DNA from: Prosthecobacter sp. SYSU 5D2
GTDB lineage: Bacteria; Verrucomicrobiota; Verrucomicrobiia; Verrucomicrobiales; Verrucomicrobiaceae
Direction of reading: 5' to 3'
NCBI RefSeq assembly: GCF_039655865.1
Contig: NZ_JBBYXL010000006.1
Coordinates: 1 to 64,000 of the forward strand
Length of the DNA stretch: 64,000 bases
Position numbers and translations under genes: made by a program. Below are positions 1 through 64,000 of the stretch, one piece after another. The notes below the pieces were generated by a model that was not told the DNA's origin, made no database searches, and saw only the letters and a program-made list of their open reading frames with translations. The stretch's first letter is position 1; each line of letters begins with the position of its first letter.

Positions 1-2
1 CC

Positions 3-152
3 GCCCCCCTCCTCACCGCCTTCCATGAGGCCAGCCCCCCCTGGCTCAAAATCACCCGCACCGTCCAAATAACCTCCATCCCCCGCACCGACCTTGGCAA
101 AGTCCGCCAAGAGGAGCTGCGCCAGCAAGTAGCTCAGTTGGTCCCCAACTGA
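3..152 (+). CDS. C-terminal end of an AMP-forming acyl-CoA synthetase/ligase (partial)
   Basis: An open frame enters from the left edge and stops at 150-152; only the last 49 residues are present. The tail contains PRTDLGKVRQEEL, which matches the A10 motif of the ANL (AMP-binding) superfamily, where the lysine of GK is the catalytic lysine of the adenylation half-reaction. The short tail after A10 is typical of acyl-CoA ligases. The substrate cannot be read from this piece. MenE (o-succinylbenzoate-CoA ligase) is possible because menF and menD lie about 27 kb away, but that is only a guess. The fragment is too short for an automatic gene call, so the family is read from this motif alone. Confidence 0.6.
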   Translation, partial: APLLTAFHEASPPWLKITRTVQITSIPRTDLGKVRQEELRQQVAQLVPN

Positions 153-744
153 GGTTCCCGCAAAAGCCCCCCAAGTGAAGCGGGCATTCGCTTCGCGGCT
201 TCGCACCTGCCTGCTCCCGCTCCCGAAATCTTTGCCAAACACCTTCTTCACGCCAAGCCGCGCGAGAGGAGCGTGGGCACTCTTGCCCGCATTCATTTCC
301 CTGCGGCGCAGCCGCCTAAATCGTCCCTGAATTCCCCCCATCACCCTCACCAGCGAATGGCCAAAGAAGATGATTTTCTAAACCACTAATGCTCACTAAT
401 AAGCACTAATAGTCGGGAACCATTAAAAGGGCCGAAACAGAGGGGAAAAGCCAAAACCCGTCCTGGAAGGACGATGGAAGGTAGCCGGTTGGTAAAAATT
501 TCCCGCGCCGAGGAGAGCCCGAAAACCACCAGGCTTGGATTGGCTCTGGACTCATCATGTCATTATTGGGGAAACGGGATCCGTCTGCGACAATTGACAG
601 ATTGGCCATTCCATGAATGAGCAGCGCCATCAACGTCAGCCAGCAAATCCGTCGTTAGGTCATTCACGAGACGCGAACTGCAATCGGTTGGAAGGTTGAG
701 CCTGCATTGGGTCTCCCAGCGCTGCCTGGGTCTGCATCTCCAGC
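153..744. other. Non-coding stretch before the repeat mosaic
   Basis: No ORF here has codon use or similarity resembling a gene. A 75-codon minus-strand frame (406-633) looks random. The only structure noticed is the 10-mer repeat at 381-410, listed separately. No tRNA or other RNA gene is recognisable. Confidence 0.5.
381..410. repeat. Three phased copies of a decamer NNNCACTAAT
   Basis: Positions 381-390, 391-400 and 401-410 read aacCACTAAT, gctCACTAAT and aagCACTAAT. This is a 10-nt period in which seven bases are constant and three vary. Ten base pairs is close to one helical turn, so the conserved heptamers would face the same side of the DNA. Three copies are few and chance is not excluded, but two other phased oligomer repeat families occur in this window. 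Confidence 0.6.
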
Positions 745-865
745 GGGGGAGTTTTCGTGCTTTTCGTGCTTTTCGTTCGTCGTGTGGCATTGGGCCACCC
801 GCAGTTAGCCGGGGCGCTGGCGGAGTGAACCGGTCATGATCTGGTTCATTGGAAAAAGGGAGTGG
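745..865. repeat. Repeat block R, copy 1
   Basis: A block of about 120 bp starts GGGGGAGTTTTCGT, continues as a 9-mer run (GTGCTTTTC type), then a conserved segment containing CCGCAGTTAGCCGG and GGCGGAGTGAAC, and ends ATTGGAAAAAGGGAGTGGAG. It is closely matched by 1744-1865, almost exactly 1 kb downstream, and by the shorter 1006-1080 copy. No coding frame is shared by the copies. Confidence 0.75.
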
Positions 866-963
866 AGATTTTTCCGGGGGCCAGGCGGCGGATGATCTCC
901 CCGGCAGGGCCGTAAAGGGCGGCTGGGGAAAGCTGCGGGCGCTGCTGCGCGGGGGACGAAAAG
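843..963. repeat. Repeat block S, copy 1
   Basis: This block runs from TTCATTGGAAAAAGGGAGTG through CCAGGCGGCGGATGATCTCC and CCGGCAGGGCC to GCGGGCGCTGCTGCGCGGG. It matches 1285-1400 with scattered substitutions. Its start overlaps the end of block R copy 1, so the R and S blocks form a composite unit that has been partly re-copied. Confidence 0.7.
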
Positions 964-1035
964 CACGAATTGAACGAAAAGTCCTCCTGGGGAGAGGGGG
1001 AGTTTTCGTTAAATTCGTTAAATTCGTTCTTCGTA
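956..1035. repeat. Mixed 9-mer hairpin joining blocks S and R
   Basis: ACGAAAAGCACGAATTGAACGAAAAG (956-981) is followed by a G-rich spacer and then AGTTTTCGTTAAATTCGTTA (1011-1030). The inner arms GAACGAAAA and TTTTCGTT are complementary, so the RNA or single-stranded DNA could fold back. Both 9-mer types (GAAAAGCAC and GAATTTAAC) occur in this one element. Confidence 0.55.
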
Positions 1036-1080
1036 TGGCATTGGGCCGCCCGCAGGTAGCCGGGGCGCTGGCGGAGTGTG
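1006..1080. repeat. Repeat block R, copy 2, with the alternative 9-mer
   Basis: The flanks match block R copies 1 and 3 (GGGGGAGTTTTCGT at the left; GCATTGGGCC, GTAGCCGGGGCGCTGGCGGA at the right). The 9-mer run between them is GTTAAATTC instead of GTGCTTTTC. The same flanks therefore carry two different microsatellite cores. The homology stops at about 1080, before the ATTGGAAAA end seen in copies 1 and 3. Confidence 0.7.
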
Positions 1081-1284
1081 GAGGTGATGTTCTCCAATGT
1101 GGCAGGTGAGAAAGACGCTGGATCTGCCTGGTCTGTCGCCGTGTGGCAGCTTGACATATGCGGCTTGCTTTGGCGCACTTCATCAGCCTCGCTAGTGAGT
1201 CTGATGTTTGGGCCATTGGAACCCACCTTGTTTTGACCAGGCGAGGCATTTTGGTGGATGGAATCGCTGTGTTCGAGGGGAGTG
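1081..1284. other. Unique sequence between repeat blocks
   Basis: No repeat or convincing gene is seen. Short open frames on both strands run through into the repeats and look random. No RNA gene is recognisable. Confidence 0.4.
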
Positions 1285-1400
1285 GAAGTCATTGGAAAAG
1301 GGAGTGGAGAGTTTCTGCATGGGCCAGGTGGCGGATGATGTCCCCGGCAGGGCCATCAAGGGCCGCAGGGGCAGGCTGCGGGCGCTGCTGCGGGAGATAC
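1285..1400. repeat. Repeat block S, copy 2
   Basis: This copy contains ATTGGAAAAGGGAGTGGAGA, then CCAGGTGGCGGATGATGTCC, CCGGCAGGGCC and GCGGGCGCTGCTGCGGGAGA. It is the counterpart of 843-963. Its right end, GGCGGGCGCTGCTGCG-like, is the same segment that then recurs in every unit of the 74-bp tandem array, so the array appears to have grown from the end of this block. Confidence 0.7.
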
Positions 1401-1728
1401 GAATTTAACGAATTTAACGAATTGCCCCCCTGTGGAGAGGGGGGGCAGGCGGCGGGTGCTGCTGCGCGGGATACGAAAAGCACGAAAAGCACGAAAACTC
1501 CTCCCGTGGAGAGCAGGGGCAGGCGGCGGGCGCTGCTGCGGGAGATACGAATTTAACGAATTTAACGAATTTAACGAATTGCCCCCCCTGTGGAGAGGGG
1601 GGCAGGCGGCGGGTGCTGCTGCGCGGGATACGAAAAGCACGAAAAGCACGAAAAGTCCTCTTGTGGAGAGCAAGGGCAGGCGGCGGGTGCTGCTGCGCGG
1701 GATACGAAAAGCACGAAAAGCACGAAAA
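1398..1728. repeat. Nested tandem array: 74-bp units each carrying a 9-mer microsatellite
   Basis: TACGAA starts at 1398, 1472, 1546, 1629 and 1703, giving spacings of 74, 74, 83 and 74 bp. The 83-bp unit is longer by exactly one 9-mer. The cores alternate: (GAATTTAAC)n in units 1 and 3, (GAAAAGCAC)n in units 2, 4 and 5. Between cores each unit has a CCTC or C-run, TGTGGAGAG, a G-run and GGCAGGCGGCGGG(T/C)GCTGCTGCG. In units 1 and 3 the C-run and G-run can pair around TGTGG. The repeats read open in several frames on both strands (EFNEFN-, KHEKHE- and FVLFVL-type peptides), which is a by-product of a 9-nt period and not evidence of coding. Confidence 0.85.
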
Positions 1729-1777
1729 GTCCTCTTGTGGAGAGGGGGAGTTTTCGTGCTTTTCGTAGTTTTCGTTC
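1703..1777. repeat. Inverted 9-mer arms ending the array
   Basis: The last array core, ACGAAAAGCACGAAAAGCAC followed by GAAAA (1704-1728), is followed after about 23 nt by TTTTCGTGCTTTTCGTAGTT and TTCGT (1751-1775). The arms are complementary over about 25 nt with one or two mismatches. They could form a long hairpin. The right arm is also the start of block R copy 3. Confidence 0.8.
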
Positions 1778-1865
1778 GTGGTGTGGCAGTGGGCCACCCG
1801 CAGTTAGCCGGAGTGCTGGCGGAGTGAACGGGTCATGTCCTGGCTCATTGGAAAAGGGAGTGGAG
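1744..1865. repeat. Repeat block R, copy 3
   Basis: This is the closest match to copy 1 (745-865): the same GGGGGAGTTTTCGTGCTTTTCG start, GTGTGGCA, GGGCCACCCGCAGTTAGCCGG, GCTGGCGGAGTGAAC, and ATTGGAAAAGGGAGTGGAGG end. Copies 1 and 3 bracket the whole mosaic. Confidence 0.75.
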
Positions 1866-2122
1866 GAAAACGGGGTGAGGGTGAAATGGTGCTGAATGAG
1901 GCTGATTTTTGGATGAGAAATCTCTGCGAATCTGACCTCAAAGCGGCCTTCATTCAGTGCCATTCGAGTCAGGGTGCGACTCTTGACAGAACACCCTGAA
2001 GCCAAGATCTCCGGCCTCAGCCCGAACCACTGCAAACAAACACAATCAACGGCCAGCAACCGCTATCGCCGAGGTGCGCCGTTCCCTTTTGCATCTTCCT
2101 TCCTCCTGGCTACAAGTCCCTC
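1866..2122. other. Upstream region of the zeta-toxin-like gene
   Basis: No convincing gene is seen. A 37-codon frame (1886-1999) lies where a small antitoxin might be, but it has no recognisable family or clear ribosome-binding site and is not called. No clear promoter is seen. Confidence 0.35.
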
Positions 2123-2863
2123 ATGAACCCCGTCCTCTGCATCATCGGCGGCTGCAATGGCGCAGGCAAGACCACGCTCGCGCGGGAGCTGTTGCCCCGG
2201 CTTGGGTTGAGGCGCTTTCTCAATGCCGATGAGATCGCTCGCGGCCTCTCGCCGCTGGATCCCTCCCTCTGCGCCTTCCGCGCCGGACGCCTCCTGCTGG
2301 AAGAAGCCCGCGCCCTCATCCAGGCCGGGACCAGCTTTGCCATTGAGTCCACCCTCAGCGGCAAAACCTACCTCGCCCTGATCCGCGAAGCCAAAGCGCG
2401 GGGCTACCGGTTCCACCTTCATTACCTCATCATCGGCTCCGCCACCCAGGCCGTCTCCCGCGTGGACCTCCGCGTCCGCCTCGGCGGCCACCACGTGCCC
2501 GAGGCCGACATCCGCCGCCGCTTCGACCGCAGCCGCCGCCACTGGACCCACGACTACCTCCCCCTTGCCGATGAGTGGGTCTTGTGGGATAATCAAGTGC
2601 CACCGCCGCGTCAGGTCGCCGATAATAAGACGCACACCCTCGACCAAGTCCAAGCCATGTTCACCTCCAACACCCTCCAGGAAGCACCGCTGCGTGAAAT
2701 GTCGGAGATGTCCAAGATCGGCCTCGAAGCTGGTCGCGTCGCCACTGAGAAGATGCTGGACTACTACAAGCGCATGGGCATCAAAGTCACTCCCGAGATG
2801 ACCCTCGCCCCCGAAAAACCCGTGCGCAAGGCCAGGAGCAAAACCAAGGTCAAGGCCCCGTAA
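2123..2863 (+). CDS. Zeta-toxin-like P-loop kinase
   Basis: A 246-residue cytosolic P-loop protein. The Walker A motif GGCNGAGKTTL lies at residues 9-19. It is followed by FLNADEIARGLSP, FAIESTLSG, and a long arginine-rich stretch RVRLGGHHVPEADIRRRF that matches the lid or substrate region of zeta-toxin-like ATPases. Family members phosphorylate small molecules; the true zeta toxins phosphorylate UDP-N-acetylglucosamine, but many chromosomal homologues have no tested substrate. The C-terminal 60 residues are lysine-rich (ARSKTKVKAP end). No epsilon-type antitoxin gene is adjacent, so a toxin role is not shown. The ATG follows a region without a strong Shine-Dalgarno. It lies directly after the repeat mosaic. 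Confidence 0.8.
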   Translation: MNPVLCIIGGCNGAGKTTLARELLPRLGLRRFLNADEIARGLSPLDPSLCAFRAGRLLLEEARALIQAGTSFAIESTLSGKTYLALIREAKARGYRFHLHYLIIGSATQAVSRVDLRVRLGGHHVPEADIRRRFDRSRRHWTHDYLPLADEWVLWDNQVPPPRQVADNKTHTLDQVQAMFTSNTLQEAPLREMSEMSKIGLEAGRVATEKMLDYYKRMGIKVTPEMTLAPEKPVRKARSKTKVKAP

Positions 2864-3180
2864 CCTCCCGCTGGCTGTCGAGAGTGAGAACATGGAAACC
2901 TCGCGCGGCAGAGCCTGGAGCCAGGCAGCCGGAGGCCCGTCATGTGTCGTCAGCCGCGAGGCTGGCACGAAGCGTTGACAGCGGGCACCAAAGCCGTGGC
3001 ATTGAGCTTCGAAAGTGTATCCATGAGGACTGTCTTCGCCGTTGACCCAGCGGGGACCCGTGCGCGCATCGCGACCAATGGCCAGCCAGCGATGGGCGAG
3101 CCACCGGAGTCTTGGACTAGGGCAAAGGTGCATGACCAGGGAAGCCTGTCCTTCGCGTCAGCTTCCCTCCTATCAAGAAA
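2864..3180. other. Intergenic stretch without a recognised gene
   Basis: This 317-bp gap lies between the zeta-like gene and the end of the cupin gene. Open frames here are continuations of shadow frames. No repeat, RNA gene or clear terminator is seen. Confidence 0.4.
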
Positions 3181-3540
3181 TCACAAAGTGGCAAAATAGG
3201 TATCGTCGTGAGAATATGGCGGGGCGCAGCAGCAGAGAAAGCGGAGGGTCTGGGTGGCGGTGATCTGGTGCCAGGCACCGGGGGGAATGAGGATGGCATC
3301 GCCAGGGGAGACGGGGCGTTCCTCGCCGTCTATTTCCATGGTGCCTTCGCCTTCGAGGATGTAGTAGAACTCCTCGCTGAGTTTGTGATAGTGGCGCTCG
3401 GTGGGGCGGCCGACTGGGACGGTGGCCTCGGCGAGGGACTGGTTTTGCACGGGGGCATTGGTCCGGTCCAGGATGCTGCGGATGGTGCTGCCGTCCTTGG
3501 TGGTGAAGGGAACTTGTTTAGAAAGTGGGTTGATGGTCAT
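3181..3540 (-). CDS. Small cupin-fold protein
   Basis: A 119-residue single-domain cupin. Motif 1 is GRPTERHYHKLSEEFYYILEGEG (split here as RHYHKLSEEFYYILEG, residues 49-64), with H50, H52 and E57 as likely metal ligands. Motif 2, PGDAILIPPGAWHQI (residues 79-93), supplies the last histidine. Such small cupins bind a divalent metal and act as sugar isomerases, dioxygenases or sensors; the substrate is not evident. The start at 3540 (MTINPL) is chosen because a longer open frame upstream overlaps the SDR gene on the other strand. It is divergent from the SDR gene with a 48-bp gap that should hold both promoters. The C-terminal FLCCCAPPYS with three cysteines is uncommon for the fold. Confidence 0.85.
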   Translation of the reverse strand: MTINPLSKQVPFTTKDGSTIRSILDRTNAPVQNQSLAEATVPVGRPTERHYHKLSEEFYYILEGEGTMEIDGEERPVSPGDAILIPPGAWHQITATQTLRFLCCCAPPYSHDDTYFATL

Positions 3541-3588
3541 GCGGATGCACGCATGGTCTGCGGGTGCACGCCGTGTGCAAGTTTCCGC

Positions 3589-4398
3589 ATGAACTTTGAT
3601 ACCCAACATTGCAATGCTCTTATCACCGGTGCGTCCTCGGGGCTGGGGGCGGAGTTTGCCCGGCAGCTTGCGCCGGAGGCGGGGGCGTTGTTTCTGACGG
3701 GACGGCGGATGGAGGCGCTGGAGGCGGTGAAAACGGAGTGCCTGGTGCTGAACGGGGCGCTGAAAGTGCATCTGCATGCCTGTGACATCGCTACGGAGGA
3801 GGGCAGGGGAGCTCTGCTGAAGGAGGTCGTGGCCTCCGGTTTCCAGCCGAATTTGCTGATCAATAATGCCGGGATGGGGGATTATGGAACGGTGGCCACG
3901 GCGGCGGCGGAGAAGTTGAAGGCGCAGATGGATCTGAATGTGACGGCCCTGGTGCTGCTGACGCATGCCTGCCTGCCGCTGCTGAAGAGGCCAGGAGGGA
4001 TCATCAACATCAGCTCGCTGGCCAGTGCGCTGCCGCTGCCGGCGATGGCAGTCTATGCTGCGAGCAAAGCTTTTGTGACGAGTTTTTCCGAAGCATTGGC
4101 CGTTGAGGTGGAGCGGGAGGGGATCGCGGTGACTTGCGTGTGCCCAGGACCGACGCCGACGGGTTTTGGCAAGACCGCCCAGCGTCCAGACGGTGAGGAT
4201 ACGGACCGGGACGGTCAGGATCTTTTACGCATCCCGCCGCAGCAGGTGGTGGCGGAAGGTCTCGCGGCCTTGCGCAGCGGGCATACCTGCGTGTATCCAG
4301 GGCTGGGAGTGAAAATCGCCTTCCGGCTTTTTCGCCACCTTCCACGTATCCTTTTGCGTCCCCTGTTGCGGAGACGGTTTGCCAAAGGCACAGTCTAA
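3589..4398 (+). CDS. Short-chain dehydrogenase/reductase (SDR)
   Basis: A 269-residue NAD(P)-dependent oxidoreductase with a Rossmann fold. The dinucleotide motif TGASSGLG is at residues 12-19, the structural NNAG motif sits near residue 88, and the catalytic S-YxxxK is present as NISSLAS and then YAASK. An R close after the glycine motif (TGRR) suggests NADPH. It resembles the classical DltE/YqjQ-like SDRs with a basic C-terminal tail (RHLPRILLRPLLRRRF), which may touch the membrane. The ATG at 3589 places the glycine motif at the usual distance; the open frame runs further upstream only because it crosses the antisense of the cupin gene. Substrate unknown. Confidence 0.88.
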   Translation: MNFDTQHCNALITGASSGLGAEFARQLAPEAGALFLTGRRMEALEAVKTECLVLNGALKVHLHACDIATEEGRGALLKEVVASGFQPNLLINNAGMGDYGTVATAAAEKLKAQMDLNVTALVLLTHACLPLLKRPGGIINISSLASALPLPAMAVYAASKAFVTSFSEALAVEVEREGIAVTCVCPGPTPTGFGKTAQRPDGEDTDRDGQDLLRIPPQQVVAEGLAALRSGHTCVYPGLGVKIAFRLFRHLPRILLRPLLRRRFAKGTV

Positions 4399-4424
4399 AA
4401 AACTTAACACCTTCCCCCCCCGGC

Positions 4425-6104
4425 ATGTTCAAGCGCCCCGACCCTTCTTTGACCCCCATGGACCAGCGCGGTCCCAGCCCCTGGAATTCGCAGAAGCCGC
4501 AGAGCGGCAGTGTGCTGGGCAGGCTGATCCGGCTGATGGTGCTTATCATCATTGCCATCCTGCTGGTGCTGCCGTTTACGCCGTTTGCGGGCAAGATCAA
4601 ACGCGGACTGAAGGAGATTATCGCTGAGGCCCAGGAGGAGCGCACGCGCATCGTGACGCAGGAAGTGGAGAAGCGGGTGGAGGTGCCGCGAGAGGTGGTG
4701 AAGGAAGTGGTGAAAGAGGTCATCAAAGAGGTGCCAGCACCGCCGCCGCCGCTGCCGGAGGCCTTCATTCCGCGCCGGGATGTGGATGTTTCCACCTTTT
4801 ATAACGGCATCACCATCAAGACGGAGCTTCTGAAAGAACAGGGGACTTATGCCAACCTGGAGCGGCTGGACCCCGATGCCTACCGGGCGGAGTTCAAGCT
4901 GTCTGTGAGGGTGCCGAAGGCCAACCAGAGCCTCGCGGAGCTGTCGCGCATCAATCCGGCACTCCCGACGCTGCTGCCTGACCTGGCGGCCATGCTGCCT
5001 GCCTCAAAGGTCTCGGGCTTTTACCATAAGCTGTATGAAAACAAGACCAACGGCATCCAGCGGGACATCACCCGGCTGAACAAGATCCTGGACCGGCACA
5101 ATTTTTTCGACTGCGAGACGATCCTGGAAATGGAGCATCCGACGACCAAACGCAAGTCGCTGCTGATCCAGTCCGAGATGGATGTGGTGGCGGATGGATC
5201 CGACGGCGACCGCATGGCGACGCTGGATGAATACATCTTCATGTCGGACTATTATCAGCCCTTCACCAGCTATGCTTGGGCGAAGAAAACCAAGACGCCA
5301 AATCCGCTGCTGGCCCGCTGGGAGGCGCGGCTGAAAAAGGCGCAGGCGGACTATGCGGTGAAGGGCCTGACGGCGGAACGTAACCGGGAGCTGCAGGCGC
5401 TGATCCGGCAGCTTGAGCTGGAGATCAGTGAGATGAAGTCTCGCAGCAGCCTGATTGCGGAGAAGGATCCGTTCATTGTGCTGTCGCTGCTGTTTCGCGG
5501 TCACCCCACAAACAAACACACGCCGAACATGGGTGACTATGCGGTGGTCATTTATGGTGATAAGATGTATCCGGCCATTTGCGGGGATTATGGGCCGAGC
5601 CAGAAAATGGGTGAGGCCTCTCTCATGATGGCCAAAACCATCAATGAAAAAGCCTCTCCTTATCGGAGGCCGGAGAGTGATTTGAAGGTGACCTATGTGG
5701 TCTTTCCCGGCACGGCAGAAAAGCCAAACAGCCCGCCCAACCTGGAGCACTGGCATGCGAAGTGTGCGGAATATCTCAAGGAAATCGGGACACAAAATGC
5801 GGATGAAGTGCTTCACCGGTGGGAAGATCCGTTCAAGAAACCTGAACCAGTGCCGGAACCTGCCGTAGTCGGCGGTCTGGCAGCGGATGGTACACCGCTG
5901 CCAGCAGATGCAGTGACACCCCCTCCACCAACCAACACTACAACCACTCCGTCTGGGCCCGCAGCAGGAACACCAGAGACTGCTCCAAATACGACTGCGC
6001 CTGCCAGCACACCAGCGGCAACTCCGGCGGAATCTGGGACTACGGGCTCTGAGAGCACACCAAACCCAACGAATCCTCCGGCAGCCAGCAGCAATCCGAA
6101 ATGA
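4425..6104 (+). CDS. Membrane-anchored protein with GH75 chitosanase-like domain
   Basis: A 559-residue protein. Order: a short cytosolic N-terminus; one membrane segment at about 33-55 (LIRLMVLIIIAILLVLPF); a charged coiled coil with valine-glutamate-lysine repeats at 60-103; a proline hinge; a globular part at 115-470; and a low-complexity Pro/Thr/Ala tail from about 473. The globular part has SEMDVVADGSDGD (250-262) and AICGDYGPSQKMGEASL (385-400). These resemble the DxDxDG and GDxxG...GEAS blocks of GH75 (fungal-type) chitosanases. D388 and E397 are nine residues apart, as I recall for the catalytic Asp/Glu pair of GH75. A long helical insertion (about 297-345) separates the two blocks. 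A role in hydrolysing beta-1,4-glucosamine polymers or cell-wall glycan is inferred, not shown. It follows the SDR gene by 26 bp. Confidence 0.65.
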   Translation: MFKRPDPSLTPMDQRGPSPWNSQKPQSGSVLGRLIRLMVLIIIAILLVLPFTPFAGKIKRGLKEIIAEAQEERTRIVTQEVEKRVEVPREVVKEVVKEVIKEVPAPPPPLPEAFIPRRDVDVSTFYNGITIKTELLKEQGTYANLERLDPDAYRAEFKLSVRVPKANQSLAELSRINPALPTLLPDLAAMLPASKVSGFYHKLYENKTNGIQRDITRLNKILDRHNFFDCETILEMEHPTTKRKSLLIQSEMDVVADGSDGDRMATLDEYIFMSDYYQPFTSYAWAKKTKTPNPLLARWEARLKKAQADYAVKGLTAERNRELQALIRQLELEISEMKSRSSLIAEKDPFIVLSLLFRGHPTNKHTPNMGDYAVVIYGDKMYPAICGDYGPSQKMGEASLMMAKTINEKASPYRRPESDLKVTYVVFPGTAEKPNSPPNLEHWHAKCAEYLKEIGTQNADEVLHRWEDPFKKPEPVPEPAVVGGLAADGTPLPADAVTPPPPTNTTTTPSGPAAGTPETAPNTTAPASTPAATPAESGTTGSESTPNPTNPPAASSNPK

Positions 6105-6122
6105 AGGATTGAAATCGGCGCT

Positions 6123-7580
6123 CTACAGGGTGGCCATGCCTCCTTGTTTGATCCAGTCATTCAGAGGTGTGCCGGCTTCTGCATCCAGGATCAGTCCGCA
6201 CCCGAATGGGGCTGCATTGACACTGTCCAGCGCCACATGGCCCTGGCGGATGTCCAGGGTCGGGAAACCGGCTTCGTGCAGACGGTAAAGATCTGGATGA
6301 TGTTTTAGGGTGTCGCTTTGCACCGCGTCTGTATGCATGGACAGGCCACGGAAATAATGATGCCCGTTGCGCTCCACATGCGTGATGCCGAGGGCTGACA
6401 TCATCGCCAGGTCCTGGAGCATGGCGACGGGTCCGACGTTGGCGAGATCTTCGCCGCTGAGAATGAGAGGCCGGCTGGAGGCTTTTTGACGCACTTTCAG
6501 CAAGGCGGCATTTGCCAGGCCTTTGACGATGCCTTTGCAGTTCTTGTGGCTGGTGCCGCAATAGCCGAGATCCAGGGCACGGGGGAGGTCGGCCAGCGCT
6601 CCATCCGCCTCATCAATGATGAGGCCGGGGCCGTCACTCCAGCCCGCGATGGCGGGTGCAACATCGTCTGTGAGGGCGTGTGCCCGGTGCAGCGGTTGTT
6701 CGATGAGGAGGAGATTTTGGAAGAGGGGCGCCAGGGCAGGATCGGCACGAAGGGTCTCGTAGAAATCGCGGAAGCTGGCTAGGTCCTGGAACTGCTCATT
6801 GCCATCCAGCGTGACATGGAATTCCTGGGGGCATTCCTGGGTGAGGATGCTGGTGATCAGTCGCAGGCGCGGCAGGTCGGTTTCGGCCTGCCCGCAGACT
6901 TTGATCTTGAAGTAACTCAGGCCGTAAGCGCGGATAGATTCATCCAGGGCGTGAGGAAGTCCGTCGTGCAGCCTTTCCTGCTCCGGGATGTCCTGGGTGC
7001 GGAGGGGATCCCCAAGGCCCACAGTGTGGCGCACGGCAATGCGCGACAGAGGCTGCGGGGCAAGGGTCTGTGCGACGGTGATGCCTTCAAGTTCAGGGCG
7101 CACTTCCCCAAGGCGAATGCCAAGAGCTTCGCTGCCTAACAAACGATGAAGGGGAATGCCGGATGCTTTGCAAAGGCCGTCCAGGATCGTGCGCTCCATG
7201 AGGCTGACGCCGAGATTGGCCAGCAGGGATGGGGCTTGTTTGACGCTGGCCCAGGCCGCCTGCTCCTGATAAAGCTCCTGCCACCAGGGGAAGAAACGGA
7301 TGGGTTTGGAGGCAGCCAGCCGGGCGAGCCGGGAGGCGTTCTGGATGACGGCGAGCATCTCCGCCAGATCCGTTTCAAAATCGGTGTCCAGATTTTTGGT
7401 AAACCATTTCGGCGGCAGACCTTCGCTCGCCAGGCCACGGGCTGGTTTGCCATCCACGCTCAGGTCCGCCGTGACAAAGAGATGCGGCAGCGCGCTCATG
7501 CTGGCAATGCCGTATTTAAAAGGAAAGCGCGTGCGCATGGGCAGCACGTGAAAGCGGATGTCGTGAATCTGGAACTGCAT
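6123..7580 (-). CDS. Enolase-superfamily enzyme (mandelate racemase/muconate-lactonizing-like)
   Basis: A 485-residue protein. An N-terminal capping domain (about 1-160) is followed by a barrel with YFKIKV (catalytic lysine of the KxK type), LDGNEQF, LLIEQP and IIDEADG, which supply the three acidic metal ligands. Next come GTSHKNCKG, with a second barrel lysine, and SGEDLANVG. This is the pattern of a Mg2+-dependent enzyme that abstracts a proton next to a carboxylate. The family reaction could be racemisation, dehydration or cycloisomerisation; the substrate cannot be read. The start at 7580 (MQFQIHD) is preferred; the frame extends 25 codons further upstream without similarity. It converges with the GH75-like gene (18-bp gap) and diverges from the SGNH gene. 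Confidence 0.85.
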   Translation of the reverse strand: MQFQIHDIRFHVLPMRTRFPFKYGIASMSALPHLFVTADLSVDGKPARGLASEGLPPKWFTKNLDTDFETDLAEMLAVIQNASRLARLAASKPIRFFPWWQELYQEQAAWASVKQAPSLLANLGVSLMERTILDGLCKASGIPLHRLLGSEALGIRLGEVRPELEGITVAQTLAPQPLSRIAVRHTVGLGDPLRTQDIPEQERLHDGLPHALDESIRAYGLSYFKIKVCGQAETDLPRLRLITSILTQECPQEFHVTLDGNEQFQDLASFRDFYETLRADPALAPLFQNLLLIEQPLHRAHALTDDVAPAIAGWSDGPGLIIDEADGALADLPRALDLGYCGTSHKNCKGIVKGLANAALLKVRQKASSRPLILSGEDLANVGPVAMLQDLAMMSALGITHVERNGHHYFRGLSMHTDAVQSDTLKHHPDLYRLHEAGFPTLDIRQGHVALDSVNAAPFGCGLILDAEAGTPLNDWIKQGGMATL

Positions 7581-7705
7581 GAAGGACAGGGAACGGCAGC
7601 CGCGTTCATGTTTCACGTGCTTTCGTAGCCAGTGATGAAAATTATCCACACTCAATAGGCGTGTTTATCCTTGTCAGCCCCGGTTCGTTTTTCCACACTC
7701 CCATC

Positions 7706-8395
7706 ATGAAACTCCGCCCGTTCCTGCTTTCGCTCCTTTCCGTTTCCTTTCTGGTTCCGTCTCTTGCGGAGGAAAAGAAGGCAGAGCCGAAAAAACGGGC
7801 ACCCAATCCGTCACTCATCCCGGTGCAGGATGTGGAAGGTCTGCCGCGTGTGCTGCTCATCGGGGATTCCATTTCCATGGGCTATACCGTGCCGACCCGT
7901 AAGCTGCTGGAGAGTGTGGCCAATGTGCACCGCATTCCGCAGAATGGCGGCCCGACGAAGAACGGTGTGGCCAACATCGAGAAATGGCTGGGCAGCGGCA
8001 AGTGGGACGTGATTCATTTTAACTGGGGCATCCATGACCTGAAGTTCATGCCGGATGGCAAGCGGCAGGTGGAGACGGCGGACTATGAAGCCAATCTGCG
8101 CTCCCTCGTTGCACGCATGAAGAAGACCGGTGCCAAGCTGATCTGGGCCACGACGACGCCCATCCCGAAAGGCCCGCTCGTTCCAGATCGCAAGTTCGGC
8201 GAAGAAGCGGAATACAATGCCATCGCTGAAAAAGTGATGAAGGAAAACGGCGTGGCTATCAATGACCTGAATGCCTGGATCACCCCGAAGCTGGCGGAGA
8301 TGCAGAAACCTCAGGATGTGCATTATCACGATGACGGGTCCGATTACCTGGCGCAAAAAGTCGCCCAGGAAATCAGGGCTGCCCTGGGCAAGTAA
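7706..8395 (+). CDS. Secreted SGNH/GDSL hydrolase
   Basis: A 229-residue protein with a signal peptide (MKLRPFLLSLLSVSFLVPSLA, split here after residue 20). The block I serine is in LLIGDSISMGY, block III is NWGIHDL, and the C-terminal Asp-His appears as DVHYHDDG, so the full SGNH set is visible. The family cleaves esters (often acetyl groups on sugars) or, in some cases, phospholipids. The frame opens 15 codons earlier, but the ATG at 7706 gives a standard signal peptide. It probably acts in the periplasm or outside the cell, perhaps deacetylating glycans. Substrate not known. Confidence 0.87.
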   Translation: MKLRPFLLSLLSVSFLVPSLAEEKKAEPKKRAPNPSLIPVQDVEGLPRVLLIGDSISMGYTVPTRKLLESVANVHRIPQNGGPTKNGVANIEKWLGSGKWDVIHFNWGIHDLKFMPDGKRQVETADYEANLRSLVARMKKTGAKLIWATTTPIPKGPLVPDRKFGEEAEYNAIAEKVMKENGVAINDLNAWITPKLAEMQKPQDVHYHDDGSDYLAQKVAQEIRAALGK

Positions 8396-8443
8396 AGCCA
8401 GGCTTGCCGGGCGGCAAACTCAGCTCATGATGCGCTGCCCGCC

Positions 8444-8962
8444 ATGTCCGATCCCGATTCCACTGCTGCTGCCTCCCGTCTCTGCACGGCCTGTGGCATG
8501 TGCTGCAACGGGGTGCTGTTTCACATTGTCCGGCTTCAGCCGGTGGATTCCGTGAAGGCGCTGGAGGCCCTGGGCATGAAGCTGAGCCGGAAAAAACGCG
8601 AGCCGTATTTCAACCAGCCCTGCCGATTCCTCAACGATTGCACCTGCACCATTTATGAGTCCAGACCGCAACGCTGCCGACTGTTTGAATGCCGGCAGAT
8701 CCTGGGGCTGCAAGCCGGGGACATTGCGGAAAGCGAAGCGGAGGGCAGGATTGCAGAAGTGCGTGCTCTGGTCAGGCAGGTGGAGGCCTTGTTAGAGGCT
8801 CATGGAAACATGGAAAATCAAAGGCCCCTTTTGGAGCGATGTACGCAGCTATTGCAGCAAGGCGGGGAGACCCAGATGTACCCTTTGCGTCATGCCATGC
8901 AGGGGCTGAATGACCTTTTGAACCTTCATTTCCGCCCCGAGCCGGTGGCCCTGAATATGTGA
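8444..8962 (+). CDS. YkgJ-type cysteine-cluster protein
   Basis: A 172-residue cytosolic protein with the CxxCGxCC motif near the N-terminus (CTACGMCC, residues 14-21). Further cysteines follow in QPCRFLND-C-TC, SRPQRCRLFECR. This is the UPF0153/YkgJ (CxxCxxCC) family, thought to bind zinc or an iron-sulphur cluster; its biochemical role is unsettled. The C-terminal half is helical and rich in Glu and Gln. It follows the SGNH hydrolase by 48 bp on the same strand. The function of the pairing is unknown. Confidence 0.85.
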   Translation: MSDPDSTAAASRLCTACGMCCNGVLFHIVRLQPVDSVKALEALGMKLSRKKREPYFNQPCRFLNDCTCTIYESRPQRCRLFECRQILGLQAGDIAESEAEGRIAEVRALVRQVEALLEAHGNMENQRPLLERCTQLLQQGGETQMYPLRHAMQGLNDLLNLHFRPEPVALNM

Positions 8963-9007
8963 TCTGAGTCGTGCGGGATCGCTCAAGAGACTGGACAGAC
9001 GCGTCAA

Positions 9008-9415
9008 ATGATCCACCTGTCATGGATGTACGCCGCAGGCCCCAAGAATCCGCTCCACGGGATCACCCTCGAAAAGATGGTGACCGATCTCCAGGCCTTT
9101 TATGGATGGGAGATGCTGGGGCGGATAATCAAGGTGAACTGCTTCAACTGGCAGCCGAGCGTCAAGTCCAGTCTGGTTTTCCTGCGCAAGACACCCTGGG
9201 CCCGCCAGAAGGTGGAGGAGCTTTACATTGATACCCTGCCCGATCTGAAAGCCGTGGCCGAAGGCCGGATGGCCCCCCTGGCGGATGAGATGCAAGATGA
9301 AGCTGTGACAGGTGAGGCTGTGACGAATGAGCCGCTGAAGGATGAAGCGGTGAGCAATGAGCCTGAGCCAGATGAAGCAGTGGAGAGCTGCGAGACGCCG
9401 AAGGAAGGTGAGTAA
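9008..9415 (+). CDS. VF530/DUF2132 family DNA-binding-like protein with acidic repeat tail
   Basis: A 135-residue protein. Residues 10-80 hold the VF530 family signature: NPLHGITLEKMV, FYGWEMLG, IKVNCFNWQPSVKSSLVFL and RKTPWARQKVEELY. The family is small, widespread, and has been suggested to bind nucleic acid; the role is not established. Beyond the domain is an unusual acidic tail of about 50 residues with imperfect DEAV-xx-EP/GEAV repeats. The tail is low in complexity and may be recent. The ATG at 9008 is used; MYAAGPKN six residues later is an alternative. Confidence 0.85.
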   Translation: MIHLSWMYAAGPKNPLHGITLEKMVTDLQAFYGWEMLGRIIKVNCFNWQPSVKSSLVFLRKTPWARQKVEELYIDTLPDLKAVAEGRMAPLADEMQDEAVTGEAVTNEPLKDEAVSNEPEPDEAVESCETPKEGE

Positions 9416-9446
9416 GGGTGGACATACCACGCTCTGGCGAGCGCGG

Positions 9447-10322
9447 CTACGCAAGCTGCTTGCAGGCCTTGATCGTATTCGCGATGAGCATGGCGATGGT
9501 CATGGGACCCACTCCGCCAGGAACAGGCGTAATGGCCTGGCATTTGGGGGCCACTTCATCAAAGGCGACATCGCCGACGAGCTTGTAACCCTTCGGCGTC
9601 TCCGGGGCTTCGACCCGGTTAATGCCCACATCAATGACTACGGCCCCTTCACGGACATGCTCAGCTTTGAGAAACTCAGGCCGGCCAATGGCGGCGATGA
9701 TGATATCCGCCTGGCGGGTGATGGCGGGGAGGTCTTTCGTACGAGAGTGGGCAACGGTGACGGTGGCGTCTCCGCCGGGGCCTTTCGCCATGAGCAGGAG
9801 GGCCATGGGCTTGCCCACGATCATGCTGCGGCCCAATACAACCACATTGGCCCCTTTCGTTTCAATGCCCGCATCCATGAGCAGGCGCTGGCAGCCTAGC
9901 GGCGTGCAGGGGACGAAACCAGACGGGTCTTCCAAAGTCAGTTTGGCGACGTTGATCGGGTGAAAACCGTCCACATCCTTGGCGGGGTCAATGGCGCGGA
10001 CGATGGCGGCTTCATCAATGTGCGGCGGCGGCGGGCTCTGCACCAGGATGCCGTGGATGGCCGGGTCATTGTTGAGCGTCTGCACATGCGCCAGAAGCTC
10101 TTCCTGCGTGGTCTCGGCAGGCAGTTCCAGCTTGATGGAGTGCAGGCCCAGGTCGCGGCATTTTTTATCCTTGGACCGCACATAGGCCCGTGAGGCCGGA
10201 TCATCTCCCACAAGCACCACGGCCAGCCCCGGCTTTTTTCCCTCGGACGCCAGCGCAGCAATGTCACGGCGGCATTCTTCGAGGACTTTTTCAGCGACGG
10301 CGGTTCCAGAGATCAGTTGCAT
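9447..10322 (-). CDS. folD: Bifunctional methylenetetrahydrofolate dehydrogenase/cyclohydrolase
   Basis: A 291-residue cytosolic enzyme of one-carbon metabolism. It converts 5,10-methylene-THF to 5,10-methenyl-THF with NADP+, then hydrolyses it to 10-formyl-THF. Family motifs are clear: [12 protein letters not shown] with the catalytic Tyr and Lys, [14 protein letters not shown] (usually LPLP; here SPPP), [19 protein letters not shown] for NADP binding, and [15 protein letters not shown] at the end. Length matches the family. It is a single gene with no obvious operon partner, convergent with the VF530 gene. The PPPPH in place of the usual LPLPxH is a mild deviation. Confidence 0.97.
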
Positions 10323-10453
10323 CTCTTTTGGTGAATCAGGCCCGGCTCCGAGTCAATGACGATCCAGTGTCCGATGCAGGATCGTGATTTCTTTATTGTT
10401 CTGGCCCGCATTTATGTCCAAACAGTGTTCCTCCTGACCTCTTTGCCTTAACC

Positions 10454-11716
10454 ATGACCACTCGCCGCACTTTTATTTCCGCCGTCACTGCTGCTCTTGG
10501 GGGCAGCGTTTTTGCCGCAGATGGCAAAGCCAAAACCGTGCTGCTGATGTCCGCCTGGGATACTGTAAATATCGGGGACATCGGTCATACGCCAGGTACG
10601 CTGCGGGTGCTGGAGCAGCATCTGCCTGAGGTGAATGTGAACGTGTGGGCGAGAAAGGTGGATGAACGTGTGATCGCCATGCTGAAAGCGCGTTTCCCGA
10701 AAGTGAAGATTTACCGGGGCGATCTCACTGGCAAGGAACCGCAGGATGAGAAACTGCGGGCGGCTATTGCCGAAAGTGACCTTTTTATCCGCAATTCCGG
10801 CATGGGCCAGGACACGGCCTGGATGAAACACTGCCGCAACCTGGGCAAACCCTACGGCGTCTATGGGCAATCTTACTTCGAGACCATGGTAACCGGGAAA
10901 ACCGGTGCTGAAAACATGGAGCTGCTAAATGCGGCGTCCTTTATTTATACCCGCGAAAGCCGCACGCTTAAGATGCTGCAGAAGGCAGGAGTCAAGACAC
11001 CGGTGCTGGAGTTTGGCCCAGACGGCTGCTTTGGCATAGATGTGCGTGATGAAGAACGCGGACTCGCCACGATGAAGAAGCTCGGTTTGGAGGATCGCAA
11101 ATTCATCACCGTTCTCCTGCGCACGAATACCCCGAAAGCACCCGGAGTGGATGATTCGCGTCCGCAGAAGCTGAATCCGCTGTATCCCACGCCAGAACAG
11201 GTGGCGGATGATGAACGGCGAGCCGGAGTGTTTCGTGAACTCATCACCCAATGGGTGAAGGCGACGGGGCACAAAGTGCTGATTGCACCGGAGACCTATA
11301 AGGAAATGGGCCACAATAAGCGCCTCATTTTCGATCCGCTGCCACCGGAGATCCAGAAGCACGTCGTCAACCTGGAATACTTTTGGAATGCGGATGAAGC
11401 CGCCTCAGTCTTTGCCCGCGCTCACACCGTCGTCTGCCATGAGCCGCATTCGCCCATCATTGCCCTTGCCAATGGTACACCGATCATCCACGCCTTCTCC
11501 GAGTTCCACGGTTTGAAGTGCTGGATGTTTGAAGACATCGGCCTGAAGGAATGGCTGCTGGAGTTTGATGCGACTCCGGCGGATAAGCTTTTCCAGACCG
11601 TTATGGAGATTCACGAGGACTATCCGGCCGCTTTGGCGAAGGTGAAGAAGGCCATGGACTTTGTGCACCAGCGGCAGGCGGATGGCATGGGAGTGGTGAA
11701 AAAAGTGCTCGGTTAA
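10454..11716 (+). CDS. Exported polysaccharide pyruvyl transferase-family protein
   Basis: A 420-residue protein. The PS_pyruv_trans fold is suggested by WDTVNIGDIGHTPGTLRVLE at the start, LFIRNSGMGQD, GKPYGVYGQSY, IYTRESRTLKML, the FGPDGCFGI segment, and a late SPIIALANGTPIIH block. Family members transfer pyruvate from PEP to sugars of exopolysaccharides. Unusually, the N-terminus MTTRRTFISAVTAALGGSVF with AADG looks like an export signal with a twin-arginine-like TRRTFI. PEP-dependent enzymes are normally cytosolic, so an exported one may do something else. There is no polysaccharide cluster beside it. Confidence 0.7.
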   Translation: MTTRRTFISAVTAALGGSVFAADGKAKTVLLMSAWDTVNIGDIGHTPGTLRVLEQHLPEVNVNVWARKVDERVIAMLKARFPKVKIYRGDLTGKEPQDEKLRAAIAESDLFIRNSGMGQDTAWMKHCRNLGKPYGVYGQSYFETMVTGKTGAENMELLNAASFIYTRESRTLKMLQKAGVKTPVLEFGPDGCFGIDVRDEERGLATMKKLGLEDRKFITVLLRTNTPKAPGVDDSRPQKLNPLYPTPEQVADDERRAGVFRELITQWVKATGHKVLIAPETYKEMGHNKRLIFDPLPPEIQKHVVNLEYFWNADEAASVFARAHTVVCHEPHSPIIALANGTPIIHAFSEFHGLKCWMFEDIGLKEWLLEFDATPADKLFQTVMEIHEDYPAALAKVKKAMDFVHQRQADGMGVVKKVLG

Positions 11717-11729
11717 ACCGGGGCGATTT

Positions 11730-13133
11730 TTACTGCGAAGGAACAACGATGACGGGTCCATGTCGCGCCCCTCCCACAGTCTGGGGCGCGATGCGTGCCC
11801 GCCAGATGTAGCGCTGGAAAAGCACCTTCAGACTGGCAGTCAGGGGGACGGCCAGGATCGCCCCGAGCAGCCCGCCGAGAAGCAAGGCCCAGACCAGCAC
11901 ACTGGCGATGACCGTCATCGGATGCAGCCCGACTGCCTCTCCGACGATGCGTGGTGTGATGAAAAAACCATCCACCTGCTGGACGACAATGAAGATGGCC
12001 GATACCGCCAGCGGCATGGCCCACCAGGGATCCGCCGGGATAAGGGCACTGCCGCCTTGCACCGCCCCGATGATCACCGCCGGAATCCAGCATAAAGCGA
12101 TGCCCAGATACGGAATGATACCGGCCACGCAGAGGGCCAGGCCGATAAGCAGCCCAAAGTCCAGGCCAATGATCATGAGCCCCGCGCCAGTGGCGATGCC
12201 ATTGATCACACTGACGAAGAGCTGGCCGCGAAAGAAGGCGATGAGGTAACGGTTGATCTCATTGAGGCAGGAGACCACTTCGTCTTTGAATGAACTGGCC
12301 CTAAGGGGCAGGTAGTCGGACCATTGGGCTTTGATTTTGACGCTCTCAATCAGGAAGTAATAGAGGTAGAGCGGCACAATGATGAGCGACAGCAGGAAGC
12401 CGAACATGCCCAGGAAACCGCCAAAGGTGGCTTTGAAGAATCTCCAGCCATTACCCAGGAAGGATGGCAGGCTGGTTTTGACCCATTCACCGGTAAGCAG
12501 GGCTTTGAGGTCAATGCCCAGCTCCGTTTCAGGGGCTGTCTCGGTAAGATCATCGTCCGGAACGGTTCCCACGGCCGTTTCGAGATCTCTGCCAGTAGCG
12601 ATGGCTGCACCGGAGCGAATGGTGGGTTCCACCCCGGCGGGCAGTTCCTGGGAGGTTTGGGCATCGCGTTTGACTGCGGCTGATCTCACGGAGTCGCGCA
12701 TGATTTCCGCAATGGGTTCCGGCAGGGGGATGCCGTATTCCTGCTCCAGGCGGGTGGCGAAATCCAGCGTGGCAGCACGGGCCTTGACGGTGTAGCCGGG
12801 GACTTTTTTGGCCAGGTTAGAAGTCTGCTCAACCAGCTTGGGAATGAGCCACCAGCCCAAGCCGGTGAGTGCCAGGACAAAGACGCCAAAGATGATGAGG
12901 ACGGCCGGCTGCCTTTTGAGGCCGCGTTTTTCCAGCCAGGCGACGCCAGGATCCAGAAGATAGGCCAGCACCCCGGCCACAGCGAAGGGCATCAGGATGG
13001 GCTGTAGAAAACCGATGACCTGGGTGGCCAGGTAGATAAAGCCGATGCCGAGAGCACCTACGACCGTGATGGAGAGCGCCGTGATGGCTGTCCAAAGGGA
13101 GCTGCGCTGGAAAGCAGTGGGGATATTCTTCAT
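11730..13133 (-). CDS. AI-2E family transporter (PerM/YdiK-like permease)
   Basis: A 467-residue inner-membrane protein of about eight membrane segments. The first pair lies near residues 18-40 and 45-62 (FLQPILMPFAVAGVLAYLLDP is the family opening). A long soluble region follows at about 100-240, then the C-terminal cluster with GIATGAGLMIIGLDFGLLIG, CVAGIIPYLGIALCWIPAV and GEAVGLHPMTVIASVL. The last blocks are the most conserved in the family. Members have been linked to autoinducer-2 export or Na+/H+ antiport; the substrate here is unknown. The soluble region carries an acidic linker (TVPDDDLTETAPETE) longer than usual. It is convergent with the pyruvyl-transferase-fold gene (13-bp gap). 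Confidence 0.88.
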   Translation of the reverse strand: MKNIPTAFQRSSLWTAITALSITVVGALGIGFIYLATQVIGFLQPILMPFAVAGVLAYLLDPGVAWLEKRGLKRQPAVLIIFGVFVLALTGLGWWLIPKLVEQTSNLAKKVPGYTVKARAATLDFATRLEQEYGIPLPEPIAEIMRDSVRSAAVKRDAQTSQELPAGVEPTIRSGAAIATGRDLETAVGTVPDDDLTETAPETELGIDLKALLTGEWVKTSLPSFLGNGWRFFKATFGGFLGMFGFLLSLIIVPLYLYYFLIESVKIKAQWSDYLPLRASSFKDEVVSCLNEINRYLIAFFRGQLFVSVINGIATGAGLMIIGLDFGLLIGLALCVAGIIPYLGIALCWIPAVIIGAVQGGSALIPADPWWAMPLAVSAIFIVVQQVDGFFITPRIVGEAVGLHPMTVIASVLVWALLLGGLLGAILAVPLTASLKVLFQRYIWRARIAPQTVGGARHGPVIVVPSQ

Positions 13134-13297
13134 GTGGGAGCGGCAGAAGTGGCGTAAGATAGAGGGAGTTTGGCGCTTGGCGATGATGAAGTCACCGAAG
13201 GTGGATAAGGACAGTGGAAAAAGGAGGAAATTTTGTCATCCAGGCAAAGATGACAGCGCGGTTGCCCTGATGCCAGTCAGGGCTATACCGTAAAGGG

Positions 13298-14494
13298 ATG
13301 CGCATCCTTATTGCCAGCGACAAATACAAAGGTTCCCTCACTGCCACACAGGTGGCCCAGACGATTGCAGGTGTTTTAAAAGAGGCCCTGCCGGAGGTGG
13401 AGTGTGACATGTGCCCCATCGCCGATGGTGGAGAAGGCACTGTGGAAGCGATGGTGACAGCGCTCAGCGGGGAATGGCAAACGGTCATGACCCAGGATGC
13501 TCAAGGGCGGTCGCTGGAGGCGGCTTATGGCTGGTGCGGCCAACAGGCAGTGATGGAGATGAGTGCTGCGAGCGGTCTGGCTCTGGTCAATGACCTGCCA
13601 TTGATTCCGGCAACGGCCAGCACCTACGGCACAGGTGTGATGCTGAAGCAGGCGATGGCGCAAGGCGCACAACGAATCGTCATCGGCATCGGCGGCAGCG
13701 CTACCAACGACGGGGGGCTGGGCATGGCGGCGGCCTTAGGATACCGGTTTCTGGATGCAGAAGGGAAGGAAGTGCCGGCGGAGATGGGGCAGGTGATGAG
13801 GATGGTCAGGGTGGAGAGGGGGAAAAGTGCTCAGTCCTCGGTTCTCAGTGCGCAGAAAGAAGAGGTATCTCCCAGTGAAAAAAATGAGGACTGTGACCTC
13901 AGCACTGAGCACTCCATTTCTTGTCCTGTTCTCGTCGCCTGTGATGTGGACAATCCTTTGTTAGGTGAAAAAGGTGCCACCCGTGTTTATGGACCGCAGA
14001 AAGGGGTGACGGATGCGGCTTGGTTCGAAGAGCGCCTGGAACATCTGGCGGATCTGGTAGCAAGAGATTTGGGAGCTGACCCGCGCGATGTGCCCGGTGC
14101 AGGGGCTGCGGGCGGCCTGGGATGGGGGCTGATGGCTTTTTGCGGGGCCCGGCTGACCAATGGCTTTGACCTCATCGCAGAGCAGATAGGCCTTGAAGCA
14201 CGGGTGGCAAGGGCGGATTTGGTCATCACCGGCGAGGGGCGGCTGGATGCGCAGACGCTGCATGGGAAGGGGCCGGTGGGCATAGCGCAAATGGCGCGCA
14301 GGCTGGGGAAAAAGGTGGCCGCTTTTGCGGGTGCCATTGATGAAAGTCCGGCGCTGAAGGCACATTTCGATTTCACCCGCGCGATCAAACCGGCTGAGCT
14401 GCCGCTGGCGGAGGCCATTGCACGGGCGGAGGAACTGCTGGCCGTTGCGGTCCTTGAAAGCACCGGGGACATCGTCCGCTTGCTGGGCAGATAG
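13298..14494 (+). CDS. glxK: Glycerate kinase (type I, GarK/GlxK family)
   Basis: A 398-residue cytosolic enzyme that phosphorylates glycerate, usually to 2-phosphoglycerate, feeding glycolysis. Motifs: ASDKYKGSLTA at the start, PIADGGEGT, TYGTGVMLKQA, IGIGGSATNDGGLG, ACDVDNPLLGEKGA, YGPQKG, GAGAAGGLGWGL, and TGEGRLDAQTLHGK. Typical members are about 375-385 residues. The extra length here lies at about 177-206, just before the ACDVDNPL block, and is encoded by a heptamer-repeat element (13826-13913) that reads through in frame. The core motifs are intact, so the enzyme may still work with a surface loop. The start at 13298 gives the canonical N-terminus. Confidence 0.93.
   Translation: MRILIASDKYKGSLTATQVAQTIAGVLKEALPEVECDMCPIADGGEGTVEAMVTALSGEWQTVMTQDAQGRSLEAAYGWCGQQAVMEMSAASGLALVNDLPLIPATASTYGTGVMLKQAMAQGAQRIVIGIGGSATNDGGLGMAAALGYRFLDAEGKEVPAEMGQVMRMVRVERGKSAQSSVLSAQKEEVSPSEKNEDCDLSTEHSISCPVLVACDVDNPLLGEKGATRVYGPQKGVTDAAWFEERLEHLADLVARDLGADPRDVPGAGAAGGLGWGLMAFCGARLTNGFDLIAEQIGLEARVARADLVITGEGRLDAQTLHGKGPVGIAQMARRLGKKVAAFAGAIDESPALKAHFDFTRAIKPAELPLAEAIARAEELLAVAVLESTGDIVRLLGR
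13826..13913. repeat. Heptamer-phased inverted repeat inserted in the glycerate kinase frame
   Basis: The left arm reads as heptamers GTGCTCA, GTCCTCG, GTTCTCA, GTGCGCA (13827-13854). The right arm, read on the opposite strand, gives GTGCTCA, GTGCTGA, GGTCACA, GTCCTCA (13913 back to 13885). The outer ten bases AGTGCTCAGT and ACTGAGCACT are perfect inverted repeats. The element encodes a serine/glutamate-rich stretch without a stop. It has the same GTNNTC(A/G) heptamer logic as the hairpin at 14504-14577. Confidence 0.75.
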
Positions 14495-14503
14495 TGCAGT
14501 TTT

Positions 14504-14577
14504 CGGTTTTCAGTTTTCAGTTTTCAGCCACTGTCACCTCCCGCTTCTAAATACTGAAAACCGAATACTGAAAACCG
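14504..14577. repeat. Heptamer-phased hairpin between glxK and fabD
   Basis: The left arm CGGTTTTCAGTTTTCAGTTT plus TCAG (14504-14527) and the right arm CTGAAAACCGAATACTGAAA plus ACCG (14554-14577) are complementary at 22 of 24 positions around a 26-nt loop. The left arm is a run of GTTTTC(A/G) heptamers. It sits 9 nt downstream of the glxK stop and 8 nt upstream of the fabD start. It has no U-tract on the fabD side, so it is not a standard terminator; it could affect mRNA stability or fabD translation. Confidence 0.8.
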
Positions 14578-14585
14578 ATATCACG

Positions 14586-15518
14586 ATGCCAAAACAAGCC
14601 GTCCTCCTCTTCGCCGGTCAGGGAGCCCAGAAAGTGGGCATGGGAAAAGATCTTGCCGAAGCCTATCCGGTGGTGCGCGAACTGCTGGAACAGGCCGATG
14701 CCGCCCTGGGTTATTCGCTGACGCAGGTGATGTTTGAAGGACCGATGGAGGAACTGACCAAAACGAGCCGCTGCCAGCCTGCCCTGTATGCCCATGGCCT
14801 GGCGTTGCTGGAGGTCCTGAAACTGAAAGTGCCGGACCTGGAGTTCACGGCCGCCGCCGGGCTTTCTTTGGGAGAATTCACCGCCCATGCTGCAGCGGGG
14901 ACGTTTGATTTTGCCACCGGACTGAACCTGGTTTTCCAACGTGGCAGCTTCATGGAAGAAGCCTGCAACAGCACCCGTGGGGCCATGCTGGCAATGATTG
15001 GCGGAGAGGAAGCGGCCATCCGCGAGCTGGCGGCAGAATGTGATGTGGACGTGGCGAATTTAAACGCGCCGGGCCAGATCGTGCTGAGCGGCAGCGTCGA
15101 GGGCATTGAGGCGGCAGCGGCCAAATCGAAGGACAAAGGCATCAAGCGGGCCATTCCGCTGCCCGTGGCAGGGGCCTATCACAGCCGCCTGATGAAAAGC
15201 GCGCAGGACAGGCTGGCCAATGTGCTGGAAGCGGCGACGATTGTGAGTCCTGGCATACCCGTGGTCTGCAATTTTGAGGCGCGGACAGTGAACCGGCCTG
15301 AAGAAATCCGTACAACGCTGACCGCCCAGGTCACTGGCAGCGTGCGCTGGGTGGAGTCCATGCAGCACCTGATTGCTGAGGGGCATACGCTGTTCATTGA
15401 ACTCGGGCCGGACGCCACCCTGGCGGGGCTGATGGGAAAAATTGACCGCAGTGTCAAGGTCATCTCCATCAAGGACATCGCCACGCTGGATGCCGCAGTG
15501 GCAGAACTGCTGGGGTAA
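14586..15518 (+). CDS. fabD: Malonyl-CoA:ACP transacylase
   Basis: A 310-residue cytosolic enzyme that loads malonyl groups onto acyl carrier protein for fatty-acid synthesis. Visible motifs: LLFAGQGAQKVGMG at the N-terminus, the nucleophile S94 in GLSLGEFTAH, R119 in VFQRGSFM for malonate carboxylate binding, VANLNAPGQIVLSG, and H199 in GAYHSRLM as the catalytic histidine. Length is normal. The frame is open further upstream through the hairpin, but the ATG at 14586 gives the usual start. No other fab genes are next to it; fabV lies 32 kb away. Confidence 0.96.
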   Translation: MPKQAVLLFAGQGAQKVGMGKDLAEAYPVVRELLEQADAALGYSLTQVMFEGPMEELTKTSRCQPALYAHGLALLEVLKLKVPDLEFTAAAGLSLGEFTAHAAAGTFDFATGLNLVFQRGSFMEEACNSTRGAMLAMIGGEEAAIRELAAECDVDVANLNAPGQIVLSGSVEGIEAAAAKSKDKGIKRAIPLPVAGAYHSRLMKSAQDRLANVLEAATIVSPGIPVVCNFEARTVNRPEEIRTTLTAQVTGSVRWVESMQHLIAEGHTLFIELGPDATLAGLMGKIDRSVKVISIKDIATLDAAVAELLG

Positions 15519-15608
15519 ATTTTGCACGTGGAAGGCACCACACAGACGAATAATAATCTGAACGACAAACGGCCAGTTTCGTCTATCGTTCTCTAACCCC
15601 ATCCTGAT

Positions 15609-16142
15609 ATGCTTGAAATTTTTGAGAATCCCTTCAACACCTTTCTCATGGGCTTCGCCCTGGGTGTCGTCTTCTTGGTCATGGCTTATTTTAACCATTG
15701 GAAGACCAAAACGGAGTTCAAACGCTACAAATCCCACCTGAGTGACAAGCTGGAACTGGACGCCAAGCAGCTCCAGGATACGAACAAGGAGCGTGCGCGG
15801 CTGGCCCAGGAGAATGAGCATCTGCGGATCCAGGTGAACCGCCTGAATGAAAAGCCTGAAAACAAGCTGCAGCGTGAGCTGGAAGTGATGGCCCGCGCAG
15901 AGAAGCATATGCTGATCAATGCGCCCGGCTTTGCCCCCGCCTGGGAGATGGCCAAATCCCAGGCCCTGTCCCAAATGGAGACTGAGGAAAAAGGCATGTC
16001 CTTCCCACAAAAGATGTTCCGCAAGCTCATCGGCCCAGGTGGTAACGGCAGCAATGTCAGCTCCACCTTGCCGGAACACTCGATGAGCAACAATGGCAAA
16101 TCCGGTTCCTCCGAGACTGCCACGACGACGACGGCAGCCTGA
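15609..16142 (+). CDS. Membrane-anchored coiled-coil protein of unknown function
   Basis: A 177-residue protein. One membrane segment near residues 10-28 (TFLMGFALGVVFLVMAYF) is followed by a charged coiled coil at about 32-100 (lysine, glutamate and leucine heptads, including QENEHLRIQVNRL). A helical segment with KHMLINAPGFAPAWEMAKSQ follows, then a Ser/Thr/Asn/Gly-rich tail ending TATTTTAA. The layout recalls small DUF1043-like inner-membrane proteins, but I do not recognise a family. It is followed directly by a strong terminator at 16161. Confidence 0.7.
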   Translation: MLEIFENPFNTFLMGFALGVVFLVMAYFNHWKTKTEFKRYKSHLSDKLELDAKQLQDTNKERARLAQENEHLRIQVNRLNEKPENKLQRELEVMARAEKHMLINAPGFAPAWEMAKSQALSQMETEEKGMSFPQKMFRKLIGPGGNGSNVSSTLPEHSMSNNGKSGSSETATTTTAA

Positions 16143-16160
16143 TTCTTCTGGACGATTTTG

Positions 16161-16193
16161 AAAAAGCCCGTTGTTTCGCAACGGGCTTTTTTT
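16161..16193. terminator. Bidirectional rho-independent terminator
   Basis: AAAAAGCCCGTTG, loop TTTCG, CAACGGGCTTTTTTT: a perfect G+C-rich stem flanked by an A-run on the left and a T-run on the right. It can stop transcription of both convergent genes (15609-16142 and mgtE). Confidence 0.93.
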
Positions 16194-17394
16194 ATACGAG
16201 CGCGGTAGCGAGTCCCAGGAAAACGCCCATGCTGACCACATCGGTGGCGGTGGTCAGGAAAATGCTGGAGGCGGTGGCCGGGTCGGCCCCAAGCTTCCGC
16301 AGTGCCAGGGGGATCAAGGCTCCGCAGATGCCGCTAACCACACAGCTCATGACCATGGATAGCAGGACCACCGTGCCCAGCATGATGGCTGCAGGATTTC
16401 CCTGCATGTGGGCATAGAGAAACATGCCGAGGCCGGCGGTGATTCCGACCAGCAGACCATTCAGCAGCCCCAGAGTGCCTTCCTTGAGAACCAGCCGGCG
16501 TTCATCACCATCCTTCAGGTCACCCAGCGTCATGCCCCGCAGGGCGACGGCCAGGGCCTGACAGCCAGTGTTTCCCGACTGGCCTGCCAGCACGGGCAGG
16601 AAGGCGGCCAGAATGACGATCCGCTCCAGGGTGTGCTCAAAGTAACCGACGACGCCCGCAGCCAGGAAGGCCGTGACGAGATTGACCTGCAGCCATGGAT
16701 GGCGGAATCGCAGACTGTGCAGGACGGGGGTGCTGAGGCGTTCTTCATCATTGACACCCATCATCGTTCCCGCCTGGGCGCTGATCTCGATGGCCCGGGC
16801 TTCAAAGAGGTTCTGGCCGCGCACAAGGCCGATGAGATGACCTTCCTCATCACACACAGGGTAAACTGGCAGATGGCGGTTGACGGTCTGCTTCATGGCC
16901 TCCGTCAGTTCCATCTCCGGCCGCAGGGCGAAAATGTTAGAGTACATGACCTCGGAGAGCAGGGCCTCAGGTTTTCCTAGCATGAGGTCACGAAAAACCA
17001 GCACGCCAATGAGCCGGTTGGAGTCGTCCGTCACATATCCATAAGTGATGAAGGCGCGTTTGGTCAGCTTGCGCAGGGCCTCGATGGTGCCGCCCACGGT
17101 CATGGAGGGGCGGAAGACGGCCACCGGCGGTTCCATGAGCCATCCAACGGAGTCCTCCGGATACTCACGGTTGCGCATCCACTGCCGGGCTTTCTCAATC
17201 GGGGCGGCGGCGATGATGGCGCAGCGGTGCTCATCCGTCATTTCGTGAAGCACCTGCTGAGCGACCATCGGATTGAGCGATTCCAGCACCCGCACTCCAT
17301 CCTCAGCAGGCATGGTTTCCAGCAGATCGGCGGCATCGTACGGGGCGCGCTCACGCACATCTTCGAGGAGGTTGGCATCGTCTTCCAGGCTCAT
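16192..17394 (-). CDS. mgtE: MgtE-family magnesium transporter
   Basis: A 400-residue inner-membrane Mg2+ channel or transporter. Residues 1-85 form a shortened MgtE N-domain (YDAADLLETMPAEDGVRVLE...). Two CBS modules follow at about 90-215, with GYVTDDSNRLIGVLVFRDL and HLPVYPVCDEEGHLIGLV. Then about five membrane segments carry VLAGQSGNTGCQALAVALRG, the conserved Asn and Gly pore region, and the last block ATASSIFLTTATDVVSMG with the metal-binding Asp. Typical members are about 450 residues; the N-domain here is about 40-50 residues shorter, which may alter Mg2+-dependent gating. No M-box leader was recognised upstream. Confidence 0.94.
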   Translation of the reverse strand: MSLEDDANLLEDVRERAPYDAADLLETMPAEDGVRVLESLNPMVAQQVLHEMTDEHRCAIIAAAPIEKARQWMRNREYPEDSVGWLMEPPVAVFRPSMTVGGTIEALRKLTKRAFITYGYVTDDSNRLIGVLVFRDLMLGKPEALLSEVMYSNIFALRPEMELTEAMKQTVNRHLPVYPVCDEEGHLIGLVRGQNLFEARAIEISAQAGTMMGVNDEERLSTPVLHSLRFRHPWLQVNLVTAFLAAGVVGYFEHTLERIVILAAFLPVLAGQSGNTGCQALAVALRGMTLGDLKDGDERRLVLKEGTLGLLNGLLVGITAGLGMFLYAHMQGNPAAIMLGTVVLLSMVMSCVVSGICGALIPLALRKLGADPATASSIFLTTATDVVSMGVFLGLATALV

Positions 17395-17540
17395 GCCAGG
17401 GCATTAAGCTCAGGATGATGCTCTGTCCATTCGCTGCATGAATGGAATGGTGAAAATCGCATTTAAATATCACAGTCGGAGCCGCGAGCGTTATAGAACC
17501 GGCTGGCAGTGCGGGTTATTTGCACACACTTCATTTTAAC

Positions 17541-18326
17541 ATGCGTATCTGGGATCTTCATTGTCACCTTAGCGGGGTCGCCGGCCTCACGCCGGAAGAG
17601 CGCATGGGTCAGCTCCTGGGTTATGCTGACCGTGTGGGCATTGAGCGTCTCTGCGTTTACATGGGCCTGAAGTGGTCCCAAGACCCGTCACCGGATGACC
17701 TGGTCAAACAGAATGACGAGGTGCTGCGGGCGCTGGCCAAGTACCCGGACCGCACTTTTGGATTTGTCTATCTGAGCGCGAAGCATATCCAGCGCAGCCT
17801 TGAAGAACTGGAGCGATGCGTGGCCAACGGACCGATGGTGGGCATCAAACTGTGGGTGGCGGGAAGGTGTGATACTCCGGAGATTGATCCCGTGATCGAG
17901 CGGGCGGCTGAACTGCAGGCCGTGATCTTTCAGCACACCTGGTTCAAGACGGGCGGCAATTATCCAGGAGAGTCCACGCCGGATGACATCGTGGCCCTGG
18001 CACGCCGTTTTCCGAATGTTCCCATCATCTGCGGCCATACTGGCGGAACCTGGGAGCTGGGAGTGCGTGCGATACGCGAACATAAAAACCTTTATGCGGA
18101 TTTGGCTGGCAGCGATCCCACCGCCGGCATGACCGAGATGGCAGTGCGTGAACTGGGCGTGGAGCGGGTGATCTATGGCAGCGATGCCGGGGGGCGCAGC
18201 TTCGCCAGCCAGTTGGGAAAGGTGCATGGAGCGCAGATCAGTGAGGCGGACAAACAGCGGATCTTTTGCGACAATCTGCGGGAACTCATGCTGCCGATCT
18301 TGAAGCTTAAAGGCATACAGGCTTGA
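17541..18326 (+). CDS. Amidohydrolase-family (TatD/Amidohydro_2-like) protein
   Basis: A 261-residue TIM-barrel metal hydrolase. The N-terminal DLHCHLSG supplies the HxH metal pair. VIFQHTWFKTGGNY, IICGHTGGTWE and IYGSDAGGRSF supply the next histidines and the final Asp. This is the amidohydrolase-2 pattern, in which members act on C-N or C-C bonds (decarboxylases or lactonases). The substrate is not evident. The ATG at 17541 (MRIWDLH) puts HxH at the usual place; the frame opens 7 codons earlier. Confidence 0.87.
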   Translation: MRIWDLHCHLSGVAGLTPEERMGQLLGYADRVGIERLCVYMGLKWSQDPSPDDLVKQNDEVLRALAKYPDRTFGFVYLSAKHIQRSLEELERCVANGPMVGIKLWVAGRCDTPEIDPVIERAAELQAVIFQHTWFKTGGNYPGESTPDDIVALARRFPNVPIICGHTGGTWELGVRAIREHKNLYADLAGSDPTAGMTEMAVRELGVERVIYGSDAGGRSFASQLGKVHGAQISEADKQRIFCDNLRELMLPILKLKGIQA

Positions 18327-18486
18327 GCGTCTGTGCCTTTTGCAACGGGAGTAATGCCAGGTCCAAGGCGGCTCAGTATCACAAGAGGATGCATATGTAT
18401 GTCATTATTGGCATGGATGCTGATTTATAACTGGGTGCCAAACCTGATTTTCGGATTTGGCCATACACCGCCTTCCCCCGTGGCTG

Positions 18487-21400
18487 ATGAATCGAACAAA
18501 CTGTATCCGTACTGCCATTCCATGCCTGTCCCTTTTGTGGACCAGCCTCATTCTCACAACTTCCTTGTCTGCCCAGACTTCGGTTTACTGGGACATCAAT
18601 GGCGTCTCGGCTGGAGCGGGAGGCACTGTACTTGCTGGAGAGTGGAATGCCACCAATCCCTTTTGGAACACCAATGCTGACGGTGAGGCCGGTACACTGG
18701 CCGAATGGACGGCTGGTAACATTGCCATTTTCAGCGCAGGTGCAGATGCGACGGGCGAATACACGGTCGCTGTGACCGGCACCCAGGATATACGGGGCCT
18801 GACATTTCAGGAGGGCACGGTGACCCTGCAAGGAGGCGTTTTGAATCTCACAGGAGCCACCACCATCAACGTGGCAGAGACATTGTCAGCGACTCTGGAT
18901 GGGATGAGCCTGACGGGAAATTTTGCCCTGACCAAAGAAGGCAAGGGAACGCTAAGACTGACAGGAGCGGCAACCAGCAGCCTTGCGGGAAACTTCCGCC
19001 TGGGCAGCGGCATGGTGGAGCTGGCCACGATGGGTGGTGCTGCTTTGGGGACGGGAGACATCCTGGTCGAATCCACAGCAGGGGCATCCAACAATGTGAA
19101 TCCGGTGACGCTGAGGCTGATGGCGGCGGACCAGATCTCAGACACGGCACATGTCACGGTTCTGAGCCAGCAGTACCGGGCGGCTTTGTTTGATCTGAAC
19201 GGATTTCAGGAGACAATCGGTGGCTTGACCGTGGTGGGAAGGACTGGCACCAACAACGTCGGGGTGAAGACTGGCGCAGGGGGCGTGCTGACGGTGGAAG
19301 GAGACATTTTTTTGCGTAATAACCGGGGCGGATCCACCGGCAACAATGTCCGGGATGTACTCATCACCGGCACGGGTACGCGATCTTCAGTACAGCCGGA
19401 CAGCGGCATCCTGGACTTGGGGAACGCGGTAAGAACCATCACTGTCCAAAGCGAGGCGGCGACGCTTTATGGCGACGATGACGCGACAATTGAGACGACC
19501 ATTCGCAATGGTGGGATCATCAAGGCAGGGGCCCAGAAGCTGATGCTGCTGGGGACGAACATTTATGAAGGTGGCACGACGATCAGCGAGGGCACTTTGC
19601 AGCTCGGCATCGGCGGGAACACGGGCTCCATCATTGGGGACGTGGTGAACAATGCGTTGCTGGCATTTAACCGGTCCAATGCGCATGCTTTTGCGGGGGA
19701 CATCAGCGGAACGGGGGCCGTGAGCAAATTGGGAACTGGTGTGCTGACGCTGAGCGGGAGCAATGCCTATGCAGGGCTGACCTCGGTTTTAAACGGCAGC
19801 CTGGAAGTTCAGATGCTGGGCATGGCAGGCAGCCTGACGGGTACGAATGTGGGGACGCAGGCGGTGATTCATCTGGGCTCGGAGATGGCGAACGTGGGGT
19901 TGATTTATGCGGGTACGGGGGAGACGACGGACAAGGTGCTGCGGCTGACGGGCACGACGGGCAATGTGACGCTGAATGCCTCCGGCACCGGTGCGGTGGT
20001 GTTTCAGAGCGCGCTGGATGTGAGCGAGGCCGGGGACAAGACGCTGATCCTGACGGGTACGAACATGGATGCGAATACTCTTCTGGGCGGCATTACGGAT
20101 GCCACGGCGGGCGGGGTGACGAGCCTGCTGAAAACGGGGGATGGTGTGTGGGCGCTGGGTGGGGTGAATACTTATACGGGAAGCACGACGGTGAATGGCG
20201 GCACTCTACGCCTGACCGGGGCGGGCAGCATCCCGCAGGAGGCACTGATTGTGCAGAACGGGACTTTTGACATCGCCGGGGATCTGGACCTGACTTTGAC
20301 GGGAGATCCTGAACTGAAGATCGCAGCGGCGGAACTGATCTCCTATGGCCTGTTTTTCGGTGGCGGCAGTGCGGGGTCCGCAGGGACGGTGAACATGGCC
20401 GCCGGGCGGAGCCTGATCTTAGGCAGCCATGTGGCCTATACGGCGACGGGCAACAACCAGGGAGCCAACATCACAGGCGGAACGCTGAACATCGGCGATG
20501 TGGAGCGGTTCTTCGTGGTGAACAACAGCAGCAATGCGGAACCTGAGCTGACGGTCACCTCCATGGTTATTGGGGGAGCGGGGAGCCTGCTGACGAAAGG
20601 GGGAAATGGCACGCTGGCGCTGAACGGAGGCCTGGCGGTGGACGGGGTGCGGGTGAATACAGGCAGGCTGGACTTTGGCGGGGCGATGAATGTGATCCGC
20701 ACCAGTTTGCAGGTGGGTTTTAACAACAACAGCACTGCGTATTATGCGACAGAGGGCGGGGAGCTTTTTGTGGGCAGCGGAAGTGCAGACACATTGGATG
20801 TGGGCGTGACAATCAATACGCAAACTTATGCTTATGCCACACCATCGGGCACGCTGGACCTGCGGGGCTCAGAATCGCTGACGGTGAATGTAGGCAGGGT
20901 GCGGGTGGGGGTGCATACGTCAGCCTCGGGTGCCGTTTTTAGTGTACCTGCGGATCCGTCACTGAACGGGCTGGCTTCACCTTCAGGAATGACTCCCAAC
21001 TTGAATGCATTGTATCTGCCCACCAATAGCCAGATCACCGCCAGCACGCATTTTGTAGTGGGGGACGCGGCCTCGGCAAGCGTAGGCACGGGGGCAGACG
21101 CCCACCGGGTGGAATTCGGCGAAGGGGAAACCCTGCTCAAGACGCCGCTGATGTATATCGGCTGGCGCAAGGGCAGCGGCACCGGGACGATCCGCGAAGG
21201 CGGAACACTGACACTGCAAGGCGTGGCGGAGGGTGCCCGGACCACGCTGTATGTGGGCTACAATGCCGTAAATACCTCCGGTGCGACGACGAGCAGGCTG
21301 GATCTAAGCGAAGGGACCTTCATTGCGCAGCTCAACAGTGTGACGATCGGCTGGAAGAGCAGCGGATCCAGCGCGGCGGGTTCCTCGACGGGGAGTCTGA

Positions 21401-22566
21401 TCCTGGGCAGCAGTGCCGACAATGCGGTGGACGTGTCCGGCAATGTGGTGGTGGGAAATCTGGGCGGGACCCAGGCTTCGCCCATCACGTCTTTTGGCCG
21501 GGGGACGCTGACTCTCGGCGGAGGCAGCTTCACGGTGGGGGGCAATGTGGAACTGGCCAAGATGACGTTGTCGAGCGGTGCGGTGACGAATGCCAATCTA
21601 AGCAGCGAGGGCACGCTGAACCTGACGGGCGGGACTTTTACCATCAATGGCAACCTCACCACGTCGGTGGATGCGCTGGCTCGTAATACGGCGACGGTGA
21701 ACCTGGACGGTGGCACGCTGGACATGACGGACGGCAGCATCGGTGCAGCGGATGCACTGGTGGCTTTCAATGTTTATTCAGGCGGGCTGCGTGGGCTGGC
21801 GGAATACAATGGCGGAGCACCTTTGGTGAAGACGACGGAGGGGCTGCTGACGCTAGGAGGTCTGAACAGTTATACTGGAGGCACCGTGATCAATGGTGGC
21901 ACGCTTGAAGTCCTGGCCAGTTCCAGGACAGGTCTGGGCAATACCACGGTGAACGGGGCAGGGGCCGTGCTGGCGGGTGAGGGTACTGTCTCCGCAAACG
22001 CGCTGCTGACGCTGGGCAGCATCCGCCCCGGTGAGAACGCGGGGCTGGGCAATGGCATGCTGACCTTTGCCAATGACCTGACGCTGAACGCCATACCGGG
22101 CAGCGGCTCCATTTTGCTACTGGGCATCACCGGAGCAACGGGCATCGCTGACCTAAGTGTGTATGAGGTGTCGCAGATTCCCAGTGTCTATGATTTCACG
22201 TCTTACAATATGGAGACACACAACTTGGGAGATCACGATCTGCTGCGGGTGCAGGGCACTCTGACCTGGAATGAAGGCACTCGTTTGGTCGTGGAGGATG
22301 AGGGGGTGGCCTATGAGTATGGACAGGTCTTTAATCTGCTGGACTGGACGGGGCTGCTGGGCGGCGGACCAAGCTTTTCCTCCCTGTCCAGTGATGGCGG
22401 GGTGGTGAATGATTACCTGACGCTGCCATCGCTGACGGGCACGGGGTTCTTTTGGGACTTGTCCCTGTTCGGCGACCACGGGGTGCTGGTGGTGGTGCCT
22501 GAGCCAGGACGGGCGGTCCTGCTGCTGTTGGGTATGGGACTGGTGGGGATGAGGCGCAGGCGGTGA
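18487..22566 (+). CDS. Giant autotransporter-associated beta-strand repeat protein with PEP-CTERM tail
   Basis: A 1359-residue surface or secreted protein. A signal peptide (CLSLLWTSLILTTSLSAQ) is followed by a beta-helix-like body with many passenger-associated repeats (PATR). Examples are LLKTGDGVWALGGVNTYTGS, LSKLGTGVLTLSGSNAYAGL and LVKTTEGLLTLGGLNSYTGG, each followed by a TxVxxGxL strand. Near the end come LTFANDLTLNA and QVFNLLDWTG, a conserved pre-anchor segment of this class. The end VVPEPGRAVLLLLGMGLVGM with RRRR is a PEP-CTERM sorting signal: PEP, a hydrophobic helix, a basic tail. Exosortase and archaeosortase-like enzymes process such tails; none is in this window. No beta-barrel autotransporter domain is present. 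Start at 18487 chosen for the signal peptide. Confidence 0.92.
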   Translation: MNRTNCIRTAIPCLSLLWTSLILTTSLSAQTSVYWDINGVSAGAGGTVLAGEWNATNPFWNTNADGEAGTLAEWTAGNIAIFSAGADATGEYTVAVTGTQDIRGLTFQEGTVTLQGGVLNLTGATTINVAETLSATLDGMSLTGNFALTKEGKGTLRLTGAATSSLAGNFRLGSGMVELATMGGAALGTGDILVESTAGASNNVNPVTLRLMAADQISDTAHVTVLSQQYRAALFDLNGFQETIGGLTVVGRTGTNNVGVKTGAGGVLTVEGDIFLRNNRGGSTGNNVRDVLITGTGTRSSVQPDSGILDLGNAVRTITVQSEAATLYGDDDATIETTIRNGGIIKAGAQKLMLLGTNIYEGGTTISEGTLQLGIGGNTGSIIGDVVNNALLAFNRSNAHAFAGDISGTGAVSKLGTGVLTLSGSNAYAGLTSVLNGSLEVQMLGMAGSLTGTNVGTQAVIHLGSEMANVGLIYAGTGETTDKVLRLTGTTGNVTLNASGTGAVVFQSALDVSEAGDKTLILTGTNMDANTLLGGITDATAGGVTSLLKTGDGVWALGGVNTYTGSTTVNGGTLRLTGAGSIPQEALIVQNGTFDIAGDLDLTLTGDPELKIAAAELISYGLFFGGGSAGSAGTVNMAAGRSLILGSHVAYTATGNNQGANITGGTLNIGDVERFFVVNNSSNAEPELTVTSMVIGGAGSLLTKGGNGTLALNGGLAVDGVRVNTGRLDFGGAMNVIRTSLQVGFNNNSTAYYATEGGELFVGSGSADTLDVGVTINTQTYAYATPSGTLDLRGSESLTVNVGRVRVGVHTSASGAVFSVPADPSLNGLASPSGMTPNLNALYLPTNSQITASTHFVVGDAASASVGTGADAHRVEFGEGETLLKTPLMYIGWRKGSGTGTIREGGTLTLQGVAEGARTTLYVGYNAVNTSGATTSRLDLSEGTFIAQLNSVTIGWKSSGSSAAGSSTGSLILGSSADNAVDVSGNVVVGNLGGTQASPITSFGRGTLTLGGGSFTVGGNVELAKMTLSSGAVTNANLSSEGTLNLTGGTFTINGNLTTSVDALARNTATVNLDGGTLDMTDGSIGAADALVAFNVYSGGLRGLAEYNGGAPLVKTTEGLLTLGGLNSYTGGTVINGGTLEVLASSRTGLGNTTVNGAGAVLAGEGTVSANALLTLGSIRPGENAGLGNGMLTFANDLTLNAIPGSGSILLLGITGATGIADLSVYEVSQIPSVYDFTSYNMETHNLGDHDLLRVQGTLTWNEGTRLVVEDEGVAYEYGQVFNLLDWTGLLGGGPSFSSLSSDGGVVNDYLTLPSLTGTGFFWDLSLFGDHGVLVVVPEPGRAVLLLLGMGLVGMRRRR

Positions 22567-22570
22567 GAGA

Positions 22571-22825
22571 TCAGGATGGGGGCAGCCCCAGGCGGATGGG
22601 TCCATGAACGTGCATGGGATTTACATCCTGCCCCGCCTGGGTAACTCGAATCCTGCCCTGTACCTGAAGGCTGCGGGCGGCTTCGCGAATTTGAGGCATG
22701 AGTGGCCGCCAGTCAGATGGGGACATGTGGCGTGCCACTTCCGATGGACAGATCGTTTTGCCCATACCCCGGGCAGAGATGAGTGTCATGATAGCCTGGG
22801 CGATGTCTGCTCCAGAGTGCATCAA
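22571..22825 (-). CDS. DUF3253 small winged-helix-like protein
   Basis: An 84-residue protein that matches the DUF3253 pattern: AIMTLISARGMGKTICPSEV, ARHMSPSDWRPLMPQIREAA, LQVQGRIRVTQAGQDVNP and GPIRL near the end. The arrangement suggests a winged-helix fold; function is unknown. It ends 4 nt from the stop of the giant repeat gene on the other strand. Its start is 14 nt downstream of the flavin reductase stop, so both probably share a transcript. Confidence 0.83.
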   Translation of the reverse strand: MMHSGADIAQAIMTLISARGMGKTICPSEVARHMSPSDWRPLMPQIREAARSLQVQGRIRVTQAGQDVNPMHVHGPIRLGLPPS

Positions 22826-22839
22826 AGGGATGGAGAATT

Positions 22840-23442
22840 TTATTTGGGCCGTTTCATCTCGAACATGGCGGTGGTGCGGCAGTACCAGCCGGGGGCTTGC
22901 ATGCGGCCGATGGGGGCGTAGTTGCCGGGTTTGACGAGCCAGGTTTCAGGATCGAAGATGCCGTCGCGGACGTGGATACGGAGCACTTCACCAATGATGA
23001 GACGGTTGTCGCCTATTTCGATGATGCTGTGGCTGCGGCACTCCAGGCTGGCGGGAGATTCGGCGATACGCGGTGGTTTGACGCTGGTAGAGGGCAGGGG
23101 GGTCAGACCGGCGTGAAGAAGTTCGTTTTCTCCTGGGGGCAATGAGGCGGCGCAGAGGTTCATTTTTTCCGCAATGGCTTCGTCCACAAGATTGATGACG
23201 AATTCATGGGTGAGACGGATGTTGCGGGCGGTGTCTTTGGGGATGCCGGGGGAGCGGTCGCCCGGGCAGAGACCGACGATGGGCGGGCTGTCGCCGAGGA
23301 CGTTGAAGAAGCTGAAGGGGGCGGCGTTGACGCGGCCATCAGGGTCCAGCGTGGTGGTGAGGGCGATGGGGCGGGGCGTGACGAGACCGCTGAGGATGAT
23401 GTAGGCATCGTCGCGGAGGGGGCCGGTGAGGTCGAGTTCCAT
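22840..23442 (-). CDS. Flavin reductase-like FMN-binding protein
   Basis: A 200-residue cytosolic protein of the flavin-reductase/DIM6 family. The split-barrel FMN-binding pattern is visible in ILSGLVTPRPIALTTTLDPD, NAAPFSFFNVLGDSPPIVGL, KDTARNIRLTHEFVINLVDE and SLECRSHSIIEIGDNRLIIG. Such proteins reduce FMN with NAD(P)H or act as small oxidoreductases; the partner is unknown. The start at 23442 (MELDLTG) is chosen over a 14-codon upstream extension. It diverges from aat with about 130 bp between starts and lies upstream of the DUF3253 gene. Confidence 0.88.
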   Translation of the reverse strand: MELDLTGPLRDDAYIILSGLVTPRPIALTTTLDPDGRVNAAPFSFFNVLGDSPPIVGLCPGDRSPGIPKDTARNIRLTHEFVINLVDEAIAEKMNLCAASLPPGENELLHAGLTPLPSTSVKPPRIAESPASLECRSHSIIEIGDNRLIIGEVLRIHVRDGIFDPETWLVKPGNYAPIGRMQAPGWYCRTTAMFEMKRPK

Positions 23443-23573
23443 AATGAGTTTGGCACAGGATGGCGCTTCTGCCGGCGGGCACAAGAAGCTTGCGGTTGCG
23501 GACGGATGCGAAGTTGCTTTTTTGCCGTCGCTTCATAACGCTGTGGCCAGCGGTAAAGGTAATTGACTGATTG

Positions 23574-24176
23574 ATGCTGGATCCTGTACAACTTCTGAGC
23601 GCGTATTGCGACGGTGCCTTCCCGATGGGGGAGGAGGGGGGCTGCATCTCCTGGTTCAGGCCGCCTTACCGGGGGATTTTGCCGATCCAGGAGTTTCATC
23701 TGCCGGCGCGCTTTGAGCGCTATCTGCGGGAGCACCCATTTGAGGTGCGCTGGAACACGGCGTTTGGGGATGTGATGAGGGGCTGCGCGGACCGTGAGCA
23801 GACGTGGATTACAGATGTGATTTTGGACAGCTACCAGGAGCTGCACCGTCTGGGCTTTGCGCACAGTGCGGAGGTGTGGCGGGAGGGGCGGCTGGTGGGC
23901 GGGGTCTATGGGGTGGCGATCGGAGGAGCGTTTTTTGGGGAGAGCATGTTCAGCCGGGAGACGCAGGCCTCGAAGGTGGCGCTGACACATTTGCAATGGC
24001 GGCTGAAAGAGCGCGGGTTCATTGTCCATGACACCCAGTGGACGACGCCGCATCTGGCGATGTTTGGCGGACATGAGATCCCGTCGATTCAGTATCTGGA
24101 GTTGTTGCACCGGGCGATCCGGCTGCCAGTGACCTTTGATGACCGCCAAAGGGGAGCGCAGATGATGTTTAGGTAG
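23574..24176 (+). CDS. aat: Leucyl/phenylalanyl-tRNA--protein transferase
   Basis: A 200-residue cytosolic enzyme of the N-degron pathway. It adds Leu or Phe from tRNA to proteins with N-terminal Arg or Lys, marking them for ClpAP. Motifs: LLSAYCDGAFPMG, ISWFRPPYRGILPI, FEVRWNTAFGDVMRGCA, WITDVILDSYQELHRLGFAHSAE (split here as WITDVILDSY and GFAHSAEVW), GVYGVAIGGAFFGESMFS, ASKVALTHLQ, DTQWTTPHLAMFGG. The ATG at 23574 follows a TTG in the same frame; ATG is preferred. Confidence 0.95.
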   Translation: MLDPVQLLSAYCDGAFPMGEEGGCISWFRPPYRGILPIQEFHLPARFERYLREHPFEVRWNTAFGDVMRGCADREQTWITDVILDSYQELHRLGFAHSAEVWREGRLVGGVYGVAIGGAFFGESMFSRETQASKVALTHLQWRLKERGFIVHDTQWTTPHLAMFGGHEIPSIQYLELLHRAIRLPVTFDDRQRGAQMMFR

Positions 24177-24304
24177 TGTGGCGGGGACGGCGCAAAATGG
24201 GCTGATTTGAGGACAATTGACAGGGAGGGAAATCTCCTGGCCGGGACGAGCGTATGGAGTATGGGTGGTGTTTCATCCCCCCTCCGGCATCCCCTGGCTA
24301 TTCC

Positions 24305-27031
24305 ATGTCCATACTCCGCTCCATCGCTCTGATTTCCCTTTTGCCTGCGACCGCTCCGGCTGCTGAGGCCCTGGCCACTCGTGGACAGGATACGTATGAG
24401 AAAAAAATCCGGCCGATGCTGGAGCAATACTGCTTTGACTGTCATGCAGACGGCATGGACAAGGGGGACTTCACCTTTGACAAGCATACGGATTACAAGC
24501 TCCTGCGCAGAGATATGAAATTCTGGGACCATGTGCGGCAGCAGATCGTGACGCATGTGATGCCGCCGGAAAAGAAGGACAAACCAAGCCTGGAGCAGCG
24601 GGATGAAATGGTGGCCTGGATTGATGATGCGATCTTCTGGTTCGACCCGAACAAGCCGGATCCTGGTCATGTGACCTACCGGCGCTTGAACCGCACAGAG
24701 TATAACAACACGGTGCGTGATCTGCTGTGGGTGGACAGCCGCCCGGCGCGGGAATTTCCGCCGGATGACACCGGGTATGGCTATGACAACATTGGCGATG
24801 TGCTGAGCCTGTCTCCCATGCTGATGGAAAAGTATCTGCGGGCCTCCCGCGCGGTGGCGGATACGGCGATGGACACGGCCACCCCCGGACATGCGGATGT
24901 GGAAATTACCGGGCGCAAATTTTACAAGCAGAAAGGCGAGACCAAGGATGACGGCAACCGGCGCTGGTTCTTCGCGAATGCCGAGGTCTCCCAGAAATTC
25001 TATGCACCTGCGGATGGCACCTATACGGTGACGCTACATGTGGCGGCCACGCAGGCAGGCGGAGAACCGGCGAAGGTCGGCGTGAAGATAAACGGCAAGG
25101 ACGAGTCCACGTTTGAGGTGACCGAGAAATGGAAGGCGGAGAAGCCTGAGTTCCAGGCGATTACGCACACGCTAAAGCTAAAAACGGGCGAGACGAAACT
25201 GACAGTAGGCTTCCTGAATGATCTGAGTGATGAGAAAACTCCGGATGCATCCAAGGGCGACCGCAATGTGGTGCTGGAAAAGGTGGTGGTGAAGGGGCCG
25301 CACAGCCTGCTGGCACCCAAGGGGAGCCGTTTTTTACGCTGGCTGCTGGACAACAAGCCGGCAGGACTGCCGGCGATCCAGTGGACGGGCGAAGACCTGG
25401 AAAGTGGTCAGGGCAATGCCAGCAAGGACACAGGCGGAATCCTGCTGGCCAGCAAAGGGTATGTGAAACATCCGGTGCAGATCACAACGGCAGGCAAGTA
25501 CCGTATCACGGTGAAGGCAGGTGCCCAGCAGGCCGGGGATGAACCTGCCAAGTTTGATGTGCGCATCGCGGGCAATACGGTGGGAGCTTTCTCGGTGACG
25601 GCTAAGAACCAGACACCGCAGTCGTTTACCCTGGATGCGCAGCTTCCTGCAGGCAGCCATGAAATGCAGATCTGGTTTCTGAATGATTATTATGAGCCGG
25701 AGACAAAGGCGGACCGCAATCTGTGGGTGCATCAGGTGAAGCTGGAAGGGCCGACAGACAAAGGGGGGGCGGTTCATGCGAGTGCGGTGCCGGGGATGGT
25801 GGAAAGAATGGGCACCCGGCTTTTCCGCCGTCCTGTCACGGCGGATGAAAAGGCCAAGTGGCAGGGCTTTGCGGAGCTTGCCATGAAGGAAGGAGAAAAG
25901 CCGTTAGGGGCATTGCGCTTTGTGCTTGAAGGCATGCTTGTCTCCCCGGCTTTCCTGTTCCGGGGTGATCCACAGCCGGTGGGCGAGGTGGCAGACGGCA
26001 GTGCTTTGATTGACGAGTACAGCCTGGCCAGCCGCCTGTCCTATTTCCTCTGGTCGGCACCGCCGGATGAGCAGTTGCTTGGGCTCGCCTCCAAAGGGGA
26101 ACTGCGCAAGAATCTGGCGGCGGAAATGAAACGGATGATCGCCGATGGCAAGGCCTCGGCGATGACGGATGATTTTGCAGGCCAGTGGCTGCAACTTCGT
26201 GACATGGACATCATCTCCCGGGATACACGGATGTTTCCGGAATGGAAGAGCGGCATCAGCTTCAGCATGAAAAGGGAAAGCCAGATGTTCTTTGCCCACA
26301 TCCTGAAGGAGAACCGCAGTGTGATCGAGTTTTTGGACTCGGACTATACCTTTGCCGACAAGAAACTGGCTGACTGGTATGGCATCCCGAATTTCAAGGG
26401 CTCCAATTTTCAAAAGGTGTCGCTGAAAGGGACACCCCGTGGCGGAATACTTACGCAGGGAAGTGTGCTGGCCATCACCTCCGGCCAGACGCGGACCTCG
26501 CCGGTGAAGCGGGGGCAGTATCTGCTGGAAAACATCCTGGGCACGCCCCCGCCCCCCGCGCCGGGCGGGGTGCCGCCTTTGGATGAAAGCAAGGTGAGGA
26601 AGTCCAAGATGACGCTGCGGGAGCAGTTCGCTCAACACCGTGAGCACACCTCCTGTGCAGGCTGCCACGCCTTTCTAGACCCGATGGGTTTTGCCTTTGA
26701 GCATTACGACGCCATCGGCCGCTATCGTGAGACGGAAAAGGGCCTGCCGATTGATGCCGCAGGCACCCTCGTGCGAGGACAGGCCTTCAAGGACATGACG
26801 GAGCTGAGAAAGATCCTGGCCCGTGACATGACCGAGGATTTTACCCGGAACCTGGCTGAAAATCTCCTGACCTTTGCCCTGGGGCGCGGCCTGGAGCACA
26901 GTGACAAGCCCGCAGTGAAGGAAGTGGTGCGGCGCACAAAAGAGGCGGAATTTCGGTTTCAGGACATGATCCTGGCGGTGATTGAGAGCGTTCCCTTCCA
27001 GAAGATGCGTGTGGGCGCTGAAGCTGAGTGA
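24305..27031 (+). CDS. DUF1587/DUF1592/DUF1588/DUF1585 cytochrome c-domain protein
   Basis: A 908-residue exported protein. A signal peptide (LRSIALISLLPATAPAAE) is followed by the Planctomycete cytochrome C domain with one haem site, CFDCH, at residues 43-47. DUF1587 follows (VTYRRLNRTEYNNTVRDLL). Two copies of a beta-sandwich resembling a xylan-binding CBM appear next, with FYAPADGTYTVTLHVAATQA and ITTAGKYRITVKAGAQQAGD. Then DUF1595 (LFRRPVTADEKAKWQ), DUF1592 (ALRFVLEGMLVSPAFLFRGD), DUF1588 (TSPVKRGQYLLENILGTP ... CAGCHAFLDPMGFAFEH, a second CxxCH) and DUF1585 at the C-terminus. These proteins are common in Planctomycetota and Verrucomicrobiota and are thought to act in periplasmic polysaccharide metabolism; the reaction is unknown. 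The usual DUF1552 partner gene does not follow. Confidence 0.93.
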   Translation: MSILRSIALISLLPATAPAAEALATRGQDTYEKKIRPMLEQYCFDCHADGMDKGDFTFDKHTDYKLLRRDMKFWDHVRQQIVTHVMPPEKKDKPSLEQRDEMVAWIDDAIFWFDPNKPDPGHVTYRRLNRTEYNNTVRDLLWVDSRPAREFPPDDTGYGYDNIGDVLSLSPMLMEKYLRASRAVADTAMDTATPGHADVEITGRKFYKQKGETKDDGNRRWFFANAEVSQKFYAPADGTYTVTLHVAATQAGGEPAKVGVKINGKDESTFEVTEKWKAEKPEFQAITHTLKLKTGETKLTVGFLNDLSDEKTPDASKGDRNVVLEKVVVKGPHSLLAPKGSRFLRWLLDNKPAGLPAIQWTGEDLESGQGNASKDTGGILLASKGYVKHPVQITTAGKYRITVKAGAQQAGDEPAKFDVRIAGNTVGAFSVTAKNQTPQSFTLDAQLPAGSHEMQIWFLNDYYEPETKADRNLWVHQVKLEGPTDKGGAVHASAVPGMVERMGTRLFRRPVTADEKAKWQGFAELAMKEGEKPLGALRFVLEGMLVSPAFLFRGDPQPVGEVADGSALIDEYSLASRLSYFLWSAPPDEQLLGLASKGELRKNLAAEMKRMIADGKASAMTDDFAGQWLQLRDMDIISRDTRMFPEWKSGISFSMKRESQMFFAHILKENRSVIEFLDSDYTFADKKLADWYGIPNFKGSNFQKVSLKGTPRGGILTQGSVLAITSGQTRTSPVKRGQYLLENILGTPPPPAPGGVPPLDESKVRKSKMTLREQFAQHREHTSCAGCHAFLDPMGFAFEHYDAIGRYRETEKGLPIDAAGTLVRGQAFKDMTELRKILARDMTEDFTRNLAENLLTFALGRGLEHSDKPAVKEVVRRTKEAEFRFQDMILAVIESVPFQKMRVGAEAE

Positions 27032-27108
27032 CCATTGCACGCAGCGATGACCACCGCTAACCTGCCGCCGCCCAGGGGTCTGTCTTCTCCCTGAGCCAAT
27101 CCCCCCTC

Positions 27109-27876
27109 ATGTCAGATACTGCACCATCATCAAATCAAGGCCGTTGGATCCGTGCCGCCCTGGTCATCTTCCCGGCAGGCACGGTTGTTCTGGGTATCGC
27201 TTCCTTCGGATTCTGGTGGGTAAAAAAGGTCAAGGTGGAGGAACGTGGCTACAAGTATGCCCTGGCACTGCGTCGTGACCTGAATGAAGCCGGACTGCAG
27301 CGTCACATGGATATCCTGCGGGATGTCATGAACCAGCCGGATGCCCAGAAAATCCCGGCGGTGGCCGCCTATCTGGAATCCAGCATGGGTGCGGAAAACA
27401 TGGGCTATGTGGTGCGCCGGGTACGATTTCAAAAGGACGATATCGAGATGGCCAATGTGGACGTTGAACTGACTGGGAAAAAACGTCCGCGGGAAGTCGT
27501 GCTGCTGCTGGTGCCGTATGGTGACCCTGCCCGAGTGGAGGCGGAAGGACGTGCGATCTCCATGCTGGTGTCACTTGCCCATGCCATCACCGGAGAGACC
27601 GGGACCGCCACACTCCGCATGGCGGTGGTACCCTATGGACATGATCCTGAAAGTCTCGCCCGGCTGATGGCTGCCGCACGCGGTCGGGAAGAGCGGTTCA
27701 TGCAGGTGCTTGTCGGCGGTGGAGTTTCTGAGGAGACTCTGGCTGCACTGAAAAAGGGTTTTCGCGTGGCGGAAACCGGCACGGTGCTCACGTCTCTTCC
27801 TGACACCGTGGACACGCAGACGACTTTGTCCTCAGCGCAGGCTTTGAAGGCCCGTCTGTTGAAAGCAGTGGAGTGA
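27109..27876 (+). CDS. Membrane-anchored protein, possibly a degenerate M28-like peptidase fold
   Basis: A 255-residue protein with one membrane segment near residues 15-38 (AALVIFPAGTVVLGIASFGF). The exported part has helices, then KKRPREVVLLLVPYGDPARV, EGRAISMLVSLAHAITGETG and ATLRMAVVPYGHDPE. The order (strand, small loop, helix with AxxxLxxLAxAL, strand) recalls the M28 aminopeptidase core, but the metal ligands expected at the HxD and ND positions are absent. If the resemblance is real, it is a non-catalytic relative. I do not recognise a closer family. It is 77 bp downstream of the DUF1592 gene on the same strand. Confidence 0.6.
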   Translation: MSDTAPSSNQGRWIRAALVIFPAGTVVLGIASFGFWWVKKVKVEERGYKYALALRRDLNEAGLQRHMDILRDVMNQPDAQKIPAVAAYLESSMGAENMGYVVRRVRFQKDDIEMANVDVELTGKKRPREVVLLLVPYGDPARVEAEGRAISMLVSLAHAITGETGTATLRMAVVPYGHDPESLARLMAAARGREERFMQVLVGGGVSEETLAALKKGFRVAETGTVLTSLPDTVDTQTTLSSAQALKARLLKAVE

Positions 27877-27918
27877 GCCGGGGCTCCTTCCGTTCCTTTG
27901 ACAGACTGCGCCTGCTCC

Positions 27919-29460
27919 TTATTTGATGGCAGAGTAGAATGATTCCGTCTGGCCTTCATGCGGAACGACCTCAATGAGAACCGGGCCGTCCGGCAGATCT
28001 TCCAGCTCATCGGGATGCGTGATTTTGAGATAGTTAAGCCCCCACATTTCTGCCCAGGGGGCAAAGGTGACCCGGTGATGATTTTCGATGACGTGGCGTG
28101 CGTGGCGGGAAAGGTGGCGCAAGGAGGCAACCCGTGAAAAGATCTTGCCACCACCGTTGTTAATGATGACCAGACGCCGGTTGCCTTGAGGTAGCTGGGG
28201 CATGATCCAAGGGGCGGAGAGATCATACAGCGCGCTCAGATCCCCGACGATGAGCCAGGTCTCACGCACGATGGCACTGATGCCTAGCCAGGTAGAGATG
28301 ATGCCGTCAATGCCATTGGCTCCGCGGTTGGCAAAGAACTCAACGCCGGGCTGGATGAAGCTGACACCAAGATTGAATTCACGGATGGGCAGGCTGTTAC
28401 CCAGAAACACCCTGGCACTGGCGGGGATGTGCATGGCCAGCTCCCGCATCCATCCAGGCTCGGAAAAGGCATAATCGCTAAGGAGGGCCTGAATATCCGG
28501 TGCTCCGGTTGCCACGCTGGCAGGCGGGAGCTGGTATTTGCCCAGATTGGTCAGAGCGGACCAAGGGATGGTCTGAACATTTTCAGTTCTGGCGAGACCT
28601 GGAAAAGGGAGCCGTGAAATATTCAGGATATGGATATCCGGTTTTGATTCCAAATCCCGCCACCAGCGTGCGGTGGGCACTCCGCCGATGCGGATGATCT
28701 GCCGCGCATTGAGCGCATTGAAGTGGGATTCAGCGGCGATGTGAAGCAGATGTTCCAGCTTGGGCCGGTCAGGCCATTTTCCCCAAAGGTTTGAAGTGGC
28801 CTCCGCCAAAACGGGCAGGCCCATCTTGGCAAGGACAGGCGCGGCGGCATTCGCTTCCTGCTGGCTCATGCCGGAGGCAAGGACGGCTGTGGGCTCACCG
28901 ATCAAGTTGAAGCTGGGCGGTGCAGGCGGTTTAGGCGGGGGCGGGCCGTGGTGAGCCAGAAAATCAATGCCGGTGAGGTTGGTTTCCAACGGTTCATCCA
29001 GACAGATGTTGATGTGGAAAGGACGTGGGCCGATGCGGGTGGGCCAGGAAAGGCTGATGCCGACCTCAACATCCAGGCAGGCGCTGACGTAAGGGCCAAA
29101 AAGGTCTTTTTGCTCAATGGCCTGGGGGGCGCCGGTACCGCGAAAACGGCGGGGACGGTCTGCCGTGATGAGGACAAGCGGCAGCCCCTGATAATGGGCC
29201 TCAATGGTGGCAGGCAGCAGTTCCGCAGCGGCAGTGCCGGAAGTGGTCAGTACCGCGACCGGGGCGCGATCTGCCTGAATACGGCCCAGAGCGAAGAAGG
29301 CGGCACTGCGTTCCTCAAAAAAGTTCCAGATTTTGACGCCTTCACTCTCGATCAGTGCCGAAATGATGGGGGCATTGCGGGCGCCTGCAGCTACACAGAC
29401 CTCCGAGACGCCCATACGTGCCAGGGCGGTCAGCAGAGAACGGATGATCAGTGTATTCAT
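27919..29460 (-). CDS. menD: SEPHCHC synthase (menaquinone step 2)
   Basis: A 513-residue thiamine-diphosphate enzyme that joins isochorismate and 2-oxoglutarate to give SEPHCHC. The N-terminal PYR domain has SEVCVAAGARNAPI, IWNFFEERSAAFFALG (the ThDP-activating Glu), VLTTSGTAAAELLPA, GLPLVLITADRPRRFRGTGAPQAIEQ (split here). The C-terminal PP domain has FFANRGANGIDGIISTWLG, LIVGDLSALYD and RLVIINNGGGKIF, the GDS/NNGGG ThDP-Mg site. It is preceded by menF 12 nt upstream on the same strand. It is somewhat shorter than E. coli MenD (about 556), but all key motifs are present. Confidence 0.95.
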   Translation of the reverse strand: MNTLIIRSLLTALARMGVSEVCVAAGARNAPIISALIESEGVKIWNFFEERSAAFFALGRIQADRAPVAVLTTSGTAAAELLPATIEAHYQGLPLVLITADRPRRFRGTGAPQAIEQKDLFGPYVSACLDVEVGISLSWPTRIGPRPFHINICLDEPLETNLTGIDFLAHHGPPPPKPPAPPSFNLIGEPTAVLASGMSQQEANAAAPVLAKMGLPVLAEATSNLWGKWPDRPKLEHLLHIAAESHFNALNARQIIRIGGVPTARWWRDLESKPDIHILNISRLPFPGLARTENVQTIPWSALTNLGKYQLPPASVATGAPDIQALLSDYAFSEPGWMRELAMHIPASARVFLGNSLPIREFNLGVSFIQPGVEFFANRGANGIDGIISTWLGISAIVRETWLIVGDLSALYDLSAPWIMPQLPQGNRRLVIINNGGGKIFSRVASLRHLSRHARHVIENHHRVTFAPWAEMWGLNYLKITHPDELEDLPDGPVLIEVVPHEGQTESFYSAIK

Positions 29461-29472
29461 GGCGTGCAGGAC

Positions 29473-30498
29473 CTATAAACCCAGCATCGTGACCACGGAT
29501 TCGCGCTTGAGCCGCAATTCCCGCCATTCATGATCAAAGGCGCTGCCACCAACGATGCCGCAGCCGGAGGGCAGTTGGGCTTCTGAACCTTTCCAGCTCA
29601 GGCCGCGGATGGCCACGACCATGTGGCAAACAGATGCCGGTCCAGGCTCGATGAACCCGAAAGGGGCACCGAAGAACCCGGGTACATTTAGCTGGTTGCG
29701 GTATTCCCGCAGGCGTGCCAGCCAGTGTTCCTCACGCGGCAGGCACCCCACGGCCGGGGTCGGATGGATCTCGCGGACCAGGGCACCCGGTTCAATGGGC
29801 TGGTTGAGGGTCACCTGTAAATTGGTTTGAAAATGCAGCAGGCTTGAGGCGTGGCAAAGGCCCCGTGCGTCCCTTTTTACCTGGCCGAGGCTGCTCAGGC
29901 GTTCCGTCAGATAGCGAACGACGATTTCGTGCTCGTCAATTTCTTTCACATCGCTCAAGAAAGAGGCTTGGTCCCCAGGTTTGGCGGTGCCGGCCAGGGC
30001 CATGGTTTCCACCTTCGTTCCCTGGCTGCGGAAGAGCAGCTCAGGGCTGGCCCCCAAATAGCCCTGTCCTTGTTGCACCCAGCCGTAACCCCAGGTATTG
30101 GCCGGGGCGGACATGACGCGCTCCAAGAGGCGCACGGGATCGCCGTCAGTGATGGTGCCCCGTTCTGTCAGCACCGGGACCATTTTTTCCAATCGCTTGG
30201 ACAAAACTTCCCGGCGGATGCGGCGGAAGGCCATCTTGAACCATTCGGTGGCAGGCTTGGCCCACTGGATGTGCGGAAGCTGCGCCCCGTTCCACCCGGC
30301 ACCCTGGGCAAGGGAATCAGCAGCCACCTCAAGAAGCCTGGCGGGCTTCTTCCAGGGAAGGGGATCTGTAAGGTCAAAGTCGTTGATATAAAAAACGCCA
30401 CCATCTGCCGGGGCCTCCGCAAATGCTTCGAAGGGTCCCTGGCCGATCCACGCCCGTCCGTCGGGCAACCTGAAAAGTGCAATATCCGTCATGTTCAT
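29473..30498 (-). CDS. menF: Isochorismate synthase
   Basis: A 341-residue chorismate-utilising enzyme that makes isochorismate for menaquinone. Motifs: WGYGWVQQGQGYLGASPELLF (split here as WGYGWVQQGQGY and GASPELLF), METMALAGTAKPG, DVKEIDEHEIVVRYL, REIHPTPAVGCLPRE, GFFGAPFGFIE, SGCGIVGGSAFDHEWRELR. The Glu and Lys placement fits isochorismate synthases, not salicylate or anthranilate synthases. The position next to menD supports the menF name. The start at 30498 gives MNMTDIALF; 30492 (MTD) is possible. It diverges from the gene at 30581 with an 82-bp gap. Confidence 0.93.
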   Translation of the reverse strand: MNMTDIALFRLPDGRAWIGQGPFEAFAEAPADGGVFYINDFDLTDPLPWKKPARLLEVAADSLAQGAGWNGAQLPHIQWAKPATEWFKMAFRRIRREVLSKRLEKMVPVLTERGTITDGDPVRLLERVMSAPANTWGYGWVQQGQGYLGASPELLFRSQGTKVETMALAGTAKPGDQASFLSDVKEIDEHEIVVRYLTERLSSLGQVKRDARGLCHASSLLHFQTNLQVTLNQPIEPGALVREIHPTPAVGCLPREEHWLARLREYRNQLNVPGFFGAPFGFIEPGPASVCHMVVAIRGLSWKGSEAQLPSGCGIVGGSAFDHEWRELRLKRESVVTMLGL

Positions 30499-30580
30499 CT
30501 TATAGTGAAACGCATGGACCAAGGTGCAAGGGGCGAGGATTTCGCTTTTCGGATTTCTGAAACCGCGTTTACATGGAGAT

Positions 30581-31219
30581 ATGCGACTGACACACTTTGC
30601 CCTGGCCCTTACCATCATCCTTCTTGCCATCACCGGCTACCTGGCCTGGGAAGGGCAGCAGGAGATCAAAGGGCTGAAAAAGGAGATGGATTTTGAGCGC
30701 AAACAGAGGCAGGCGAACGAAACGGCCAATCCAAGCCAGGAGTCCATGGTGCCGCTGCCGACCATCCCGGCATCCTCCATCACCCCGCCGCCTACTCCTG
30801 GCACCATCGCCGCAGCCCCCGCATTGGAAACTGAGGCAGAAGAAATCATGGCCGGGGCAGGCTCTCTTCCCGGGGGGGGGCTGACTGTCCCAAGATCTGT
30901 CATTGAGGCTGAAAGCAAGGGCATCTCCACAAATACGCTGACTCCGCTGCAGAAACAGGTGCTGGCTGCCCCTGCGGTGGCCACGGTAAAAACAGTGGTC
31001 CGTGAGCAGGGTTTTATCATTATTGATGCAGGGTCGGCCAAAGGACTGGTCAAGGGCCAGAAGTTCGAGGTGCGCCGCGCCAATGCCATCCTGGCCAGAG
31101 TGACCCTGACCGACGCCATCGAGGAAAATGAGGCGGTGGCTGATCTGGATTTTTCATCCATTCCCGCCGGAGTGAATCTTGAGCCTGGTGATGAACTCAT
31201 TGCCCCGGTGGCACGCTGA
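30581..31219 (+). CDS. Membrane-anchored protein with C-terminal beta domain, unknown function
   Basis: A 212-residue protein: a membrane segment at residues 3-22 (LTHFALALTIILLAITGYLA), a short coiled coil (EIKGLKKEMDFERKQRQ), a Pro/Thr/Ala-rich linker, and a C-terminal domain at about 130-212. This domain contains FIIIDAGSAKGLVKGQKFEV and ARVTLTDAIEENEAVADL. The small domain resembles the beta-barrel end of FlgT- or MreC-like periplasmic proteins, where a GxxxGLxxGxxFxV turn is common; this is a weak analogy. A GGAG ribosome-binding site lies before the start. The stop overlaps the tlyA start (TGATG), so the two are translationally coupled. Confidence 0.65.
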   Translation: MRLTHFALALTIILLAITGYLAWEGQQEIKGLKKEMDFERKQRQANETANPSQESMVPLPTIPASSITPPPTPGTIAAAPALETEAEEIMAGAGSLPGGGLTVPRSVIEAESKGISTNTLTPLQKQVLAAPAVATVKTVVREQGFIIIDAGSAKGLVKGQKFEVRRANAILARVTLTDAIEENEAVADLDFSSIPAGVNLEPGDELIAPVAR

Positions 31220-31956
31220 TGGCCCGCATCCGACTTGATCTTGCCCTGGTCCAACGAGGGCTGGTGCCCTCCCGTGAGCAGGCCAAGCGCCTCATCATGG
31301 CCGGGGAGGTGCTGCTGGATGAAACCGTCATCAGCAAACCGGGCTGGCTCATCCGGCAGGATGCTGTCCTGCGGGTCAGGGAGCAGCAGCGCTTCGTCAG
31401 CCGTGGCGGTTTCAAACTGGAAGGAGCTCTCGACCACTTTGGTATCCAGGTGGCAGGATTCACCGCCATGGATGTGGGGGCTTCCACCGGCGGTTTTACA
31501 GACTGCCTGCTCCAGAAAGGGGCCGTAAAGGTCTATGCTTTTGACGTGGGCACCAACCAGATGGTCTGGAAGCTCCGCAACGATCCACGGGTGATTTGCC
31601 GGGAGAATTTTAATGTGCGCCATTTGGTTGCGACTGACATTCCTGAGGCGGTGGACTTGATAGTCGCCGATGTCTCTTTCATTTCACTGACCCTGGTACT
31701 GCCCGGAGCCCTGTCCGTCCTAAAGCCTGGCGGACAGGCGCTGGTATTGGTCAAACCTCAGTTCGAACTTAGCCGGGAGGAAATCGGCAAGGGCGGCATT
31801 GTGCGTGAGCCGGAACTTCATACGAAAGCCTGTCTGCGCATCCAGGCATTCGTCGAGAACCGCCCTGAGCTGGAATGGCGCGGTCTGGTGGAATCCTCCA
31901 TTCAGGGCACGGATGGAAATCGGGAGTATCTGGCGTGGTTTGTTAGGCGTGTTTAA
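31219..31956 (+). CDS. tlyA: TlyA-family rRNA 2'-O-methyltransferase
   Basis: A 245-residue protein. An N-terminal S4 RNA-binding domain (residues 3-62, RLDLALVQRGLVPSREQAKR) is followed by an FtsJ/RrmJ-type SAM methyltransferase with MDVGASTGGFTDCLLQKGA (SAM site), VYAFDVGTNQMVW, DLIVADVSFISL and LVLVKPQFEL. The K-D-K-E tetrad of RrmJ-like enzymes appears to be represented. TlyA enzymes methylate C1409 of 16S and C1920 of 23S rRNA and affect capreomycin sensitivity; the old name haemolysin A is misleading. It starts within the previous stop codon (TGATG). Confidence 0.93.
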   Translation: MARIRLDLALVQRGLVPSREQAKRLIMAGEVLLDETVISKPGWLIRQDAVLRVREQQRFVSRGGFKLEGALDHFGIQVAGFTAMDVGASTGGFTDCLLQKGAVKVYAFDVGTNQMVWKLRNDPRVICRENFNVRHLVATDIPEAVDLIVADVSFISLTLVLPGALSVLKPGGQALVLVKPQFELSREEIGKGGIVREPELHTKACLRIQAFVENRPELEWRGLVESSIQGTDGNREYLAWFVRRV

Positions 31957-32052
31957 GTGCAGATTGCAGGATTCGAACACAAAAAGCCTGATTGAAGGCA
32001 CATCTGCGAGCGAGGTTGGAGGCCTGGGTGGCCTTTATACTGCTGAGAGGGA

Positions 32053-35000
32053 ATGAAAGCCCTACGCCCCCGCGTCATGATCAACCTTCTGAGTGCCTTC
32101 AAAAGGCATATTTCTTCTTCTTTGGCTGCCAGTGTAGTGCTTGGTTCAGTCAGCATTTCCGTAAGTGCCGCGAACTTGTCCTGGGAGGCTGACGGAAGTC
32201 CTGGCGAGCGGTCTGGAGGGACTGGCGTGTGGGATGCGACCCTCCTGCGGTGGAATGAGGGCGGGGTGATGAAAGCCTGGGACAACAGGCTGTCTGATAT
32301 CGCTGTGTTTGACGGGCAGGCCGGGACGGTCAGCCTGGGGGCAGCGATCAGTGCTGGCGGTCTTGTTTTCAATACCTCTGGTTATACGATTTCAGGCGGT
32401 GGTCAGGCGCTGACCCTTTTTGGCAGGATGCCGACGGTTGCAGTGACCAATGCCAGTGAGTCCGCAGCACTGAATGCCAATGTGATCCTGGGCGGTGATG
32501 TGTTGTTTAGCGGTGCGGGTGATTTGACACTGGACGGCACGCTTTCCGTTGCACCTGGATTGGTGGGCATCGTGAATCTGACAAAAACGGGTGCAGGGAC
32601 GCTGACGCTGGAGGGAAATAACAGCGCTGCTGCCATCGCCATGACAGTCACCCAGGGTACCTTGAGCATCCAGGACGGTGTCAGCTTGGGCAGCGCAAGG
32701 CTGACTCTAAACGGTGGCATTCTGGAGGGCACCGCAAGCACAATGATCACCAACGGGATTAATTTAGGCGGCGCGGGCGGCACCTTCCGGGTTTCTGAAA
32801 ATCAGACTCTGGGTGTCTCCACCGCATTCATTCGCGGGCATGGCGGGCTGACCAAAACGGGTGATGGAACCCTTCTCATCAGCATTGCCTCCACTTACCT
32901 CGGCACGACAAACATTCTGCAGGGAACCCTGAGTGGCGGGGTGGCTTCCTTTTTGCCAGCGACGACGCAACTTACTGTAGCGGCCGGCGCAACATTGAAC
33001 CTGAACGGCTTTGCCACCACCGTAGCTTCACTCAGCGGCGAGGGGATGATAACGAATACTGGAGCCAGCGCAGCCCTGACTTTGGGCAATGTGCTGGGGG
33101 TTCAGAATACGACGTTTTCAGGCAGCTTTAATGGGACTGCAACACTGGTAAAAACAGGTGGCGGTATGTTGAGCATTACCTCTGCCACGCCGGGGACAGC
33201 CTCGGGTGCCTGGACGCTGGGGGCAGGGACGGTCAATGTGGATTTTGCCACCAATAGGACTTCGACGGCCAATATTTTGACCTCTCGTTCCATGAGTTTC
33301 ACCGGGGGGACTTTGATGATCACCGGGCGCAGCGGGGCGGCCGTCAGCCAGGCGCTGGGAAATGTGACCTTGGGAGCCCGTGGAGGGCAGATCGTGTTGG
33401 TGGACGGTGGCGGCGGGGGCAGCACGGTATTGACCCTGGGCACGCTCGCCCATCCGACTACAGCCGGGGCTTCCTTGCTAGTCCAAGCACCCGCCAATAC
33501 CCAGGTGACCACTACGACCGCTGGCAACGGGGGATCTGGCATTTTTGGCGGACGGTTCATTTTCACCAATGGCAGTGGTTTTGACTGGGCGACGAATACT
33601 GGTGCAGGAACGCCACTGATTGGCTACACGGGTTATGTTCCGCTGGATGTATCGGCAGGGACGGATACGGCCAATTCGGCATTGACCGGCAGTGCGGTGC
33701 TGGCAGGGAGCCGCAGCACGGGAACTTTGAAACTGATCACAAGCGGGGCCGGTCAATCGCTGGATCTCAATGGGCATCAGTTATCATTGAGTGGCGGCGG
33801 GCTGCTCTTTACCGGGACGGTGGATTACTCGCTGACGGGTGGTTCTCTTGCCAGCACCACGGCAACGAATTCTGATCTGGTCATCCATCAATACGGAACG
33901 GGGACGCTGTCGTTGAATACCACGATTATGAATGGAGTTGGAGCTTCCACATTGACCAAAGCAGGTCCAGGAACGCTGGTCTTGGGAGCGGCGAACAGCT
34001 TTTCCGGCGGCATCTGGATCAATGGAGGCGTCTTGAGCGTAAGTGCCCTTGACCAACTGGGAGCTGCTGCAGCACCAACAGTGATCACCATCAATGACGG
34101 AGCCACCTTCCGCACGACGGCTGACCTGACCATCCCCGCCAGCGGAAATGGCCAGCATACTTTCAGTTTTCCAGGAGGGAACGCCACCTTTGACATCGCT
34201 CCATCCACGACCCTGACAATCAATAGTGCCACGACGGGCATGCTTTCGGGCGCAGGTGGCCTGACTCTTAGCAATACGGGCACCCTGGTGCTGAACAATA
34301 CGACCACGCACAGCGGACCGACAATCATCGGCGCAGGAGCAACCCTGCGGGGCGGGGTGGCTCTGTTTTTAAATTCCAGTGCGGGCGGGGGAGTGATTGT
34401 CGCTACGGGCGGAACCCTGGACTTGAACAATTTCTCCGCTGTCACCGGAGGCATTTCCGGCACAGGCACCATTACCAATTCGGGGGGGACAAACACGTCT
34501 CTGACCATTGGCAGCAGTTCGGTCACGGCCACGACGGCATTGAATACTGTCTTTTCGGGGACTTTGACGGGGGCGCTGAGCATCAGCAAAAATGGCAGCG
34601 GCACGCTCACTCTGAACACGGTGGCCACCTATACCGGGACGACTTCCATCGCGAATGGCGGGATCATTGCTGGAATGGACAATGCCCTCCCTGGGGGAAA
34701 TGTGTCGCTGGGGAATTTTGCCGGTCCGGCGGTGGCGTTTTTGGATTTGAACGGACATAACTGGACGTCCGGTGGCATTACTTTTTATGGAACTTCCAGC
34801 GGTGCAGCCACCCAGGCCAGCCTGAATATTGGAGAAGGGGGCGTGCTGACGCTTGGGGGCACATTGGCATTGACGCCGAATTCCATACTCGTCAGCGGTG
34901 CCCAGCCTGCCTTTGTGACGGGCGGCACGCTCCAACTGTCTGCCACTCGGACTTTCGCGATCGGGGACAGCATCAATGCGGCGGCTGATCTGACCATTAC

Positions 35001-38000
35001 GTCGGACATCACGGCAAGTGGTGCGTTTGGGATGACCAAGACGCTGAATGGCACTTTGCTGCTGACTGGCAACGTGACTTTGGGCGGGACATTGACCGCA
35101 GCAGCAGGTGTGCTGGATATCCGGGGCGTAGTGGATACCGGTACAGCCGCCTCCACGGTCGGCTCGGCCACGCCAGGGATGCTGCGCCTGTCATCTGGTG
35201 CCGGGTATTCGACGGCGACAATGGCCATAGGCACGACGGCTGCCTATGCGGGTTCTTTGGTGGTTCAAGGAGCTGATCTCACGCTGACGACCGCCACCAC
35301 AAGTGCGGGAATAGCTTTTGGAACTTCTGGTTACGGTGGCATCTTTCTTTCAGAGGGCTCGATTTTACTCAACCGTCTGGAAGCGGGCAATGGCACACTC
35401 CCCACCTCGGTGGGGGTAGTGCAAATGACGGGCGGGACTTTGACAAGCCGGGAGTACGTCATCATGCGCAGCCGCCGCTGGGAAATGACCATGACGGGCG
35501 GAGCCTGGAATCATAGCCCTGCCACGGCCAATATTTCCCTGGCTTTCCAGGGGCTGAGCGAGGGGTTGGGTGCGATGACCATCGCTGGAGGAGAGGTAAA
35601 TGCTGCTGGCCGCAGCATCGCCTTTGGCCAGAACAATACGGCTGCGGCCCAGGCGACCGGAATCCTTAATTTGAATGGAGGCACGGTGCTGACTAACAGC
35701 ATTTTGCATTTCAGGTCGGCTGACTCCAATACCACTTCTTATGTGAATTTTAACGGCGGAGTTCTCAGGGCGGCAGTCAACAATGCCAATTTTATCGGGT
35801 ATTCGGGCACGGGAGGGGCGGGCACTTTGACCGCGTATCTTAACGGGCCTTTTGGAGGATATGCCGGAGGTGCGGTGTTTGATACAAACGGTTTTAACTC
35901 CACCGTGGTGGTGGACCTGAATGCCCCAAGCGGCCAGGGGGTGACCAGCATTCCTCTCACCAGTGGCGGCAGTGGTTACATTGGAGCGCCTTTTGTGGAA
36001 ATCAGTGGAGGCGGAGGGCGCGGGGCGACGGCATCCGCCGTGGTGGACCTGGATCCGCTGAGCCCGACCTACGGGCAGGTGGTAAGCATCTTCATCACAA
36101 ATCCCGGCGTGGATTATACCTCTGCGCCAACGGTGACATTGATTGGCGGCAGCGGCACGGGTGCCACCACGGGGGCGGTAAGCACGGCTGACAATGTCTC
36201 AGGCGGACTCACCAAGACCGGCAATGGGATCCTGACCCTGAACGGGATCAACAGCTACGGCGGAGCTACTGTGGTGAATGGTGGAACGCTGACTTTTGGG
36301 GCCGTGGCCAACACCCTCAACGGCGGCATCTTTGTCAATGAGGGTCTGCTCATGGGCGGTGCGAATAACAACACCTTCGGCCTGGACACGAATGTGATCA
36401 CACTGGGGGCTACGAGTGGCAATGCAGATGCCACGGTTGGCATCACTCATGACGGGGGGACGATCCGGCAGCCGGTGGTGGTCAGGGGTGGCAATACGGG
36501 GGTGTCCACCCTCTTGCTGGGTGTGGGGATATCCGGCACGACCTGGGAGGGAGCGATCACGCTGAACAACCATGATCTCACGATTGAAAAAACAGGCAGC
36601 ACCTCCACCACCAGCACCCTGACCGGCGGCATTACAGGAACAGGCAATGTGACGCTGAACAACACTGCCTCCACAGGTCCCATCAACATCTCTGGCAGCA
36701 TCATCAATCATGCAGGCACCCTGGTGCACACAGGGACTTCGACAGGTGCGACGACAATTACCGCCGTCATTGGGCCAAATGTGACCAGTGTGGTGCAAGA
36801 CAGCCCGATGACACGCTTGATTCTGGGTTCGATCATTCAGAACAGTGGAACAGCCCATACCTGGCAGGGAACGCTGGTCATCAAAGCAGGCACCGTGACA
36901 GGAGGTTCCAATAACAACACCTTCGGTGCAGATACCAACCAGATCATCCTTGGGGATAGCACAGGTAATCAAGATGTGACGCTGGGAATCACCCACAACA
37001 GCGGCAGTTCATCCATCAAGCAGCCTATTCTCGTCCAGGGCGGCAATACGGGGATTGCCACGCTGCTTCTAAGCGTGGGGTCATCCACCACTTTTTGGGA
37101 CAGTGCCATCACCTTGGACAACCATGACCTGACGATTGGCAGAACGGGTGGCACCGCCTCAACGGCCACGCTGCGTGGCGGGATCTCCGGCACCGGTAAT
37201 CTGCTGCTGAGGAACACCACCAACCAGGGGCTTATGACCTTCTCTGTGGCGGCGATCAATCCTGTGGGATCCATCACTCACACAAGCACTTCCATTGGTG
37301 CCACGACGATCAGCGCCGTGATTGGAAGCAATGTGACCACGGTCACTCAAAACACTGCATCTACACTATTGCTGCTCTCAGGAACGGGGGCGAACACCTA
37401 TGGTGGTATCACCTCCGTTCTGGCCGGAAGCATGCATCTGAACAAGACGGCGGGCGTGACGGCAGTTCCGGGTAACATCAATCTGGGGGGCGGCAGCACG
37501 GCGGCAGAACTGAGGTTGTTGAACAACAACCAGATCGCAGATTCGAGCATCATTACCCTGAGTGGCAGCGGCAGTGTGGCGGGTGTCTTTTCGCTCAACA
37601 ACCGCAGTGAAACCATCGGGGGCCTGAGCAGCACCGCGGGGGAAGGGTTTGTGCAAAATGAGTCTGGCATTGAAGGGGTGAGCACGCTGACGGTGAACGT
37701 GAGCGCCGGGAGCCAGAGCTTTGGCGGTATCCTCCGGGATGGCAACGGCTTGGACATAGATGGCACATTGTCCTTCTTTAAAACGGGAGCTGGCACCCAG
37801 GTTCTGGCCGGTCTCAATTCTTATACGGGTACCACTCTTGTGAGCGAGGGTGTCCTGCAAGTGGGTGTCAGTGGACAGGGGCGGACAGGAACCGGGGCCG
37901 TCACAGTGGCCGATGGTGGCATGCTATCCGGGACAGGTATTGTTCAAGGTTCTTCATTCACCGCAGGGTCGGGTGCCGTGATCAATGCCGGTGATGGCAT

Positions 38001-38472
38001 TGCCTCAGGCAACTACGGAACACTGACTTTCCAACCCTCGGCCGGAAGCGGTGCGCTGGCATTTGAAGCGGGCAGCACCATTATTCTGGATATCCAGGCT
38101 GGCGGCACTTCGGACCTGCTCAATTTTGTTGGCACCGGCAGCACCACGTTGACTTTTGCCGGAAATTTGACCGTTGCTGCGGACTCCTTTGTTCCTGTCC
38201 AGGAGGAGATTTTCAATCTGTTCGACTGGTCGGGACTTGTCTCTGCCCCCATCTTTGCCAATCATTACAGCTATAGCGGGCCTCTGTTCGGCAATGGCGA
38301 TGAGGCACCAGGCTTAAATCTGCCGAACATTTTCGGCAGCGGCTATGCCTGGGACATCACCAACCTGACAAACCATGGCAGCATCGCCCTGATTAATATC
38401 ATCCCGGAGCCGTCGCGGGCTCTGTTTATGGCTATGGGAGTGATGGTATTGCTGGGAAGGCGCAGACGTTAA
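32053..38472 (+). CDS. 2139-residue autotransporter-associated beta-strand repeat protein, PEP-CTERM
   Basis: This is the largest gene in the window. A basic start and signal peptide (HISSSLAASVVLGSVSISVS, then AA) are followed by about 2000 residues of beta-helix repeats with PATR units such as LTKTGAGTLTLEGNNSA and LTKTGNGILTLNGINSYGGA. A segment near 1300-1370 carries two GSGYxxAPxVxIxGGxGxGA motifs. A 182-residue tandem duplication lies at about 1438-1796. The C-terminal part has QEEIFNLFDWSGL, then IIPEPSRALFMAMGVMVLLG and RRRR, a PEP-CTERM signal. It has no autotransporter barrel, so export to the surface probably needs a sortase-like enzyme elsewhere. MINLLSA at 32077 is an alternative start. 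A GAGAGGGA ribosome-binding site supports 32053. Confidence 0.92.
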   Translation: MKALRPRVMINLLSAFKRHISSSLAASVVLGSVSISVSAANLSWEADGSPGERSGGTGVWDATLLRWNEGGVMKAWDNRLSDIAVFDGQAGTVSLGAAISAGGLVFNTSGYTISGGGQALTLFGRMPTVAVTNASESAALNANVILGGDVLFSGAGDLTLDGTLSVAPGLVGIVNLTKTGAGTLTLEGNNSAAAIAMTVTQGTLSIQDGVSLGSARLTLNGGILEGTASTMITNGINLGGAGGTFRVSENQTLGVSTAFIRGHGGLTKTGDGTLLISIASTYLGTTNILQGTLSGGVASFLPATTQLTVAAGATLNLNGFATTVASLSGEGMITNTGASAALTLGNVLGVQNTTFSGSFNGTATLVKTGGGMLSITSATPGTASGAWTLGAGTVNVDFATNRTSTANILTSRSMSFTGGTLMITGRSGAAVSQALGNVTLGARGGQIVLVDGGGGGSTVLTLGTLAHPTTAGASLLVQAPANTQVTTTTAGNGGSGIFGGRFIFTNGSGFDWATNTGAGTPLIGYTGYVPLDVSAGTDTANSALTGSAVLAGSRSTGTLKLITSGAGQSLDLNGHQLSLSGGGLLFTGTVDYSLTGGSLASTTATNSDLVIHQYGTGTLSLNTTIMNGVGASTLTKAGPGTLVLGAANSFSGGIWINGGVLSVSALDQLGAAAAPTVITINDGATFRTTADLTIPASGNGQHTFSFPGGNATFDIAPSTTLTINSATTGMLSGAGGLTLSNTGTLVLNNTTTHSGPTIIGAGATLRGGVALFLNSSAGGGVIVATGGTLDLNNFSAVTGGISGTGTITNSGGTNTSLTIGSSSVTATTALNTVFSGTLTGALSISKNGSGTLTLNTVATYTGTTSIANGGIIAGMDNALPGGNVSLGNFAGPAVAFLDLNGHNWTSGGITFYGTSSGAATQASLNIGEGGVLTLGGTLALTPNSILVSGAQPAFVTGGTLQLSATRTFAIGDSINAAADLTITSDITASGAFGMTKTLNGTLLLTGNVTLGGTLTAAAGVLDIRGVVDTGTAASTVGSATPGMLRLSSGAGYSTATMAIGTTAAYAGSLVVQGADLTLTTATTSAGIAFGTSGYGGIFLSEGSILLNRLEAGNGTLPTSVGVVQMTGGTLTSREYVIMRSRRWEMTMTGGAWNHSPATANISLAFQGLSEGLGAMTIAGGEVNAAGRSIAFGQNNTAAAQATGILNLNGGTVLTNSILHFRSADSNTTSYVNFNGGVLRAAVNNANFIGYSGTGGAGTLTAYLNGPFGGYAGGAVFDTNGFNSTVVVDLNAPSGQGVTSIPLTSGGSGYIGAPFVEISGGGGRGATASAVVDLDPLSPTYGQVVSIFITNPGVDYTSAPTVTLIGGSGTGATTGAVSTADNVSGGLTKTGNGILTLNGINSYGGATVVNGGTLTFGAVANTLNGGIFVNEGLLMGGANNNTFGLDTNVITLGATSGNADATVGITHDGGTIRQPVVVRGGNTGVSTLLLGVGISGTTWEGAITLNNHDLTIEKTGSTSTTSTLTGGITGTGNVTLNNTASTGPINISGSIINHAGTLVHTGTSTGATTITAVIGPNVTSVVQDSPMTRLILGSIIQNSGTAHTWQGTLVIKAGTVTGGSNNNTFGADTNQIILGDSTGNQDVTLGITHNSGSSSIKQPILVQGGNTGIATLLLSVGSSTTFWDSAITLDNHDLTIGRTGGTASTATLRGGISGTGNLLLRNTTNQGLMTFSVAAINPVGSITHTSTSIGATTISAVIGSNVTTVTQNTASTLLLLSGTGANTYGGITSVLAGSMHLNKTAGVTAVPGNINLGGGSTAAELRLLNNNQIADSSIITLSGSGSVAGVFSLNNRSETIGGLSSTAGEGFVQNESGIEGVSTLTVNVSAGSQSFGGILRDGNGLDIDGTLSFFKTGAGTQVLAGLNSYTGTTLVSEGVLQVGVSGQGRTGTGAVTVADGGMLSGTGIVQGSSFTAGSGAVINAGDGIASGNYGTLTFQPSAGSGALAFEAGSTIILDIQAGGTSDLLNFVGTGSTTLTFAGNLTVAADSFVPVQEEIFNLFDWSGLVSAPIFANHYSYSGPLFGNGDEAPGLNLPNIFGSGYAWDITNLTNHGSIALINIIPEPSRALFMAMGVMVLLGRRRR
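36364..37440 (+). repeat. Tandem 182-residue duplication inside the giant repeat protein
   Basis: NNNTFG starts at 36364 and again at 36910, 546 nt (182 codons) apart. Each unit runs NNNTFGxDTNxIxLG, GITH, QPxxVxGGNTG, TLLLxVG, W(E/D)xAITLxNHDLTI, xLxGGIxGTGN, ITHT/LVHT, SxGATTIxAVIG and NVTxVxQ. The units differ at many positions, so the duplication is not very recent. It is an ordinary way for such proteins to lengthen. Confidence 0.8.
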
Positions 38473-38492
38473 TCCAAGCCCTTTTGACCTCA

Positions 38493-41597
<3,105 letters not shown>

Positions 41598-41795
41598 GGA
41601 ATGAGAAAATAGTCTCTCTGTTTATACGTCGCCGGGCGAGTCCTGTTTTCGGGCCAGCATGGTGTCCGCTGCTTTACAACATGGCTATTGCAGGCAGCCC
41701 ACCGTGCAGATGTCCATGAAAGTCATGATTTTTAACGATCAATGAATATTTCAATCTCTGGGGTGGTCTATTCCTGAACAACTGCTTTTCCCCCC

Positions 41796-43505
41796 ATGAA
41801 AACTGCCGATTTACCCTTTTCTGTTCTTGAAGTCCTGGAGGCGCGTTTTGCACCTGCAGGTCTGGTCTCATTAAACCTCACCGCTGCGGGTGCGCTCTCC
41901 ATCACCGGAGATGCGCAAAACAACGACTTCATTATCACGGAGTCCGGTGACCAGTGGACCATTTCCTCACTGCCGGGAGGAACGACCGAATTCAGCCTTA
42001 ACGGTGGTGCTGCGCAATCCGTTCTGACCTTTGATGCCCCCGATTCCGTGAAAGCCACTCTGGGAGGCGGAAATGATGAAATGGTGCTCGACGGGGTTTT
42101 GATCCCGAAGACACTGAATATCAATACGGGGGACGGAGATGATATTGTCGAGCTGGCCTCCGCCAGCATTTTTGGAACGACCAAGGTGGTGATGGGCAAC
42201 GGCAATGATCTTTTCACCGCAGGCGGTGAACTTTACTTTGCCAAGGGGATGAATGTGAATCTTGGGAAGGGGGCCAATACATTTGATGTGAGTGCCGACA
42301 CCCTGCTTTCCGATGGAAACATTTTGGCTACAGCCGGCGGCACCGCCTTCGAGGGGCAGTTGTTTGCCTTTAGCACAGGGATTGGAGAAGTGAACGGCAG
42401 CCTGACGATGCGTACCACCACGGCCAGCTTCACGGACTTTATCGTTGGTGATTTTGGTTCCGATTCCCTGGTCGTCACCAAGGCCATGACTCTGCAGTCG
42501 GCAGCTGGCGAAGACATCGTCACCCTGCGGGGGGACCTGTTTGTAGAAGGGGTCTTCTCCATGCGGCTGGGCAATGGCAACAATTCAGTCGTGACCACAG
42601 ACCTGGATGAACTGGGTGCCAGCGGGCTCACCTACAAAGGCGGCTCAGGGGTGGATTATTTCCTTCTGGAAGCGCGGGATGTCGTTGTGGATGGTCATTT
42701 TGCATTCACCGGCGGTGCCGGGACTAACACCCTGGATCTGTTCACCTCTGAATACCTCGGCATCACGAAAAATCTGACCTACAAAGGTGGAACTGGCGAT
42801 GACACCTTCATCGTGGACGGTCCCACAGCCGTCGTGACCGGAACGGTGAGCATGGCTGGATCCAGCGGATCCAATTTCATGGGAATCAACGCGGTGGAAG
42901 GGGATTTTGGCAGCCTGCGCTACACCGGGGGTGCAGGTTATGACTTGGTGGACGTTGGAGAGTTTGAAGGAGGGTCTGACCTGATCAGCATCTATGGCCC
43001 TGTGTCACTAAGACTGGGGGCTGGAGACGCTGATGTACAGATTCTGCACGCAGATATTTTTGGAAATCTGACCATCACCACCAATGCCGCTTTTGGATTT
43101 GTTGATGAGGTCCGGCTTTTCGAAAGTGACTTCCGCGGCAATGTGAATGTGAACATGAGTGGCAGTGCGGACAGTTATGTAGAAGTGCGCAATGGCATCT
43201 TCGACCGTAATGTGACCGTCAGCACAGGCCGTGGCTTTGACGAAATCAGGTTCGATACGGATACGACAGTTCCGGGCATCTATAGCTGGTTTGACGGCTA
43301 TGTCCGTATCAACATGGGAGCTGGAGATGACATCTTCTACGCCGGCAGCAATCCTGCCGTGGAAAACGTCGGCAATGACTTCAACTGGTATGTGGATGTC
43401 TATGGCGGAACTGGCTACGACATCGCCTACTTCATTGATCCTGTTTACAACAACGGCTTCAATGGCCCCGCACCCTGGGTTTCCAGCATTGAAGACCTGG
43501 CCTGA
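41796..43505 (+). CDS. RTX-like adhesin with LExLExRxAPA N-terminus
   Basis: A 569-residue protein without a classical signal peptide. The start MKTADLPFSVLEVLEARFAP resembles the LE-xLE-xR-xxPA/LEPR signature at the front of large exported Planctomycete and Verrucomicrobium proteins. The body is a repeated beta structure of about 20-residue turns. Glycine-aspartate motifs such as GGGNDEMVL, GDGDDIVEL, GNGNDLF, GTGDDTFIV and GAGDDIFYAG are like calcium-binding RTX repeats, but widely spaced. No C-terminal anchor is seen. A secreted, calcium-stabilised adhesin or matrix protein is inferred. A terminator follows at 43515. Confidence 0.75.
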   Translation: MKTADLPFSVLEVLEARFAPAGLVSLNLTAAGALSITGDAQNNDFIITESGDQWTISSLPGGTTEFSLNGGAAQSVLTFDAPDSVKATLGGGNDEMVLDGVLIPKTLNINTGDGDDIVELASASIFGTTKVVMGNGNDLFTAGGELYFAKGMNVNLGKGANTFDVSADTLLSDGNILATAGGTAFEGQLFAFSTGIGEVNGSLTMRTTTASFTDFIVGDFGSDSLVVTKAMTLQSAAGEDIVTLRGDLFVEGVFSMRLGNGNNSVVTTDLDELGASGLTYKGGSGVDYFLLEARDVVVDGHFAFTGGAGTNTLDLFTSEYLGITKNLTYKGGTGDDTFIVDGPTAVVTGTVSMAGSSGSNFMGINAVEGDFGSLRYTGGAGYDLVDVGEFEGGSDLISIYGPVSLRLGAGDADVQILHADIFGNLTITTNAAFGFVDEVRLFESDFRGNVNVNMSGSADSYVEVRNGIFDRNVTVSTGRGFDEIRFDTDTTVPGIYSWFDGYVRINMGAGDDIFYAGSNPAVENVGNDFNWYVDVYGGTGYDIAYFIDPVYNNGFNGPAPWVSSIEDLA

Positions 43506-43514
43506 TAAAACAAA

Positions 43515-43540
43515 GGAGTGAGACCTGAGGGCCTCACTCC
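43515..43540 (+). terminator. Hairpin after the adhesin gene
   Basis: GGAGTGAG and CTCACTCC (8-bp perfect stem) around a 10-nt loop, ending 10 nt downstream of the stop at the 3' side, followed by a T-rich stretch. It probably ends the adhesin transcript. Confidence 0.7.
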
Positions 43541-43556
43541 TTCCCATCGTTTCTTT

Positions 43557-43590
43557 AACAGGGCATCTGGATTCATTCGGGTGCCCTGTT
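43557..43590. terminator. Second, bidirectional terminator hairpin
   Basis: AACAGGGCA and TGCCCTGTT form a 9-bp stem around a longer loop, followed by TTTATTG on the plus side. It sits between the convergent adhesin and PmoA-family genes and can serve either. Confidence 0.75.
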
Positions 43591-43603
43591 TTATTGTCAT
43601 TGC

Positions 43604-44596
43604 TCAGGGCTCCTTGGCGTAGTCGGCAAAGGCTTCCGCAATCTTGGCCGCTTTTTCATCGCCCAGATGGAAGATGAAGCGGTGGCGAAGGGTGATTTTC
43701 TCACCCTTCTTCAAGGTGAACTCACCGGTCTCAGATTTCGGGTCCAGCGACTGAAGGCCAAAGGCATTGGCGGTGAAGAGGCCGTAGGTGCGGACATGCC
43801 AGGGAGTTGGGTGGCGGAAGCTGCTGGGGTGGTTCAGCATGGCGACGCCGACGTGCTTGCCGTCCACTATGCCGTGATAATCGCACCAGGTGGCGCGCTT
43901 GGCCCAGGCGTCAGCATCGGTCTGGCCTTCGCTGTTGATGATCTTGCCGCTGCCTGGGGTGTTTTTGGCCTTTTCGACCGCCATCTCGGTCGGGACACGG
44001 ATGCTGATGCCGGAGTCTTTTTTGTCACCGATGAGGGTGTCGCCTTCGGTGGCGATGAGGTCAATGTCCACATCAATGATGCGGGTGTCACCCACGACCT
44101 TGAAGGTGTGACGGCGGACTTCTTCGAGGGTCTTTTTGCCGGTTGGGTCCACATAGTCGGAGACGGTGGTGAAGGAGGCTGTTTCGCCTTCCTTGATGTC
44201 CTTCAACTCGCGGTGCTTGATGGCACCGAGATGCTTGACGCGTTCTGCGTACTTTGGGTTTTTGCTTTCGCCAAAGGTGGAGGCTTCTGCCCAGGTGTCA
44301 TAGCCGCCAATGTTTTCGTGACCGAAGCACAGGCCGCGATGATGGGGATGGTCATGCTGCTCGCCTTCGATCTCCTTCATGGGATAAGCGCGGGTCATGG
44401 TCTGGCCGCCAGGGCCGATGATGGGCCAGAGATAGGGCTTATTGGCCTGATCGACGACGTGTTCTGTGAAAAATTGACCGTCAATTTTCACAATGGCTCC
44501 ACCGGGAGAGGTTTTTTCCACGGTGAAAGTGGCTGCGGTGGAACTGAGGCTGAAAGAGCCAAGCAGAAGGGCGGATAAGAGGGGCGTGAACTTCAT
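43604..44596 (-). CDS. Secreted DUF6807 (PmoA-family) protein
   Basis: A 330-residue exported protein. The signal peptide FTPLLSALLLGSFSLSSTAA is followed by a beta-rich domain with LWPIIGPGGQTMTRAYPM, EQHDHPHHRGLCFGHENI, and later HPSSFRHPTPWHVRTYGLF. The HDHPHHRGL block is the signature of the family annotated PmoA/DUF6807, common beside sugar-degrading genes in Planctomycetota, Verrucomicrobiota and Bacteroidota. The name PmoA is a mislabel, and this is not a methane monooxygenase subunit. The histidines suggest metal binding. The role is probably in carbohydrate breakdown. The start at 44596 (MKFTPLL) is chosen for the signal peptide. Confidence 0.88.
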   Translation of the reverse strand: MKFTPLLSALLLGSFSLSSTAATFTVEKTSPGGAIVKIDGQFFTEHVVDQANKPYLWPIIGPGGQTMTRAYPMKEIEGEQHDHPHHRGLCFGHENIGGYDTWAEASTFGESKNPKYAERVKHLGAIKHRELKDIKEGETASFTTVSDYVDPTGKKTLEEVRRHTFKVVGDTRIIDVDIDLIATEGDTLIGDKKDSGISIRVPTEMAVEKAKNTPGSGKIINSEGQTDADAWAKRATWCDYHGIVDGKHVGVAMLNHPSSFRHPTPWHVRTYGLFTANAFGLQSLDPKSETGEFTLKKGEKITLRHRFIFHLGDEKAAKIAEAFADYAKEP

Positions 44597-44729
44597 GAGT
44601 GAATGTGGCACAAGGACATAAACCAACGTCTGTGCAATGCATATTCTTCCGGCATCCATTCATCATTCCGTGATGGCGGACGGCTCATTTCTGAGTAAGC
44701 AGACTGCCCTTTCATTTCTTTGACCCCCT

Positions 44730-45575
44730 ATGGCCGGCTTTTTCAAATCCCTGATTCAACGCTTTACCAAACCCGACATTGACTGGGATGACCTGGAGGC
44801 GGCGCTCATCGCCGGTGATCTGGGGCCGAGATTGAGTTTGCAGATCGTAGATGAACTGAAGGACAAAGCGCGAACGCTCCACGGCGCGGACATTGTGCAG
44901 GTGACCCGTGAGCATATCCGTAAGATCCTGCCGGAAACCGCGCAGCCGCTGACCCGCCTGGACGGCAAGCCGAAGGTGGTGCTGGTGATCGGTGTCAATG
45001 GCACGGGCAAGACCACCTCGACGGCCAAACTCGCGCATCTCCTGCACAAAGGCGGGCACAAGGTGGTGCTGGCGGCAGCGGACACTTTTCGCGCGGCGGC
45101 GGTGGAGCAGTTGGAAGTCTGGTCCCAGCGGCTGAACATCCCGATGGTCAAAGGGCCGCCAAATGGCGATCCCGCCTCGGTCTGTTTTGAAGCCTATGAC
45201 CTGGCGGTAAAAACAGGGGCGGACTTTCTGCTGTGCGACACTGCAGGCCGCCTTCACAACAAGCACAACCTGATGGAGGAGCTGAAAAAGATCCATCGTA
45301 TCCTGGGCCGCAAGGACAGCACTTCGCCACATGAGGTGCTGCTGGTCGTGGATGCGACGACAGGGGCGAATGCGCTTCAGCAGGCCCGCGAGTTTAACAA
45401 GATCATCAAGGTCACCGGCGTCATTGTGACCAAGCTGGATGGCAGCGGCAAGGGCGGCATCCTGGTCAATATCCAGCAGGAGCTGGGCGTGCCCACCCGT
45501 TACATCGGCCTGGGGGAAAAAGTGGAGGAATTCCAGGCGTTCGATTCCAAACGTTTTGTGGAGGAACTGCTGTGA
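44730..45575 (+). CDS. ftsY: Signal recognition particle receptor FtsY
   Basis: A 281-residue SRP GTPase that docks ribosome-SRP complexes to the membrane. A short N-domain four-helix bundle (residues 1-75) is followed by the NG domain: VIGVNGTGKTTSTAKLA (G1), AADTFRAAAVEQLEVW (G2), DTAGRLHNKHNLMEEL (G3), TKLDGSGKGG (G4), and YIGLGEKVEEFQAFDSKRFV (closing). The acidic A-domain found in many proteobacterial FtsY proteins is missing, as in other short FtsY proteins. It overlaps tadA by 4 nt. Confidence 0.96.
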   Translation: MAGFFKSLIQRFTKPDIDWDDLEAALIAGDLGPRLSLQIVDELKDKARTLHGADIVQVTREHIRKILPETAQPLTRLDGKPKVVLVIGVNGTGKTTSTAKLAHLLHKGGHKVVLAAADTFRAAAVEQLEVWSQRLNIPMVKGPPNGDPASVCFEAYDLAVKTGADFLLCDTAGRLHNKHNLMEELKKIHRILGRKDSTSPHEVLLVVDATTGANALQQAREFNKIIKVTGVIVTKLDGSGKGGILVNIQQELGVPTRYIGLGEKVEEFQAFDSKRFVEELL

Positions 45576-46135
45576 GCATCGAACTGCCGCCGCTCATTGA
45601 TGTGGTTTCAGATGAGCATTACATGCGGGAAGCTCTGCGCATGGCGCAAAAGGCCGCTCGTCAGGACGAGGTGCCCATAGGTGCGGTCATCGTGCACCAG
45701 GGCCAGATTATCGGCCGGGCCTGGAACCAGGTGGAGACGCTTAAAGATGCCACCGCTCACGCGGAGATGCTCGCGCTGACCCAGGCGGAAAGCGCTATGG
45801 AAGACTGGCGGCTGGCGGATTGTGATCTCTACGTTACCAAAGAGCCCTGCCCGATGTGCGCCGGAGCCATCATGCACTGCCGCATCCGCCGCGTCATCTT
45901 TGGCTGTGGCGATCCCAAAGGAGGTGCGGCAGGTGGATTCTGGAATCTGCTGCAAGCGCCGAATCTGAACCACCGAAGCGAGATCACGCCTGGCGTGCTG
46001 GCGGATGAAAGCGTGTCCTTGTTGAAAGCCTTCTTCGCCGAGGCACGCAAACGCAAGTCCCTGGGCCAGGTGCATGTGAAAGGCCTGAGCGGCCAGGCCA
46101 CCGCCAGCGATGGCACTGTTTTTGACGGCCCTTAG
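45572..46135 (+). CDS. tadA: tRNA adenosine(34) deaminase
   Basis: A 187-residue zinc-dependent enzyme that converts A34 to inosine in tRNA-Arg(ACG). The active site shows HAE at 63-65 (proton-relay Glu) and PCPMC at 92-96, with GAIMHCRIRRVIFG after it; C93, C96 and H63 bind zinc. It starts with GTG at 45572, inside the end of ftsY (4-nt overlap), so translation is coupled. The C-terminal 20 residues after GQVHVK (GLSGQATASDGTVFDG) are an unusual small extension. It is convergent with the ABC permease gene with a 6-bp gap. Confidence 0.94.
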   Translation: MSIELPPLIDVVSDEHYMREALRMAQKAARQDEVPIGAVIVHQGQIIGRAWNQVETLKDATAHAEMLALTQAESAMEDWRLADCDLYVTKEPCPMCAGAIMHCRIRRVIFGCGDPKGGAAGGFWNLLQAPNLNHRSEITPGVLADESVSLLKAFFAEARKRKSLGQVHVKGLSGQATASDGTVFDGP

Positions 46136-46141
46136 CCGGGA

Positions 46142-46939
46142 TTACTGCGTGGCAAACTTCGTCAGAAGGCCGCGCTTGCGGGTCACGCGCAGAATCCACA
46201 GGAACAGTCCGCCGGCGGCTGCCAGATAGACGAGGTTCAATGTGAAGGCCTGAACCAGCAGGGTGAGGTTCATGCTGCCGGTGCGCATCACTTCCCGCAT
46301 GCCTTCGAAGATGTAGGTGGCCGGAAAGGACCAGGCGATGGGCTGGGCCCAGCCAGGCATGACCTCCACCGGATAAAACACGGCCACGGCGGGCTGGATG
46401 AAAAAGGGAACTGCCCAAGCAAGGGATTCGGCGGCCTGGCCCCAGCGCAGAATGAGGGCCGTGGAGATCATGCCAAGCGACCAGCCAAACAGCATCAAAT
46501 TCAGGAAGAAGGGCACCAGCCACCACTCCAGGACAAAGACGTTAAACGCATAACCAAACCAGGCAATGGAGCCGAGGACGACACCGGTGATGATGATGCG
46601 CAGCACACCGACGGCAAAGGTCGCACCGAGGTATTCAGATGTGCGCACCGGGGCGACAAAGATGTTCAACAGGTTGCGGGTCCACACGTCCTCAAGAAAG
46701 GAGATGGCCACGCCCTGCTGGGCGCGGAACAGGATGTCCCAAAGGATCATCGCCCCCAGGAGGAAGAGGATGTAGTTGCCGAATTCATGCGTGGTGTTGT
46801 TCTGCAGGAAGAGGGTCAGGTTTCCCCAGACGAGCAGGTCCACCACCGGCCAGAAAACCATCTCCACGAGGCGGATGGGATTGCGGGTGTAGAGAAAAAT
46901 GTAGCGCAGCACCAAGGCCCAAATGATCCTCAAATTCAT
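46142..46939 (-). CDS. ABC-2 type transporter permease
   Basis: A 265-residue inner-membrane protein with about six membrane segments. It has the ABC-2 permease layout: a long amphipathic start (RYIFLYTRNPIRLVEMVFWP), then segments around GNYILFLLGAMILWDILF, AVGVLRIIITGVVLGSI, WWLVPFFLNLMLFGWSLG and FIQPAVAVFYPVEVMPGW, which includes the conserved PVEVMPxW/xP motif. It works with the ATPase encoded just upstream (47001-47756), probably as an exporter; the substrate is not known. The frame is open far upstream through the antisense of the ATPase; the ATG at 46939 is chosen. Confidence 0.9.
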   Translation of the reverse strand: MNLRIIWALVLRYIFLYTRNPIRLVEMVFWPVVDLLVWGNLTLFLQNNTTHEFGNYILFLLGAMILWDILFRAQQGVAISFLEDVWTRNLLNIFVAPVRTSEYLGATFAVGVLRIIITGVVLGSIAWFGYAFNVFVLEWWLVPFFLNLMLFGWSLGMISTALILRWGQAAESLAWAVPFFIQPAVAVFYPVEVMPGWAQPIAWSFPATYIFEGMREVMRTGSMNLTLLVQAFTLNLVYLAAAGGLFLWILRVTRKRGLLTKFATQ

Positions 46940-47000
46940 AATCCGGTGTATCCTGAAAAGCTTGTATGTTTTGTTAACGAATCTCTTTTGTGAGCTGTTC

Positions 47001-47756
47001 TCAGGCCTCAAGATCACCGCTGCGGGCGATCTTGATGAAGACGTCCTCAAGTGAGTTTTCGGAGAATTTTTGCACGATCTGATCGGGTGTGCCTTCGGCC
47101 ACAATTTTACCTTTGTGCAGGAAGATGACGCGGTCACACACTTCCTCAATGTCGCGCATGTTGTGGCTGGTGTAGAGGATGCCGATGTTGCGCTCGCTCT
47201 GGACGCGGCGGACAACTTTGCGGACCTTGTCGGCGATGTCGGGATCCAGGCTGGCGGTAGGCTCATCCAGCATGAGGAGCTCCGGCTCGTTGAGAAAGGC
47301 TTTGCAGAGGTTCACCCGGGTGGATTCTCCGGCGGAAAGCTGGCCGGTGACGCGGTTCCGAAGATCAGCCACTTCGAGGAGTTCGAGCAGCTCATCGATC
47401 TTTTTCTTGTGGTTAGGGACACCATAAATCTGGGCGAACACTGTGAGGTTTTGCCACACCTTCAGGTTTCCCGGCAGGCTGACGTAGGCGGAGGAAAAAT
47501 TGGTCTTTTTCAGGATCTCGATACGGTTGGCCTGGAGCTCTTTGCCAAAGGCAAAAAGATCCCCGGAGGTGGGCAAGGTCAGCCCCAGCATGCAATTCAT
47601 GGCGGTGGTCTTGCCTGCGCCATTGGCTCCCAGCAGGCCAAGGATTTCCCCGCGATGGAGCTTGAACGAAAAGCGGTCGAGAGCCTTCACTCCGTCAAAA
47701 TCGCGGGTGAGATCACGGGCTTCCAAAATTACTTCACGCGTGTCGGGGGTGGACAT
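47001..47756 (-). CDS. ABC-2 type transporter ATPase
   Basis: A 251-residue ABC ATPase: Walker A in LLGANGAGKTTAMNC, Q-loop region near SAYVSLPGNLKVW, signature QLSAGESTRVNLCKAF, Walker B in LLMLDEPTASLDPDI, and the switch His in YTSHNMRDIEE. It partners the permease 61 bp downstream on the same strand. Single-domain ATPase plus single permease is the usual drug, lipid or polysaccharide exporter arrangement. The start at 47756 (MSTPDTRE) is chosen; the frame extends upstream. Confidence 0.93.
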   Translation of the reverse strand: MSTPDTREVILEARDLTRDFDGVKALDRFSFKLHRGEILGLLGANGAGKTTAMNCMLGLTLPTSGDLFAFGKELQANRIEILKKTNFSSAYVSLPGNLKVWQNLTVFAQIYGVPNHKKKIDELLELLEVADLRNRVTGQLSAGESTRVNLCKAFLNEPELLMLDEPTASLDPDIADKVRKVVRRVQSERNIGILYTSHNMRDIEEVCDRVIFLHKGKIVAEGTPDQIVQKFSENSLEDVFIKIARSGDLEA

Positions 47757-47908
47757 GGGGTGCGCAGATTCGCTGGAATGGAAGGAAATGCAAGACGATG
47801 CACATTTTCTGCTGCGGCGAAATGCAACGGAGGCAGGGCAGTTCCGGGGAAGCCGGGAAATAAAATCAGTTGCCAGCGGCCCTGGGCACATTACCCGATG
47901 GGCTGATT

Positions 47909-49111
47909 ATGATCGTTGCACCCAAGATCCGAGGTTTCATCTGTACCACCGCCCACCCTGAGGGCTGCGCCAAACACGTGGCGGAACAAATAGCTGTCGT
48001 CAAAAAGGGCGGCCTCATGGAAAACGGGCCCAAGAGGGTTCTGGTGATCGGCTCCTCCACCGGATACGGCCTTTCCTCCCGCATTGCGGCTGCGTTTGGT
48101 GCCAATGCCTCCACCATAGGTGTGTTTTTCGAGCGCCCCGGTGAGGATGACCGCACGGCGACCGCCGGGTGGTATAATACCGCCGCTTTTGAAAAAGAGG
48201 CCAAGGAGGCCGGTCTGTATGCGCGCTCATTCAATGGTGATGCGTATTCTGACGCGGTTAAAACAGAGGTCATCGCAGCCATCAAGGCCGACCTTGAGCA
48301 AGTGGACCTGGTCATCTACAGCCTGGCCTCTCCGCGCCGCACGCATCCGACGTCAGGTGAAGTCTTCAAGTCGGTCCTGAAGCCGATTGGCGAAATCTAT
48401 ACGAACAAGAATCTGAATACCACCACTGGCGTGGTGAATGAAATCTCCATCGAACCTGCCCAGGGGGATGACATCGCCCAGACAGTGGCGGTGATGGGCG
48501 GGGAAGACTGGGAAATGTGGATGGACGCCCTGCTGGCCGCCGATGCGCTGGCCCCGGGCGTGCAGACGGTGTCCTATTCCTACATCGGGCCGGAAGTGAC
48601 CTGGCCGATCTATAAAAACGGCACCATTGGCAAAGCCAAGGAAGATCTTGAAATGGTGCAGCGGAAGCTGGATGAAAAACTGGCCCCGCTGAACGGCAAG
48701 GCCTGGGTATCCGTGAACAAAGCCCTGGTCACGCAGGCCAGCTCCGCCATCCCGGTGGTGCCTTTATACATCTCCCTCCTGTATAAGGTCATGAAGGCAG
48801 AGGGGACGCATGAGGACACCATTGAGCAAATGGACCGTCTGTTCCGGGATCGCCTGTATAGCGGCAATCCGCAGCCCGACGAAGCCGGACGCATCCGTGT
48901 GGACGACTGGGAAATGAAGCCTGCCGTCCAGGAGCTGGTGGGCAAGCGCTGGACCGAGGTGAATACGGACAACCTGGCGGAATACGGCGACTTCGCCGGA
49001 TACCAGTCCAGCTTCCTCCGCCTCTTTGGTTTTGGTCTCGAAGGCGTGGACTATTCGGCGGATACGAATCCGAATGTGCCGGTGCCTTCCATCGGGGCAG
49101 CGGCGGCATAA
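47909..49111 (+). CDS. fabV: Trans-2-enoyl-ACP/CoA reductase FabV
   Basis: A 400-residue NADH-dependent enoyl reductase of the FabV/TER family, which carries out the last step of fatty-acid elongation. Motifs: MIVAPKIRGFICTTAHPEGC at the N-terminus, RVLVIGSSTGYGLSSRIAAA (NADH site), VIYSLASPRRTHP, SYIGPEVTWPIYKNGTIGKAK (with the Y-x8-K active pair in YKNGTIGKAK), and YGDFAGYQSSFLRLFGF at the end. FabV enzymes are resistant to triclosan. The start at 47909 gives the classic N-terminus; the frame is open earlier. A strong terminator follows. Confidence 0.95.
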   Translation: MIVAPKIRGFICTTAHPEGCAKHVAEQIAVVKKGGLMENGPKRVLVIGSSTGYGLSSRIAAAFGANASTIGVFFERPGEDDRTATAGWYNTAAFEKEAKEAGLYARSFNGDAYSDAVKTEVIAAIKADLEQVDLVIYSLASPRRTHPTSGEVFKSVLKPIGEIYTNKNLNTTTGVVNEISIEPAQGDDIAQTVAVMGGEDWEMWMDALLAADALAPGVQTVSYSYIGPEVTWPIYKNGTIGKAKEDLEMVQRKLDEKLAPLNGKAWVSVNKALVTQASSAIPVVPLYISLLYKVMKAEGTHEDTIEQMDRLFRDRLYSGNPQPDEAGRIRVDDWEMKPAVQELVGKRWTEVNTDNLAEYGDFAGYQSSFLRLFGFGLEGVDYSADTNPNVPVPSIGAAAA

Positions 49112-49135
49112 CTTCTGCGGAGTCTGCATTTCAAA

Positions 49136-49166
49136 AAAAACAGCGTGGCCAAAAGCCACGCTGTTT
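49136..49166. terminator. Bidirectional rho-independent terminator
   Basis: AAAACAGCGTGGC, loop CAAAA, GCCACGCTGTTTT: a perfect stem after an A-run and before a T-run. It ends fabV transcripts and can also stop the convergent His-rich gene (stop at 49194). Confidence 0.93.
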
Positions 49167-49193
49167 TGCTTTCACCGCAGATGGTGAACAGCC

Positions 49194-50429
49194 TCAATAA
49201 ATCATCGTATTGTCCGGTGCCGTGGTCTCTTCAGAGTTGGTGACCTTGATGACGGGGACGGTCTGGTCGCCCTCTTTCTCATAACTCATGATGCCAGAAA
49301 TTTTCACCCAGGTCATCTCTTTGAAATCGGGGGCCTTCTCGCCAAAATCGACCGGTATGGAATAAGGACGGGCATCGGCGGCACAGCATTGGACCAGCAT
49401 GCGGAAGATGCGCAGGCGGTGGCCGTTTTCATTGTTGACCTTCTCCGGCAGGACCTGGGCGGTGGTCTCGATGGCCTGACCGGTAATGACGCGCTGAACT
49501 TCGATGTCACCGCCGGTGTAATAAATCTCCGGCACTTCCAGAACGAACTCACCTTTGCTGTTTTGGGGCACCTGCTGCTTCAGATCTTCCAAAGTGAAGC
49601 TGCCATAGCTCTGGGCTTCTTTGGCCGGAGCCGCAGATGCGGCTTTGGCCACGGCTGCGGGATCATTAAACTGCTCCGGTGGCGGAAGCGGGGTGTCCGG
49701 CATAGGGGTCACAACCGGCATGGCGCGGGCAGGTTTGGACGCATTGCCCCGCAGGGTAAACTCATCTGCACGGGCCGTGGAATTATAATTTTGATCGTAA
49801 ACGCCTTTGTTCATCACCGCCGCAGCGCTGAATCGGTCCGGTGTATAGATGGCCGCCCAGGTGATGGGGGCGAAGAGGATCAGGATGGCGATGCCTCTGC
49901 CCACCCAGCCGCTCTCCGCCAAGATGCCATGCCCATGGTCATGGGTATGAGCAGCCGGTTTTGCGTGGTCATGGGAATGATCGTGTCCGCAGCCTTCGCT
50001 GTGTACATGAGCATGTTCGTGGTCATGGGGGTGATCATGCCCGCAGCCTTTACTGTGTACATGAGTATGTTCGTGCACATGGCCGTGATCATGCCCGCAG
50101 TCTTCGCTATGTGCATGAGTATGTCCGTGCTCATGAGAATGGTCGTGCCCGCATCCCGTTTTGGCGGCATGACCATGGCCATGGCCACAGCCGCCCTGGC
50201 CATGGTCATGCCCTTCGCAAGCGGCATCTTCCACACCCATGGTCAGCAGATTAAAGAGGCCCATGATGGCCAGGCCGATGCCGGTGACGAGTACCATGGG
50301 ACGGAAGATGCCGTCACCCGGGAGGTATTCATTCACCCGACCCGTGTAATGGAAGTACAACAGCACGGCACTCCAGACGAAAAGGAGTGCGATGCTGATG
50401 AGTTGAATGACAGTGCGAGTTCCGCTCAT
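49194..50429 (-). CDS. YcgQ-like (TIGR03943) membrane protein with His-rich repeats
   Basis: A 411-residue inner-membrane protein. Two membrane segments (about 8-26 and 45-65) are followed by a histidine-rich loop at 71-168, a third membrane segment (about 176-192), and a C-terminal soluble domain typical of the YcgQ/DUF1980 family ([63 protein letters not shown]). The loop contains about 34 histidines and 6 cysteines in four near-repeats of 18 residues (for example [16 protein letters not shown]). This length of His-rich loop is unusual for the family and implies strong binding of zinc, nickel or copper. It partners the permease at 50426, which it overlaps by 4 nt. Confidence 0.87.
49926..50219 (-). 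repeat. 54-bp coding repeats for the histidine-rich metal loop
   Basis: Four near-identical units of about 18 codons (C-G-H-D-H core plus HxH pairs) encode residues 71-168 of the YcgQ-like protein. The units differ slightly, so the repeats expand or contract in frame. The protein sequence supports metal binding. Confidence 0.75.
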
Positions 50430-51418
50430 GGTTTTGGCAACGGGGTTTGCAGAAGTTGAATGAGGTCCATCCAGGGGTTAGCCAGCAGGGCAATCAAAAG
50501 GAAAGTGCCCAGCAGCATGGCGATGACCATACGACGCTTGAACACGGCAGCATACATGAACATGAGCTTGATGTCCATCATGGGTCCGAAGACCAGGAAG
50601 GCGAGCTTGGCCGCCATGGAGAAGGACGCCATGGGGGCGGCAATGAAGGCATCCGACGTGCTGCATAGGGACAATACGAACGCCAGGCCCATGATGGACG
50701 GGATGGCCAGCATGCTGTTCCCGGCCACCGAATCCAGCAGGCTCTGGTCCACCTGGGTATTGAAGACGGAGGTGATGATGACGCCGATGGTGAAATACAT
50801 CCCCGTATCCAGGAAGTCCCCCATGGCAGTGCGGAAGGCATGGACGAGCTTGGCGTTGAAGGTGGTCTTGGGGGCGTGACCGTGGGCGGCTTCGGCGGCG
50901 GAGTGCTCAATGCTGTCGGCGACGCTCTTTTTCAAAAGCTGCGCCGGTCTGAAGCGCAGCACGATGAGACCCACGGTGACCGCCACCAGATAGCCCAAGG
51001 AAAGACGCGCAATCGTCATGCTGGCATTGCCCAGGGTGGACCAGCCGGTGATGTTCTCGAATTCCTTGAAGGCCGTCAGGGTGCTCACCGCCACGATGGG
51101 ATTCATGATGGGGGCGGAAAGCATGTAAGAGAGCGCACAGGAAAGCGGGAGGCCCTTTTTCACCAGCCGCCGGATCACCGGCACAACGGCACATTCACAG
51201 ACGGGAAAAATAAGACCGAGAAAGCCCGCCACGAGGGTGGACAGGACCTTGTTCCTGGGCAGTACGCGCTCCAGCAGCTTGGCTGGGAGGAAGGCATCGA
51301 TGAGACCGGACAGCAGGGTGCCGATCATGATGTATGGAGCCCCTTCAAAAAGGATGCTCAGGAATGCCATCAGGACATCGCCAAAGGGGCTGGGTTCGGG
51401 CAGGGCGGCTAAAATCAT
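50426..51418 (-). CDS. UPF0718/YcgR-like permease
   Basis: A 330-residue inner-membrane protein of about 8-9 segments. Conserved blocks: [20 protein letters not shown] at the front, [25 protein letters not shown] (CxC in a membrane loop, split here), [17 protein letters not shown], and the second half repeats the pattern with [19 protein letters not shown]. It is the YcgR/ArsP-like permease family that usually accompanies YcgQ; both are tied to metal homeostasis. The gene is first in the operon and overlaps the His-rich partner by 4 nt. Confidence 0.9.
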
Positions 51419-51511
51419 TGGTGAAGCCTTTAAACGTGGCTGGCCACCCGGTTCAAGCGGGAAACATTCATCCTGAACAATTCCAGTGAGGGAAAAGACA
51501 ACCGAAGCGCG

Positions 51512-52381
51512 TCAGTCCACTTTACCGAGTCCGGCCTCAGGATCCGGCTCCAGAAAGCCGAGTTCGACAAAGAACTCGTCCATGGCCATCAGGGTGGCCT
51601 CATACATCTCAAAGGAGAGATTGAAATTGAAGAAGCCGTGGCCCTGGCCTTCAAACTCGATGAGGCGGCAGAAATTCTTCTTTTTGGAGGATTTTTTGGC
51701 AAACTCATACGTGCCAGCAAAGGGCACCACGCGGTCCGCCGTGCCGTGCATGATCAGCATGGGGGGCAGGCCGGGACGGATGGCACGGATGAGGTTGGCA
51801 TCCTTGGCCACGCCCGCATCTGGAAAACGCTCCAGGCCGAAGCCTTTCTTCGAGGTGTCCAGTACTGGATTAAATAGCACGATGGCATTCGGCGCAGGGC
51901 TGCTGTCCAGAATGTCCGCAGGATCATCAAAGCCATTGAGCATGGCCGCTGAAGTGATGGCATGGCCGCCGCCACTGCCGCCGATGCCGACGATCTTGCC
52001 AGGATTGATGCCAAGCTCAACCGCATTGAGGCGGATCCAGCGCATGGCCGAGCGCGCATCCGCGATAGCCTCCAGCGGGCCACCCCGGTTGCGGTTGGTA
52101 ATTCGATAATCAAAGGCCATCGTCATCATGCCGCGTGAGGCAAAATAAACGCAGTGAGGTGCAAACTGGGCAATCTGGCCATTGTCCCAGCCGCTGCTGA
52201 AAAAGAAGGCGGCGACGGATTTGGGATATTGCGGTGCTTTATCCGCCTCCGGCTCCCAGATGTAAACAGGAAGGCTGATATCACCGACGGTCTTATAAAT
52301 CTCTTCACGAGCCGTCTTGAGAAGTTCCCGATTTCGGTCGAGTGGGAGTGTGCGTTGATGACCTTCGCCGAGAGATTCCAT
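51512..52381 (-). CDS. Alpha/beta hydrolase (esterase/dienelactone hydrolase-like)
   Basis: A 289-residue cytosolic or exported hydrolase. The oxyanion and nucleophile region is VGIGGSGGGHAITSA (GxSxG at GGSGG), with the acid in MLIMHGTADRVVPF and the catalytic His in FEGQGHGFFNF. FFFSSGWDNGQIAQFAPHC and the AFDYRITNRN segment fit the BD-FAE/hormone-sensitive lipase group of esterases that often remove acetyl or feruloyl groups from plant polysaccharides. No signal peptide is seen with the start at 52381 (MESLGEG). The frame is open 34 codons further upstream, to 52483, with overlap of the divergent gene. Confidence 0.85.
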   Translation of the reverse strand: MESLGEGHQRTLPLDRNRELLKTAREEIYKTVGDISLPVYIWEPEADKAPQYPKSVAAFFFSSGWDNGQIAQFAPHCVYFASRGMMTMAFDYRITNRNRGGPLEAIADARSAMRWIRLNAVELGINPGKIVGIGGSGGGHAITSAAMLNGFDDPADILDSSPAPNAIVLFNPVLDTSKKGFGLERFPDAGVAKDANLIRAIRPGLPPMLIMHGTADRVVPFAGTYEFAKKSSKKKNFCRLIEFEGQGHGFFNFNLSFEMYEATLMAMDEFFVELGFLEPDPEAGLGKVD

Positions 52382-52511
52382 GTGTGCGTGTGGCAGAATT
52401 GTGACTCTTGCGAAAAACCTTGATCCGGCAACCTCTTTTCCAGGCTGAACAGTACCATTCAGGATGAATTTTTGTTGCTCCAACAGATTTCAGCCGCCCA
52501 CAATACCGTCC

Positions 52512-53402
52512 GTGAAGACTTTTGCGCGTTCTATCTTTCTTTTTCTGCTGTTTATCCTTTCCTCTCAGGCATCCGGCCAGGATCCCGCCTTGAGGGTGAA
52601 TCTGGACCGCGCCTACCAGCAGTGGCGGGCGGCCATCCAGGCCCAGGACCCGCGTGCCTGGGCTGCCGCCATCACCCAGTACCGCCAGGTGGTCACGCGG
52701 AACCTCATTGTCAGCCAGCGGCAGTCGTTCCCCAGCGCGGTGTTTGCCGTGCCTTTGGACCCACCGGACATCACCGGCCTGCAATTGTTGGAAGCCCAGG
52801 CGGTGGGGGAGACAGCTCATCTGCTTTACTTTGGCAAGGTGAACCTGGGCGGAGATCCCAGCCAGATTCCCAACAGTGTACTCATGATCAAGTTCTTCAA
52901 TGAACGGGGTGGCTGGCGCTTCGACAGCACCAAGGTGCTGAAGCTGGCGGACCGGCCGGAGGTCGTCCAGCAGATCCAGTCCGGCGGCAAACTGGACTTT
53001 CTGGATTACCCCGAATTCACGCCGCCCGGCAAGGCGCCTGCGGTGCCGCCGCTCTGCGATGTCCCTGAAAATGTGGCCGGCTGTACGCTCCAGTCCTATG
53101 GCTTTTCGACGACTATGAGGATCAATGGTTTCGACTATCCGGTGATGTCGGATCATGCCGAAAAGATTTTCGTCATTGGAGGCCTGAAAAACGGGCCAAA
53201 TGATGTGACTCTGACCGTCAAACCCACTGACATCCCTGCCGGTGAAGAGCGTCTTTTGCAGTTGGACTTCTTTGTTCTCACTGGCAAAAACGGCAAACCC
53301 CCGGTTCGCGTTTTCCATTACGAATCCAAGGATGCCGCTCTGACCAGTCCGCTGAAGCTGCCTGTGGTGATCACGGCAGATGTGCTGGAAAAAGGGCGCT
53401 GA
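52512..53402 (+). CDS. Secreted protein of unknown function
   Basis: A 296-residue exported protein. With the GTG start at 52512 it has a clear signal peptide, VKTFARSIFLFLLFILSSQA (split here), then a domain with LDRAYQQWRAAIQAQDPRAW, PLDPPDITGLQLLEAQAVGE and NDVTLTVKPTDIPAGEERLL. The second half is beta-rich, with two cysteines (CDVPENVAGC). I recognise no family. The ATG at 52464 (16 residues more) is the other possible start; it would overlap the long form of the divergent esterase. Confidence 0.65.
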   Translation: MKTFARSIFLFLLFILSSQASGQDPALRVNLDRAYQQWRAAIQAQDPRAWAAAITQYRQVVTRNLIVSQRQSFPSAVFAVPLDPPDITGLQLLEAQAVGETAHLLYFGKVNLGGDPSQIPNSVLMIKFFNERGGWRFDSTKVLKLADRPEVVQQIQSGGKLDFLDYPEFTPPGKAPAVPPLCDVPENVAGCTLQSYGFSTTMRINGFDYPVMSDHAEKIFVIGGLKNGPNDVTLTVKPTDIPAGEERLLQLDFFVLTGKNGKPPVRVFHYESKDAALTSPLKLPVVITADVLEKGR

Positions 53403-53424
53403 TCAAAAGCGGCAAGCATCTTGT

Positions 53425-54330
53425 TCACCGGCACATCCAGGGGCCGTATTCTGCCGGTACGGTTGCCTCAAAACTCATGGGCTGGTCATGGATGGGATGA
53501 TGGAGGCTCAGCTTCCAGGCATGGAGCATGAGCCGTGTGCTAGGGATCTTCTGGCGGCTGGGATGGCCGTAAATTGGATCTCCCAGGATGGGAAATCCAA
53601 GCCCCTCTTTCATGTGCACACGGATCTGATGGGTACGGCCGGTGAGGAGCTTGCAGCGGATGAGGGCGGTGTCTTTATATACGGAAAGCTGCTCCCACTC
53701 GGTGATGGCTTCCTTGCCCGCACCATCATACAGAATGGCCATGCGTTTCCGGTCCACCGGATGGCGGCCGATGAGGTTCTGGATGCGGCCGCTTTTCTCC
53801 TTCGGCACGCCGTTGATGGCCGCCAGGTAAATTTTGCTCATCCGGCGTTCGGCGAAGGCTTCAGAAAGCCGCCGGTGGGCGATGTCGTTTTTGGCCACGA
53901 CCATGCAGCCGCTGGTGTCCTTATCCAGCCGGTGGACAATGCCCGGGCGCATTTCTCCGCCGATGCCGCTGAGATCATCACAGTGATGAAGGAGGGCATT
54001 GACCAGGGTGCCATCCGGGTTCCCCGCCGCAGGGTGCACAACAAGCCCCGGCGGCTTGTTGAGGACGAGGATGTCCTTGTCCTCAAACAGAATCTCCAAC
54101 GGTATGTCCTGGGCGACGACCTCCACGGCTGTGGCCTCCGGGATGACCAGGGAAATGGCGTCCCCAGGCTTTAATGAGATGCTGGCTTTGGCCGGACGGC
54201 CATTGAGGGTGACATGTCCGTCTCGAATCAAATCTTGCAACCGGGAGCGGGACAGATCAGTAAATCGTCCTGTAAGATGCTTGTCCAATCGTTGCCCAAT
54301 ATCGCTCTGCTCTGTAATAATCCAGTCCAC
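53425..54330 (-). CDS. rluD: RluD-family 23S rRNA pseudouridine synthase
   Basis: A 301-residue RNA-modifying enzyme. An N-terminal S4 domain (residues 12-60, IGQRLDKHLTGRFTDLSRSR) is followed by the RluA/RluD catalytic domain: ILVLNKPPGLVVHPAAGNPD, the active-site Asp (D136) in PGIVHRLDKDTSGCMV, LLTGRTHQIRVHM and GDPIYG. The family isomerises uridines in 23S rRNA helix 69 (or tRNA). The S4 domain plus VHRLDKDTSG fits RluD; the exact target is not proven. It is convergent with the secreted protein gene. Confidence 0.92.
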   Translation of the reverse strand: MDWIITEQSDIGQRLDKHLTGRFTDLSRSRLQDLIRDGHVTLNGRPAKASISLKPGDAISLVIPEATAVEVVAQDIPLEILFEDKDILVLNKPPGLVVHPAAGNPDGTLVNALLHHCDDLSGIGGEMRPGIVHRLDKDTSGCMVVAKNDIAHRRLSEAFAERRMSKIYLAAINGVPKEKSGRIQNLIGRHPVDRKRMAILYDGAGKEAITEWEQLSVYKDTALIRCKLLTGRTHQIRVHMKEGLGFPILGDPIYGHPSRQKIPSTRLMLHAWKLSLHHPIHDQPMSFEATVPAEYGPWMCR

Positions 54331-54383
54331 ATCACATTGTCATGATTCGAATAAATTAGGCAATCTGTAATTTCTGGCATTTC

Positions 54384-56825
54384 ATGTGCGATGGAAGTAT
54401 TGAGCTTCTGACAAAGCCCCTTTCAGTGACCCCTACCCCCGAACAAACTTACCTCAGCACCTGTCCCGTCTGTCAAAACCAGATTGATGTGACATCGCTG
54501 GAGCCGTTTACCAAACTCAAGTGCCCATTTTGCGGGCAGATGGTGCGGGTGCGCAGGAAGTTCGACCACTTCATCATAGTCCGCCAGATCGGTGAAGGCG
54601 GGATGAGCCGGGTGTTTGAGGCTGAAGATGAAACCCTGGGCCGCCGGGTGGCATTGAAAATTCTGAACCGGCAATACAGCCGGGATGCCTCACGTGTGGA
54701 GCAGTTCCGCCAGGAGGCGCTCATCACCGCCAATGTAAACCACCCCAACGTCATCAAGCTGTATTCAGTCGGCTATGACCAGGGTTACTTTTACATCGCC
54801 ATGGAGCTGGTGAATGGCGGCAGCCTGGAGCAGCGGATCCGCCGGGAAGGGACCATCAAAGAGGAGGAGGCGCTGCGCATCGGACGCGAGGTGGCCGAGG
54901 GCCTGCGTGCGGCGCAGCAGCTGGGGCTGATCCACCGGGATGTTAAACCGGCCAACATTCTTTTCACTGAAACCGGCACCTCGAAGGTAGTGGACTTCGG
55001 TCTGGCCCTTTTTGTGGAGCGCGGACCGGATTCATCCAGTGAAATCTGGGCCACTCCGTATTACGTGGCCCCGGAAAAGATCATTGATAATCGCGAAGAC
55101 TACCGGAGTGACATCTTCAGCCTTGGCGCGTCGCTATTCCATGCTCTTACAGGGCGTCCGCCGCACAAGGCAGAATCGAACAACATCCAGGAACTGCGGA
55201 TGATCAAATGCCGCCGAGTGGCCTTGGAGGACAGCGGACTGCGCTTTGCCCCCCGCACCATCCACGTCATCAACCGCATGGTGGCCTTCCGGCCACAGGA
55301 GCGCTGCGCCAACTACGATGAAACGGTGGAGGAGCTGCGCCTGGCCGAAGGTCTGGTGGGGCAGGGATATAAAACCCGCTTCAGCAGCCGCAAGCTGCGC
55401 TGGTTGGGCATCGCCGCAGCGGCACTGGTGATGGCTTTCATTGTCGGATGGCTGTTCCGCAGCACAGGTGACCGGGCGGCTGTGGCCATCACCGATACGG
55501 AGGATGCCTACCAGGATGATCTTAGCGGCGAAGGGGTGACACTGCAGGCCGGTCGTGAGACGGTGGCTGAAAAATTCCTCAAAGCCCGCGAGACGATGCT
55601 GGTGAAGAAGGGCTTCGCCCAGTCGAGGCAGCAGTTTGAAAAGCTGATTGATTCAGGAGAGGCCCGTCAGCCGACTCTAAACTGGGCGCGGTTCAATGCC
55701 GCCCTGTGCAGCATCATGATCAGCAACCGCACGGATGCCATGAAGCACCTGAAAAAGATGGCCGAGGATACCGGAGAAGGAAGCACCCTGGTGTCTGCGG
55801 AACTGGCTGGTTTTTTCAAATCCATCGGAACCCGCATGGGAAGTAATCTGGCCTTAGGAACGCCGCTGGAAAGCCTGGGATATGACACCACCCAGGAAAC
55901 TGTATTGGGGTATCTGCTTCATGGTCTGGCCGAGTGGCATTTTGGCGATGCCATGCTTGGCCTTTCCGAACTGGAGTTCTTTGCCGCACATCTGGGCGAT
56001 GTGAAAACAGGACCCAACGCTGCCGCGCTCGACTGGGTGCAAGGTTATGCATCCGTCTATGATCTGTATAAAACAGATCTGGCCGTGGCCAAAAGCGTGC
56101 AAAACCTGGCTTCGCCGAAAGATTTGAAAGGATACCGGGAGTCTCTCGCCGCCGTCAAAAAGGCTCGGGAAAAACTGCGCACAGGCGGTGCATTCAAGCA
56201 GTCCCTCATCAAGCTGGAAGCAAAAATCAACGGCGAGTTTGTCAGGCTGCGCATGGACCTGCACCGCCAGCAACTGGCTGAAGACCGCGTTCTTCGTGAG
56301 CGGGAGCTGGCGCAACTGGCGGAGATCACCAGCGTGCTGCCGTCCCTGGTGCAGGGGTACGATTACTCACGCGTGGTGGAGTTGCTGAAAGATGTCCGTT
56401 TCCAGTCTCCTGAGGTCCAGTCCGCACTGGAGGGACGGCGCTATCTGTATGAGCAGGGGCAGGCATTTCTGAGCCAGCTTTTTATGGACATCTCCGTGCA
56501 GGGTTATCAGGGCCGGCTGCAGCGCGTGGGGGCCAGCACTTTGGAAGGCCGGGTCACGGCAGCCGATATTCGCCAGGTGACAGTCACTCTGGAGCGGGGT
56601 GCGCTGACTGTCCCGCTGGACAGCATTTCCCCTGAATCACTTCTGGCTGCGGCGCAGCATTTTGCAGAGCAGGTCACCGACAGCACCGACTATTATCAGA
56701 GGCAGGAGCGCATTGCGGTCTTTGCCCGCGTGACGGGCCTTCACAGCCTCTCGGCAACGGTGGCGGCCCAGCTCATGGAAGAGAACCGCAGCTTCCGCTC
56801 CCGCTGGATGAAAGTGGTTCAGTAA
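54384..56825 (+). CDS. Membrane Ser/Thr protein kinase with zinc ribbon
   Basis: An 813-residue protein. Residues 27-50 form a zinc ribbon (CPVC ... CPFC; C27, C30, C47, C50). Next is a complete eukaryotic-type kinase domain, about 61-325: glycine loop IGEGGMSRVF, K92 in ALKIL, catalytic HRDVKPANIL (184-193), DFG (204-206), APE (229-231). One membrane segment lies at about 341-358. The C-terminal 450 residues are alpha-helical and look like TPR or coiled-coil sensor material (EKFLKARETMLVKKGFAQSR, and so on). The kinase faces the cytosol and the tail the periplasm. Its substrate and signal are unknown. Confidence 0.92.
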   Translation: MCDGSIELLTKPLSVTPTPEQTYLSTCPVCQNQIDVTSLEPFTKLKCPFCGQMVRVRRKFDHFIIVRQIGEGGMSRVFEAEDETLGRRVALKILNRQYSRDASRVEQFRQEALITANVNHPNVIKLYSVGYDQGYFYIAMELVNGGSLEQRIRREGTIKEEEALRIGREVAEGLRAAQQLGLIHRDVKPANILFTETGTSKVVDFGLALFVERGPDSSSEIWATPYYVAPEKIIDNREDYRSDIFSLGASLFHALTGRPPHKAESNNIQELRMIKCRRVALEDSGLRFAPRTIHVINRMVAFRPQERCANYDETVEELRLAEGLVGQGYKTRFSSRKLRWLGIAAAALVMAFIVGWLFRSTGDRAAVAITDTEDAYQDDLSGEGVTLQAGRETVAEKFLKARETMLVKKGFAQSRQQFEKLIDSGEARQPTLNWARFNAALCSIMISNRTDAMKHLKKMAEDTGEGSTLVSAELAGFFKSIGTRMGSNLALGTPLESLGYDTTQETVLGYLLHGLAEWHFGDAMLGLSELEFFAAHLGDVKTGPNAAALDWVQGYASVYDLYKTDLAVAKSVQNLASPKDLKGYRESLAAVKKAREKLRTGGAFKQSLIKLEAKINGEFVRLRMDLHRQQLAEDRVLRERELAQLAEITSVLPSLVQGYDYSRVVELLKDVRFQSPEVQSALEGRRYLYEQGQAFLSQLFMDISVQGYQGRLQRVGASTLEGRVTAADIRQVTVTLERGALTVPLDSISPESLLAAAQHFAEQVTDSTDYYQRQERIAVFARVTGLHSLSATVAAQLMEENRSFRSRWMKVVQ

Positions 56826-56840
56826 AAGAATTTCTCCTGC

Positions 56841-59714
56841 TTATTTCACAAAGCGGAATTCAGGCGTGGCCCAGAGAGCCTGGACGAGCCGGGCCCAGGC
56901 ATCCCGGCTTTCTTCTTCCGTCGTATTGCCGGAGATTGAGGCCTCAAGATAATCGGTGGCGATGTCCAGTTCCTTATCGGTGGCACTCCGGCTCAGGCAC
57001 AAACGATAGGCTTCATGGACACGGTCTTCTGCGGACGTGGTGGCCTGAAGCATACGGGAAGCGGTGGCGCGCGCCAGTTCGATAACTTCCGGATGGTTCA
57101 TCAAATAAAGCGCCTGGGGAGCCACAGTGCTGGCGGTGCGCTGAGCGATGGGCTGGTTGATGTCCGCAAAATCGAATACTTCAAAGAGCGGATGCCGTAC
57201 ATTGCGGAACGCCGCCGTATAGACGCTGCGACGGGAGTCATTGAAGGGATAGGAGTACTCCATGTTCTGCACCTTGGTATCGTTGGAATCCACCGCCTTG
57301 GCATCGCCAATGTTCGGTCCGGCCCAGCGGGCGTCCACCGTACCGGCGGCCACCAGCATGGCGTCACGAATGCACTCGGCATCCAGACGCTTACGGTTCA
57401 TCCTGGCCAGCAGCCGGTTGTCGGGATCTGATTCAATCGTGGCACCTTCAGAACTCATCCGGTAGGTGCGGCTCATGACCATTTCCTTGATCAGGCGTTT
57501 CAGGCTCCAGCCATCCTCCATGAATTTTACCGCCAGATAATCCAGCAGTTCGGGGTGCGAAGGCAGTTCGCCAGTGATGCCAAAGTTATCTGTGCTGCGC
57601 ACAATACCGGCACCAAAGAGCCAGTGCCAGACGCGGTTGACGAAGACACGGGAAGTCAGCGGATGCTCGCGGGAGGTCATCCACTGGGCCATTTGCAGAC
57701 GGCCGCTCTGGTCTGCGGGGATCGCCGGGGCCTGGCCTTTCACAGCCACCTGGATAAAGCCACGGGGTACAGGTGCACCCAGGTTGCGGATGTTTCCGCG
57801 CACATGAATGCGGGCATCTTCTGGCTTTTCATCCTCCGCCACGGCCATGGCTTCCAGGCGGACAGGACCTTGTTTTTGGAGGATACGGAGTTCCCTGGAC
57901 AGGATGTCCACGCGGTCTTTGATCTTGGACTCTTCCTCGCTGGCGACAAGGGTGGGCATGTCAGGCATCTCAGCATCCGCCGGCAGAAACTGCATGGCGT
58001 CCACGGTCACGTAACCTTCCGCGCCGGCATTGGAGATCATGACAAAATTTTGCCCGGTCTTTTCAAAACGGAATGTGCCCAGTGAGACAAACTGAAGCCC
58101 TTTGAGACTTTCGTTGGATTGTTTGAAGTAAACCAGCTCTTCACCATCGGCATGAAAGATGGTGGCCGGGATGCGCAGGGCGCGCCCTGGCCCGGCACTG
58201 AAAGCCAGCCGCACTTCATATCTTCCGGCGACTGGCAGCTTGGGAGTAAAAGTGATGGTTTTTTCACCTTTGCCCTCGTCATGATCATGGGAGTAACCGC
58301 CTCCAATGAAAGGCGGATACATCTTGCTTTCCTTCCAGAAACCCACCTTCTGGGCCTCGCTGTCATCCACGACCACTCCAGGAAGATCACTTGGACTGAG
58401 GGTGGCTTTCTTGCGCAAGGCCGCCCCACCTACATCTCCCAGTTCATTCTTCAGGGTGGCGATTTCCTCCGTCAGCTTGGCGATCTGTTTTTCTTTGGCC
58501 TGCATTTTCTGTTCCTCCTCACCCTCAAAGGGCAGGGGAGTGTCTATCCAATGAGCGACGTTGTCGGTGTAGTTTTTCAGCGTGCGGGTGCTGCGCATAA
58601 TGCCGGCCAACGCGTAATAGTCGCGGGTGGAGATGGGATCAAATTTGTGGTCATGGCAGCGCGCACAGCCGATGGTCATGCCCATGAACGACTTGCCGAT
58701 GGTGTCCAGTTGCTCATCCACAATGTCCATGCGCAGCATCTGCTTGTCCTGCTCTTCATAATTGGTAGGGCCCAGGGCCAGAAAACCTGTGGCCGTGAGA
58801 TTCTGCCGCCGTTCCTCGGCATTTTTTGCAGGCATCAGATCACCGGCGATCATCTGGGTGATCATGTGGTCCACGGGCACATCGGTCCGGAGCGCCTCCA
58901 GCAGATAATCCCGAAAACGCCAGGCATCTTTGAAGGGCAGGGAACGGCCACCGCCAGAGGACTCGGCAAAGCGGGTGATGTCCATGAAATGCGAAGCCCA
59001 GCGCTCAGCAAACGCCGGAGTGGCCAGAAGTGCGTCCACCAGGGCTTCGTATTGAAGCATGGCCGTCGTCCCTTGAAGTGGTGGCAGGTCAGTTCCTGCT
59101 TCTCCTGGGGGCAGGCCGGTCAGGTCAAAGGAGAGTCTCCTGGCCAGTGTCTGGACATCTGCGTCCGGTGCCGGCAGTGCGCTGGCGGACTCCAGTGCGG
59201 AAAGGATAAAATGATCAATTTTATTGTATGCCCAGTCCTTCTGCTGAACAGGCCCGGGGAGCTTGATGACAGGAGGCTGAAACGACCAGAAACTTCCGTC
59301 TGCCTTGGGACTGCGATCACTGTTGCGTGCCTCTGGCGCATCGGCACGGGGATCATGCGCGCCGGAGGCGATCCAGGTCTTTAAATCTTCCAGCGCGGCT
59401 GCCGGGAGTTTCTTTTTCGGCGGCATCTTTAGATCCCGGTCTTCATAACTGACCACCTTCCAAAGCAGGCTTTCCTCGATTTTACCCGGGACAATGCTTG
59501 GCCCTGAATCGCCGCCGGTCTGCCATCCTGCGCGATGGTCCAGGCGCAGGCTGCCTTTTTGTTTGTCCATGCCATGGCATTCCGTGCAGTGCTCGATCAG
59601 CAAAGGGCGGATGCGTTTTTCAAAAAATTCCGCCTGCTCTGCCACGGCAGCCATGCCCGTGGCAGGCATAAACGGCAAAATCCAGAAGACGAGGCGTGAG
59701 GCGGCTTTCGGCAT
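56841..59714 (-). CDS. DUF1549/DUF1553 cytochrome c-domain protein
   Basis: A 957-residue exported protein and the second of its class here. Signal peptide MPKAASRLVFWILPFMPATG (split here) then MA; PSCyt1 with CTECH, LRLDHRAGWQTGGDSGPSIV and LKMPPKKKLP; DUF1549 (LARRLSFDLTGLPPG, RWASHFMDITRFAES, GCARCHDHKFDPISTRDYY with a second CxxCH); a middle beta-sandwich region with PVAGRYEVRLAFSAGPGRAL; then DUF1553 (TSRVFVNRVWHWLFGAGI, LDAECIRDAMLVAAGTV, PQALYLMNHPEVIELAR). No DUF1501 gene follows. A longer frame starts at 59756 (MKEGASL). Its reaction is unknown; it may act in periplasmic sugar chemistry with the glucoamylase-like gene divergent from it. Confidence 0.92.
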   Translation of the reverse strand: MPKAASRLVFWILPFMPATGMAAVAEQAEFFEKRIRPLLIEHCTECHGMDKQKGSLRLDHRAGWQTGGDSGPSIVPGKIEESLLWKVVSYEDRDLKMPPKKKLPAAALEDLKTWIASGAHDPRADAPEARNSDRSPKADGSFWSFQPPVIKLPGPVQQKDWAYNKIDHFILSALESASALPAPDADVQTLARRLSFDLTGLPPGEAGTDLPPLQGTTAMLQYEALVDALLATPAFAERWASHFMDITRFAESSGGGRSLPFKDAWRFRDYLLEALRTDVPVDHMITQMIAGDLMPAKNAEERRQNLTATGFLALGPTNYEEQDKQMLRMDIVDEQLDTIGKSFMGMTIGCARCHDHKFDPISTRDYYALAGIMRSTRTLKNYTDNVAHWIDTPLPFEGEEEQKMQAKEKQIAKLTEEIATLKNELGDVGGAALRKKATLSPSDLPGVVVDDSEAQKVGFWKESKMYPPFIGGGYSHDHDEGKGEKTITFTPKLPVAGRYEVRLAFSAGPGRALRIPATIFHADGEELVYFKQSNESLKGLQFVSLGTFRFEKTGQNFVMISNAGAEGYVTVDAMQFLPADAEMPDMPTLVASEEESKIKDRVDILSRELRILQKQGPVRLEAMAVAEDEKPEDARIHVRGNIRNLGAPVPRGFIQVAVKGQAPAIPADQSGRLQMAQWMTSREHPLTSRVFVNRVWHWLFGAGIVRSTDNFGITGELPSHPELLDYLAVKFMEDGWSLKRLIKEMVMSRTYRMSSEGATIESDPDNRLLARMNRKRLDAECIRDAMLVAAGTVDARWAGPNIGDAKAVDSNDTKVQNMEYSYPFNDSRRSVYTAAFRNVRHPLFEVFDFADINQPIAQRTASTVAPQALYLMNHPEVIELARATASRMLQATTSAEDRVHEAYRLCLSRSATDKELDIATDYLEASISGNTTEEESRDAWARLVQALWATPEFRFVK

Positions 59715-59855
59715 GATCAATTTAAGCAAACGGAGGAGGCTTGCGCCCTCTTTCAATGAGGCGGCGATGCGGCTGTTTTCAGCCGGTACTGCGAAGACTA
59801 TGATAAACAGCGTTGCCTTCGGGCACGTAATTCCATTAACTGTTCATTTTGCCCC

Positions 59856-61685
59856 ATGCGTTTCCTTCCGCTCTGCGCAGCCTGCCTCTGGATCACCACC
59901 GCCGCTTCTGCGACCGGGCCTGTTTCCCGGCAGGTCTGGCAGCCTGTGCAGGAATACTTCATCCGCATCCAGCCAGGGAAGAACCCAACCCCCATCGAAG
60001 GAACCCGCCGGTTAAACTCCTTTGTGGCTTATACCCATCTGGGCACGGACTTTGGTTTTCACGGGCCTGCCCAGCATACGATCCAATGGGAAAGTGACGA
60101 AATTTGCGTCCATCTTGGCCAGGACCCTGACTCCTGGGCAGGTCTCTGGCACAGCCTTTCCGGCCTGGCGCGGGAAACTGGAAAGACGCTGAATTTTGCT
60201 GCCCCCTGGCCGGAATTCATCCGCCACCGTTTTCAGCCAAAAGTAAGCAGCGTCATGCTCCGCGCGAAAGGCAGCGGCAGGATCAAACTGGAGATCAAAT
60301 CGCCTGAGCAAAAGACTCTTTGGGAGCAGAGCGTGGATATTGCTGCGACCACTTGCGAGACTTATGTGCTGCCTGTCCCCACATTGGCCCTTCCCAACGC
60401 CAAACTCATCAACTGGACGGCTGAGCCTGGAAGCGAAATCTGTGTGGCCAGTTTAAACCTGGGGATGGAACTGCCGGCGGTGCCGTTTGATGAATACGTC
60501 TTCGCCACTTCCTATGCCAAGCTGGCCCGCTGTTATGACTCCGCCTCCGGCCTGGTCAAAGACCGTGCACATACAGAAGACGGTGCCTTTGAATCCATGG
60601 CCTCCACCGGCATGTTTGCCCTGGCGACGGTTGCGGCCTCCCTGCCTCCGCTGGAGATGGTGAGCCCTGGTGATGCCGCCCGCATCGTCCGCAACATCCA
60701 CCGCGCCTCGCGGGCCTTGGACCGCCCGATGGGGCTCCTTCCTCACTTTGTCCGGCGCAGCGCCACAGGTTACATCATCCACCCGGGCACCGAATACAGC
60801 ACGGTGGATACAGCCATCTTTTACCACAGTCTGCTATTGGCGGCTGAAGCTTTGAATGATGAAGATCTGAAACAGGAAATGGCCTCCGCCGTGGACCAGA
60901 TAGACTTCAAAGCCCTGCGTCTGCCGGATGGCACTCTCAGCCACGGCTTGAAAGATGACGGCAGCACCCTGCTGCCCCATGGCTGGCATGACTGGGGCGG
61001 CGAGACGGCCCTGGTCATGATGCTGGAGCACATCGTCAATGAGAATGCACCCAAGATCAAAATGGAGCGTCCTGGGCAGGCCTGGCAGGGCACTGGTTTC
61101 ATCACTGAAATCCAGAGCCTGTTTTACCCCGACTTTGACAGCGACGAACCCGATGCGCTGGATGGCGTGAAATGGCTCAGCGCCCGCAGACGGATGCTCA
61201 CGGCCCAGCGTGAATACATCCAGCGTACCTGGCCGGACAGCCTGGCCGCCCGCACCGGCATTTATGGCCTGTCCGCTGGGGAGGGGGAGCATGGGGACCG
61301 CTATCAGGTCGGCGGGGTGGACCTGCCTGACCAGTCCATGATCCATCCGCACTACATTCTCATGTCAGCCGCGCTTACCGATCCCCAAGAGACGTATGGT
61401 CTCCTGGAGCGGTTGGAGAAGGCCGGCTGGTTCACGCCGTGGGGTATGGTGGAAACCGTCAGCATCACGGGCCACACCTATCTGCCGATGACGGGTTCTT
61501 TGAATGCCTCCTTTGAAAGCCTGGGAGCCTATCATTTGTTTGCCAAAAACCGTGGCATCCCCAATGTCATCTATGAGGCCAGCCGGAAGTCACCTGAGCT
61601 GCGACGCGCCATTGGGCTGTTTTATCCGTCCGAGCGGCCTCCCCTACAATCAGCCGAATTGAAAGTGCCGGGAACGGAGGGTTGA
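59856..61685 (+). CDS. Secreted glucoamylase-like (alpha/alpha)6 glycoside hydrolase
   Basis: A 609-residue exported protein. Signal peptide RFLPLCAACLWITTAASA; a beta domain at about 25-220; then a C-terminal (alpha/alpha)6-type domain. This has YDSASGLVKDRAHTEDGAFE, SMASTGMFALATVAA, PHFVRRSATGYIIHPGTEY, STVDTAIFYHSLLLAAEAL, WGGETALVMMLEHIV, GIYGLSAGEGEHGDRYQVGG and LNASFESLGAYHLF. The pattern resembles the glycoamylase-like family (PF10091), which includes GH144/GH189 beta-1,2-glucanases and relatives. The substrate cannot be read. It is divergent from the cytochrome-domain gene. Confidence 0.7.
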   Translation: MRFLPLCAACLWITTAASATGPVSRQVWQPVQEYFIRIQPGKNPTPIEGTRRLNSFVAYTHLGTDFGFHGPAQHTIQWESDEICVHLGQDPDSWAGLWHSLSGLARETGKTLNFAAPWPEFIRHRFQPKVSSVMLRAKGSGRIKLEIKSPEQKTLWEQSVDIAATTCETYVLPVPTLALPNAKLINWTAEPGSEICVASLNLGMELPAVPFDEYVFATSYAKLARCYDSASGLVKDRAHTEDGAFESMASTGMFALATVAASLPPLEMVSPGDAARIVRNIHRASRALDRPMGLLPHFVRRSATGYIIHPGTEYSTVDTAIFYHSLLLAAEALNDEDLKQEMASAVDQIDFKALRLPDGTLSHGLKDDGSTLLPHGWHDWGGETALVMMLEHIVNENAPKIKMERPGQAWQGTGFITEIQSLFYPDFDSDEPDALDGVKWLSARRRMLTAQREYIQRTWPDSLAARTGIYGLSAGEGEHGDRYQVGGVDLPDQSMIHPHYILMSAALTDPQETYGLLERLEKAGWFTPWGMVETVSITGHTYLPMTGSLNASFESLGAYHLFAKNRGIPNVIYEASRKSPELRRAIGLFYPSERPPLQSAELKVPGTEG

Positions 61686-61686
61686 T

Positions 61687-62379
61687 TCAGGGCTGCGGTT
61701 CCGGACGCTTGTTTTTGATAAACCGCACATCTTCTGCCCGCTCGATGAAAATGGTGTCTTCACAAATATTCTTGGCATGGTCGCCGACCCGTTCGAGAAA
61801 ACGGGCTACAAAAATCAGGTGCAGATAACCTTCCAGCGGGGCCTGGCGGGCTTCCATCACTCGGAGCAGGGACTGGTCCACAGACTTTTCGGCGGCATCC
61901 AGCTCCTTGTCCAGCAGCCGGCTGGCGGCAGCGGACTCCGGATCTGCATCGGTGAAGGCCTGAATGCTTGCCTCCAGATTGCGGGCGCAGAGATGATAAA
62001 CCGGCTGGATCAGATTCAGCTCGGGGATTTCCGGCAGCAGGTTGATGGCGCGGGCCCGTTTGGCGATGCTGCTGGCCTGGTCGGAAATCCGCTCCAGGTT
62101 GTTGGCCACGCGGATGGTCCCCATCACCTGGCGGAGATCGTGCGCCGTCGGCTGAAATTTCAGCAGGATCTGCATCCCCAGGTGGTCAATTTCCTTTTCG
62201 AGTTCATTGACGTCCTGATCGGCGGCAATGGCTGCATTGCAAAGGTCGGTGTTCCGCTCCAGCAGGCCGCGCATGGAACTGGCGAGATTGCGCCGGGCAA
62301 TGCTGGCCATGGTGAGCACCTGCTCACGCAGGCGGTTGAGGGCTTGATCAAAGGTGGACAAAATATGCTCTTGCATCAT
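61687..62379 (-). CDS. phoU: Phosphate signalling regulator PhoU
   Basis: A 230-residue cytosolic protein made of two PhoU four-helix repeats: residues about 15-105 (ERNTDLCNAAIAADQDVNEL, ... NNLERISDQASSIAKRARAI) and about 115-215 (ESAAASRLLDKELDAAEKSV ... ARFLERVGDHAKNICEDTIF). The E(R)xxDxA/S metal-binding sequences are present in both halves (NLERISDQA; FLERVGDHA). It represses the Pho regulon through PhoR and Pst. No pst or phoBR genes are in the window. The stop lies 2 nt from the stop of the glucoamylase-like gene. Confidence 0.95.
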   Translation of the reverse strand: MMQEHILSTFDQALNRLREQVLTMASIARRNLASSMRGLLERNTDLCNAAIAADQDVNELEKEIDHLGMQILLKFQPTAHDLRQVMGTIRVANNLERISDQASSIAKRARAINLLPEIPELNLIQPVYHLCARNLEASIQAFTDADPESAAASRLLDKELDAAEKSVDQSLLRVMEARQAPLEGYLHLIFVARFLERVGDHAKNICEDTIFIERAEDVRFIKNKRPEPQP

Positions 62380-62400
62380 TGGCGGGGGCTCGGGCTGAGA

Positions 62401-63291
62401 CTACATGGGCACGGTGACATTTTCGACACCTAAAATGTTCTCGTTTGAAACTTCCGCCACCACTGCATCCCCTTTGGGTTCGCGGTTGGTGCGCTCACAA
62501 AACTGGTCATAGGTGATGACTTCAAATTCTCCGTTGTCGTATTCCATGATGGCGGTGAGGGACTCCACCCAGTCGCCGGAATTTAGATAATGTGTCTCCC
62601 CAACAAGCTTGTTGGCAGGACTGTGGATGTGGCCGCAGATGATGCCCTTGCAGCCTTTCGCCTTGGCCAGCTCCTGGAGCTGCTCCTCATATTTGCCCAC
62701 AAAGCTGACGGCGGACTTCACTTTCAACTTCACCCAGCGGCTGAGTGAAAAGCTTTCTTTACCGCGCACCCTCCGGTACCAGTTATAGGCGCGGTTGATC
62801 CGCAGCAGCAAGTTGTAGCCGATGCCGCCCAGCTTGGCGATCCAAGGATGGTTGGTGGTGACGTGATCAAAGCCATCTCCGTGCACCACCAGATAATCCC
62901 CCCGCCGGGTTTTATGGATGTGCTCATCAGTGATGAGGAAATTGTCCAGCTGGATAGGAATGAACCGGTCCAGAATGTCATCGTGGTTGCCACGCAGGTA
63001 GATGATCTGTGTGTTCTCCTTTTCCATCTTTTTCAGGACGGTGCGGATGAAGTGTGTGTGCGCTTTGCTCCAGCCGCCCAGGCGTTTCAGATGCCAGACA
63101 TCAATGATATCTCCGTTCAGGACCAGCTTGTCACAGTGGATGTTGCGGATGAAGTGAGAGGCCTGCGCAGCTTTGCAGTCGGGCATGCCCAGGTGGACGT
63201 CTGAAATGAAAACAGTGCGCGCTCGCAGCTTCGTTTTGTTTTTCCCTGGAATGGCCGGGGCATCGGAGGGTTCTTCAGGGTCTTCAGGCAT
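62401..63291 (-). CDS. LpxH-like calcineurin-type metallophosphoesterase
   Basis: A 296-residue cytosolic phosphoesterase. Metal-site motifs: TVFISDVHLGMPDC, KLVLNGDIIDVW, YLRGNHDDILD, LVVHGDGFDHV and IICGHIHSPANKL, then THYLNSGDWVES. This matches the UDP-2,3-diacylglucosamine hydrolase (LpxH) branch, which cleaves a lipid A precursor, but related paralogues have other substrates. Length is longer than E. coli LpxH (240), with an N-terminal acidic tail. It lies 21 bp upstream of phoU on the same strand, probably in one transcript with the GT4 gene upstream. Confidence 0.87.
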   Translation of the reverse strand: MPEDPEEPSDAPAIPGKNKTKLRARTVFISDVHLGMPDCKAAQASHFIRNIHCDKLVLNGDIIDVWHLKRLGGWSKAHTHFIRTVLKKMEKENTQIIYLRGNHDDILDRFIPIQLDNFLITDEHIHKTRRGDYLVVHGDGFDHVTTNHPWIAKLGGIGYNLLLRINRAYNWYRRVRGKESFSLSRWVKLKVKSAVSFVGKYEEQLQELAKAKGCKGIICGHIHSPANKLVGETHYLNSGDWVESLTAIMEYDNGEFEVITYDQFCERTNREPKGDAVVAEVSNENILGVENVTVPM

Positions 63292-63322
63292 GGGGCAGAG
63301 AACGCGGTTAAATGGCGGGCGG

Positions 63323-64000
63323 TCAAGCCAGGTCTTTGGCGGTTTTTTCCGCTATGACCTGGGTAAGTTCAGTTTCAAATTGCTCGATTACCCGCTGCCA
63401 GCCCAGGCGATGCGCAGCCTGCCGGGCAGCCTGCCGCTGGGGCTGGTCATTCCAGGTGACAGAAGCAGCGCGCACCTGGTTCAGAAACGCTGCTTCATCA
63501 TTAAACGGGGCCAGCAGTCCATTTTTGCCATTTTGAATAAGCTGGCGCGGAGCGGCATAATCAAAAGCCACGGTCATCAAGGCACTGGACATCGCCTCGA
63601 GGACGACGTTGCCAAACGTCTCTGTGATGCTTGGAAAGACAAAGACATCTCCGCTGGCATAGTGAGCCGCCAGCTCCTCCCCGGTGCGGGATCCAGCATA
63701 GTGAAATTCAGGATGGTCTGCCTGCAGGCTCTTCAGCTTGGGACCGTCCCCAACGACCACGCAGGGTGAATCAGGGTGCGCCTCGCGGAAGGTGGCAAAG
63801 GCCTTGGCCAGAAGTTCCAGGTTCTTTTCCGCCGCCACCCGGCCCACATAAATGGCCACTGGAGTCTGTTCATCCGCACCCCAGCTTTTCCTCAGGGCGG
63901 CATCACGACGTGCCGGGTCAAATAACTCAGTATTCACTCCGCGCCCCAAAACGCCGACATTGTGAATGCCCCATTTTTCTAGCATGGCCGCTGTATCGGC
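63323..64000 (-). CDS. Family 4 glycosyltransferase (C-terminal part, gene runs off the window)
   Basis: A partial gene whose 5' part is beyond 64000; the frame stays open to the edge. The visible 225 residues hold the GT4 second Rossmann domain: LGRGVNTELFDP, AIYVGRVAAEKNLELLAKAF, CVVVGDGPKLKSLQ, HYASGDVFVFPSITETFGNV (the E-x7-E motif) and VLEAMSSAL. GT4 enzymes move sugar from a nucleotide sugar to lipid or glycan acceptors. Together with the LpxH-like gene this could be part of lipid or lipopolysaccharide assembly; the sugar and acceptor are not known. Confidence 0.92.
   Translation of the reverse strand, partial: ADTAAMLEKWGIHNVGVLGRGVNTELFDPARRDAALRKSWGADEQTPVAIYVGRVAAEKNLELLAKAFATFREAHPDSPCVVVGDGPKLKSLQADHPEFHYAGSRTGEELAAHYASGDVFVFPSITETFGNVVLEAMSSALMTVAFDYAAPRQLIQNGKNGLLAPFNDEAAFLNQVRAASVTWNDQPQRQAARQAAHRLGWQRVIEQFETELTQVIAEKTAKDLA

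Follow-up and report, generated by a model that had tools for sequence, protein, structure and literature searches.

The gene for glycerate kinase (glxK) in Prosthecobacter sp. SYSU 5D2 contains, within its reading frame, an element built from arrays of short repeats, which raises the question of what the element is and how a conserved enzyme has come to accommodate it. The locus lies in the window, the 64,000 nucleotides of DNA analyzed here (positions 1 to 64,000 of contig NZ_JBBYXL010000006.1, designated C6, of a draft assembly, GCF_039655865.1, that has 26 contigs and is 99.98% complete); the genome is designated G000, and other genomes and loci are cited by G and L numbers. The element (Table 1) consists of two convergent arrays of four degenerate heptamers each, GTNNTCA (TGANNAC on the other strand), the units being GTGCTCA, GTCCTCG, GTTCTCA, and GTGCGCA in order in the left arm and, on the opposite strand, GTGCTCA, GTGCTGA, GGTCACA, and GTCCTCA in the right arm. 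The original prediction, heptamer arms ending in a perfect 10-bp inverted repeat, is correct for this structure, the outer repeat being AGTGCTCAGT (13826-13835) and ACTGAGCACT (13904-13913). The 29-nt arms are 76% complementary, roughly the level expected, by estimate, from the heptamer core that they share. Rfam gave 0 matches at the gathering score in positions 13000-15000 of the window.

Table 1. Coordinates of the glxK element, its host gene, and the adjoining spacer element in the window
Feature	Position	Strand	Basis or remark
glxK, glycerate kinase, 398 aa, host of the element	13298..14494	+	Pfam PF02595, E 1.4e-115
Entire glxK element	13826..13913	.	87-bp net insertion matched within one base
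Left arm, four GTNNTCA heptamers; peptide SAQSSVLSAQ	13827..13854	+	Sequence, array scan
Loop of 30 nt separating the arms	13855..13884	+	Sequence
Right arm, four heptamers, TGANNAC on + reading	13885..13912	-	Sequence, array scan
Sole right-arm unit at codon phase 0, TGTGACC; the consensus would give an in-frame TGA	13892..13898	+	
Second element, left arm, between glxK and the next gene, GTTTTCA type	14499..14526	+	Array scan
Second element, right arm, ending 10 nt before the start codon at 14586	14548..14575	-	
Acyltransferase gene (fabD-like), downstream of the second element	14586..15518	+	Pfam PF00698, E 1.4e-28

Comparison of GlxK proteins indicates that the element is an addition to the enzyme. 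The gene was sought in 48 Prosthecobacter genomes (39 + 9) and matched in 47, and the alignment comprises 37 proteins, only some of the matches having come as loci and two (L280 and L283) having been missed by the start pattern. Between the anchors that flank the element, the G000 protein has 61 residues versus 32 in 29 of the 36 others, a difference of 29 residues (177-205) or 87 bp that keeps the frame and agrees with the 25-30 residues between conserved blocks that had been predicted. The remaining seven proteins have 33-36, 41, and 47 residues in this stretch (1-15 extra) with no evident array (L035-L064 scanned, the rest by eye), so the loop grows by other means too, and the insertion is private to G000, being absent from all 36 other proteins. 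Two of the longer loops, that of L036 (G032) with 15 additional residues and that of L275 (G190) with nine, have no evident heptamers, which indicates that the site can accommodate insertions of different kinds. In a wider set of 32 loci, of which 29 have a full ORF (27 from a phylum-wide draw and two named loci), the same stretch is 23-44 residues long versus 67 in the window protein, and heptamer arrays are absent; the same loop in distant orthologues, which the original prediction would have taken as the mark of a protein feature, was therefore not encountered in these 29 homologues. An AlphaFold2 model of GlxK, generated from an alignment of 36 rows (L056 omitted), has a mean pLDDT of 87.4, but residues 180-203 fall below 50. 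Outside the loop the model matches 3cwc with TM 0.81-0.87; 3cwc and 1to6 are the only solved relatives by sequence and are also the best matches by fold. The insertion is thus predicted to be a low-confidence loop with an intact fold around it, and it is probably a gain, private to G000 and in frame, in a variable and probably disordered loop.

The repeat is dispersed through the genome, and, as had been predicted, it also occurs between genes. A genome-wide search for the heptamer arms (three units, at most two mismatches) gave 173 matches versus 12 for the reversed pattern. A survey of 1.92 Mb (33% of the genome) contains 39 arrays versus 0-6 for seven permuted cores, and three arrays with scores of at least 12 are present in the window versus none in five first-order Markov versions of it. 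Because the survey blocks were partly chosen at known matches (C6, the contig of the window, and pieces of C7, C10, C13, and C2, with the first 100 kb of C1, C3, and C5 taken blind), the density of elements is not a fair sample. Of the 32 elements in the survey, 22 are intergenic, 4 of them pairs, and 10 are coding, 6 of them pairs, yet 88.9% of the surveyed DNA is coding according to our own ORF caller. One scored array, C2:435397, was rejected as a member of the family, being a different repeat with TGACGAA heptamers; it remains in the counts of 39 arrays, 32 elements, and 22 intergenic elements but is excluded from the start counts given below. All ten array pairs in the survey are convergent (p = 0.002), and so is every one of the 13 pairs in a list of 51 elements that overlaps it. 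In the unit profile, G (0.96), T (0.93), and C (0.98) are nearly invariant, followed by A (0.82) and the second T (0.75), the arrays having been found with that core (G, T, N, N, T, C, A); the NN letters of 107 intergenic units of G000 include TT 34 times, AT and GT 16 times each, and TA once. Most arrays have three to five units. When a 131-nt query for the glxK element was used, two other matches were found in the genome, spanning just 34-35 nt, so that full-length copies are alike only in their heptamer arrays. The NN letters of paired arms agree in 17 cases versus 12.3 with partners swapped (P = 0.04), and those of the outermost paired units in 5 versus 2.1 (P = 0.02); pairing of the arms beyond the shared core is therefore only hinted at. 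Perfect tandem runs are scarce in the 1.92 Mb, periods of 7 and 9 being foremost.

Ten surveyed elements lie in coding sequence, and the hosts identified with Pfam are glxK, FdhD, UvrA, a 1950-aa protein with two UvrA interaction domains, a lipid A acyltransferase/heptosyltransferase fusion, hydantoinase A/B, and four DUF1549/DUF1553 proteins. Since the length of the heptamer is not a multiple of three, three intact TGANNAC units place a TGA in all frames. None of the eight phase-0 units in the ten coding elements has TGA (GGA 3, TGT 2, CGA 2, TGG 1), a figure that arises partly by construction because only open frames were called coding, as compared with 18 of 23 units in the other phases (p = 1.6e-4) and 65 of 107 intergenic units. 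The loss of TGA is thus concentrated in the units where a stop would matter. In the arms that are read in the sense orientation, the first N of the phase-2 codon TNN is C (TCN, serine) in 10 of 15 cases, as against 5 of 38 units in other phases and 21 of 107 intergenic units, as if phenylalanine, tyrosine, and cysteine had been weeded out; it should be noted that this bias was spotted post hoc and that the arms of paralogous genes are not independent.

A second element lies in the spacer downstream of glxK, beginning 4 bp past its stop codon and preceding the acyltransferase gene, presumably fabD. Its RNA hairpin has a z of −7.13, and it is conserved in position in G034, G019, and G035, worn in G018, and represented by the left arm in G183. 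The position of this element before a start codon is typical of part of the family: the arrays that lie no more than 25 nt from a start codon are all forward, with TGANNAC on the message (13 of 13), and in all 13 the upstream gene is on the same strand, as compared with 625 of 1021 comparable gaps (p = 0.0026; start codons from our own caller, one array of another repeat type dropped). These arrays adjoin the start rather than the stop, even in spacers of more than 200 bp, and may act in translation. They are not fixed between species. Sixteen arrays within 45 nt of a start were queried; orthologues from both G034 and G019 could be recovered for 14, of which two (fabD and C7:346096) have an array in those genomes too. 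By eye, loci L265 (G034) and L247/L248 (G034, G019), whose G000 orthologues have ACTGA arrays, have other short arrays with TGA (CTTGACCT octamers, and TTGAC every 8-9 nt) right before the start; one kind of repeat may take the place of another at a given start. Other heptamer families (CCACCAR, ATTTGAG, CTCCCTG, and TGACGAA) were seen by eye beside or in place of ACTGA arrays at L291 and L293 (G183), L012, and C2:435397 of G000.

Coding copies also turn over, with the reservation, which holds for the start arrays as well, that G034 and G019 are often alike, so that at any one locus an array missing from both could reflect either a gain in G000 or a loss in the line of the other two. The fdhD element is present in G000, G019, G034, and G018, and between G000 and G034 its arms differ at 5 of 40 core positions versus 11 of 16 NN positions (p = 7e-5; register set manually, with one right-arm unit of G000 left unaligned). 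The uvrA element is present in G000 and in G018, which has two; the counterpart in G034 and G019 is about as long but is not a repeat. Where G000 has 36-38 residues in the 1950-aa UvrA-like protein, the matches of G034, G019, and G018 are separated by 9-15 bp, and where it has 37 residues in the heptosyltransferase, those of G034 and G019 are separated by 39 bp. The DUF1549/DUF1553 genes on C7 (208844 and 209801) and C1:333904 are 3-9 residues longer than their relatives. A net insertion relative to G034 and G019 is absent at C7:92780 and C2:155241, which may be chance or worn-out arrays; the hydantoinase element aligns ambiguously with its orthologues, and for C1:586569 no orthologue was recovered. 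The NN letters have flavors that differ among four species (permutation P = 0.001), C-type loci numbering 6 of 10 in G034, 1 of 11 in G019, 0 of 29 in G018, and 7 of 41 in G000; in this test loci were collapsed by hand, the letter was chosen after looking, and G183, with 17 of 184 matches listed, was omitted. Neighboring units have the same NN in 9 of 20 cases in G034, 10 of 22 in G019, 22 of 58 in G018, and 25 of 82 in G000, the expected fractions being 0.26, 0.21, 0.15, and 0.19, respectively. Together, the sharing between neighbors and the species flavors suggest local homogenization plus spread of a flavor, two processes that are not separable here.

With at most one mismatch, 40 of 48 Prosthecobacter genomes have matches to the family, from 0 to 184 in each, and the genus total, summed by hand, is about 996 versus 39 for the reversed pattern. 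G183, G186, G190, G000, and G018 are rich in arrays, and G004, G025, G036, G187, and G188 are free of them. Within the genus, the signal of the family is firm. In a phylum-wide draw of 145 genomes from 82 genera, three exact units were found in 16 genomes and 15 genera, but the number of genomes matched by the reversed control was likewise 16 (about 97 versus 58 matches, 16 of the 97 being in G000), and a phylum-wide family was therefore dropped. The reversed control (ACTNNTG, three units) is itself common in some genomes, with 16 matches in G118 and 8 each in G136 and G109, which indicates that other heptamer arrays abound in this phylum.

Taken together, these observations make it probable that the glxK copy is a recently gained, frame-filtered passenger of the dispersed family. 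The unit of the family is the degenerate heptamer ACTGANN (GTNNTCA on the opposite strand), often arranged as two convergent arrays around a short loop, and the glxK element would have been gained from it in the G000 lineage rather than lost repeatedly in the others. Its survival can be attributed to a net length that is a multiple of three, to TGT in place of TGA in the phase-0 unit, and to the variable loop in which it lies, where a polar, probably disordered peptide would be harmless. A favored seat of the family is between genes on the same strand, directly before the second start, with the TGA strand as message, and copies in this position might act on the mRNA, either through the binding of a protein or by placing stops in three frames before the start. 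Spreading could involve the growth of arrays by slippage plus some copying step. However, it should be recognized that in fdhD the core has been kept across four species as the NN letters changed, which is more than a pure passenger need do.

The copying step could in principle be supplied in trans by a transposase, which would make the element a miniature transposable or REP-like one. Convergent pairs and the differing presence of copies between species at many loci would be expected of such elements, and the genome has 10 matches to Y1 transposases; nevertheless this origin appears unlikely, as 8 of the 10 Y1 loci have no heptamer array scoring at least 6 in flanks of up to 1.5 kb, a search directed at Y1 transposases disclosed no mobile machinery for the family, the copies have no shared full-length sequence, and no target duplication is seen by eye at glxK. 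It is quite improbable that the glxK copy is instead a functional RNA or DNA site, recognized by the same factor as the start arrays and governing how the glxK message is translated or degraded. The conserved core and variable NN of the orthologous coding fdhD element and the convergence of array pairs would be in keeping with a site of this kind, but the copy is found in only 1 of 37 aligned proteins, positions inside host genes vary, and as RNA it does not fold clearly more stably than shuffled sequences, the z for the glxK element being −1.29, with 19 of 200 shuffles as good, and that for its opposite strand −2.26, with 4 of 200 as good. Selection of the loop peptide (SAQSSVLSAQ...LSTEHS) for a benefit to the enzyme would account for the serine codons favored at one phase by the arms inside genes, but it is very doubtful, given that the same DNA unit is present between genes and in unrelated proteins, that the examined orthologues do not have the loop, and that the loop is predicted at low confidence and is probably disordered. 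Chance, low complexity, or an assembly error, which the degenerate units and the draft state of the genome might suggest, is scarcely credible in view of the excess of family counts over controls in this genome and across the genus, the retention of the frame, and the completeness of the assembly.

The preferred reading, a passenger drawn from a dispersed family, places the glxK element among heptamer repeats that are known from other bacteria. TAACTGA direct repeats, as described by MacGregor (2015; PMC4679880), are mostly forward and lie just 5' of start codons, in some cases overlapping the stop codon of the gene upstream, and are reported so far from sulfur bacteria, cyanobacteria, and a few Bacteroidetes. 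In that account the heptamer is fixed and related heptamers are rare, inverted repeats are present in 1 of 170 sets, the copies described in ORF interiors are in reverse orientation, and the mechanism of transfer is given as not known. The Prosthecobacter arrays resemble them in being ACTGA-core tandem heptamers that have stops in all frames on the forward strand and in their forward orientation before starts (13 of 13 within 25 nt), although the glxK copy itself is not so placed; the translations KLKTEN and SVFSFQF given in the same paper are also similar to Prosthecobacter repeat peptides. They differ, as far as that account extends, in that NN varies and the unit is not fixed, in the abundance of convergent pairs (10 of 32 elements), and in the stop-bearing arms that lie within proteins with the in-frame stop altered. 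Exact TAACTGA arrays are present within the genus, in G018 (C6:212479 of that genome).

Paired heptamer arrays on opposite strands have been reported in Geobacter metallireducens, where class 3 (Aklujkar 2009; PMC2700814) comprises eight pairs of five tandem MTYCTGA heptamers, drawn as switching strands, rare, and proposed to be regulator sites, and where four tandem GGACCGG heptamers occur at 49 places between and within genes. The likeness to class 3 lies in the pairing (10 of 32 elements here, all convergent), but the unit is GTNNTCA, mostly in arrays of three to five, versus five units of MTYCTGA, and the cores of both Geobacter families differ from the present one. The GGGANTN heptamers of Xanthomonas and Nostoc, in the description of Rehm (2015; PMC4692102), are degenerate, G-rich, and quadruplex-forming, mostly have four units, include some convergent inverted pairs, and vary in length and sequence among related species; degeneracy and convergent pairs are shared with the Prosthecobacter family, and the core differs. 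The original prediction compared the element with the palindromic elements of Rickettsia, which according to a review (PMC10969869, on Ogata 2000, 2002) are about 150 bp long, are inserted in frame in unrelated genes, and form families that have a conserved peptide and are described there without heptamer arrays. The comparison holds for the in-frame insertion in glxK and other genes, and the predicted difference in sequence was found, but "palindromic element," as used for Rickettsia, is not a fitting term for copies that, unlike those of Rickettsia, are not alike over their full length. The nearest kin of the glxK element are the ACTGA-core heptamer repeats and the Geobacter heptamer families, not the Rickettsia elements, and the family is known in kind and unusual in place. 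A search of open-licence papers found no literature on such repeats in Verrucomicrobiota. In the P6b stem of the Nostoc tRNA-Leu intron, both sides of the hairpin are heptanucleotide repeats within a working molecule; there the core differs from that of the Prosthecobacter family and the host is an RNA.

Heptamer repeats, often taken for intergenic slippage products, therefore occur inside conserved enzymes, and glycerate kinase, FdhD, and two UvrA-like proteins stay open as hosts because the unit in the stop register is without TGA. A broader interpretation can be offered tentatively, that this is a live system without a transposase in which new arrays are added, NN is rewritten to the flavor of the species, the ACTGA core is kept, even in fdhD, and entry into proteins is filtered by frame and stops, the core being the footprint of a factor that reads the mRNA strand before starts. 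Start-linked ACTGA repeats are now found in Prosthecobacter, which has cultured members and in which a role in translation could be tested.

The window contains other repeats. Tandem nonamers (ACGAAAAGC and ACGAATTTA), some in inverted arms, lie between called genes at 1365-1775 within larger 74- and 157-bp repeats and are similar in design to the heptamer family, and at 49964-50212 there is a tandem 54-bp repeat with an adjoining 20-bp inverted repeat.
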